Shown in pieces: positions 1-33,313 of a DNA stretch of 33,313 nucleotides. This DNA comes from an uncultured Clostridia bacterium. Lineage in GTDB: Bacteria > Bacillota > Clostridia > Christensenellales > Borkfalkiaceae. Position 1 is the stretch's first letter; the number at the start of each line of letters is the position of its first letter. The stretch covers positions 1-33,313 of the forward strand of contig CANQHG010000018.1 in NCBI GenBank assembly GCA_947623655.1, given 5' to 3'. The translations under genes and the position numbers were made by a program. Under the pieces are notes generated by a model. That model ran no database searches, was not told the DNA's origin, and worked only from the letters and a program-made list of their open reading frames with translations.

Positions 1-51
1 GAGGGTGGTCTTGCCGCAGTTGGGGTTTCCCGCCAAGGCAAACTTCATCAT
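1..51 (-). CDS. feoB: FeoB ferrous iron transporter, N-terminal fragment
   Basis: Only the first 17 codons lie in the window; the rest runs off the left edge. They read Met-Met-Lys-Phe-Ala-Leu-Ala followed by GNPNCGKTTL, which is the G1 (P-loop) motif at the start of the FeoB GTPase domain. FeoB is the inner-membrane Fe(II) permease with an N-terminal G-protein domain. The ATG at 51 overlaps the feoA1 stop codon by four bases (ATGA), so the two are translationally coupled. A second ATG at 48 is also possible. The call rests on a short but highly characteristic motif plus the adjoining feoA. Confidence 0.9.
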   Translation of the reverse strand, partial: MMKFALAGNPNCGKTTL

Positions 52-284
52 TTTTTCACCTCCATGGTGACGAGTTCGGCCTCCGTCTTGCGGAGCGTGA
101 GTTCGTACCCGCGGATCGTCACTTCGATGGGATCGCCGAGGGGCGCCTTTTTACGGAGCAGGATCTCTGCGCCCGGGGTGACGCCCATGTCGAAGAGACG
201 GCGGCGGATCCTGCCTTCGCCCGAGACGGTTTTGACGACCCCTTTCTCGCCGACGGCAAATTCGCTCAAGAGCTTTGTTGTCAT
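48..284 (-). CDS. feoA: FeoA family protein, feoB-coupled copy
   Basis: This 78-residue protein is a stand-alone FeoA (SH3-like) domain, a small cytoplasmic accessory of the FeoB Fe(II) transporter. The family pattern is clear: a hydrophobic opening strand, the RRRLFDMGVTPGAEI segment near residues 27-41, then GDPIEVTIRGYELTLRKTEA towards the end. The start was set at ATG 284 because GGAGGA (291-296) sits six bases upstream; a longer reading frame begins at 305 but has no ribosome binding site. The stop overlaps the feoB start by four bases. Immediately upstream is a repeat-rich gap and then a second feoA gene on the same strand. Function in Fe(II) uptake is inferred from family and context. 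Confidence 0.92.
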   Translation of the reverse strand: MTTKLLSEFAVGEKGVVKTVSGEGRIRRRLFDMGVTPGAEILLRKKAPLGDPIEVTIRGYELTLRKTEAELVTMEVKK

Positions 285-623
285 ATATGTTCCTCCAAAT
301 TTCATTTACGAATTGATTTTTGCACTCAAGTTGAGGCGTATCCGAGAGGATCTCATAAACCTACGGAGCGCCGTAGCGGCGTCATGGTGAGCTCCGTCGA
401 ACCATCACCTGATTTCTTTGCTGCGGTGATCCTTCGACACGACGCAAGGACAGCCTCGGCTCAGGATGACGTGATCGCAATAGTCCGTAGACGCTCCGCG
501 AGATTCTTCGGATCAAGTCTTTGGACTTCGTACGACCGCCGCCGCTCAGAATGACGCGGAGCTACTTCCGTAGGTCTGCCGGGATTCTTCGGTCGCTATG
601 CTCCCTCAGAATGAGCGGGATCC
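285..623. repeat. Repeat-filled gap between the two feoA genes
   Basis: No gene is supported here. The stretch holds three foldback units at about 428-470, 501-556 and 581-619. Each has a left arm of the form GAT[C/T]CTTCG and a right arm of the form CTCAG[G/A]ATGA, so the paired core is ATCCT/AGGAT in the first and ATTCT/AGAAT in the other two. The second unit has an extra outer stem, GCTCCGCG (493-500) with CGCGGAGC (555-562). The third unit ends five bases from the feoA2 stop codon. Related units occur at 6299-6375, 25943-26010 and 26045-26076. They may act as transcript-end structures or be mobile foldback repeats. Confidence 0.75.
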
Positions 624-836
624 TCACGCAACATAGATCCGCGAAGCGACGTTTTTATCGAGAGCGAGACGCCCCTCTTTCACGCGGCAGACGGCTGCGC
701 CACCGCTCGCCGACAAAACTGTGATCGTCCCGTCGACAAGGATCCCCAAATTTGAAAGATGTTTCCTCGTCTTGTCGTCTGCGGCAATTCTGACGATTTT
801 TACTTCCTGTCCGATAGGTGCAAGCAATAACGGCAT
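624..836 (-). CDS. feoA: FeoA family protein, second copy
   Basis: A second small FeoA domain protein (70 residues), distinct in sequence from the feoB-coupled copy. It has the usual layout: a short N-terminal strand, a helix with RKHLSNLGILVDGTITVLS near residues 24-42, and a closing beta segment with VKEGRLALDKNVASRIYV. The ATG at 836 has AAGAGGAGA just upstream. It has its own promoter at 930-958 and an 86-base leader full of short inverted repeats. Downstream, after about 340 bases of repeats, come feoA1 and feoB on the same strand, so it is probably part of the same Fe(II) uptake unit. Two FeoA proteins with one FeoB is a known arrangement in Firmicutes; their division of labour is not clear. 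Confidence 0.88.
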   Translation of the reverse strand: MPLLLAPIGQEVKIVRIAADDKTRKHLSNLGILVDGTITVLSASGGAAVCRVKEGRLALDKNVASRIYVA

Positions 837-851
837 ACGGTCTCCTCTTTG

Positions 852-867
852 GTTCGCTTCTGCGAAC
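852..867. promoter_or_regulatory. Palindrome GTTCGC-N4-GCGAAC, copy near the feoA2 RBS
   Basis: Perfect 6+4+6 inverted repeat with spacer TTCT, lying 16 bases upstream of the feoA2 start, next to the ribosome binding site. The arms are identical to those at 907-922 and 987-1002 while the four central bases differ. It could be a protein operator or an RNA hairpin beside the Shine-Dalgarno sequence. Confidence 0.7.
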
Positions 868-885
868 TCTTCGTCTTAATATATG

Positions 886-900
886 CCCGCGACTTGCGGG
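886..900. promoter_or_regulatory. GC hairpin in the feoA2 leader
   Basis: CCCGC (886-890) pairs with GCGGG (896-900) around a five-base loop. It lies between two GTTCGC palindromes in the predicted feoA2 leader RNA. A hairpin of similar size and loop precedes the ferritin-like gene (8899-8913). Function is unknown. Confidence 0.5.
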
Positions 901-906
901 CCATGC

Positions 907-922
907 GTTCGCCTTTGCGAAC
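907..922. promoter_or_regulatory. Palindrome GTTCGC-N4-GCGAAC, copy at the feoA2 transcription start
   Basis: Perfect 6+4+6 inverted repeat with spacer CTTT. It begins about seven bases downstream of the feoA2 -10 box (930-935), so it coincides with the expected transcription start. That position is typical of a repressor operator, and as RNA it would put a hairpin at the extreme 5' end of the message. Confidence 0.7.
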
Positions 923-929
923 TGTGTTT

Positions 930-958
930 ATTCTATCACCTTTTCGGGGCCGTGTCAA
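930..958 (-). promoter_or_regulatory. feoA2 promoter
   Basis: On the minus strand TTGACA (953-958) is followed after 17 bases by TAGAAT (930-935), a near-consensus sigma-A promoter. Transcription should start near 923, leaving an 86-base leader before the feoA2 ATG. Confidence 0.82.
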
Positions 959-986
959 CTGTTTTGAGGTACTTTTTTTCAAAAAA

Positions 987-1002
987 GTTCGCAATAGCGA
1001 AC
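987..1002. promoter_or_regulatory. Palindrome GTTCGC-N4-GCGAAC, copy upstream of the feoA2 promoter
   Basis: Perfect 6+4+6 inverted repeat with spacer AATA, flanked by A-tracts and T-tracts (981-986 and 1005-1012). It looks like an intrinsic terminator, but no gene on either strand runs into it because it lies between divergent genes. It sits 29 bases beyond the feoA2 -35 box. An upstream operator is a more likely role than termination. Confidence 0.6.
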
Positions 1003-1074
1003 TCTTTTTTTTCGATCATGGCCCGACGGTCGGTCGTGACGATCGGAATGAGCGTGCGAAACAATGATTTATGC

Positions 1075-1102
1075 TTGACTTTTCGGAAAAATACAATATA
1101 AT
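1075..1102 (+). promoter_or_regulatory. Promoter of the M18 aminopeptidase gene
   Basis: TTGACT (1075-1080), a 16-base spacer and a perfect TATAAT (1097-1102). Transcription should begin near 1109. This rules out the in-frame TTG at 1108 as a useful start and supports the ATG at 1132. Confidence 0.85.
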
Positions 1103-1131
1103 AGACTTTGAAAACACTTAAAGGTGCGCAT

Positions 1132-2367
1132 ATGACGGAACAACTCAAACAATTTTTAAAAACTTCGTACACCGCCTATCAGGCAGTGGAAAATGCCGAG
1201 GCTTTTTTGCTTCAAAATGGTTTTACGCAACTTGACGAGGGCGGAGAATGGAAGCTCGTACGGGGCGGACGCTATTTCGTGACGCGGGGCGGCAGCAGTT
1301 TCATCGCTTTCCGCTACGGCGAGGGGCCGTATAAGATCGTCGCCTCGCATACCGATTCCCCCTGTTTCAAGCTCAAAGAAAATGCCGTGCAACAGAGCGG
1401 CCCCTATGCGCGGCTCAATGTTGAAGAATACGGCGGCTGCATTCTCTACTCTTTCTTTGACAGGCCTCTCCGCCTTGCGGGAAGAGTGTTGCGGGAGACG
1501 GAGAACGGCGTCGGGGCGGAGACGTTTGTGAGTAATTTCCTCGTCACAGTCCCCTCCCTCGCCGTCCATATGAACAGGGACGTCAACGACGGGTTCAAAC
1601 CGGACAGACAAAACGATATTGAGCCCCTGCTCTGTATCGGGGAAAAAGATCTTGCGGAACTTCTCGGCGGAAATATCGGCTATGACCTCTACGCCGTGCC
1701 AGACGAAGAGCCTTATACGAGCGGCGCGGACGGAGAATTCCTCTCCTCCCCCCGTATCGACAACCTCACGAGCGTGTACGGTTCGCTGTTGGCGCTTGCG
1801 GACGACGCCTGCTGCGGAAACTGCATGATCGCCTGTTTCGACAGCGAGGAGATCGGGAGCCGTACGCGGCAGGGCGCGGCGGGAGACTTCTTAAAGAGCG
1901 TAATATCGCGCATAAGTGCGCCAAAATCGGAAATCGAGGCCCTGCTTTCGCAGTCGTTTTTGATCTCCCTCGACAACGCCCACGCCGTTCATCCCAACCG
2001 TCCCGAAAAATGCGACCCCACCAACAGACCCGTGTTGGGGGGCGGCGTCGTCATCAAGGGACATGCGGGCGGCGCGTACACGACGGACGGTCTCACTTCT
2101 GCCGTCATCAAAAAGATCTTTGCAAAGGCAGACGTGAAGTATCAGACATTCTACAACCGTTCGGACATGCGCAGCGGCAGTACGCTCGGAGCGATCAGCC
2201 TCACGCAGGCGAGCATCCCCTCCGCCGATCTCGGGCTCGCACAACTCGCGATGCATGCCGCGGTCGAGACGATGGCGGCAAGCGACTTCGGCGAACTCGT
2301 CAAGGGACTGAAAGCGTTTTTCTCCTCGCATATCGTCATGAAGACGGACGGCGCGGAAATCGGCTGA
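1132..2367 (+). CDS. apeB: M18 family aminopeptidase
   Basis: A 411-residue, probably cytoplasmic zinc aminopeptidase of the M18 family (aspartyl or general N-terminal residue removal). The metal ligands and catalytic residues of the family are all visible: H73 and D75 in SHTDSPC, bridging D210 in RIDNLTS, E239-E240 in DSEEIGSRT, D281 in SLDNAHAVHPN and H375 in AMHAAVET. The length matches bacterial members (about 420-430 residues). ATG 1132 was chosen because AAAGGTG lies six bases upstream and the promoter at 1075-1102 starts transcription just before it. The gene is monocistronic, divergent from feoA2 and followed by a strong terminator. Substrate preference within M18 cannot be read from the sequence, so the symbol is a family-level label. 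Confidence 0.9.
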   Translation: MTEQLKQFLKTSYTAYQAVENAEAFLLQNGFTQLDEGGEWKLVRGGRYFVTRGGSSFIAFRYGEGPYKIVASHTDSPCFKLKENAVQQSGPYARLNVEEYGGCILYSFFDRPLRLAGRVLRETENGVGAETFVSNFLVTVPSLAVHMNRDVNDGFKPDRQNDIEPLLCIGEKDLAELLGGNIGYDLYAVPDEEPYTSGADGEFLSSPRIDNLTSVYGSLLALADDACCGNCMIACFDSEEIGSRTRQGAAGDFLKSVISRISAPKSEIEALLSQSFLISLDNAHAVHPNRPEKCDPTNRPVLGGGVVIKGHAGGAYTTDGLTSAVIKKIFAKADVKYQTFYNRSDMRSGSTLGAISLTQASIPSADLGLAQLAMHAAVETMAASDFGELVKGLKAFFSSHIVMKTDGAEIG

Positions 2368-2381
2368 TTAGATAAAATTAC

Positions 2382-2420
2382 GGGCTCTCCCAAAGGAGAG
2401 CCCGCGTTTTTTTGTTTTTT
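2382..2420 (+). terminator. Terminator after the M18 aminopeptidase gene
   Basis: GGGCTCTCC (2382-2390), loop CAAA, GGAGAGCCC (2395-2403), then a T-rich run to 2420. It lies between two convergent genes. The A-rich left side is weak, so termination from the other direction is less certain. Confidence 0.9.
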
Positions 2421-3973
2421 TATGTTGTCCCGTCTCCGTCGTGCTCGTCGGGAAGATCGATCTTTCCCTCTTGCGGGCGCGCCTGAAGAAGCCGCTTTTC
2501 CTCCTCTTCGCGCCGCTTTTTTCTCTTTTTGGATTGCACGGAAAGCACAACGATCACGACCGCCGCCCCCGCAACGACAAAAGAGAGCGTTACGATCGCT
2601 ACGATCAGGGGCACATTGCCGTCGTTGTTGAACGATAGATTCAAATCTCCTGAAAGGATACGCTCTTGCTCGGAAAGAGTGAACGTAAGCTCGCCGAGAG
2701 GCAAATTTTCGCGGGTAAGCGTGTAGCCGCCCTCCCGCTGTTCGAAATCGAGAGAGCTGTCGGAGAGGTAATACGGCGTGTCGACGTCGATGGTGAGCTG
2801 TCCGAACTTCCCCCATTTCTGTGCGGGAGAGAGGAGATAGCGATAGGAAAAGAGACTTTGGGAATGCGCTTCGTCTACCGTGGGATAAATGGGCGCCGAA
2901 ACGGTATTGACGACCCTCCCCCCCGCCGGCAGGGAAAGAGAGTACTCAAACCACTGCATGAACGCTTCTGGCCGTTCGAGCTCTTGCGGTTCGAAGGAAG
3001 AACAGCACGTCCGGAGATACTTTTCGGACTCGATCGCGTCGATAAACGCATTTTCCCAATCGCCGTTCAGCATGTCGCTTTCCCCTTTGAAAGAGAGGAC
3101 AAAATCCGAAAAAACAGTCTCTTCGCGGCTCTCAAGCGTGATCGAGGCGCTCTCGTCGATGACGGCGCCTCCCCTCTCGTAGCGGAAGACGCAGGTCTCC
3201 GTATCGGAAATGTCCTCGCCGAGCACATAGACGGAAAAGTTCAGCGGACTCTCCCTCACGCAGTCGAAACTGTGGGTGAGCTTCGCTTTTCCGTTTTTGA
3301 CCGAATAATTGCAGCTTTCGGAACAGAAGACGCGCGTCCGCTCTGCCGACGCCCCGAACGAGAACGCAAAATTGGTGTAGTCGAAATCGATCTCACGGCT
3401 TGCGGCCTCTATGCGGTAGTTGTATACCGTAACGGGCAGATCGTCCCGATAGAAGTCTTTTCTGTCCCCGTACAGCCGCGAAAGTCCCTCTTCGAGGTCG
3501 AATGTGCCGCCGCGGTCGGGCTGTCCGTTGATCGTGTGGCGCAGAGTATAGGGTACGTCTTCCCCATCTTTTTTGATCTTATAGCCGAGGGAAGCCCTGT
3601 CGAGCTCCTCGCCGTAGGGATAATACTCGGGCAATGTCCCGAGCGGAAAGACGAGAGTGAGGTCTACGGGCCCATCCGTCGGATTGAAAAACGTATATTC
3701 CGCCGTAAAACCCCCACAGTAGTTCTTGAAAGTTTCGGCGTCTCCCCCGAGCATATCGGTGGGAAACGTACCGAGCGTAAAACTCAGGTGTTCTTTTTCC
3801 ACTTCCACGGGACAACGGTCCCCCGCGAGGATCGCACCCATGCCGCTTGCGCCCTCCCAATAGGGCGGCGCGGAATTGGCGGATACTTTTTCGGGCCTCC
3901 GCAGCGAGACCGAAACGCCCGCCGCCGACAACGGCACGGCGAGCAGAAGGGCGCCGACTCCCCTGTATTTCAT
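2420..3973 (-). CDS. Unknown surface protein, single C-terminal membrane anchor, co-operonic with a two-component system
   Basis: I do not recognise a family for this 517-residue protein. The first 20 or so residues are a hydrophobic signal sequence. A long extracellular part follows, rich in beta-type sequence, with a segment near residues 95-115 (FFNPTDGPVDLTLVFPLG) that resembles an immunoglobulin-like strand pair. A single membrane span lies at about 456-480, followed by a basic stop-transfer stretch (KKRKKRREEEEKR) and a short acidic cytoplasmic tail. This is the layout of a type I membrane protein. Its ATG overlaps the histidine kinase stop codon (ATGA, 3970-3973), so it is the third gene of the regulator-kinase operon. 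It may be an accessory sensor or an output of that system; this is inference from position only. Confidence 0.85.
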   Translation of the reverse strand: MKYRGVGALLLAVPLSAAGVSVSLRRPEKVSANSAPPYWEGASGMGAILAGDRCPVEVEKEHLSFTLGTFPTDMLGGDAETFKNYCGGFTAEYTFFNPTDGPVDLTLVFPLGTLPEYYPYGEELDRASLGYKIKKDGEDVPYTLRHTINGQPDRGGTFDLEEGLSRLYGDRKDFYRDDLPVTVYNYRIEAASREIDFDYTNFAFSFGASAERTRVFCSESCNYSVKNGKAKLTHSFDCVRESPLNFSVYVLGEDISDTETCVFRYERGGAVIDESASITLESREETVFSDFVLSFKGESDMLNGDWENAFIDAIESEKYLRTCCSSFEPQELERPEAFMQWFEYSLSLPAGGRVVNTVSAPIYPTVDEAHSQSLFSYRYLLSPAQKWGKFGQLTIDVDTPYYLSDSSLDFEQREGGYTLTRENLPLGELTFTLSEQERILSGDLNLSFNNDGNVPLIVAIVTLSFVVAGAAVVIVVLSVQSKKRKKRREEEEKRLLQARPQEGKIDLPDEHDGDGTT

Positions 3974-5397
3974 CTCTGTTCCTCCTTATTCTCCGATCTG
4001 TAGAGCGGAAATTCCACCCAAAAACAGCTCCCCTTTCCCACTTCGGAAATGACTCCGAACGGAATATCGTGCTGTAATAATATATTCTTTACAATGGAGA
4101 GCCCGAGGCCCGACCCGCGGACGGGACGCTTGTGCGTGCTCTCCGAGCGGTAATATCTGTCCCAGATGGTGTCCACTTCGTCGGGGGGGATCCCCTTGCC
4201 CGAATCGATGACTTCAAGTCTCGCCCAACGGCCGTCTTTTTCGGTGAGTTTGACGCGTACGCGCTTGTCTTCTCCCGTATAATTGACGGCGTTGCCGACA
4301 AGATTATAGACGACCTGCCCGATACGGCTCCTATCGGCCCGTACGACGAGCCCCTCATCGATGACCGTCTCGATCTTGTAACCCTGCGTTTCGCCGAGAT
4401 AGTCGAAACGGGAGAGGATGCCGCCGACTTCTTCCGAAAGATCGAACACAGTCCGCTCCTCGGCGCCGCCCGCTCTGAGTTTGGAAAGATCGAGGACATC
4501 GGAAACGAGGGCCGTCAGTCTGTCCGTCTCGTCGATGATGATCTGCGCGTGGGCGTCCCGCTTCTCTTTGTTATCCCCCGAGATCTCCAAAATCATGGAC
4601 GCATAAGCCTTGATCATGGTGAGCGGCGTCTTGAAATCATGCGAGACGTTGGCGATGAGTTCGCGCTGGACCCGTTCTGCCTTGGAGATCTCCGAACGGG
4701 CATGATCGAGCGCTTCCGAGAGTTCCTCGATCTCCGAAAAGAAGTGATCTTTTTTGATCTCGAGCGCATAGTTCCCCCGCGCCAGCTCCTTGGCTTCCTC
4801 GGTAACTTCCGCAACGGGCCGCGCGATGAGCGCAGAGAGAAGTCCGCCGACCGCAAATGCGGCGACGACGGCAGAGAGCGAAGCGATCAGGGAAATGTAG
4901 CCGAAACCGCTTTGGTATGCGTCGATGGGCGCAAGGGACATTGTGAGATACAGTCTGCACGCCCTTCCGCCGACCGTGAGCGCGTCGCCGTAGACGATCT
5001 CCCCCGCATCTTTGTCGCAAACGGGTTCGTTTTTTTCGGAGAGCGCTTCCGTGTAGACATCGAGGCTTTGCAATGTACGCGCCTCCCCGACGTAAGCCAC
5101 AACGCTGTTTTCCTCTTCGTAGGCGAGATATACCCCGCCGACTCCGTAGCGGTAGGCAACCGCGTCGATCTCCGCGTCCGAACCCGCCGCAATATACGAA
5201 ACGATCTCTTCCTCGGCGCTCATAAGATTGGAACTCGCCCTGTTTAAAAACGTCTTGGCGGCGAGGGAATGATACATCGCCGTGAGCGCGAGAATGAGGG
5301 CGAATGCGAAGAGAGAAAACACGAGCCAAAGCACGATGTTCAGACTGCGCAGCGCCCTGAACTTCTTTTTTTGAGTTTTACCGCTTTTTGTTTGCAT
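3970..5397 (-). CDS. Sensor histidine kinase, PhoR/ResE-like with HAMP
   Basis: A 475-residue membrane kinase. A basic N-terminus leads into a membrane span (about 21-45). An extracellular sensor region of roughly 120 residues follows, then a second span (about 168-195), a HAMP linker (ARPVAEVTEEAKELARGNY) and a dimerisation domain with phospho-acceptor H253 in NVSHDFKTPL. The ATP-binding domain shows the N box (YNLVGNAVNYT), G1 (DSGKGIP), F box (DRYYRSE) and G2 (GSGLGLSIVK). It starts eight bases after the response regulator and overlaps the surface-protein gene by four. It should phosphorylate the regulator encoded just upstream. The stimulus is unknown. Confidence 0.95.
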   Translation of the reverse strand: MQTKSGKTQKKKFRALRSLNIVLWLVFSLFAFALILALTAMYHSLAAKTFLNRASSNLMSAEEEIVSYIAAGSDAEIDAVAYRYGVGGVYLAYEEENSVVAYVGEARTLQSLDVYTEALSEKNEPVCDKDAGEIVYGDALTVGGRACRLYLTMSLAPIDAYQSGFGYISLIASLSAVVAAFAVGGLLSALIARPVAEVTEEAKELARGNYALEIKKDHFFSEIEELSEALDHARSEISKAERVQRELIANVSHDFKTPLTMIKAYASMILEISGDNKEKRDAHAQIIIDETDRLTALVSDVLDLSKLRAGGAEERTVFDLSEEVGGILSRFDYLGETQGYKIETVIDEGLVVRADRSRIGQVVYNLVGNAVNYTGEDKRVRVKLTEKDGRWARLEVIDSGKGIPPDEVDTIWDRYYRSESTHKRPVRGSGLGLSIVKNILLQHDIPFGVISEVGKGSCFWVEFPLYRSENKEEQR

Positions 5398-5405
5398 CGG
5401 CCTCG

Positions 5406-6071
5406 CTATGCCTCGAATTTATAGCCGAGACCGCGCAGGGTCACGATAAATTTTCTGTATTCTTTCAAATTGCCGCGCAGCATCTTCACATGGGTATCCA
5501 CGGTGCGGTCGTCGCCGTAAAAATCGTACCCCCACACCTTGTTCAGCAATTTTTCGCGGGTGAGCGCTACGCCCTGATTTTGCACAAAATAGAAGAGGAG
5601 CTCGTATTCCTTGGGGGTAAGCTCCGCCCTCTCGCCGTCCACATAGACGTTTCTGCCCACAAGATCGACCTTGAGCCCCTCGAACTCGTACACCCCCGCC
5701 TGCGTGGGAGCGCTCTTTCCCCTCTTTAAGAGGGCGTGCAGGCGCGCCATGACTTCCTTGGGCGAAAAGGGCTTTGTTACGTAGTCGTCCGAGCCGATCT
5801 CGAAGCCGAAGAGCTTGTCGTACTCTTCCCCGCGGGCGGAGAGCATGAGAACGGGAACGTCGGAAAACTTACGGATCTCCTTGACGGCGGAAAAACCGTC
5901 GAGACGGGGCATCATGACGTCCATCACAACGGCGTCGAAATTCTCGTTTTTGCATATGGAGACTGCCTCCATGCCGTCGGCGGCTTCTCTGACTTCGCCG
6001 CCTTCAAACTCCACATATTCGCGCAGAACGTTGCGAATCATCTCTTCATCGTCGACGATAAGAATTTTCAT
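5406..6071 (-). CDS. OmpR/PhoB-family response regulator
   Basis: A 221-residue DNA-binding regulator. The receiver domain spans residues 1-118 with the acidic pair in VDDEE, phospho-acceptor D51 in VVMDVMMP, a threonine/serine in LMLSARGEE and the conserved lysine in YVTKPFSP. The winged-helix effector covers about 125-221 and has the family signature ELTPKEYELLFYF, the recognition helix region TVDTHVKMLRGNL and the closing GLGYKF. It is the first gene of a three-gene operon with its kinase and a surface protein. Two GTGAAA repeats with an 11-base period lie upstream at 6127-6143, as expected for tandem binding of an OmpR-type dimer, so it may regulate itself. Confidence 0.96.
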   Translation of the reverse strand: MKILIVDDEEMIRNVLREYVEFEGGEVREAADGMEAVSICKNENFDAVVMDVMMPRLDGFSAVKEIRKFSDVPVLMLSARGEEYDKLFGFEIGSDDYVTKPFSPKEVMARLHALLKRGKSAPTQAGVYEFEGLKVDLVGRNVYVDGERAELTPKEYELLFYFVQNQGVALTREKLLNKVWGYDFYGDDRTVDTHVKMLRGNLKEYRKFIVTLRGLGYKFEA

Positions 6072-6088
6072 GGCTTCACCTTTCCTTG

Positions 6089-6143
6089 ATTATAAAATAG
6101 CTCTATCACGCCTTTGACAAAGAGGCGTGAAATTTTTGTGAAA
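6089..6143 (-). promoter_or_regulatory. Promoter and candidate regulator box of the OmpR-type operon
   Basis: On the minus strand a perfect TATAAT occupies 6089-6094; no good -35 box sits 16-18 bases upstream. Further upstream are two TTTCAC repeats (complement of GTGAAA at 6127-6132 and 6138-6143) with an exact 11-base period. An inverted repeat, CACGCCT (6107-6113) with AGGCGTG (6123-6129), overlaps the spacer region. The lack of a -35 box suggests activator dependence. Confidence 0.55.
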
Positions 6144-6409
6144 TCTCTCACTTTTTTATATTGTAGCATATGCGGGACATTTTTGCAAGCCCACACTCGC
6201 GGCCATTTAAAATCCTTGGAATTACCCCCCCTCAGTCACCTGCGGTGACGGCTCCCCCTCAAGGGGGAGGCTTTAGCAAGGCGTGCCGTGCGCATGCTCC
6301 TCGCCCCGCGAGATTCTGCGGAATCGCCCCCGTACCCTCTATGAACTCTGTGGCTCAGAATGACGCGGGGCGAGGGTGAGCGGGGGGGATAAAAATTACA
6401 AACAAACGT
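6144..6409. repeat. Divergent intergenic region carrying two foldback repeats
   Basis: No gene is supported here. One element at 6230-6271 consists of GTCACC-TGC-GGTGAC (6235-6249) next to CTCCCCC-TCAA-GGGGGAG (6252-6269). A second at 6299-6375 is a long hairpin: 12-base outer arms CCTCGCCCCGCG and CGCGGGGCGAGG, a two-by-two internal loop, then ATTCT (6313-6317) pairing with AGAAT (6357-6361). The second belongs to the same family as the units at 428-619 and 25943-26076. It lies upstream of both neighbouring genes, so it is not a terminator for either. Confidence 0.75.
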
Positions 6410-6438
6410 TTGACAAGGGGCAAATGATGTGCTATAAT
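6410..6438 (+). promoter_or_regulatory. Promoter of the radical SAM gene
   Basis: Perfect TTGACA (6410-6415), 17-base spacer and perfect TATAAT (6433-6438). A 10-base palindrome, CAAACGTTTG (6403-6412), overlaps the -35 box. The predicted start point (6444-6447) falls on the ATG of the gene at 6445, implying a leaderless message. Confidence 0.88.
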
Positions 6439-6444
6439 GGAGGT

Positions 6445-7692
6445 ATGATCGACGAACGGACACTTATGATTCTCACGGAGAGCGCCAAATACGACGTCTC
6501 CTGTTCCTCTTCGGGAAGCGGCAGAAAGAATGAGGGCGGCATCGGAAACGGCTACGCCTCGGGGTGCTGTCACTCCTTTACGCCCGACGGACGGTGCATT
6601 TCTCTGCTCAAAATTCTGCTCTCCAACGATTGTATTTATAACTGTAAGTACTGTCTCAACCGCCGTGACAACGACCTTCCCCGCGCCACGGCGACGGCGG
6701 ACGACATCTGCGGCCTCGTGATGGATTTTTATAAGCGCAACTACATCGAAGGGCTCTTTCTCTCTTCCGCGGTGCACATTTCTCCCGACTACACGATGGA
6801 ACAGCTCTTCCTCGTCGCCAAGAAACTGCGCACGGAGTACAACTTTCACGGCTATATCCACGTGAAAGGCATTCCGCATGCGAGCATGGAGACCGTGCAA
6901 AAGACTGCTCTTTACGCGGACAGGATGAGCTTTAATATCGAGCTCCCCTCCGAGAGCAGTTTAAAGCTCCTTGCGCCGCAAAAGGACAGGCAGAGTCTGC
7001 TCGTCCCCATGGCGCAGTTGCAACGGGACAAGGAAATTTTTAAAGCGGAAAAGAGAAAAGGTCACTTTATCCCCGCGGGACAGACGACGCAGATGATCGT
7101 GGGCGCTTCGCCCGAAAAGGACGGCACGATCTTGCGGCTCTCGCAGGGTTTATATCGGAAAAAGGGTCTGAAACGGGTGTATTACTCCTCTTATGTGCCC
7201 GTAGTGCACGACAGTCTTCTGCCCGAGGTCGCGGGCGGGGCGCTGCGCGAGCACAGACTGTATCAGGCAGATTGGCTGCTCAGATTTTACGGGTTTGACG
7301 CCGAAGAGCTTCTTCCTGCCGACGGCGATCTTCCGACGGAATTCGACCCCAAGTGTGCATGGGCGCTTGCGCATATGGAACTTTTTCCCGTGGAGATCAA
7401 CCGTGCTCCGCTCGAAACCCTTCTTCGGGTCCCCGGGATCGGCGCGAGAGGCGCGCAACGCATCTGCAATGCGAGGTGGTATACGAAACTGACGTTTGAA
7501 CATCTCAAAAAAATGCGCATTGTATTAAAGCGGGCGAGGCATTTCATTACGGTGGGCGGAAAATTTTACGGCGCCGCGGAAACGGCCGTGCGTGGACTGC
7601 TTTCCGCCGAAGAGTCGCGCGCGAACGCGACGCAACTCAGTCTGTTTTCGATGAATGAGATCGCCCTTTCGGCGCTCACGGGAGAACTATGA
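6445..7692 (+). CDS. Putative DNA modification/repair radical SAM protein (TIGR03916-type)
   Basis: A 415-residue radical SAM enzyme of the family that travels with a DUF4130 protein and has been tentatively linked to DNA modification or repair; its reaction is unknown. The 4Fe-4S/SAM motif is C63-x3-C67-x2-C70. The family N-terminus (KYDVSCSSSGS, with C20) and further cysteines C41, C42 and C51 are present. Residues 316-345 form a helix-hairpin-helix (LLRVPGIGARGAQRIC), a non-specific DNA-binding motif. Near the C-terminus, residues 397-401 read QLSLF, a perfect match to the bacterial sliding-clamp binding consensus QL[SD]LF. ATG 6445 was chosen because family members begin a few residues before this conserved segment; upstream in-frame ATGs lie within the promoter. 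The stop overlaps the next gene's start (ATGA). Confidence 0.9.
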   Translation: MIDERTLMILTESAKYDVSCSSSGSGRKNEGGIGNGYASGCCHSFTPDGRCISLLKILLSNDCIYNCKYCLNRRDNDLPRATATADDICGLVMDFYKRNYIEGLFLSSAVHISPDYTMEQLFLVAKKLRTEYNFHGYIHVKGIPHASMETVQKTALYADRMSFNIELPSESSLKLLAPQKDRQSLLVPMAQLQRDKEIFKAEKRKGHFIPAGQTTQMIVGASPEKDGTILRLSQGLYRKKGLKRVYYSSYVPVVHDSLLPEVAGGALREHRLYQADWLLRFYGFDAEELLPADGDLPTEFDPKCAWALAHMELFPVEINRAPLETLLRVPGIGARGAQRICNARWYTKLTFEHLKKMRIVLKRARHFITVGGKFYGAAETAVRGLLSAEESRANATQLSLFSMNEIALSALTGEL

Positions 7693-8459
7693 TCTATTTT
7701 TACGACGGCACGCAAGAGGCGTTTTTAACGGCGCTTACCCTCTCTTTTCACGACGGCGAACCCTTTCTGACGTCGGGGAACAAACAGCTTGTCCTCGGTC
7801 AGGAGACCGCGTTCGTGCGCGCCGATCCCGAAAAGGCGAAGCGCGTGGAAAAGCGGCTCCTCTCCTTCGACAAAGACTGCATGCACGATCTCGATACGTT
7901 GTTGAGAAGCGGAGACGCCAATAAAGATAACGTGGCGCTCGTTTATTTTCGGCTGATCGCAGAAAAAAAGCGCCCCGTCCGCACGATGCTGGGCGAGGAC
8001 GCCGCGCTGGCCGCCGACGAATGTATACGGCGCGTCGGCTTTGAAGTGCACCGTTTCCACGGTTTTGTGCGCTTTTTACAGAGCGCGAGCGGGGCGCTCT
8101 ACGCCCCCATTTCCCCCGATAACGACATCTGCGACTTGCTCGTTCCCCATTTCCGCGCCCGTCTTCCGCAATATCCGTTCGTCATTCACGACGTAAAGCG
8201 CAAAAAGGCGGCCGTTTACGACGGGGAGCATACCTTTCCCGCCCCCCTCGAAGAGGCGGAAATTGTGCTTTCCGCAAATGAGGAAAAGTGGCAAAAACTG
8301 TGGATACGGTATTACGACAGTGTGAACATTCCCTCGCGCGAGCGGCTCAGACAGATGCGCGGCTACATGCCCGTGCGCTATTGGAAATTCATGCCCGAAA
8401 AGACGCGTCCCTTTACAGACGGCGAAGAAGGCGGAGGTGCTCCCTTTCCTCCTTCATGA
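7689..8459 (+). CDS. DUF4130 (TIGR03915-type) putative DNA metabolism protein
   Basis: A 256-residue protein of the DUF4130 family, the constant partner of the preceding radical SAM gene. In some bacteria this domain is fused to a uracil-DNA-glycosylase-superfamily domain; here there is no such fusion. It opens with a short strand (MIYFYDGTQEAFLTAL), and carries FHRFHGFVRF-like and DNDICDLLVPHFRARLP segments near residues 120-160. It ends with the characteristic WIRYYDSVNIPSRERLRQMR and MPVRYWKFM. It begins inside the radical SAM stop codon, which argues for coupled synthesis and probably a complex. Its last 47 bases overlap the convergent ferritin-like gene, but only the non-conserved tail is affected. 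The biochemical role is unknown. Confidence 0.88.
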   Translation: MIYFYDGTQEAFLTALTLSFHDGEPFLTSGNKQLVLGQETAFVRADPEKAKRVEKRLLSFDKDCMHDLDTLLRSGDANKDNVALVYFRLIAEKKRPVRTMLGEDAALAADECIRRVGFEVHRFHGFVRFLQSASGALYAPISPDNDICDLLVPHFRARLPQYPFVIHDVKRKKAAVYDGEHTFPAPLEEAEIVLSANEEKWQKLWIRYYDSVNIPSRERLRQMRGYMPVRYWKFMPEKTRPFTDGEEGGGAPFPPS

Positions 8460-8871
8460 GCGCGAGCACGACTTCCGCGGCGGCGGGATTTTCCATCTCT
8501 TTCAGCATGCCCGCGTAAGCCTCGGCCGACCGCTCTTCCGCCGCAATGTCCGCCTCGATCATTTCCGCCGTCTCCCGCGCATAATTGACGCACGACGCCG
8601 AGTAATACCCCACGGGATAGGGCGGACAGGCGGTATACACGGGCGGGGCGCCGAGACGGGTGATGAGAGCGCCGACCGTCTGCAAATGCCGCATTTCGTC
8701 GGAAGCGATGCGTTGGAGAAGCAGAGCGAGCTCCCTTTCCCCTCTCTGACCCAACAGGACGGATTGATAGACATATTGGAGCACGGAAGTGAGTTCGCCC
8801 TCCCTGCCCGCGTAGGCCTTTGTAACGATACGGAGTGTCCGCAGATCTTCCCCGACGCTTTCAAGCAACAT
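8413..8871 (-). CDS. Ferritin-like di-iron protein (rubrerythrin superfamily)
   Basis: A 152-residue four-helix-bundle protein. A plausible complete di-metal site is visible: E26 in helix 1 (GELTSVLQY), E59-x2-H62 in helix 2 (SDEMRHL), E112 or E113 in helix 3 (IAAEERSAEAY) and E142-x2-H145 in helix 4 (KEEREHL). The loop between helices 2 and 3 holds CPPYPVGYYSASC with two cysteines. There is no C-terminal rubredoxin domain, so it is not a classical rubrerythrin. Likely roles are oxidative-stress protection or metal handling, but the family is too broad to choose. The start has AGAGGGGGAAA upstream. The 3' end overlaps the convergent DUF4130 gene by 47 bases. Confidence 0.8.
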   Translation of the reverse strand: MLLESVGEDLRTLRIVTKAYAGREGELTSVLQYVYQSVLLGQRGERELALLLQRIASDEMRHLQTVGALITRLGAPPVYTACPPYPVGYYSASCVNYARETAEMIEADIAAEERSAEAYAGMLKEMENPAAAEVVLALMKEEREHLRLLRRL

Positions 8872-8898
8872 GATTTCCCCCTCTTTTTATCAGGGTAT

Positions 8899-8913
8899 GC
8901 GGGACTTGCCCGC
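8899..8913. promoter_or_regulatory. GC hairpin upstream of the ferritin-like gene
   Basis: GCGGG (8899-8903) pairs with CCCGC (8909-8913) around ACTTG, 28 bases upstream of the gene. It resembles the leader hairpin of feoA2 at 886-900. No clear promoter was found between it and the gene at 8998. Confidence 0.4.
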
Positions 8914-8958
8914 CTTTGTGCGTTATTTTAAGCGGACATGCGCCGACGATCCGCCGAT

Positions 8959-8995
8959 GAAAAAAGGCAACGGACTTGCGCCCGTTGCCCTTTTT
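8959..8995 (-). terminator. Terminator after the 50-residue protein gene
   Basis: GGCAACGG (8966-8973) pairs with CCGTTGCC (8982-8989) around an eight-base loop. On the minus strand it is followed by a run of T (complement of 8960-8965). It ends the minus-strand housekeeping transcript; a T-run on the other strand makes it look bidirectional. Confidence 0.88.
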
Positions 8996-8997
8996 CA

Positions 8998-9150
8998 TTA
9001 AGAGTCAAATTCGTAAAAGCAGTTGCTCTGCTGTGTGGGGGGCATGGTCTCGCCCTCGCCGACATAGACCTTTCCGACGATCTTGCCGTCTTGATCGACT
9101 ACTTTATATGCACCCGTTTTGGGGCAAACGTCGCCGCAGTTCAATCTCAT
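8998..9150 (-). CDS. Small YjzC-like protein, 50 residues
   Basis: This short frame encodes MRLNCGDVCPKTGAYKVV at its start, then a glycine-rich middle (DGKIVGKVYVGEGE) and ends TQQSNCFYEFDS. It begins with a perfect GGAGGTG (9158-9164) seven bases upstream of the ATG and ends directly before a strong terminator, so it is almost certainly translated. The pattern of a CPKTG turn followed by a short strand and a TMPPT segment resembles the YjzC family of small Firmicute proteins, whose function is unknown. Three cysteines (C5, C9, C44) could bind a metal. It lies 44 bases downstream of uppP on the same strand and could share its transcript. Confidence 0.8.
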   Translation of the reverse strand: MRLNCGDVCPKTGAYKVVDQDGKIVGKVYVGEGETMPPTQQSNCFYEFDS

Positions 9151-9194
9151 ACTCTTTCACCTCCATGCCGACAGTATGCGAGGCTGTATGTATT

Positions 9195-10025
9195 TTATGC
9201 AAAGATCCCGAGCACGTCGAACCAGATACAGGCGGCAGAGACAAGGATGAGATAGAGCGAAAACCACTTATAATTTGCTTTGCCGATGATCTTAAGCATC
9301 ACTTTGATGGCGAGGAACCCGGAGGCCGCCGCGAAGATCACGCCGACGATGACGCCGACTGCCGTATAGAGCCCGCCGTGCGCCCCCGCCGCAAATTGGG
9401 GTTCCTTGATAAAGCCGATAAGTTCCACGAGCACGCTTCCCAATATGACGGGTATGCTCATGAGGAAAGAAAATTTGGCGACGTCTTGCGTCTTCGCGCC
9501 GCTCACCGTGCCCGCAACGATGGTGGAACCGCTGCGCGAGATCCCCGGAAAGAGCGCGACTGCCTGCATGAGCCCCATCGGAACGGAATTCCGCCAGCCG
9601 AGCTCACGCTCTTTCCGCCCCGATTTTGCCACGAGCTCGCACAGCAAGAGCAGAAGAGCCGTTACCGAGAAGCATACCGCAAGCAATAGAAACGCCTTTT
9701 CGCCCGCAAACAGCGCGTCGATCTTGTCGTTGAAGAGAAGCCCGACGACGCCCGCGGGAATCGTTGCAACAATGAGCATCAGGAGCGTTTTGAAAGGCTT
9801 TTTGAAGAGGGCGAGGATGTCTTTATAGAAGACGGCGACGACGGCGATGAGCGTTCCGAAGTGCAACATCACGTTGACGAACGTCATGTTGCCGCCGCCG
9901 ATGTCGTACCCCATCATGCGCTGCAGGAGCACGAGATGCCCGCTTGACGAAACGGGCAGGAACTCCGTGAGTCCCTGCACTGTACCGAGTACTATAGATT
10001 GCCAAATGACTGTGAAAAGGTCCAT
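9195..10025 (-). CDS. uppP: Undecaprenyl-diphosphatase UppP (BacA)
   Basis: A 276-residue polytopic membrane protein that dephosphorylates undecaprenyl diphosphate so the lipid carrier can be reused for peptidoglycan and other envelope polymers. Loss or gain of this family alters bacitracin sensitivity. The two family signatures are present: E21 in GLTEFLPVSSSGH with S27 and H30, and R164 in PGISRSGST. About eight membrane segments can be traced, and the length is typical (about 265-280). The ribosome binding site is weak (GGGAA). It lies 43 bases downstream of the PrsA-like lipoprotein gene with no terminator between, so the two envelope genes are probably co-transcribed. Confidence 0.97.
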   Translation of the reverse strand: MDLFTVIWQSIVLGTVQGLTEFLPVSSSGHLVLLQRMMGYDIGGGNMTFVNVMLHFGTLIAVVAVFYKDILALFKKPFKTLLMLIVATIPAGVVGLLFNDKIDALFAGEKAFLLLAVCFSVTALLLLLCELVAKSGRKERELGWRNSVPMGLMQAVALFPGISRSGSTIVAGTVSGAKTQDVAKFSFLMSIPVILGSVLVELIGFIKEPQFAAGAHGGLYTAVGVIVGVIFAAASGFLAIKVMLKIIGKANYKWFSLYLILVSAACIWFDVLGIFA

Positions 10026-10068
10026 AAAAATTCCCGTTTGTGTTGTTTAGAATGCGTTATGGATCAGA

Positions 10069-12174
10069 TCAGGAATTGCTGTCGAGATCGCTGAGGTCTG
10101 CGTAACGGTCTTCGTAGACGGTTGCGCTCGCGTCGGCATAGGTGTTGATGATCTCCGTCTGCTTGTTGCTTGCGTACGACGTGACGGCCGCCGACTTCTG
10201 CGCTTCATAGAAGAGGTTGGAGAACGTCCCCTCTTTGTCTTTATCGCCTGCAACGTAGGTGAACGGCGAGACGTTCGCTTCGGTGAAAGAGAACGTGCAG
10301 TAGATGATGTGCCAGCCGTAGTCGGAGGGAACAACGATGTAGTTGCCCGCGCCGAGCGCGCAAACGGTCTGCGCCGCATATTCGAACTCCGCGACGAAAT
10401 CCGTCTTTTCGGGCGTCACCGCATAGCCGAGGTAGGAGTTGAGTCCCGCCGTATCGGTATTGTATGCGAATGACAGCTCATTGATGACGGAGAACGCCTT
10501 ATTCTCTTCGGAAGTTGCGTCGAAAAGCTTGTTTGCGTCAAACGCTTCGGTGAAGTTGACCTTGCCCGCGTAATAGACGAACTTGGAGTAATCGACCGCG
10601 CCGTCTTTATAATAATCGGTCTGCGTGTAGTAGTCGCTCTTCTTTTCAGTGACGACGGAAGTTTCAAAACCGGCATGGGCGAGATACCCTTCCATTTCGG
10701 CGATGAAGCCGTCGATATCGATCTTGGCGGGCTTGAGGGTGTATTTGGTTTGGCCGTCTTTTTCCTCAGCCGTGACCTTGCCGTTATAGGTGTATTGGCC
10801 GTAGTAATTTTTGAGCGCTTCGTATTCCTTGCCCTCGCCGCTCTTTTCGGCGCTGAGGGAATTTTCGAAGAAGAGATAGTTTCTGTCGGCCGTGTTGGCG
10901 AGCGTTCCCTTGTAGCCGTCTGCCTCGTAGGAATAGTCGGTCTCGCCCGTGAACCAGGTGCCGCGCTGGTCGGTCGCTTTCACTCTCTTGAGAATGCTTG
11001 CGCGCCATGCGAACTTGTTGCCTTGCAGATCGCCCTTGTCCATGTTGACGTCGCCAAGGTCCTGCGTGTCCTGCGCGGAGAACGGGAGAAGAATGTTGAT
11101 AACAAAACCGTAACCCGCCTGCGGCGCTGCCAGAACGAATGATGTGTCGGATACGGCGTCGAGCGCGTCGTCGATGGAGAGCGTGCCCGCCCCGAACCCG
11201 TCTTTCTGGTTGGCGAGAATGGCGTCGAACTTGTTTTGCATCCAAGCGTCGTCGATTTTCTGGGCGGCGTCTTCGTCGAATGCGTCGGACATCTTGTTGA
11301 TGAGGGCCGTCTCATAGGCGCTCTTGAGCTCGCTCTTGAAGTAGCTGAGCCCCTCCACCCTGGTCGTATCTTCGTTGGCATTCAAAAGACCGCTCGAACG
11401 GATGTTGGTGAGGAATGTAGCGTAGGCCTGCCTGCGGGTGTAGCCCGTGGAACCCTCTACTTTCTCATAGCTTTCGGGCATGACTTCCGTCCCCGTGTAG
11501 ATCTTGTAGCCGGGATCGTAGTAGTCTTCGTTCTCCGTGTCGATCCCCGTGGGCGTCGTGCGGACGGACGTGTCGTGATCGTGCTCCTCGGTCTCGTCGA
11601 TGATGCTCTCTTCGATGGAGTCGAGAGAGTTGTTGAAAGAGCGGAGAAGAGAATAACGCGCACGGTCGGCTTCCTCGTCGGTGAGGAAATATCTGAGCCC
11701 CGCGATCGTTTTGTCGATCTCGGCGTCGCCCTTGAGCGCGTCTTTATATCCCTGAACGGTGAACGCGTTGCCGTTTTGGTCGGTAAATCTTGCCGTGCCG
11801 TCTTCGTTCTTCGCGGAGAGGAAGTACACTTTTGCGTACTGCACATAGATCTGACGGTTGACGAGACTGTCTTTGATGGCATCGAACGTGTCGCGGTACG
11901 TCCAGCCGTATTGGCTCATGACGGAAGAACCGCTCGAAACAAAGCTGGCGACCATATCGCGCTTGTAGATATTCTCCGTCCCAACGACGTCGGCATACGC
12001 CGCATAGGCGCCGTTGCCCTTGAAATCGTCGCAATTTGCAATGTTGACTTCGGCGATCACTTGCTCGTAATCCTTTTTCGCGTCCGTCGTTACGAGGTCG
12101 CACCCCGCAAGAAGGCCGCACGCCATGACTGAGGCGAGGGAAAGTGCAAGTGCCGCTCTTTTTTTATGCTTCAT
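10069..12174 (-). CDS. Lipoprotein, PrsA/SurA-like foldase homologue with a degenerate isomerase region
   Basis: A 701-residue secreted lipoprotein. Residues 1-25 are a signal peptide with lipobox LLAGC (C25). Residues about 60-130 contain a SurA-type N-terminal helical region (DMVASFVSSGSSVM, SLVNRQIYVQYAK). Near residues 610-650 a segment ending in NYIVVPSDYGWHIIYC resembles the last strand of a parvulin-type prolyl isomerase. The rest is much longer than PrsA (about 300 residues) and unusually rich in Asp, Tyr and Lys. The position directly after mfd matches the usual place of prsA/surA-type genes in Clostridia. ATG 12174 was chosen because the signal peptide starts there and the promoter lies at 12238-12266. 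Isomerase activity is doubtful; a chaperone role at the cell surface is inferred. Confidence 0.8.
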   Translation of the reverse strand: MKHKKRAALALSLASVMACGLLAGCDLVTTDAKKDYEQVIAEVNIANCDDFKGNGAYAAYADVVGTENIYKRDMVASFVSSGSSVMSQYGWTYRDTFDAIKDSLVNRQIYVQYAKVYFLSAKNEDGTARFTDQNGNAFTVQGYKDALKGDAEIDKTIAGLRYFLTDEEADRARYSLLRSFNNSLDSIEESIIDETEEHDHDTSVRTTPTGIDTENEDYYDPGYKIYTGTEVMPESYEKVEGSTGYTRRQAYATFLTNIRSSGLLNANEDTTRVEGLSYFKSELKSAYETALINKMSDAFDEDAAQKIDDAWMQNKFDAILANQKDGFGAGTLSIDDALDAVSDTSFVLAAPQAGYGFVINILLPFSAQDTQDLGDVNMDKGDLQGNKFAWRASILKRVKATDQRGTWFTGETDYSYEADGYKGTLANTADRNYLFFENSLSAEKSGEGKEYEALKNYYGQYTYNGKVTAEEKDGQTKYTLKPAKIDIDGFIAEMEGYLAHAGFETSVVTEKKSDYYTQTDYYKDGAVDYSKFVYYAGKVNFTEAFDANKLFDATSEENKAFSVINELSFAYNTDTAGLNSYLGYAVTPEKTDFVAEFEYAAQTVCALGAGNYIVVPSDYGWHIIYCTFSFTEANVSPFTYVAGDKDKEGTFSNLFYEAQKSAAVTSYASNKQTEIINTYADASATVYEDRYADLSDLDSNS

Positions 12175-12237
12175 AGTAAAACGCTCCGTCCTGTTTATTC
12201 GGTCGCAGGGTACCCCCACGATTTTCATACGAACTCT

Positions 12238-12266
12238 ATTATACCCTATTTCCCGAAAATGTGCAA
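12238..12266 (-). promoter_or_regulatory. Promoter of the PrsA-like lipoprotein gene
   Basis: On the minus strand TTGCAC (12261-12266), a 17-base spacer and a perfect TATAAT (12238-12243). It lies just past the mfd stop codon, so the lipoprotein and uppP can be expressed apart from mfd. No convincing terminator follows mfd. Confidence 0.78.
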
Positions 12267-12293
12267 ATCATTTTCGTGAAAATCAGAGAAAAA

Positions 12294-15200
12294 TCATGCA
12301 AAAGTTGAGGCAAATTTCAAAAATTTCGTCATCTGGACCATCGTTTTGCTCCCGTCGCCCATAAACGGAAAGGTCAGAGCGGGAGAAGTCGTCATTTCAA
12401 GACGGAATTTTCCCTTGAACGCTTCCATCGCCGCGGCGACTTTTTCGCTGCCGAGCGCGTCGAGCGAGGTAAACTCCAGCCTCCCCCCTTTGCCGTTTAC
12501 GCCCACTTTCTTTACGCCGAGCTTCATGGCGTAAGACTTCATGAGCGCGATGATGAGAAGGTTTAAAGTCTCTTTCGGCATCGGGCCGTAGCTCTCTTCC
12601 ATGGACGAGCATACCCGCCTGTAGTCGGCGGCGCCTCGTATTTCGGCGATCTGCTTGTAACAATCCATGCGGCCCGCGTTGGACTCGACGTACGATTCGG
12701 GGATAAAAGCAGTCGCCTTGACGTCGAGCTCCACGTTCTCCTGTCTGACGCCCGTGAGCTCCTCTTTGAGAATCTTTGCGTACAGCTCGTAGCCCACTTT
12801 GTCCATGTGCCCGTGCTGTTCTGCGCCGAGGACGTTGCCCGCGCCGCGGATCTCGAGGTCGCGCATGGCGATCCTGAAGCCTGAACCGAGCTCGGTGAAC
12901 TGCATGATCGCCTTGAGCCGCTCGGAGGCGTTCTCCGTCATGATCCGCTCGGGCTTATAGGTAAAATAGGCGTGGGCAAGGCGGGAACTTCTGCCGACAC
13001 GTCCGCGCAGTTGATATAGCTGGGAGATGCCAAGCCTGTCGGCATCGATGACGACGAGCGTGTTCGCGTTGGGAAGATCGATGCCGTTCTCGATGATGGT
13101 GGTCGTGACGAGCACGTCGTATTCTCCGCGATAGAAGCCGAAAACGCTCTTTTCGAGGACGTTTCTGTCCATTCTGCCGTGAGCGACGCAAATTTTTGCC
13201 TCGGGAACGATCTCCGAAAGCCGCGCCGCAAAGGCGTGAATGGTCTCTACTCTGTTGTAGAGCACGAAGATCTGCCCGCCGCGGGCGATCTCTCTGAGGC
13301 ATGCGTCCCGAAGAAGGGTCTCCGTTTCCTCGGCGACGTATGTCTGCACGGGCAGCCGCGCGTGGGGCGGAGTCTGGATCGTGGAGATATCGCGGATCCC
13401 CGAGAGGGAGAGATGCAACGTCCTCGGAATGGGAGTCGCCGTCATCGTGAGGCAGTCGACGTCCCGCTTGTAGTTCTTGATCTTTTCCTTATGTTCCACG
13501 CCGAAGCGCTGTTCTTCGTCGAGAATGAGGAGCCCGAGGTCGCGGAACCTGACGTCGGAAGAGAGCAGCCTGTGAGTGCCGATAATGAGGTCTATCGTGC
13601 CGTTTGCAAGCTCGGAAAGCGTCTTTGCGACCTCTTTGTCGGTGCGGAATCGGTTTAAACAGGCGACGCGGACGCCGAATTCTTTCATACGGTCGAGAGC
13701 CGTACGATAGTGCTGTTCGGAGAGCACCGTACTCGGACACATGAGCGCGGCCTGTCGGCCCGCCAGAATACAGAGATAGGCGGCGCGGAGAGCGACTTCC
13801 GTCTTGCCGAAGCCGACGTCCCCCACGAGAAGTCTGTCCATGACCTTTGTGGAACACATGTCCTCTTTGATCTCTTCGAAAGAAGTCGTTTGGTCGGGCG
13901 TGTCTTCATAGGGAAAGGCGGCGATAAATTCGTCCATGAGATCAGGATACTCGGGGAAGGCGTATCCCCTTTTCTCCTGCCGCTCGGCATAGAGCGCTTT
14001 CAGGTCGAAAGCCATCTTTTTGAGGGAAGCGCGGACCCGCGCCTTTACGCGCTCGAACTCTCCGCCGCCGATCTTGGAGAGAACGGGCGAGTCCCCGCCC
14101 ATATATTTGGACAGAATGTCCATGTTTTCGACGGGCACATACAGAGTATCGCCGTCCTTGTATTCGAGGGCGATATATTCCTTGGTGCCGTCCGTCGTCT
14201 CTATCTTTTTTGTGCCCGTGATGCGGCCGACGCCGTATGTCTCGTGCACGGCGTAGTCTCCCACTTCGGGCGCGACGAACAGGTCTCCCCGCTTCTTTTT
14301 GATACGTCTCTCTTTGACCGCCTTGGTAAAGAGGTCGCCCGTGCCGATGACGGCGAGCTTGACGTCGTGCACCAAAAAACCGTGAGCGAGAGAGTCGGGA
14401 AGAAAAACGACGCCTCTGAGATCTTCGAGCCTCTCCGTGACGGGAGAAAGAGGAAGCGCGAACGGCGAAAGTGCTTCTTTCAGTTTTTCCGCGCGCTCGC
14501 CGCTGCCGCAGAAGAGCATGACGCGGTAGCCCGTTTGGCTCCATGCCTTAAGGTCGACGGCAAGGTCGTTTACGGAATTGAGATACCGCCTGACCGGCGT
14601 CGTCTTGTAGTTGTAGATCCTGAGGGGATTGGTGAGAAAAGGGTTGCCCGTAAAAGTCTGTAAAGTGAGCGTTCGGTATGCGGTGAGACGGGCGATATGA
14701 TCGAACGGAATGTATTGGTCGATGGAGCAAGGCAATGCCTCACCCCCCTCCAAAAGGAGTTTCACCCGCTCGGCGTGTTCGCGGTAAAGCCCCTCGAGCT
14801 TGTCGCGGATGAGTTTCCCCTCGTCCGGAATGACGAGCGCGTCCCCTGCCAGATCCTTTAAAAATTCCCCCGTTCCCGCAAGAAGCGGCAAGACGAATTC
14901 GGACTGAAATCCCGCCAGCGCGATCTCTTCGGCTATCTCCTGCATGCGGGATCGGGCAGAGACGGGAAGACGGGCGATCTGCTCTCTGAGTTTTTCGCTC
15001 ACGGCCGCCGCCTCCCCCTCGCAGAGAAGCGCGTCTGTTGCCGCAACGATATCGGTGCGGGCGAGCTTGTCGTAACGTTCCCCTGACTCCTCGTCGTAGG
15101 GCTTGATCGCCTCTACTTCGTCGCCGAAAAAGTCGATGCGCATCGGGTGCGGCGCGTTGACGGGCCAGATATCGAGAATGTCACCTCTTACGGAGAACGC

Positions 15201-15680
15201 TCCCCTGCCGTCTACGGCGTATTCCCGTTGGTAACCTGCCTGCGCAAGCTGCGCAACGAGCGCCTGCATCTCCGTTTCCATGCCCGTCTCGAGATGAAAG
15301 ACGCGCAATGCTTTGGGAACGGGCTGAACGAGCGCTTCCACGTCGCAAACGAGGATATCCGCCCCATTTTGCCACTCGTAGAGGGCGGTGAGGCGGCGGT
15401 AGAGAGCGTCTTTGGAGCCCGCCCTGCGGTAGAGAAGCACTTCATCCTTTGCGGGAAACAAGACGGTCTTTTTCCCCGAGAGGACGGCGATCGCTTCATA
15501 CGCGCGCTTTGCGGAGAGCGCGTCCGCCGTGATATAGACGGTGCGTCCCTCGGAAAGGGCGGCGATGAGATATTTCGTCTCGTCCGGAACGCCGAAAACC
15601 GCCGAGGGGATCCCTTGGCGGATACTTTCTCTGAGGAGCGAAAATTCGCCCCCTAAGTTTTCGTACGAGAAAAAACTCAT
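12294..15680 (-). CDS. mfd: Transcription-repair coupling factor Mfd
   Basis: A 1128-residue DNA translocase that removes RNA polymerase stalled at lesions and recruits UvrA. Domain order matches the family: a UvrB-like N-terminal region (residues 1-300, with GAFSVRGDILDIWP), the RNA-polymerase-interacting domain (about 470-540, VGDYAVHETYGVGRI), then the helicase motor. The motor has Walker A GDVGFGKT near 618-625, the DEEQ box near 720, TATPIPRTLH and the translocation motif region with QLRGRVGRS. A C-terminal TRCF domain closes it. Length is typical. It starts inside the pth stop codon (four-base overlap), so the two are coupled. Confidence 0.98.
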   Translation of the reverse strand: MSFFSYENLGGEFSLLRESIRQGIPSAVFGVPDETKYLIAALSEGRTVYITADALSAKRAYEAIAVLSGKKTVLFPAKDEVLLYRRAGSKDALYRRLTALYEWQNGADILVCDVEALVQPVPKALRVFHLETGMETEMQALVAQLAQAGYQREYAVDGRGAFSVRGDILDIWPVNAPHPMRIDFFGDEVEAIKPYDEESGERYDKLARTDIVAATDALLCEGEAAAVSEKLREQIARLPVSARSRMQEIAEEIALAGFQSEFVLPLLAGTGEFLKDLAGDALVIPDEGKLIRDKLEGLYREHAERVKLLLEGGEALPCSIDQYIPFDHIARLTAYRTLTLQTFTGNPFLTNPLRIYNYKTTPVRRYLNSVNDLAVDLKAWSQTGYRVMLFCGSGERAEKLKEALSPFALPLSPVTERLEDLRGVVFLPDSLAHGFLVHDVKLAVIGTGDLFTKAVKERRIKKKRGDLFVAPEVGDYAVHETYGVGRITGTKKIETTDGTKEYIALEYKDGDTLYVPVENMDILSKYMGGDSPVLSKIGGGEFERVKARVRASLKKMAFDLKALYAERQEKRGYAFPEYPDLMDEFIAAFPYEDTPDQTTSFEEIKEDMCSTKVMDRLLVGDVGFGKTEVALRAAYLCILAGRQAALMCPSTVLSEQHYRTALDRMKEFGVRVACLNRFRTDKEVAKTLSELANGTIDLIIGTHRLLSSDVRFRDLGLLILDEEQRFGVEHKEKIKNYKRDVDCLTMTATPIPRTLHLSLSGIRDISTIQTPPHARLPVQTYVAEETETLLRDACLREIARGGQIFVLYNRVETIHAFAARLSEIVPEAKICVAHGRMDRNVLEKSVFGFYRGEYDVLVTTTIIENGIDLPNANTLVVIDADRLGISQLYQLRGRVGRSSRLAHAYFTYKPERIMTENASERLKAIMQFTELGSGFRIAMRDLEIRGAGNVLGAEQHGHMDKVGYELYAKILKEELTGVRQENVELDVKATAFIPESYVESNAGRMDCYKQIAEIRGAADYRRVCSSMEESYGPMPKETLNLLIIALMKSYAMKLGVKKVGVNGKGGRLEFTSLDALGSEKVAAAMEAFKGKFRLEMTTSPALTFPFMGDGSKTMVQMTKFLKFASTFA

Positions 15681-16240
15681 CGGTTATATTTGGTCATGAC
15701 GCGCTCGAAGTCTTCGCCCGAGGCAAGAGAGAGCGCCGCTTCCGCCGCACGTCCGCACGCGGCGGTGAACAACTCGTAATCTTCCTTTCTCACTTCCGAA
15801 AGAACGTAATTGATGAGCGGGATATCGACGTCCTCATCCCGAATCCCGATGCGGATACGCGCAAATTCGGTGTAGCCGAGCTCGGCGATGACTGAGCGCA
15901 TGCCGTTGTGTGTGCCCGCGCTACCCGAGGGACGGATCCTCACATGCCCCTTGGGGAGATCGTAGTCGTCGTAAATGACGACAAGCTCCTTGGGCGAGAT
16001 CTTATATTTGGCGGCGAGCTGTTTTACGCTTCGACCCGAGGCGTTCATATACGTCAAAGGACGGGCGATCACGACTTTTTCACCGCCGACATACCCTTCC
16101 GCGACGCTCGCTTCGCACTCTTTCTTCTTGAATTTCACGCCGAGAGCGGCGGCTACGTCCCCCGCCGCCAGAAAGCCCATGTTGTGAAATGTCTTTGCAT
16201 ATTTCTCCTCGGGATTGCCGAGGCCGACGATCAGATACAT
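15677..16240 (-). CDS. pth: Peptidyl-tRNA hydrolase
   Basis: A 187-residue cytoplasmic esterase that frees tRNA from prematurely released peptidyl-tRNA. The active-site residues are visible: N9 in GLGNPEEKY, H19 in FHNMGF, the aspartate of VIYDDYDLP near residues 90-95, and the asparagine of GTHNGMRS. Two segments (RPLTYMNASG and RIRIGIRDED) also fit the family. The ribosome binding site ACGGAG lies upstream of ATG 16240. It is the first gene after the prs terminator and overlaps mfd by four bases, the standard Firmicute pairing. No clear promoter was found in the 50 bases between the terminator and the gene, so some read-through from prs is possible. Confidence 0.98.
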   Translation of the reverse strand: MYLIVGLGNPEEKYAKTFHNMGFLAAGDVAAALGVKFKKKECEASVAEGYVGGEKVVIARPLTYMNASGRSVKQLAAKYKISPKELVVIYDDYDLPKGHVRIRPSGSAGTHNGMRSVIAELGYTEFARIRIGIRDEDVDIPLINYVLSEVRKEDYELFTAACGRAAEAALSLASGEDFERVMTKYNR

Positions 16241-16291
16241 ATATTTGCTCCGTTTTGGGAAATTCAGGGGCGACGCACGGTCTCTGCCATC

Positions 16292-16312
16292 AAAAAACCG
16301 CCTGCGGGCGGT
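16292..16312 (-). terminator. Terminator after prs
   Basis: On the minus strand ACCGCC and GGCGGT form a six-base stem around CGCA and are followed by a run of T (complement of 16292-16297). It separates prs from pth. Confidence 0.85.
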
Positions 16313-16325
16313 CTTTGCGCGGACT

Positions 16326-17273
16326 TCAGTCGTATATTTTGCTCATCGGCTTGTCGAGATACACGTTCTCGATCGCCGCCGCCCAGATGTCTGCCGTGGA
16401 GAGGATCTTCATCATCGGCAACCGTTTGTCTTCGGACAGGTAGACGGTATCGAGCATGACGAGCTCGCCGATCGCCGAATCTGCGAGAAGTTTTAAAGCG
16501 TCGCCCGAAAGAACGGCGTGCGTGCAGCAGGCTTTGATCTCTTTCGCCCCCGCCTCGACGAGCGCCTGCGCGCCCTGGCAGATGGTCCCGCCCGTGTCGA
16601 TCATATCGTCGACGAGAAGGCACCGCTTGCCCGCCACGCTGCCGATGATATTCATGACTTCCATGACGTTTGCGCGGGGACGGCGCTTATCGATAATGGC
16701 GAGAGGAACGCCGAGGCGCTCCGCCACTTTTCTCGAACGGTTGACCGAGCCGATGTCTGGCGAGACGACGATGAAGTCGTCGCTCAGGTTTTCCGCATAG
16801 TAATTATAGAGGGTGGGACCGCCGAGAAGATTATCGACGGGAATGTTGAAAAAGCCTTGGATCTGCGCGGCGTGCAAGTCCATGGTGAGGACTCTGTCCG
16901 CGCCCGCCGAAGTCAGAAGATCGGCGACGAGCTTTGCCGTGATCGGGTCGCGGGAGCGCGCCTTTCTGTCTTGCCGCGCATAGCCGAAATAGGGAATGAC
17001 GGCGGTGATCCGTCCCGCGGAAGCGCGTTTGGCGGCGTCGATCATGATGAGAAGTTCCATCAGATTATCGTTGACGGGTGCGGACGTAGACTGAATGATA
17101 AAGAGGTCGCGGCCGCGCACCGTTTCACCGATATGAACGCTCGTTTCCCCGTCGGAAAATTTGGAAACTTCTACTTCCCCGAGGCTCGTGTTGAGCTTTT
17201 CTGCAATTTTTTTGGCCAAAGGAAGGTTGGAGTTGCCCGCAAACAGCTTGATTTCGTTACCGTGAGTTATCAT
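16326..17273 (-). CDS. prs: Ribose-phosphate pyrophosphokinase (PRPP synthase)
   Basis: A 315-residue class I PRPP synthase that makes phosphoribosyl diphosphate from ribose 5-phosphate and ATP for nucleotide, histidine and tryptophan synthesis. Visible landmarks are the N-terminal FAGNSN segment, STSAPVNDNLMELL, the flexible-loop and ATP region YFGYARQDRKARSRDPITAKL, MDLHAAQIQGFF, and the PRPP loop VDDMIDTGGT at residues 221-230. ATG 17273 was chosen over a longer frame from 17375 because AAAGGAACG lies just upstream, the promoter at 17305-17333 falls inside the longer frame, and family members start here. It has its own promoter and terminator. Confidence 0.97.
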   Translation of the reverse strand: MITHGNEIKLFAGNSNLPLAKKIAEKLNTSLGEVEVSKFSDGETSVHIGETVRGRDLFIIQSTSAPVNDNLMELLIMIDAAKRASAGRITAVIPYFGYARQDRKARSRDPITAKLVADLLTSAGADRVLTMDLHAAQIQGFFNIPVDNLLGGPTLYNYYAENLSDDFIVVSPDIGSVNRSRKVAERLGVPLAIIDKRRPRANVMEVMNIIGSVAGKRCLLVDDMIDTGGTICQGAQALVEAGAKEIKACCTHAVLSGDALKLLADSAIGELVMLDTVYLSEDKRLPMMKILSTADIWAAAIENVYLDKPMSKIYD

Positions 17274-17304
17274 GCGTCGTTCCTTTAAGTTCGGTCGTAT
17301 TCTT

Positions 17305-17333
17305 ATTGTAAGCTTTTTCGGCGGTTTCGTCAA
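17305..17333 (-). promoter_or_regulatory. prs promoter
   Basis: On the minus strand TTGACG (17328-17333), a 17-base spacer and TACAAT (17305-17310). The -35 hexamer is the same as that of the malic enzyme gene. Confidence 0.78.
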
Positions 17334-17359
17334 TCGTTTGAGACCAAAATTTCCCTTTT

Positions 17360-17386
17360 CGCGGGAGATTTTCAATTCTCCCCGCG
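17360..17386. other. Hairpin without T-run between malic enzyme and prs
   Basis: CGCGGGAGA and TCTCCCCGCG form a stem of about nine pairs with one bulged base around an AT-rich loop. On neither strand is it followed by a T-tract, so it is not a standard terminator, although it is the only candidate for ending the malic enzyme transcript. Confidence 0.45.
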
Positions 17387-17408
17387 CGGTGCGGCGGAAG
17401 TTATGGCG

Positions 17409-18581
17409 TTAAGGACGTTTTGCGACGCCCGTCTCTCTTGCCGCTTTCGCAACGGCTTCCGCCACCGCCATATGCGCCTTTTTGTCGTAGGCATAGGGAA
17501 GAATGTAATCTTTTCCGCGTTCTTCGTTTGTGACGCAGGCGGCGATGGCGCGGGAAGCCGCGATCATCATTTCCGCATTGATATCGCTCGCACGGACGTC
17601 GAGCGCGCCGCGGAAGAGCCCCGGGAAGACGAGCACGTTATTGATCTGGTTGGGCTTTTCGGAAGAACCCGTGCCGACGACCGCCGCCCCCGCTTCGATG
17701 GCGTCCTCGCGGGAGATCTCGGGTACGGGATTGGCGCAGGCGAACACGATCGCCCCTTTCGCCATCAAGCGCACCATGTCTTTCGTCACGCAATCGGGTC
17801 CCGAAACGCCGATGAAGACGTCTGCCCCTTTCATTGCGTCGCGCAAGTCTCCGCAAAGATGATTTTTGTTTGTCTGCGCCGCGATCTCGCGCTGGGCGTC
17901 GTTGAAAGAGGTCTCTTCACCGAGGATGCCCTTTCTGTCGCAGAGAATGATGTCGCCCGCGCCCATTCTGAGAAGAAATCTTGCGATGGAAATGCCCGCA
18001 GCCCCCGCGCCGTTGACGACGATCGTGACCTTTTCCATCTGTTTGCCGACTACTTTGAGCGCATTGAGAAGAGCGGCGGAGACAACGATCGCCGTTCCGT
18101 GCTGGTCGTCGTGAAAAACGGGGATATCGAGGTCCTTTTTCAGCCTCTTTTCGATCTCGAAACAGCGCGGCGCGGCGATATCTTCGAGGTTGATGCCGCC
18201 AAAAGATCCCGCGAGAAGCTCGATCGTGCGCACGATCTCATCCGTATTTTTGGAGCGGATACAGAGCGGGATGGCGTCTACGCCGCCGAACGCCTTGAAG
18301 AGAGCGCATTTCCCCTCCATAACGGGCATGCCCGCTTCGGGGCCGATGTCGCCGAGGCCCAAAATTGCCGTGCCGTCGGTGATGACGGGCACAGTGTTCC
18401 AGCGGCGCGTGAGATCGAAACTCTTTTCGGGGTCGTCGCGGATCGCGAGACAAGGTTCGGCGACCCCCGGCGTGTAGGCAAGGGAAAGTTTTTCGCGGCT
18501 GTCTACTTCCACGCGGGAGACAACTTCGATCTTACCTCTCCATTCGGCGTGCTTTTTTAAAGACTCTTCTCTGTAATTCAT
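17409..18581 (-). CDS. Malic enzyme, short bacterial NAD(P)-dependent type
   Basis: A 390-residue enzyme that oxidatively decarboxylates malate to pyruvate. The catalytic pair is visible as Y36 in LAYTPGVAEP and K91 in PVMEGKCALFKAFG. Metal ligands lie in the PVFHDDQHGTA segment. The nucleotide-binding fold has VNGAGAAGISIARFL, followed by DRKGIL, a less clear cofactor-choice site. The length fits the short bacterial class, which lacks the phosphotransacetylase-like domain. The start at 18581 has GGAAGGTGA upstream; an in-frame extension to 18692 would cross the promoter and the preceding terminator. It has a strong promoter of its own and appears monocistronic. Confidence 0.95.
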   Translation of the reverse strand: MNYREESLKKHAEWRGKIEVVSRVEVDSREKLSLAYTPGVAEPCLAIRDDPEKSFDLTRRWNTVPVITDGTAILGLGDIGPEAGMPVMEGKCALFKAFGGVDAIPLCIRSKNTDEIVRTIELLAGSFGGINLEDIAAPRCFEIEKRLKKDLDIPVFHDDQHGTAIVVSAALLNALKVVGKQMEKVTIVVNGAGAAGISIARFLLRMGAGDIILCDRKGILGEETSFNDAQREIAAQTNKNHLCGDLRDAMKGADVFIGVSGPDCVTKDMVRLMAKGAIVFACANPVPEISREDAIEAGAAVVGTGSSEKPNQINNVLVFPGLFRGALDVRASDINAEMMIAASRAIAACVTNEERGKDYILPYAYDKKAHMAVAEAVAKAARETGVAKRP

Positions 18582-18605
18582 AAAGTCACCTTCCTTTTCG
18601 GGGAT

Positions 18606-18634
18606 ATTATATTCCATTTCATTCTTTCCGTCAA
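18606..18634 (-). promoter_or_regulatory. Malic enzyme promoter
   Basis: On the minus strand TTGACG (18629-18634), 17 bases, then a perfect TATAAT (18606-18611). It begins directly after the terminator of the upstream arabinofuranosidase gene. Confidence 0.85.
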
Positions 18635-18637
18635 CTA

Positions 18638-18669
18638 AAATGTCCCGCGCTTTTCGGCGCGGGACATTT
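18638..18669 (-). terminator. Terminator after the first GH51 gene
   Basis: AAATGTCCCGCGC (18638-18650) and GCGCGGGACATTT (18657-18669) are perfect 13-base arms around a six-base loop. The T-tract is short (ATTTTA on the minus strand), but the stem is very stable. It separates the GH51 gene from the malic enzyme promoter. Confidence 0.8.
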
Positions 18670-18693
18670 CCCCTATGACAAACGCTATGCACG

Positions 18694-21072
18694 TTAGTTC
18701 TGTTGTGTGGGAATTCTGAGCACGGTGAGAGAATACGGTTTGAACTCGTAGCCGAAGCTCTGTCCCGTCCAACCGACGGACGACGACACGGGCTGTACCG
18801 GTTGGCTATTGATCGTGTTCCTCACTCTGAAATCTGCGTTGCTGAGTTCGGTGACGTACGCAAACCCTCTGCTCGTTGCGTTCTGTACGTCGATATTCAT
18901 TTTAACGGCTCCCCCCGAGACGTTGACGACTTTCAAGAGAAGGTCTCCCCCCTTGGTCATGCTCGCAACATAGTAGAGCTTGTTGAAAGTCAGGCTGTCG
19001 TCGGGCTTGCTCGTTGCATAGACAAAACTCTCTTCGCCCGCCCACGTCAGTTTGGATTTGAAGAGCGTGGAAGCGCCCTGGTTGTGCATGAAGATCTTTT
19101 GGACGTAGTAGTTCGCCGTACGGACGATCTCCGTGTTCGTGAAGTACATCATGTCGACGTCCCACTGGTTGGCGGTGTTGTCGCCGCCGTATGCGGCCGA
19201 AGAAGACTGATCCGCGACGCCGAACATGGGCGCGTACGCCGCGAGTTTGACGACGCTGCCGTTGCGCTCGTAGCCCGTCATCATCGCCGCTTCCGCAAGC
19301 GCCGTGATGAGCTCGTTATTGGCCTCGGGATAGCCCGAAGCCGCTGTGTTCGCGGAATATTCGCCGACAAACACGCCGTAATAGAGGTCGGGATCGTAGG
19401 CCTGCATGGCATATTCGTCGTACATATCGTAATTGGAGAGCAAGGCAGACCAATTCACATAGTAGTGTTGATCGTGCACGCCGAATTCGGAAATCTCGTC
19501 GATCACGCCCCTTTCAAGCGCCTTTTCCGCAGCGCTCTGCGCCGTGCCCTCTCTCCCTTTTTGAGGATACTGGCAGTCGTTCATCGCCATGGCGTTGCCG
19601 ACGATGGGTTGCACGCCGTATTCTTCGAGCGCCGCACGGAAATCTTCGCTCTGCAGGAATTTTTCGTAATATTTCGTGTAGTAATCGCCGAATTGCTCGT
19701 TGCCGATGCCAACGTAGTCCATTTCGAAAGGTTCTTCATGGCCGAGCGCGGCTCTGAGAGCGCCCCACTTCGTCGTCTTGTCGCCCTTGGCGAATTCGAT
19801 GAGATCGATGGCGTCCTGAATGTAGTCGTCCACTTTTTTGCCGTGACGGCCGTTGAGTTCGATGCCCTTCGCACCGTCCGCCGCGCCGCCGAGATCGGAC
19901 ATGCCGCAGTTGAGAACGGGAACGGCGCTCGCGCCCAGATTTTCGCACAGCGTGAAAAATTCGTAGAAGCCCACGCCGTACTCGAGGTCGTAGCCCCAAA
20001 GGTCGCCGTTCTGGCGCCTTGTGATCCACTCGCCCTGCGTCGTTTCGGTGGTCTCCTGCCCGTCTTTTACGAGGGTGTAAGTGAAAGCGGGAATGGTATC
20101 GTCCCCCGCGTTCGGGCCGTTCTGGACCGCGCCGACGGAGTTTTTCCAATCGTAAACTTCAGTCGTATTCGCGCCGCCGGCCGCAGTGTCGGCGTCGCCC
20201 TCGATGATGCAACCGCCCGGGAAACGGATAAATTTGGGACCGAGTTCCTCGATCGCGTCATAGACAAACTGCTTGATGCCGCCCTTTGCATGAGTCGTCT
20301 CGAGAGAAATGCCGTCGAGATAGTAAGTTCCGGCCTGATCGAACGCAATGCGGAACGAAACGCCGGCGGCCGCCGTGTCGCTCGCCTTGAGCGTGGCCTG
20401 ATACTTGACCCATGTGTTGCCGCCCTTGACCGCAATCGTCTTTTCGGCATACGTCGCGGAGGCTCCCTTGAGGCTGACCGTCATGTTGACGTCCGCAGCA
20501 GACTTCACGAATGCGGAAAAGATGTAATCAACGTCCTTTTCCACGGCGATCGGAACATAGCGGTGCCCCGTCGAAAAGACGCCGCCCCCCGCCGCCGTCA
20601 CGGTGACGGCCGCATAGTTGGCGTTGACCCCGCGTGCGCCGTACTCCGTTTCGTTCTTCAGAACGCCGTCCGTGTTCTGCACGGAGATCGAAGCGGTATC
20701 CGCCGCCCAGCCTTCCGCCCTGTTGCCGCCGAACGTCTCGAACGAGCCGTTCACGAGAAGATTGTCGTCGAGAAGGTAGCCGGCATAGTTGATGTCTTCG
20801 AGAAAGACGCCGAAAAGCGACTCGGAGATCGAATAATTTTTGTTGACGCTGCCGTCGAGCGCGAGCGTCACGTCTTTATCCGTAAACGCAGAGACCGTTT
20901 TATCGGGCGTGGGAAGTTCGGGAAGGGTGGACGAAGGCGGCGTGTTGCCATTTTCGTTTTGATTCCCGTCGTTGGTCCCGTCGCCGTTGTCCCCGCCGTT
21001 GCACCCCGCAAAGAGCGAGAGCGCAAAAACGGAAGAGAGCGCAAGTGCAAACAGTTTTGTGATCTGTTTCAT
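18694..21072 (-). CDS. GH51 alpha-L-arabinofuranosidase, surface lipoprotein A
   Basis: A 792-residue exported glycosidase expected to remove terminal arabinofuranose from arabinan or arabinoxylan. Residues 1-24 form a lipoprotein signal (LFAGC, C24), followed by a flexible Asn/Gly/Asp linker to about 50. A first catalytic strand (LFGVFLEDINYAG) is interrupted by a jelly-roll carbohydrate-binding-like insert (about 115-265, from NGSFE to YYLDGISLE). The TIM barrel resumes with FIRFPGGCIIEG. The acid/base is E459 in GIGNEQF and the nucleophile E571 in VFVGEYSAN. A C-terminal beta domain ends the protein. ATG 21072 was chosen by the signal peptide and AAGGGGGAAA upstream. It is a paralogue of the neighbouring gene, with its own promoter and terminator. 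Confidence 0.93.
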   Translation of the reverse strand: MKQITKLFALALSSVFALSLFAGCNGGDNGDGTNDGNQNENGNTPPSSTLPELPTPDKTVSAFTDKDVTLALDGSVNKNYSISESLFGVFLEDINYAGYLLDDNLLVNGSFETFGGNRAEGWAADTASISVQNTDGVLKNETEYGARGVNANYAAVTVTAAGGGVFSTGHRYVPIAVEKDVDYIFSAFVKSAADVNMTVSLKGASATYAEKTIAVKGGNTWVKYQATLKASDTAAAGVSFRIAFDQAGTYYLDGISLETTHAKGGIKQFVYDAIEELGPKFIRFPGGCIIEGDADTAAGGANTTEVYDWKNSVGAVQNGPNAGDDTIPAFTYTLVKDGQETTETTQGEWITRRQNGDLWGYDLEYGVGFYEFFTLCENLGASAVPVLNCGMSDLGGAADGAKGIELNGRHGKKVDDYIQDAIDLIEFAKGDKTTKWGALRAALGHEEPFEMDYVGIGNEQFGDYYTKYYEKFLQSEDFRAALEEYGVQPIVGNAMAMNDCQYPQKGREGTAQSAAEKALERGVIDEISEFGVHDQHYYVNWSALLSNYDMYDEYAMQAYDPDLYYGVFVGEYSANTAASGYPEANNELITALAEAAMMTGYERNGSVVKLAAYAPMFGVADQSSSAAYGGDNTANQWDVDMMYFTNTEIVRTANYYVQKIFMHNQGASTLFKSKLTWAGEESFVYATSKPDDSLTFNKLYYVASMTKGGDLLLKVVNVSGGAVKMNIDVQNATSRGFAYVTELSNADFRVRNTINSQPVQPVSSSVGWTGQSFGYEFKPYSLTVLRIPTQQN

Positions 21073-21097
21073 GAAATTTCCCCCTTCTTTGGCTTTT

Positions 21098-21125
21098 ATT
21101 ATAGCACAAAAAAAAGATTTGGCAA
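21098..21125 (-). promoter_or_regulatory. Promoter of GH51 gene A
   Basis: On the minus strand TTGCCA (21120-21125), 16 bases, then TATAAT (21098-21103). The bases around the -10 box (TTTTTGTG, then TATAATAAAA) closely match those of the GH51 gene B promoter. Confidence 0.78.
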
Positions 21126-21190
21126 TACTATTTGAAAAAATTTTTAAGCATTTCATAAAAAAGTAAAGGAAACCCTTTCCGCGTTTGCAT

Positions 21191-21219
21191 AAAAAAAGAC
21201 CACGGCATATACCGTGGTC
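21191..21219 (-). terminator. Terminator after GH51 gene B
   Basis: GACCACGG (21198-21205) pairs with CCGTGGTC (21212-21219). On the minus strand it is followed by seven T (complement of 21191-21197). Confidence 0.92.
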
Positions 21220-21258
21220 GTATGCGGCTTCCCCTTGCGGGAAAGCCCGCGCATGCGG

Positions 21259-23592
21259 TTATTTGGTGCGGATACGGATCGCCGTCACCGTGAAAGGCTT
21301 CAACTCATAGCCGAAAGACGTACCCGTGATCCCGAGCGTGTACTTCTTGGGACGCACCGTCTCCTCATCCAGGGTATTCACTTGGTCGGCAGAGGAAGCG
21401 GAAAGTTCCACGACGTCGGCAATGCCCTTGAGCGCAAGGTCGGAAACGGTGAAATCGACGTTGACTTTCAGCGTCCCGCCGCCGGCGTTGACGAGCTTGA
21501 GAATGACGTCGCCCGTCTCTTTGTCTCTGCTCGCGACATAGAAGACGTCTTTTACCTCTTTCGTCTGCCCCCCTGCTGTGGACGTATATACGGTGGTCGG
21601 CTCGGCAAAACCGTCGGCATATTTGATGGAAGCGTTGACCTTGTAGTCGCCCGTGTTCTGCATGAACAGCTGCTGGACGTAGTAATTGGGCGTGAGAAGA
21701 ACCATTTCGTTGGAGAAATACATCATGTCGACCGCCCACTGCTTATCCGTTGTGGCGGAGCCGAACATGGGCGCATAGGCGGCGAGCTTGACGATATCGC
21801 CGTTGCGCTCGAAGCCCGTCATCATGGCGGCCTCGGCAAGGGCGGTGATCATACTGTTGTCCGTATGGGCGTATTGGACGCTGTCGTTCGCGCGCGGCGC
21901 TCTGATCGACTGGCTGTTGACGGCATATTCGCCGACGAACACTTCGTAGTAATTTTTCTCGTCTTCGGAAGGACGGGTATAGTTGTCGTAGAGGTCGGTA
22001 TTGTCGAGGAAGTCGATAAAATTGACGTAGTAATGCTGGTCGACGACGCCGTATGCGGCAACGTTCTCGACGACGCCCATCGAAACGGCGCTCTTGGCCG
22101 CGGTCTGCGCCATACCTCTTCTGTTGAGATCGGGATCTTCGCAGTGTTCGAACAGCGTGCAGTTGCCGACAATCGTCTTGACGTTGTAATCTTTCAGCGC
22201 CTTTTGGAAAGCGTCGTTTTTGAGGAATTTTTCGTAGTAGTTAACATAATAGCTATCCCACTGCTCGTTGCCGACGCCGATATAGTCCATTTCAAAGGGT
22301 TCGGGGTGCCCCATGAGTTCGCGGATATGTCCCCATTCCGTCGACGTGTCGCCCTTGGCAAATTCGATGAGATCGATGGCGTCCTGAATGTAGTCGTCGA
22401 CGCCGTTGCCGTATCTGCCGGGAAGAGCGTTGAAAGGATTGCGCGTCTGGCAAGAGAGACCGCAGTTGACGATCGGAATGGCCTTGGCGCCCAAACTCTC
22501 GCAGAGAAGGAAGTATTCATAGAAGCCGATGCCGTACTCGTGCGGGTAGTAGATGCCCTCCCCCTGCCAGATGTTTCCGTTGGGGATACGGGTCGCCCAT
22601 TCGCCGTACGTCGTCGCCGTGCTCTCCTTGCCGTCTTGATAGAGTTTATAAGTGAAAGCGGGAAGGGTGTCGTTGCCGTCTTGTTTGACGGCGCCGATCG
22701 AGTTCTTCCAATCGTAGGCGTTGTTGATGTTCGTTCCCTCGATGACGCAGCCGCCCGGGAAACGGAAGAATGCGGGCGAAAGATCGGAAATGGCTCTGTA
22801 GAGGTAATTTTTGAACCCTGCGGTGGCGTCAAGCGTTTCAAATTGCACGGCGTCGAGCAGAATTTCGCTGTCGGCATTCGCAAAAGAAATCTGCAAAGCG
22901 ATATTTCTCCTGCCCGTCTTGTCGGCCGTAAGCGTCTCCTGCACTTTGATCCATTCGTCGTCGGGAGCGGTGACGGAGAACGTCTTTTCGGCGAAGACGT
23001 CCGTGCCGTCCGTGGCCTTCAGCGTGATCTCGCCCGTGTAGCCGCGCAAAAAGGCGGAGAAGAGATAATCTTTTTTGCTCTGGATATACATCGGCGCCTT
23101 CTGGAAGCCGTTGTTGGAGATCGTGCCGCCCGCGGGCGTTGAGATCCTGGCGTAGTACGGGCTGTTTTCATGCAGTTTCTTGTCGCCCGTCACCGTCTCG
23201 AAAGAGAGGCCGCCGCCCGCCGACCATGCATAGTTGTGATCGAAATTAGACACAGCGGTCGTGCTCTCAAAGTTGCCGTTTGCGAGAAGATTGTCGTCGA
23301 GCGCCTGCGAAGCATAGTTGATGTCTTCGAGGAAGAGCCCGAAGAGATCGCCCGAGACGGCGCGTTCGGGATTGGTGGTGTTGATCTTTCCCGTGAGCGA
23401 AAGGGTCGCGTTGCCGTCCTGATAGACGGGAGCCTCTTTATCGGCCTTTTCGACTGGATCGTTTTGCTCGTTGTTATGATCGTTATCGTTTTTATTGCCG
23501 TCGTCGTTTGTTTTTTCGCCGCAGCCCGCAAGGACAGAGAGCGACAAAAGCGCGCTCAGCCCCAATGCGAAAAGTTTTTTGCCTGTTTTCAT
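21259..23592 (-). CDS. GH51 alpha-L-arabinofuranosidase, surface lipoprotein B
   Basis: A 777-residue paralogue of lipoprotein A in tandem with it. Residues 1-24 are a signal with lipobox VLAGC (C24), followed by an Asn/Asp-rich linker. The first catalytic strand (LFGLFLEDINYA) is followed by a jelly-roll-like insert (about 105-250) and then FFRFPGGCVIEG. The acid/base is E443 in GVGNEQW and the nucleophile E555 in VFVGEYAVN. The C-terminal beta domain ends with FGYELKPFTVTAIRI. Both catalytic acids are intact, so it should be active. The start has AAGGGGGAAA upstream. Differences from A are concentrated in the insert, so the two may prefer different arabinose linkages; that is inference. Confidence 0.93.
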   Translation of the reverse strand: MKTGKKLFALGLSALLSLSVLAGCGEKTNDDGNKNDNDHNNEQNDPVEKADKEAPVYQDGNATLSLTGKINTTNPERAVSGDLFGLFLEDINYASQALDDNLLANGNFESTTAVSNFDHNYAWSAGGGLSFETVTGDKKLHENSPYYARISTPAGGTISNNGFQKAPMYIQSKKDYLFSAFLRGYTGEITLKATDGTDVFAEKTFSVTAPDDEWIKVQETLTADKTGRRNIALQISFANADSEILLDAVQFETLDATAGFKNYLYRAISDLSPAFFRFPGGCVIEGTNINNAYDWKNSIGAVKQDGNDTLPAFTYKLYQDGKESTATTYGEWATRIPNGNIWQGEGIYYPHEYGIGFYEYFLLCESLGAKAIPIVNCGLSCQTRNPFNALPGRYGNGVDDYIQDAIDLIEFAKGDTSTEWGHIRELMGHPEPFEMDYIGVGNEQWDSYYVNYYEKFLKNDAFQKALKDYNVKTIVGNCTLFEHCEDPDLNRRGMAQTAAKSAVSMGVVENVAAYGVVDQHYYVNFIDFLDNTDLYDNYTRPSEDEKNYYEVFVGEYAVNSQSIRAPRANDSVQYAHTDNSMITALAEAAMMTGFERNGDIVKLAAYAPMFGSATTDKQWAVDMMYFSNEMVLLTPNYYVQQLFMQNTGDYKVNASIKYADGFAEPTTVYTSTAGGQTKEVKDVFYVASRDKETGDVILKLVNAGGGTLKVNVDFTVSDLALKGIADVVELSASSADQVNTLDEETVRPKKYTLGITGTSFGYELKPFTVTAIRIRTK

Positions 23593-23621
23593 GTATTTCC
23601 CCCTTATTTTAAGTTGGTTTT

Positions 23622-23650
23622 ATTGTAACACAAAAATTTGGGGTATGCAA
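23622..23650 (-). promoter_or_regulatory. Promoter of GH51 gene B
   Basis: On the minus strand TTGCAT (23645-23650), 17 bases, then TACAAT (23622-23627). It is followed by a leader of about 25 bases with the same AAGGGGGAAA ribosome binding site as gene A. Confidence 0.75.
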
Positions 23651-23695
23651 GAGGTTCGTTAAAATTTAAATTGTAAACCGACAAAATCGCGCAAA

Positions 23696-23721
23696 ACAAA
23701 AACGCCCCCTTTTTCGGGGGC
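23696..23721 (-). terminator. Terminator after the ROK kinase gene
   Basis: GCCCCC (23704-23709) pairs with GGGGGC (23716-23721). On the minus strand it is followed by G and then a T-rich tract (complement of 23696-23702). Confidence 0.88.
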
Positions 23722-23735
23722 GGTCTGTGCGCTGT

Positions 23736-24692
23736 TTAAATTCTATCCATGGCGTAGGCTGCGGCGCCGTACATGCCCGCATCGTTTCCCAAAGAAGCGC
23801 GGACGATCTCGAGCGGCGCGTATTCGTTGGAAGCGAGAATGTTTTTATAGACATACTCTCTGACGGGCTGAAGAAGGGCTTCGCCCTCGTTGGAGACCCC
23901 GCCTCCCACGATGATGACTTGCGGACGGAGAAGATTTACGATGTTCGCAATGCCCTCGCCGAGGCTCACGATGTAGTTCTTTACGATCTGTTTTGCGGCC
24001 TTGTCGCCGCGGCGGGCCGCTACGAACGCCGTCTTGCCCGAAACTTCCTCGAGCGTGTGCGCTTCTTCCCACATGAGGGAATCTTTATGGCGCAACATGG
24101 CGGCCGCGGCGTCGCGCTTGAGGGCGGACGCGGAAGCGTAGCGCTCGAAACAGCCCCTCCTCCCGCAGGTGCACTTGATCCCGCCCTGCCGAATGACGGT
24201 GTGGCCGAGTTCGCCGCCCGCGGAACGGTAGCCCTCGACGAGTTTGCCGTCCATCACGATGCCGCCGCCCACGCCCGTGCCGAGCGTGACCATCACGCTG
24301 TCGGCATACGTCTTGCCGCTGCCGAACCGCGCCTCGCCGAGCGCAGCCGCGTTGGCGTCGTTGGTGACGAAAACGGGAATTCCGAGGTGAGAAGAGACGA
24401 GCTCGGCGAGAGGCACGTCCAGCCAACCGAAATTAGACCAGTTGACAACGACGCCCCGCCGCGAATCGATGATGCCCGGGGAACCGATCCCGACGGCCAT
24501 GACGTCTTCGCGTTCGAGCCCGTATTGGCCCATGATCTCGAGGGCGAGCCCCGCCAGATTCCACGCGGTCTGTTCGGGCGCGTCTTCGGCACGCGTGACG
24601 CATGTTTTTTTGAGCCGAACGACGCCCTGTTCGTCTAAAATCCCCGCCTTTGCGGACATTCCGCCGAGGTCGATCCCGATGTAATATTTCAT
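23736..24692 (-). CDS. ROK-family sugar kinase, glucokinase-like
   Basis: A 318-residue cytoplasmic kinase that phosphorylates a hexose with ATP; glucose is the commonest substrate for this shape. The N-terminal phosphate motif GIDLGGMSAKAG, the sugar-binding TNDANAAALGE, the ATP segment TLGTGVGGGIV and the zinc motif (histidine of GGELGH with CTCGRRGC) are all present. The helix-turn-helix of ROK repressors is absent, so it is an enzyme. The start at 24692 has AAGGAG upstream. It follows the glycosyltransferase, GH3 and membrane-protein genes on the same strand and has its own terminator, fitting a role in using sugars released by the nearby glycosidases. Confidence 0.93.
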   Translation of the reverse strand: MKYYIGIDLGGMSAKAGILDEQGVVRLKKTCVTRAEDAPEQTAWNLAGLALEIMGQYGLEREDVMAVGIGSPGIIDSRRGVVVNWSNFGWLDVPLAELVSSHLGIPVFVTNDANAAALGEARFGSGKTYADSVMVTLGTGVGGGIVMDGKLVEGYRSAGGELGHTVIRQGGIKCTCGRRGCFERYASASALKRDAAAAMLRHKDSLMWEEAHTLEEVSGKTAFVAARRGDKAAKQIVKNYIVSLGEGIANIVNLLRPQVIIVGGGVSNEGEALLQPVREYVYKNILASNEYAPLEIVRASLGNDAGMYGAAAYAMDRI

Positions 24693-24845
24693 TGTATCAT
24701 ACTCCTTGATTGATGTTGTTGTTTAAAAGGGGCGTCTGCCGCGTCATCCCGCGCAAAGCGAACGATCCGAAAACACGAAGTTCCCCCTTGAATGACGCAG
24801 AACGGAGGCGGGACGCCATGAGGCGTCCGGATCCGCGGGCATCAT
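24693..24845. other. Intergenic stretch with a GC hairpin after the glycosyltransferase gene
   Basis: No gene is supported. GGACGCC (24811-24817) and GGCGTCC (24822-24828) form a perfect seven-base stem around ATGA. It lies 18 bases beyond the glycosyltransferase stop and has no T-run. A GTCAT / ATGAC pair farther along recalls the foldback repeats elsewhere, but the diagnostic arms are missing. Confidence 0.5.
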
Positions 24846-25871
24846 TCACCCGAGCTTGATCTTTTTGCACAGCGTCCGATAGGAAGAAATGAGCACCGCC
24901 GTTCTCAACCGTCCGGGAAAGAGCATCGCGACGGCGACATAGCTACGGTAGCGAAGCTTTCGGTAGAGTTTTAAATCGCGCTCTTTGATGTGCCGCCACA
25001 ATTCTTTCATCGCCGCCTTTCTCTCTTTCGTATATTCGCCGAGGACGAACAGCATGGTCGTGAGCATATAGTTGGCGAGCGCATGGAACATGTACTTCCC
25101 GAGCCCCTTGGGTTGGGACTTTATCTCTTCGTACGTCCATCTGTCGGTCATCTCGCGCATGACGCGGAGCATCTGCTCATAGCGCTTCACCATATTGGGA
25201 AGATTGACCGATTGGTCTGCTCTGCCGATGAAATAGCGATAGAAATCTGCGTTGAGATAGAAGAGGCTTCGCGTGTAGGGCAACGGGTCGTAGGAAACGA
25301 TGTCGTCGACATAGAACGTGTGCTCGGGAAGACGAAGCCCGCTCTTTTTGAGAACGTCGGTCCTGTAGACGAGGGCGTGCATCAGAAGCATGAGAGAGAA
25401 GCGGAACTTTTTGACGTCGTTCCATGTGCAGAACGTCCCGACGGGAAACTTTTTGTCGTACCGCGAGAAGTGGCGGGTGTTGTCGGCGCTGTGCTCATAG
25501 ACATAGTTGACGACGTAGAGATCGGGCGAATTCCCCTCTGCGGCATGTCGTTTGATCGTATCGAGAAGTTGTATGTATGCCGCTTCGTCGGCCCAATCGT
25601 CGGAATCGACAACTTTATAGTAGAGCCCGCTCGCAAGAGAGAGCCCCGCGTTGACGCCCGAGCCGTGCCCGCCGTTCTCCTTATCGACGACTTTCACGAT
25701 CGAGGGATACTTCTTTTCGTATTCCCGTGCGATGGAGAGGGTGCCGTCGCTGCTGCCGTCATTGACGATGACGATCTCAACGTCTTCGCCGCCGATGAGA
25801 AGAGAATCGACGCACTTTCTCATATATGCCTGCGAATTGTAGCAGGGAACCGTAAACGTAATGTATTTCAT
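24846..25871 (-). CDS. Family 2 glycosyltransferase
   Basis: A 341-residue GT-A-fold transferase that moves a sugar from a nucleotide donor, probably to an envelope glycan. The N-terminal half has TVPCYNSQAYM, VEIVIVNDGSSDGT, the ENGGHGSGVNAGL segment and the metal-binding DSDDW near residue 92. The C-terminal 120 residues are rich in Arg, Lys and aromatic residues and may lie on the membrane surface; no clear membrane span is visible. Acceptor and product cannot be inferred. It is followed by the ROK gene and preceded by a repeat-filled gap, so linkage to the upstream GH3 pair is unproven. Confidence 0.9.
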   Translation of the reverse strand: MKYITFTVPCYNSQAYMRKCVDSLLIGGEDVEIVIVNDGSSDGTLSIAREYEKKYPSIVKVVDKENGGHGSGVNAGLSLASGLYYKVVDSDDWADEAAYIQLLDTIKRHAAEGNSPDLYVVNYVYEHSADNTRHFSRYDKKFPVGTFCTWNDVKKFRFSLMLLMHALVYRTDVLKKSGLRLPEHTFYVDDIVSYDPLPYTRSLFYLNADFYRYFIGRADQSVNLPNMVKRYEQMLRVMREMTDRWTYEEIKSQPKGLGKYMFHALANYMLTTMLFVLGEYTKERKAAMKELWRHIKERDLKLYRKLRYRSYVAVAMLFPGRLRTAVLISSYRTLCKKIKLG

Positions 25872-26078
25872 GGGTGGTGTTACAATGCGGTGATGGTTCG
25901 ACTACGCTCACCATAACGCATTTGGGATGGCCCGTAGACCCCGACGCTCATTCTGAAAGAGCGTAGCGACGAAGTAGCGCCCTAAGGCGCGAAGTAAGAA
26001 TCCCATCAAACGGGCGGAACAATATTGTACTCCGTAGGTTTCATGGGATCCTTCGCATACGCTCAGGATGAGCGGGGC
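25872..26078. repeat. Foldback repeats between the GtrA-like and glycosyltransferase genes
   Basis: Two units of the same family as those at 428-619. One, in the opposite orientation, pairs ATTCT (25950-25954) with AGAAT (25997-26001) inside a wider TGGGAT (25923-25928) / ATCCCA (26000-26005) pairing option. The other pairs ATCCT (26048-26052) with AGGAT (26065-26069) and ends two bases from the stop codon of the GtrA-like gene. No gene is supported here. Confidence 0.75.
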
Positions 26079-27065
26079 TTACTCGGCAGTTGCCTGCGCT
26101 TTGACGGCCTCATAGGCCTGTTCTTTTTCGATTTTGACGTCGATCGCCTGCGCCGCGCTCTCGAAGAGCTCCTGCGTCTTGGCATCGCGCTCCGCCTTTT
26201 CTTCCTGCGTATCCATGGGATCGGCGGCAAGCTTTTCGGCTTTTTTGACGTGCGCAAAGTACTTCATCACCTTGGAATTGACTTGCGACGCGGCGGTATG
26301 CGCCTCTTTTTCGGCGTTGGAGAGATCTGCCTTATATTGCGCTTTCTCGTAGGCGGCCTTTGCCGCCTCGAGCTTCTCTGCGGGCGCGTTTGCGGCGAGA
26401 AGTCTTTCGTACCTTGCTTTTTTCCGCGCGGCGACCTTGTTGTTGTCGGGGAAGATGACGAGGAAGATGAAGAAGAAGATGACCATGGAGACGCCGCCCG
26501 TGATGACCGTCTTGATGAGGCCTGTTACAGCGTCGGGCCAACCCCAATACACAAAGAATACATTGCAGATGCCCCAGATCGCGTTGACGAAGACGGAGAC
26601 GAGCACCCAGCCGATAAAGTACCACATCGCCTGATACCACGGATTGCCGTGCGAGCGATAGGTGATATTTCTCTGGAGGGGGAAGTTGATGCACTGCGCC
26701 GTGAAGACGGCGAGCTCGAACGCGATGAAGTAGCCGAGGCCCTGCACGTCGCCGAAGATCATGTAGGCCTGATCGCCCGCAATGGGAATGGGGACGTTCG
26801 GCCAGCCCCAAGGCCCGTTATTGAGCCCCGCAAAGGCGTACGGCAGGAAAGTCATGACGATATACTGCCAGATCGTGACCCCCTCGGAGAAGACGATGAA
26901 GAAGAATACCATGTAGAGAATGTGGGAAAACTTGGGGTGTTTTTCCGCAAAGTTGTACCATACGCCCAGCCACCAGCGCCAGATTTTTTGGAAGAATGCC
27001 AAAAATCCGTTTTTGGACAGCGGTTTCAGCTGGTTTTCAAGATCTTGTACCGTGTGTTCACTCAT
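26079..27065 (-). CDS. GtrA-like membrane protein with a long C-terminal coiled coil
   Basis: A 328-residue protein. The first 210 residues have about four membrane spans (near 47-75, 105-125, 150-175 and 185-207). The segment INFPLQRNITYRSHGNPW between spans resembles the conserved loop of GtrA-type proteins, which help move lipid-linked sugars across the membrane. Residues about 212-328 are a charged, Ala/Lys/Glu-rich helix predicted to be coiled coil and cytoplasmic, which ordinary GtrA proteins (about 130 residues) lack. The start overlaps the GH3 stop codon (ATGA), implying coupled translation. The GtrA assignment is tentative; an alternative is an unnamed membrane scaffold for the GH3 enzyme. 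Confidence 0.7.
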   Translation of the reverse strand: MSEHTVQDLENQLKPLSKNGFLAFFQKIWRWWLGVWYNFAEKHPKFSHILYMVFFFIVFSEGVTIWQYIVMTFLPYAFAGLNNGPWGWPNVPIPIAGDQAYMIFGDVQGLGYFIAFELAVFTAQCINFPLQRNITYRSHGNPWYQAMWYFIGWVLVSVFVNAIWGICNVFFVYWGWPDAVTGLIKTVITGGVSMVIFFFIFLVIFPDNNKVAARKKARYERLLAANAPAEKLEAAKAAYEKAQYKADLSNAEKEAHTAASQVNSKVMKYFAHVKKAEKLAADPMDTQEEKAERDAKTQELFESAAQAIDVKIEKEQAYEAVKAQATAE

Positions 27066-29518
27066 GCTGCTTTACCTGCCTTTTTTTGATTTTCCTTTTC
27101 GAGTTTCGCCTTTTGTTTGGCGGCCTTGCATTCCGCCTTTTCTTGCTTGGTCTTATGCAAGAATTGGTGCGCGCCCTTGAAGAAATGCCCGTCGAACATC
27201 TTGATGAGCCCCTCCATCTGGCGGCGGTTCATCTTGCCGAATTTGGCGAGTCCGCGCATGGGTTGATGAAGCGTGCCCATGACGAGGGTGTTTGCCGCGG
27301 CGCGTTTGCCGAATATCTTGCAGAACTTGATCGCGAAGCGGATCGCCCACGAGAAGAGCCGACCCGTCCAACCTCTTGCATATCTGAGGTCGCCGACCGT
27401 CGTGTTTTCATGAACGGGAAGACGGCGTTTTTTCTTGCCCGTCTCCGTTTCGATGCTCCTGCCGAGAAGCGCGAAATACTCCTCGTCGGGTACCGCCTTG
27501 ATATCGCCCTTTGCATAGGAAGGGAATTTTTGAAGCATGGGTTCGGGCTCTGCGCCGAATACCGTAAGGGAAGCGTTGAGACGGATATCTTCGGACGACG
27601 CGCCGATGAGGATATCGTAGTCCCCCGCCTCGACCTGCCAGCCGTTGGTGTTCACATCGAAGTAAGCGAACGTTCTGTCGGTGAACGGGATCGTCACTTC
27701 CTTGCTCTCGCCGGGCTGAAGGGAGACGCGCCTGAAGCCGCGGAGCTCTCTCTTCGGACGGATGATCCCGGTGTCGGGAAGGGAAATGTAGAGCTGTGCG
27801 ATCTCGTCGCCCGCGACGGCGCCCGTGTTCGTCACCGTGAATGTGGCGCCCTTGCCGTTTACTCTGATATCGGAATAGTTGAATTTTGTATAGCTCAGCC
27901 CATAGCCGAAAGGATATTTAGGCTTGACGCCCGCCGTCGTATAGTAACGGTAGCCGACAAACAGCCCCTCGCGGTACTGCGTGCTGTCTTTCTGCCCGGG
28001 GAAGAGGTCGGGCGAAGATGTGGGACAATCTTCATAGCGGGAGACCCAGCTCTCGGCGAGCTTGCCCGAGGGATTTGTCTTGCCCGTCAGAATATCGGCG
28101 ATCGCCTCGGCGCCCGCCTGTCCGCCCAGCCCCGCATAGAGCACGGCCGCGGCGCCCTTCGTCCAATCGGTCTCCACGACGGAGCCGCAGGAGAGCACGA
28201 CGACGACCTTTTTACCCGTTGCGACGAGACGCGCGAAGAGTTCTTTCTGGTTTTCGGGAACCCGGATATGCTCTCTGTCGAGCCCCTCGGCCTCGGAGAA
28301 TTCGTCGAGCCCCGCAAAATAGAGAACGACGTCGGCAAGAGAAGCGGCGCTGACGGCCTTCTTCGCGAGCCCTTTCTTCTTTTTGCCGAAACGGTTGAAC
28401 CCGCGCTCTGCGGCGACGACGGAAAGCGGGGAATTCCCGATCGCCTCTTGCGCCGAAGTGAGCTTTGTGGGATTGACGATGGAAGAACCCGCGCCCTGAT
28501 AGCGGGGATCGAAAGCGAAATCGCCGACGATCGCAACTTTCGTCCCCTTTTTCAGCGGCAGAACGCCGTCGTTTTCGAGGAGGACCATCGCCTTGGACGC
28601 GCATTCGTGCGCCAGCGCGTGATGTTTTTCGATGTCGAAGGGTTCGATCTTTTTGGGGTCGCCGAACTCGGTGAGCGCCAGAATGCGTTCTACGCTCTCG
28701 TCGAGAAGAGACTCGGGGATCTCCCCCGCTTCCACGGCCTTGACGAGATCGTCCGCGCCGTATTTGCAGGCGGGCATCTCGAGCTCGTTTCCGCATTTCA
28801 GCCCCTCGACGCGGCTGTTGGAGCCCGCCCAGTCGGTGACGACAACGCCCTTGAAGCCCCATTCCCCGCGGAGAATGTCGAGCATCAGGTGCTTATTTTC
28901 GTTCGTGAACGTGCCGTTCAATTTGTTGTATGAGGTCATGACGGTGTTCGTCTTCCCCTCTTTGACGGCGATCTCGAAGCCCGTGAGATAGATCTCGCGA
29001 AGCGTTCTCTCGTCGATCACGGAGTCCGTCGTCATGCGGCGGAATTCTCTGTTGTTGGCGGCGAAGTGCTTGATACAGGCGTTCACATGAACAGACTGTA
29101 TGCCTCTCACATAGGACGCGGCCATTTTGCCCGCGAGAAGCGGATCTTCGGAAAAATATTCGAAATTGCGCCCGCAAAGGGGATTACGCTTGATGTTGAG
29201 CCCCGGGCCGAGCACCATGTCGACGTCCATGGACGCCGCTTCCTCGCCGAGGGCTGCGCCGACGCGCGTCCCGAGCTCTTCGTCCCAACTGCACGCCATG
29301 ATGGACGCCGTGGGGAAACAGGTCGCGGGAATGCTCTTATGGAGCCCCAGATGGTCGGCCGCTTCCGCCTGTTTTCTCAGCCCGTGCGGCCCGTCCGAGA
29401 GATACATGCCGCGGATACCGTACTGCGGATAATCGACGGTCTTAAAAAATGCCTTGCCCGTCAAAAAGTCTGCCTTTTCGCGCAGCGTCATCTTCTTGAC
29501 GATTTCCTTTTTCTCCAT
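27062..29518 (-). CDS. GH3 beta-glycosidase with a basic C-terminal extension
   Basis: An 818-residue glycoside hydrolase of family 3, probably cytoplasmic because no signal peptide is present. The TIM-barrel domain (about 1-270) has LSDGPHGLR, the KHFAANN lysine-histidine pair and nucleophile D229 in VVVTDWAG. The alpha/beta sandwich (about 310-500) holds a likely acid/base E411 in SEAEGLDREH. A fibronectin-III-like domain follows (about 570-680, from YPFGYGLSYT). The last 130 residues contain an aromatic helix near 715-740, the HQPMRGLAKFGKM segment and a Lys/Ala-rich tail. Such extensions occur in clostridial GH3 proteins but the basic tail stands out. Beta-glucosidase or beta-xylosidase activity is likely; the exact sugar is not determinable. 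It is translationally coupled to the membrane protein gene. Confidence 0.93.
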   Translation of the reverse strand: MEKKEIVKKMTLREKADFLTGKAFFKTVDYPQYGIRGMYLSDGPHGLRKQAEAADHLGLHKSIPATCFPTASIMACSWDEELGTRVGAALGEEAASMDVDMVLGPGLNIKRNPLCGRNFEYFSEDPLLAGKMAASYVRGIQSVHVNACIKHFAANNREFRRMTTDSVIDERTLREIYLTGFEIAVKEGKTNTVMTSYNKLNGTFTNENKHLMLDILRGEWGFKGVVVTDWAGSNSRVEGLKCGNELEMPACKYGADDLVKAVEAGEIPESLLDESVERILALTEFGDPKKIEPFDIEKHHALAHECASKAMVLLENDGVLPLKKGTKVAIVGDFAFDPRYQGAGSSIVNPTKLTSAQEAIGNSPLSVVAAERGFNRFGKKKKGLAKKAVSAASLADVVLYFAGLDEFSEAEGLDREHIRVPENQKELFARLVATGKKVVVVLSCGSVVETDWTKGAAAVLYAGLGGQAGAEAIADILTGKTNPSGKLAESWVSRYEDCPTSSPDLFPGQKDSTQYREGLFVGYRYYTTAGVKPKYPFGYGLSYTKFNYSDIRVNGKGATFTVTNTGAVAGDEIAQLYISLPDTGIIRPKRELRGFRRVSLQPGESKEVTIPFTDRTFAYFDVNTNGWQVEAGDYDILIGASSEDIRLNASLTVFGAEPEPMLQKFPSYAKGDIKAVPDEEYFALLGRSIETETGKKKRRLPVHENTTVGDLRYARGWTGRLFSWAIRFAIKFCKIFGKRAAANTLVMGTLHQPMRGLAKFGKMNRRQMEGLIKMFDGHFFKGAHQFLHKTKQEKAECKAAKQKAKLEKENQKKAGKAA

Positions 29519-29902
29519 GAACTTCTCCTTTTTTTGTTATTTTTTTATATATTTTAACAAACTGTGTTAATTATTTGCTTTATTGTGGCATAATCTGTCA
29601 TTCAAACGGCGCAATTTACATCGGAACGGCTCCGCGCGCGATTTGTTTGATATTTACAAAATTGTAACAAAAAATCCCCTGAAAATGACAGAACACTCGC
29701 AGACATATCCGCAAGCGTTCGTCATAAGGGGGGATGAAGAAGAGGAAATGGTCCGTTTTTCCGTCTTCTGCCCTCATTATACACAAAAGAAATGCAAGCG
29801 GAGCAAATATGGCGTAATCTGCGTCTTTTGTTACATAAATTGCAAAATTTTTTCTTTTTTATTTTTTTGTGAAAAGTTTTCGTTAATTTTTTACATTTTT
29901 TG
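29519..29902. promoter_or_regulatory. AT-rich control region upstream of the GH3 gene
   Basis: No gene is supported. On the minus strand a TATAAT lies at 29777-29782 with a poor -35 region. Downstream of it a transcript would form a 10-pair hairpin with two G-U pairs (29691-29720). Two operator-like palindromes follow: TTACAA-AA-TTGTAA (29654-29667) and TTAACA-N5-TGTTAA (29554-29570). The second overlaps the likely promoter near the gene. A ribosome binding site AAGGAGAAG precedes ATG 29518. No GC-rich terminator for the kinase gene ending at 29903 was seen. Confidence 0.5.
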
Positions 29903-31219
29903 TTAAAGCGGAAGCATGACATCGAGGATAAACGTGTGGTCGCTCGCCTCGAAATTCATGATGCCGCCGTACTTCTCCACGATATAGGCGATACTCTTTA
30001 CGCCGTAGCCGTGGGAGAGCTTGTCCTGTTTTGTCGTCTGCGGAAAACCGCCCACGATCTCGACTTCGGCGGGCGTGTAGTTCTCCACCTGAATTTTTAC
30101 CATGTTCCCCACCTTGCGTACCGTGAGCGTGACCGTGCGCTTTTCTCTGTCTTCGATGGTCTTGAGACATTCGATGGCGTTGTCGAGCGCGTTGCCAAAC
30201 AGGGAATAGATATCAACGTCGTCCATCTTGTTGAGAAGGCTGCCGTCGACAATGGTCACGAATTGGATCCCCGCTGCGTCGCACTGCATGTGCTTTTGCA
30301 CGAGCACGACGTCGAGCGTCTCGTTGCCCGTCTTCTGCATCATGCTCACGACGTTCAGAGATTCGAGCGCCTCATTGATCCACTTCTCCCCCGCCATGCC
30401 CTGACGGGCGCCGTTCATGAGCCCGAGCTGGTGCTTCAGATCGTGGTATTTGATATTCATTGTGTCGAGATTCTGGCGGAACATCTCATACTGCCGCCTG
30501 TCGCTCTGCCAGAGCAGCTGAATGATGCGAATATCCTCCTCGAGCTTTTTATTATAGACGTTGGTATAAAGGCTGTCGAGTAGAACAAACCCGCAGACGA
30601 GCCCGAAGAAGATGTGGAAGAGATGCAGGAAAGAATATTCCATGCCCTCTTTTTGCAGTTCGCGCTCGGTGAAGAGGTTCAGAATGATGAGGGCGATCAC
30701 GATGAGCGTTGTGCTGAGCAAGAGTTTTATGTTGTTGGCGCGAAAGTTTTTCTCCTTTTTGAGACGGGACGTAAAGAGGAAATAGCAGAGGAAAAACACC
30801 GTGACCATGCTGAGAATGTAGGTGAGATAATACAGCCAATTCCCCGCGGGAACGCCGGAGCGGTAGAGCACGAACTCCCAGAGCTTGGAAAAACGGAAGA
30901 GCATGTGCTGAATGACGTAGGCGCTCATGGCAAGAAAGAGCGCGTTCCAGAAATCGCCCCGAAAACACAGCCAAACGGCGCCGACCGTAAGCACGGCGAG
31001 TGCGACATACCAAAGGCTCGCGGTGAGCGGTTCCTCGTTGTTACCGACGCAGTACGGATAGGTCGCGCAGGCAAGAAGAATGAGCGCGAGCACGCTTCCG
31101 ATGATGCGCAGGGGAGCCAGCTTCCTCGGCCGCAGCAACGGGACGAGCGGCAGGAATGACAGGAGCAACTCGTAGGTAAAGCCGTCCGCCGCAAAAAAGT
31201 TTACGATCTTATCCCACAT
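29903..31219 (-). CDS. AgrC-like sensor histidine kinase (HPK10 type)
   Basis: A 438-residue membrane kinase. Residues 1-225 contain about six hydrophobic segments, as in peptide-sensing AgrC-type kinases. A coiled linker leads to the phospho-acceptor H259 in KYHDLKHQ, the family's distinctive motif. The ATPase domain has the N box (SLFGNALDNAIE) and a G box (HGYGVKSIAYIVEKYGG); the D/G1 box is reduced, as is usual for this class. It starts four bases after the LytTR regulator's stop, with GAGGTAA as ribosome binding site, so the two are co-expressed. No AgrB or AgrD-like gene is visible nearby, so the signal is unknown. Confidence 0.93.
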   Translation of the reverse strand: MWDKIVNFFAADGFTYELLLSFLPLVPLLRPRKLAPLRIIGSVLALILLACATYPYCVGNNEEPLTASLWYVALAVLTVGAVWLCFRGDFWNALFLAMSAYVIQHMLFRFSKLWEFVLYRSGVPAGNWLYYLTYILSMVTVFFLCYFLFTSRLKKEKNFRANNIKLLLSTTLIVIALIILNLFTERELQKEGMEYSFLHLFHIFFGLVCGFVLLDSLYTNVYNKKLEEDIRIIQLLWQSDRRQYEMFRQNLDTMNIKYHDLKHQLGLMNGARQGMAGEKWINEALESLNVVSMMQKTGNETLDVVLVQKHMQCDAAGIQFVTIVDGSLLNKMDDVDIYSLFGNALDNAIECLKTIEDREKRTVTLTVRKVGNMVKIQVENYTPAEVEIVGGFPQTTKQDKLSHGYGVKSIAYIVEKYGGIMNFEASDHTFILDVMLPL

Positions 31220-31223
31220 CGGC

Positions 31224-31931
31224 TTACCTCGTGTATTTCATGTATTGATCCACAAATTCTTTCTTTTTATGGCGGCTCATCAGAAGCTCGTCGTCCCCGA
31301 CGCGCACAAAATTGCCGATCACCGAGTCGACATAGCGCAGATTGACGAGATAACAACTGTTGCAACGGCAGAAATTCATGCCCGCGAGCTGTTCCTCAAG
31401 CGTCTTCAAAGAGGCGCGGGTGCGGAGCTGTCCGCCGTCCGCCGTGTGGAAGACGAGGTTGTGGCTCTCCACTTCGATGTAGCGGATCGTGGACGAGGGC
31501 ACGACTTTGACTTCCTGACGGGTATTGATTACGATGCTCACGTCTTCGGTGCGGTGCTTTTTGACGCGCTCGAGCGCCTTTTTCAACACCTGCGAGAAAT
31601 TGAAATAGCGGACGGGCTTTATGAGATAGGCGAGCGCCTCCACTTCGTACCCCTGCACGGCGTACTGCGGCATGTTTGTGATGAAGATGATACAGCAGTC
31701 GCTTCCCATGCGGCGGAGACGTTTGGAAAGTTCCATCCCGTCGAGATGCGGCATCTCGATGTCGAGAAAGATGATGTCGTACTTTCCGTTGTACGCCTCG
31801 ATAAATTCCATGCTGTCGGTATACGACTCGAATGTGAATTCATAGTCGCCGCTGTCGAGCGCGGTCTGCAAATATTTCTGCATGACGGCAAGATCTTTTT
31901 TGTTGTCGTCAACGAGCGCGATCCTGATCAT
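31224..31931 (-). CDS. LytTR-family response regulator
   Basis: A 235-residue regulator. The receiver domain (about 1-125) has VDDN, phospho-acceptor D57 in IIFLDIEMP, and the late lysine in YLIKPVRY. The LytTR DNA-binding domain (about 140-235) has IRYIEVESHNLVFHT, the LEEQLAGMNFCRCNSCYLVNLRYV stretch and a closing MSRHKKKEF segment. ATG 31931 was chosen because AGGGGGAAC lies just upstream and family proteins begin MIRIALVDD; a longer frame to 31997 would cover the promoter. It is the first gene of the kinase operon and is likely to be phosphorylated by that kinase. Targets are unknown. Confidence 0.95.
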   Translation of the reverse strand: MIRIALVDDNKKDLAVMQKYLQTALDSGDYEFTFESYTDSMEFIEAYNGKYDIIFLDIEMPHLDGMELSKRLRRMGSDCCIIFITNMPQYAVQGYEVEALAYLIKPVRYFNFSQVLKKALERVKKHRTEDVSIVINTRQEVKVVPSSTIRYIEVESHNLVFHTADGGQLRTRASLKTLEEQLAGMNFCRCNSCYLVNLRYVDSVIGNFVRVGDDELLMSRHKKKEFVDQYMKYTR

Positions 31932-31962
31932 GTTCCCCCTCCCGCACACTTTTCCTGATACT

Positions 31963-31990
31963 ATTATACGCCGCCGACGAAAAATGTCAA
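31963..31990 (-). promoter_or_regulatory. Promoter of the LytTR-kinase operon
   Basis: On the minus strand TTGACA (31985-31990), 16 bases, then TATAAT (31963-31968). Just upstream an ATACA (31992-31996) / TGTAT (32010-32014) inverted repeat may be a regulator site, but it is weak. Confidence 0.85.
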
Positions 31991-32026
31991 GATACATTTT
32001 TTCGGAGAGTGTATTTTTATCGGCAA

Positions 32027-32049
32027 GAAAAACCGCCCCGAAGGGCGGT
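32027..32049 (-). terminator. Terminator after the YitT-family gene
   Basis: CCGCCC (32033-32038) pairs with GGGCGG (32043-32048) around CGAA, with one extra A-T pair. On the minus strand it is followed by TTTTTC. Confidence 0.9.
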
Positions 32050-32058
32050 ATCCGTGAT

Positions 32059-33144
32059 TTATTTCTGAATTGTCGGGTCGGACGGCGGATCTTCTTCGGC
32101 GTCGGCGACCATCTGAATGGGGACCTCTTTTTCCTGCGGCATCAAAAAATCCACGCCCTCGGTGTTGAACCCCTTTCCCCTCACTTCGGACACGGTGCTT
32201 ATCGTCATAAAAGCGGCGGGGTCTATTTTCTGCACTTCCGATTTGAGGGTGACGAGCTGGCGGGACGAAATGACGGTGAGCAGCATGTGGCAGGGCTGTT
32301 TGAGATATCCCGTCTGCCCGTAGAGCACGGTGACGCCGCGGCTGACTTTGAGAATGATCATGTCGCGGATCTCTTTATAGTGCATGGAGACGATCTTCAC
32401 CTGTATGCGCTTCATGCCGATGGGAGTCACCTTGTCGACGACGAGGGAAGAGATCAGCACGATGAAGATGCCGTATAAAACGGACTCGAAGTAGGGCGCC
32501 GCGATGAGATTGATCGCAACGACGCTGAAGTCGATGCACCACATTGAGACGGAAACGGGGACGTTGAAATATTTTTTGAGAATGAGCGGCGGGATGTCCG
32601 TGCCGCCCGTGCTCGCCCCCACGCGGAGAACGAGGCCCACGCCGAGGCCGAAGAGGAGAGCGCCGAACAGCATCGCAAGAAGCGGACTGCCGAGTGCGCC
32701 GCCCGCGCCCATGTGATAGCCGTATTTTTCGTAATACGCCTCCTGTAAAGGCGTATATATAGAGAGAAAAGTGGGATAAAGAAAGGTGCCCGCACCCGTC
32801 GACAGGGCAAATTTCTTCCCGAGCAGGATCGCTCCCACGAGGAAGAGAATGATGTTGGCGCTGTAGACAGTGATCTGCACCGCCCAATCCGTCCATTCCT
32901 CGCCGACCGAACTGTATTTTGTGAGCATGTTCCGCACAAAGATGCCGAGCCCCGTCGTCCCCCCCATCGCAAAGCCGTTGGGGACGATGAAGAACGCCGC
33001 GCCCGCCGCCGTGACGGCATTCCCGACGACGATGAAGAGCACGTTGAGCAAAAATCTGTACGTTTGCCTCTTGGTCGGTTTATTGATATGCAGTTTGTTG
33101 TTCCCCCGCGGTTGCTTGTCGGGGCCTTCGCGCACTTCGGCCAT
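32059..33144 (-). CDS. YitT-family membrane protein (DUF161 + DUF2179)
   Basis: A 361-residue protein. A short polar N-terminus is followed by a YitT/DUF161 membrane part (about 28-235) with five or six spans and the signature PNGFAMGGTTGLG and RVGASTGGTDIPPLI segments. The soluble DUF2179 domain (about 240-330) has a ferredoxin-like pattern with VTVLYGQTGYLKQPCHMLL. A polar tail ends the protein. These proteins are common in Firmicutes; the substrate is unknown. The start has GAGGAAC upstream and a strong promoter. It forms a single-gene unit bounded by its own promoter and terminator. Confidence 0.95.
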   Translation of the reverse strand: MAEVREGPDKQPRGNNKLHINKPTKRQTYRFLLNVLFIVVGNAVTAAGAAFFIVPNGFAMGGTTGLGIFVRNMLTKYSSVGEEWTDWAVQITVYSANIILFLVGAILLGKKFALSTGAGTFLYPTFLSIYTPLQEAYYEKYGYHMGAGGALGSPLLAMLFGALLFGLGVGLVLRVGASTGGTDIPPLILKKYFNVPVSVSMWCIDFSVVAINLIAAPYFESVLYGIFIVLISSLVVDKVTPIGMKRIQVKIVSMHYKEIRDMIILKVSRGVTVLYGQTGYLKQPCHMLLTVISSRQLVTLKSEVQKIDPAAFMTISTVSEVRGKGFNTEGVDFLMPQEKEVPIQMVADAEEDPPSDPTIQK

Positions 33145-33168
33145 AAGTTCCTCTCTTTTTCGCCGAAT

Positions 33169-33197
33169 ATTATAACACCCGCCGCCCGCTTTGGCAA
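33169..33197 (-). promoter_or_regulatory. Promoter of the YitT-family gene
   Basis: On the minus strand TTGCCA (33192-33197), 17 bases, then TATAAT (33169-33174). Confidence 0.82.
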
Positions 33198-33213
33198 GCG
33201 AAAATCATGACCT

Positions 33214-33247
33214 CGAAAAAAAATAGAGCGCCGCTGAAAAGCGCACT
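33214..33247 (-). terminator. Possible terminator of a gene beyond the right edge
   Basis: AGAGCGC (33225-33231) and GCGCACT (33241-33247) pair with one mismatch. On the minus strand they are followed by TATTTTTTTT. A small TTCCC-ATA-GGGAA palindrome lies next to it (33247-33259). The gene it would serve is outside the window. Confidence 0.45.
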
Positions 33248-33313
33248 TCCCATAGGGAACAAAAAATAAAATTTTTAGAATTGTGCTTTCAAGCGATGAC
33301 AAAAACTCTCGGA

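Follow-up and report, generated by a model that had tools for sequence, protein, structure and literature searches.

A radical SAM protein with a predicted sliding-clamp motif and its DUF4130 partner, putatively under SOS control, in an uncultured Clostridia bacterium

In the draft genome of an uncultured Clostridia bacterium (1.66 Mb), the gene of a radical SAM protein overlaps that of a DUF4130 protein. Where, when and on what would such a pair act? A preliminary description of the DNA analysed here, a stretch of 33,313 nucleotides that we call the window, had proposed an enzyme brought to replicating or repaired DNA by a sliding-clamp peptide, with DUF4130 as its obligate partner. The answer that we favour, and hold to be probable, is an autonomous SOS-induced, clamp-recruited radical DNA repair unit, with uracil or abasic sites as the best guess for its lesion. 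Our results support it through the conservation of the motif, the disorder of the tail, the LexA boxes, the co-occurrence of the two genes and the radical SAM fold. Clamp binding itself, DNA as the substrate, the roles of DUF4130 and of the additional cysteines, and the identity of the lesion are what we infer.

Two overlapping genes of named families

The unit consists of two genes:

6445..7692, + strand: radical SAM protein gene, 415 aa, TIGR03916 (rSAM_link_UDG), by profile match
7689..8459, + strand: DUF4130 / TIGR03915 partner gene, 256 aa, with an ATGA overlap with the first gene, by profile match

The coordinates and reading frames proposed earlier, together with the ATGA overlap (7689-7692), are all correct. 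The radical SAM protein scores 561.8 bits against TIGR03916 (curated cut-off 343.5; 1e-168). Its partner scores 181.1 bits against TIGR03915 (cut-off 112.25; 3e-53) and 139.6 bits against DUF4130 (cut-off 27; 1e-40). Both proteins are members of these families, and nothing in our results contradicts it. The families are named and uncharacterised; as elsewhere in them, the two window genes are adjacent, co-occurring and over the curated cut-offs. The clamp-type motif, the extra cysteines and the LexA boxes of Bacillota, presented below, go beyond the one-line family descriptions. In the open-access literature, we found no paper describing a function of the TIGR03916/DUF4130 pair.

We collected 197 homologues: 61 loci from the genome search, 80 contig relatives (80 kept of 579 confirmed relatives), 40 further stretches, 15 records from plasmid and phage collections, and the window. 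For the plasmids, 14 of the 158 records with a match were fetched, hand-picked for spread among 30 of the matches listed. Since some of these proteins are near-duplicates, L001 for instance being the window locus itself, our conclusions rest on sets reduced at 70% identity. The set of 73 representatives is that of 74 minus a partial second copy (L155); it retains L187, despite an N-terminus that appears to be out of frame. The 70 DUF4130 rows are the 73 minus three without a usable partner, and the 15 copies outside the Bacillota set include one Bacillota plasmid record (L188). The control ORFs of the neighbour and box tests were chosen by length, and some are not real genes.

Two other readings of the pair were rejected. 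Neither window protein matches a PADLOC (anti-phage defence) family at E 0.01, and with zero matches we discarded a defence system. A phage-borne origin was set aside as well: a divergent alignment as query drew two loci from the viral contig collection, and the window protein drew none. Four of the 10 records matched in the phage collection were inspected: three are scaffolds from the gut with the label UNVERIFIED, and the fourth is a contig whose genes are ordinary bacterial ones.

The radical SAM protein and its clamp-type tail peptide

From the N- to the C-terminus, the protein carries the following features:

6502..6597, + strand: C20, C42 and C51, three further conserved cysteines that may form an auxiliary site for Fe-S (or another metal), from conservation
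6631..6654, + strand: radical SAM motif C63-x3-C67-x2-C70, from the sequence, with the fold in the model
7390..7476, + strand: helix-hairpin-helix, residues 316-344, from a sub-threshold Pfam HHH_3 match and a PDB profile match
7633..7647, + strand: QLSLF at residues 397-401 of the disordered tail, a predicted binding motif for the sliding clamp (DnaN), from conservation and the model
7675..7689, + strand: LTGEL at residues 411-415, the second conserved peptide of the C-terminus, from conservation

The C-x3-C-x2-C motif named in the preliminary description is present, with C63, C67 and C70 invariant in 73/73 representatives (<70% identity). The AlphaFold2 model places it in a partial TIM barrel, which is the radical SAM fold; the best of five models is fair (mean pLDDT 75.9) and the other four range from 67 to 55. 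N-terminal to the motif, C20, C42 and C51 are kept in 72/73, 71/73 and 72/73 representatives, respectively. They may ligate an auxiliary Fe-S cluster or another metal, in a region over which the model is unreliable.

The helix-hairpin-helix, placed earlier at residues 316-345, is seen at 316-344, but with a Pfam score below the gathering threshold (HHH_3, 19.9 bits, E 8e-4, against a gathering score of 27). The best PDB profile match of the whole protein, a ComEA-related protein, falls on the same stretch. Among its seven PDB profile matches, the noteworthy ones concern the helix-hairpin-helix and, weakly, the radical SAM domain, and nothing else.

Among the fold matches of the core model are LipA, HydE, RlmN and viperin, radical SAM enzymes whose substrates are proteins, RNA or small molecules. 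Their likeness would suit a chemistry on RNA, a nucleotide or a protein, with DNA binding as an incidental property. The helix-hairpin-helix, the SOS boxes, the clamp-type motif and the fusion to a UDG domain all speak against such a substrate, and we consider it very unlikely.

The peptide QLSLF lies exactly where the preliminary description had read it. It is the sole match to Q[LM][SDTNE][LMIF][FLW] in the window (128 stop-to-stop frames of at least 100 codons). The consensus of clamp peptides is given as QL[S/D]LF, more generally QxxLF (PMC12309361, PMC9690074); weak binding of such peptides is possible in Bacillus (PMC12309361).

Q397 is kept in 72/73 representatives, close to the 73/73 of the radical SAM cysteines, and is invariant in 27 divergent sequences. 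The full QLxLF-type motif, or its six-residue variant, is complete in 66/73. Apart from Q397, no tail column beyond F367 reaches 95% conservation in this set. Counted on an alignment on Q, the positions that follow hold L in 60, S in 51, L in 45 and F in 55 sequences (n=73). The entropy amounts to 0-1.7 bits at the motif positions and at least 3.1 bits at the flanking ones, in an alignment anchored on the glutamine where Q itself is no independent evidence. Sorted by form, the 74 representatives show QL[SD]LF in 23 cases, another pentapeptide in 37, a hexapeptide in 5, a weak form in 6 and none in 3, which makes a credible motif in 65/74.

Chance does not produce such figures, and we rejected it as the origin of the motif. 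Shuffled tails give a pentapeptide in 1.4% and a hexapeptide in 0.4% of cases (1.8% together, 3.3% with weak forms). Segments of the same length taken from the protein body give no strong motif and 1.2% weak ones, and 5/189 partner proteins have such a motif anywhere. Absence from most homologues would have counted against the earlier proposal; instead, its motif is conserved far beyond the roughly 2% of shuffled tails.

The position of the motif is mobile. It is followed by 0 to 40 residues in 72 representatives (row L165, whose tail reads PMSLF, is left out), by at most one residue in 12 and by none in 8, and pentapeptide and hexapeptide forms alternate among representatives. It is the C-terminal end of the protein in 9/9 alphaproteobacterial copies (QLSLF, QLTLF, QLSLL or QLQLL) and in both betaproteobacterial ones (QLSLI, QLSLL). 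The Bacteroides copy reads QLLLDF and the Acinetobacter-derived copy QLSLGF. Deviant forms are PMSLF in one representative, and I, V or T at position 2 in six. In the best of the five models, residues 390-415 have a pLDDT <50 and the motif is unburied, in line with the exposed tail that had been proposed. Conserved and mobile within a variable tail, it has the look of a short linear motif under selection. The protein hence presents what is expected in the sequence of a clamp binder, namely a conserved QLxLF/QLxLxF peptide in a flexible segment.

Polymerases, MutS, MutL and DinB are bacterial clamp-binding proteins, and hexapeptides are a known form of clamp peptide. The window genome encodes a DNA polymerase III alpha subunit of the DnaE type (1396.7 bits against NF005298, cut-off 1260). 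In its 1289-codon frame, QMSLF occurs at residue 1047, presumably a position typical of DnaE clamp motifs; the clamp of this genome therefore probably reads QxxLF. Own-genome MutS, used as a positive control, gave no clamp-type motif, and a search of this genome for PolC returned sub-cut-off stretches only. Like the established binders, the window protein has the QLxLF consensus in a flexible tail. It is a predicted binder, and the proteins that the relevant passages of PMC12309361 and PMC9690074 name as clamp binders include no radical SAM enzyme.

A second peptide closes the tail. An LTG[EQ]L-like C-terminus occurs in 28/66 Bacillota representatives, in none of the control ORFs and in 0/15 copies from the plasmid and phage collections. 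Coding for the ribosome site of the overlapping gene does not suffice to explain LTGEL, and we rejected this reading: 6/28 cases have gaps of more than 12 nt, and E alternates with Q.

With two conserved peptides, the tail may have more than one binding partner. QLSLF might thus dock another protein, for example DUF4130, and resemble clamp peptides by convergence; its role as a clamp binder is a prediction. The observed variants, however, match clamp peptides (QLxLF, QLSMF, QLSFF, QLSLW and the hexapeptides QLLLDF and QLSLGF). In addition, all 11 copies with a long partner, in which DUF4130 is joined to UdgX, keep the motif as their last five residues. Docking to another protein is in our estimation decidedly unlikely, and we retain the clamp as the probable target.

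LexA-type boxes upstream of the pair

Two overlapping elements precede the radical SAM gene:

6399..6412, + strand: LexA-type (SOS) box CAAACAAACGTTTG with an AACN4GTT core, 46 nt ahead of the start codon
6410..6438, + strand: sigma-70-type promoter TTGACA-17-TATAAT, overlapping the LexA-type box, from the sequence

The box, CAAAC-N4-GTTTG, is a variant of the GAAC-N4-GTTC type with A in place of G, and it lies over the -35 element (TTGACA) of the promoter. The -10 element ends 6 nt before the ATG, so that the mRNA is predicted to be leaderless. As raw counts, a TTGAC/TA-T promoter stands near the start in 77/81 loci of the window's clade, with the -10 element within 8 nt of the ATG in 62/81. 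A leaderless transcript with a LexA-type box over the -35 element is predicted to be conserved in this clade.

The lexA gene of the same genome has a box, GGAACATTTGTTTG, about 45 nt upstream (L203, read from the complement strand). The two boxes have AACN4GTTTG in common and differ in part in their other bases; the window promoter carries a box of the type of its own lexA, similar rather than identical. For Clostridium difficile, the LexA motifs used include GAACnnnnGTTC and GAACnnnnGTTT, which have G where the window box has A (PMC4234289).

Boxes with the AACN4GTT core occur within 200 bp of the start in 150/197 homologues, a count that includes near-duplicates; in random stretches the rate is 5.3%. 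Among Bacillota representatives, 43/65 have a box of any form and 41/65 one of the strict form; upstream regions of neighbouring ORFs give 3/223 and 0/223, respectively. A box of the tested kind is lacking in 22/65 Bacillota representatives, one of which has a masked upstream region and several of which have half-matching sites. In 9/9 alphaproteobacterial loci, GAACN7GAAC is found 17-39 nt from the start, which is the LexA type of Alphaproteobacteria, GTTCN7GTTC (PMC12700426). None of the tested boxes is close to the start in the single Bacteroides, Acinetobacter and Gemmatirosa loci, nor in either of the two Betaproteobacteria. Searching the whole genome with one mismatch allowed returned seven rows, with the window box as the only perfect match, and two for the reversed pattern; this shows rarity, not independence, because the pattern was modelled on the boxes of the family. 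Elsewhere in this genome, a LexA-type box lies just upstream of an ATPase-like gene (L201, identified by eye). Another stands just upstream of gene L202, which has a second box inside and a recombinase-like frame nearby.

The boxes add a predicted link to DNA damage that was absent from the preliminary description. Its hunch of a DNA-directed, clamp-associated enzyme withstood our attempts to refute it by sequence, and the SOS boxes lend it independent support. Its further suggestion of an undescribed system stands in part. We take COG4277 to be the TIGR03916 radical SAM family. LexA control of a two-gene COG1573-COG4277 operon is in print for Bacteroidetes, with Verrucomicrobia and Alphaproteobacteria cited (PMC8565304). 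The nine alphaproteobacterial loci studied here are likewise LexA-boxed two-gene units. The window pair differs from this operon by a partner without a UDG domain and by a box of Bacillota type, and a clamp motif is not named in the passages of PMC8565304 on the operon. SOS control of the UDG-linked version is thus already published, whereas we found no paper in the open-access literature in which a clamp motif is connected with a radical SAM protein; the LexA boxes of Bacillota and the clamp motif are the additions made here. A LexA-regulated radical SAM protein is also listed in Streptomyces (PMC9380542) and one in the Gram-positive core LexA regulon (PMC7739468); each may or may not belong to this family.

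SOS control is shared by another radical SAM protein of DNA repair, SplB, which is SOS-regulated in several species and forms a separate COG, COG1533 (PMC8565304). By this analogy, the window enzyme could directly reverse a UV or oxidative pyrimidine lesion in the manner of spore photoproduct lyase, rather than act on uracil or abasic sites. Going by its description, SplB is set apart from the window protein, which adds a helix-hairpin-helix, a clamp-type motif and an obligate-looking partner. Spore photoproduct lyase is lacking from the 50 fold matches listed for the model, an absence that excludes neither SplB nor other families. We regard direct reversal as somewhat unlikely, and prefer a uracil/abasic-type lesion.

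The DUF4130 partner and a predicted repair route

Among 299 sampled genomes of the window's phylum, Bacillota, the radical SAM protein (counted at 330 bits or more) is found in 68, DUF4130 in 68, both in 67 and either in 69; the pair also occurs in other phyla. The Caulobacter crescentus genome, for one, has matches to both families, with TIGR03915 above its cut-off; of the three control genomes that match TIGR03916, two exceed the cut-off of that family. One genome (G280) is not counted: it lacks DUF4130, and of the radical SAM gene it has fragments only (best 75.5 bits). In four genomes (G196, G234, G426 and G447), the two genes are far apart or on separate contigs. Since these keep both genes, the co-occurrence is more than a matter of adjacency. 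DUF4130 as an obligate partner, as had been proposed, agrees with co-occurrence in 67/69 genomes; its adjacency, on the other hand, is not obligatory, at least four genomes having the partner elsewhere.

The long partners, in alpha- and betaproteobacterial copies, are DUF4130 fused to UdgX. TIGR03914 and TIGR03915 both score over their cut-offs in 4/4 long partners scanned (L182, L185, L192 and L193), and a KRRxH-type loop is present in 8/11. UdgX crosslinks itself to an abasic site of its own making (PMC10776899). The window partner has DUF4130/TIGR03915 only, with no UDG domain bearing a KRRIH-type crosslinking loop, and is not a UdgX; the two UDG-domain matches of the window genome are both outside the two-gene unit. 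To our knowledge, the biological role of abasic-site crosslinking by UdgX is unsettled. Because UdgX is fused to DUF4130, uracil and abasic sites at stalled replication appear as the most likely class of substrate.

The DUF4130 model has a coherent but weak similarity to the DHH/DHHA1 fold. Profile comparison with DHH/DHHA1 proteins gave no similarity (12 NrnA-like sequences, the RecJ side being represented by one sequence), and a PDB profile search found no solved structural relative by sequence. A DHH-type motif occurs in 3/70 DUF4130 rows and a GGGH-type motif in 0/70. DUF4130 is thus without the catalytic motifs of the DHH/DHHA1 group (RecJ, Cdc45, NrnA, PAP phosphatase), and we rejected it as an active DHH phosphoesterase.

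DUF4130 has been called a predicted mutagenesis-related enzyme that 'might modify thymines' (PMC3765255). The pair could accordingly modify DNA or promote SOS mutagenesis by rewriting bases, rather than repair it. Repair fits SOS control and clamp recruitment equally well or better. No third gene is conserved nearby either: the next best neighbour family reaches 8/73 loci, and a third member of the unit was rejected. We hold base rewriting to be unlikely.

The repair route that we propose would run as follows. DNA damage would inactivate LexA and free the box at 6399-6412, so that both proteins are made. The QLSLF peptide would recruit the radical SAM protein to DNA bearing a loaded sliding clamp, and the helix-hairpin-helix would hold this DNA. 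At a damaged or abasic position, the [4Fe-4S] cluster and SAM would generate a 5'-deoxyadenosyl radical, by which the lesion would be repaired or remodelled, with DUF4130 as a partner reading or presenting the DNA. In Alpha- and Betaproteobacteria, the UdgX fused to DUF4130 would excise uracil and bond to the resulting abasic site.

A bolder version would make the protein the first case of a radical SAM enzyme held on the replication sliding clamp, in a bacterial pathway delivering radical chemistry to stalled replication. It would make DUF4130 a catalytically dead RecJ/Cdc45-like reader of single-stranded DNA, and UdgX the module that captures what the radical enzyme resolves. As a whole, it strikes us as improbable. 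Its UdgX form, in which covalent capture of the abasic site is followed by a clamp-held radical enzyme that resolves or rebuilds the site, is doubtful to the same degree. Such an enzyme possibly has a sacrificial second Fe-S cluster, by analogy with lipoyl synthase.

With the clamp-type peptide and the LexA boxes, 'putative DNA modification/repair' becomes a proposal open to direct tests: the enzyme would act on clamp-loaded DNA, during the SOS response, and together with DUF4130 and sometimes UdgX. If it is true, radical SAM chemistry joins the tool-belt of the clamp, and a job is suggested for UdgX.

Several genes in or near the unit are observed besides. A convergent ferritin/rubrerythrin-like gene (8413-8871, - strand) overlaps the 3' end of the DUF4130 gene, and a frame at its position is seen again in 4/73 loci. 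About 4 kb downstream of the pair, beside a peptidyl-tRNA hydrolase, lies an Mfd-like transcription-repair coupling factor (12294-15680, - strand), which is outside the two-gene unit. In genome G186 (L145, about 4230-4915, - strand), a small toxin-antitoxin-like pair, PIN-like and ribbon-helix-helix-like by eye, is placed between the radical SAM and DUF4130 genes.
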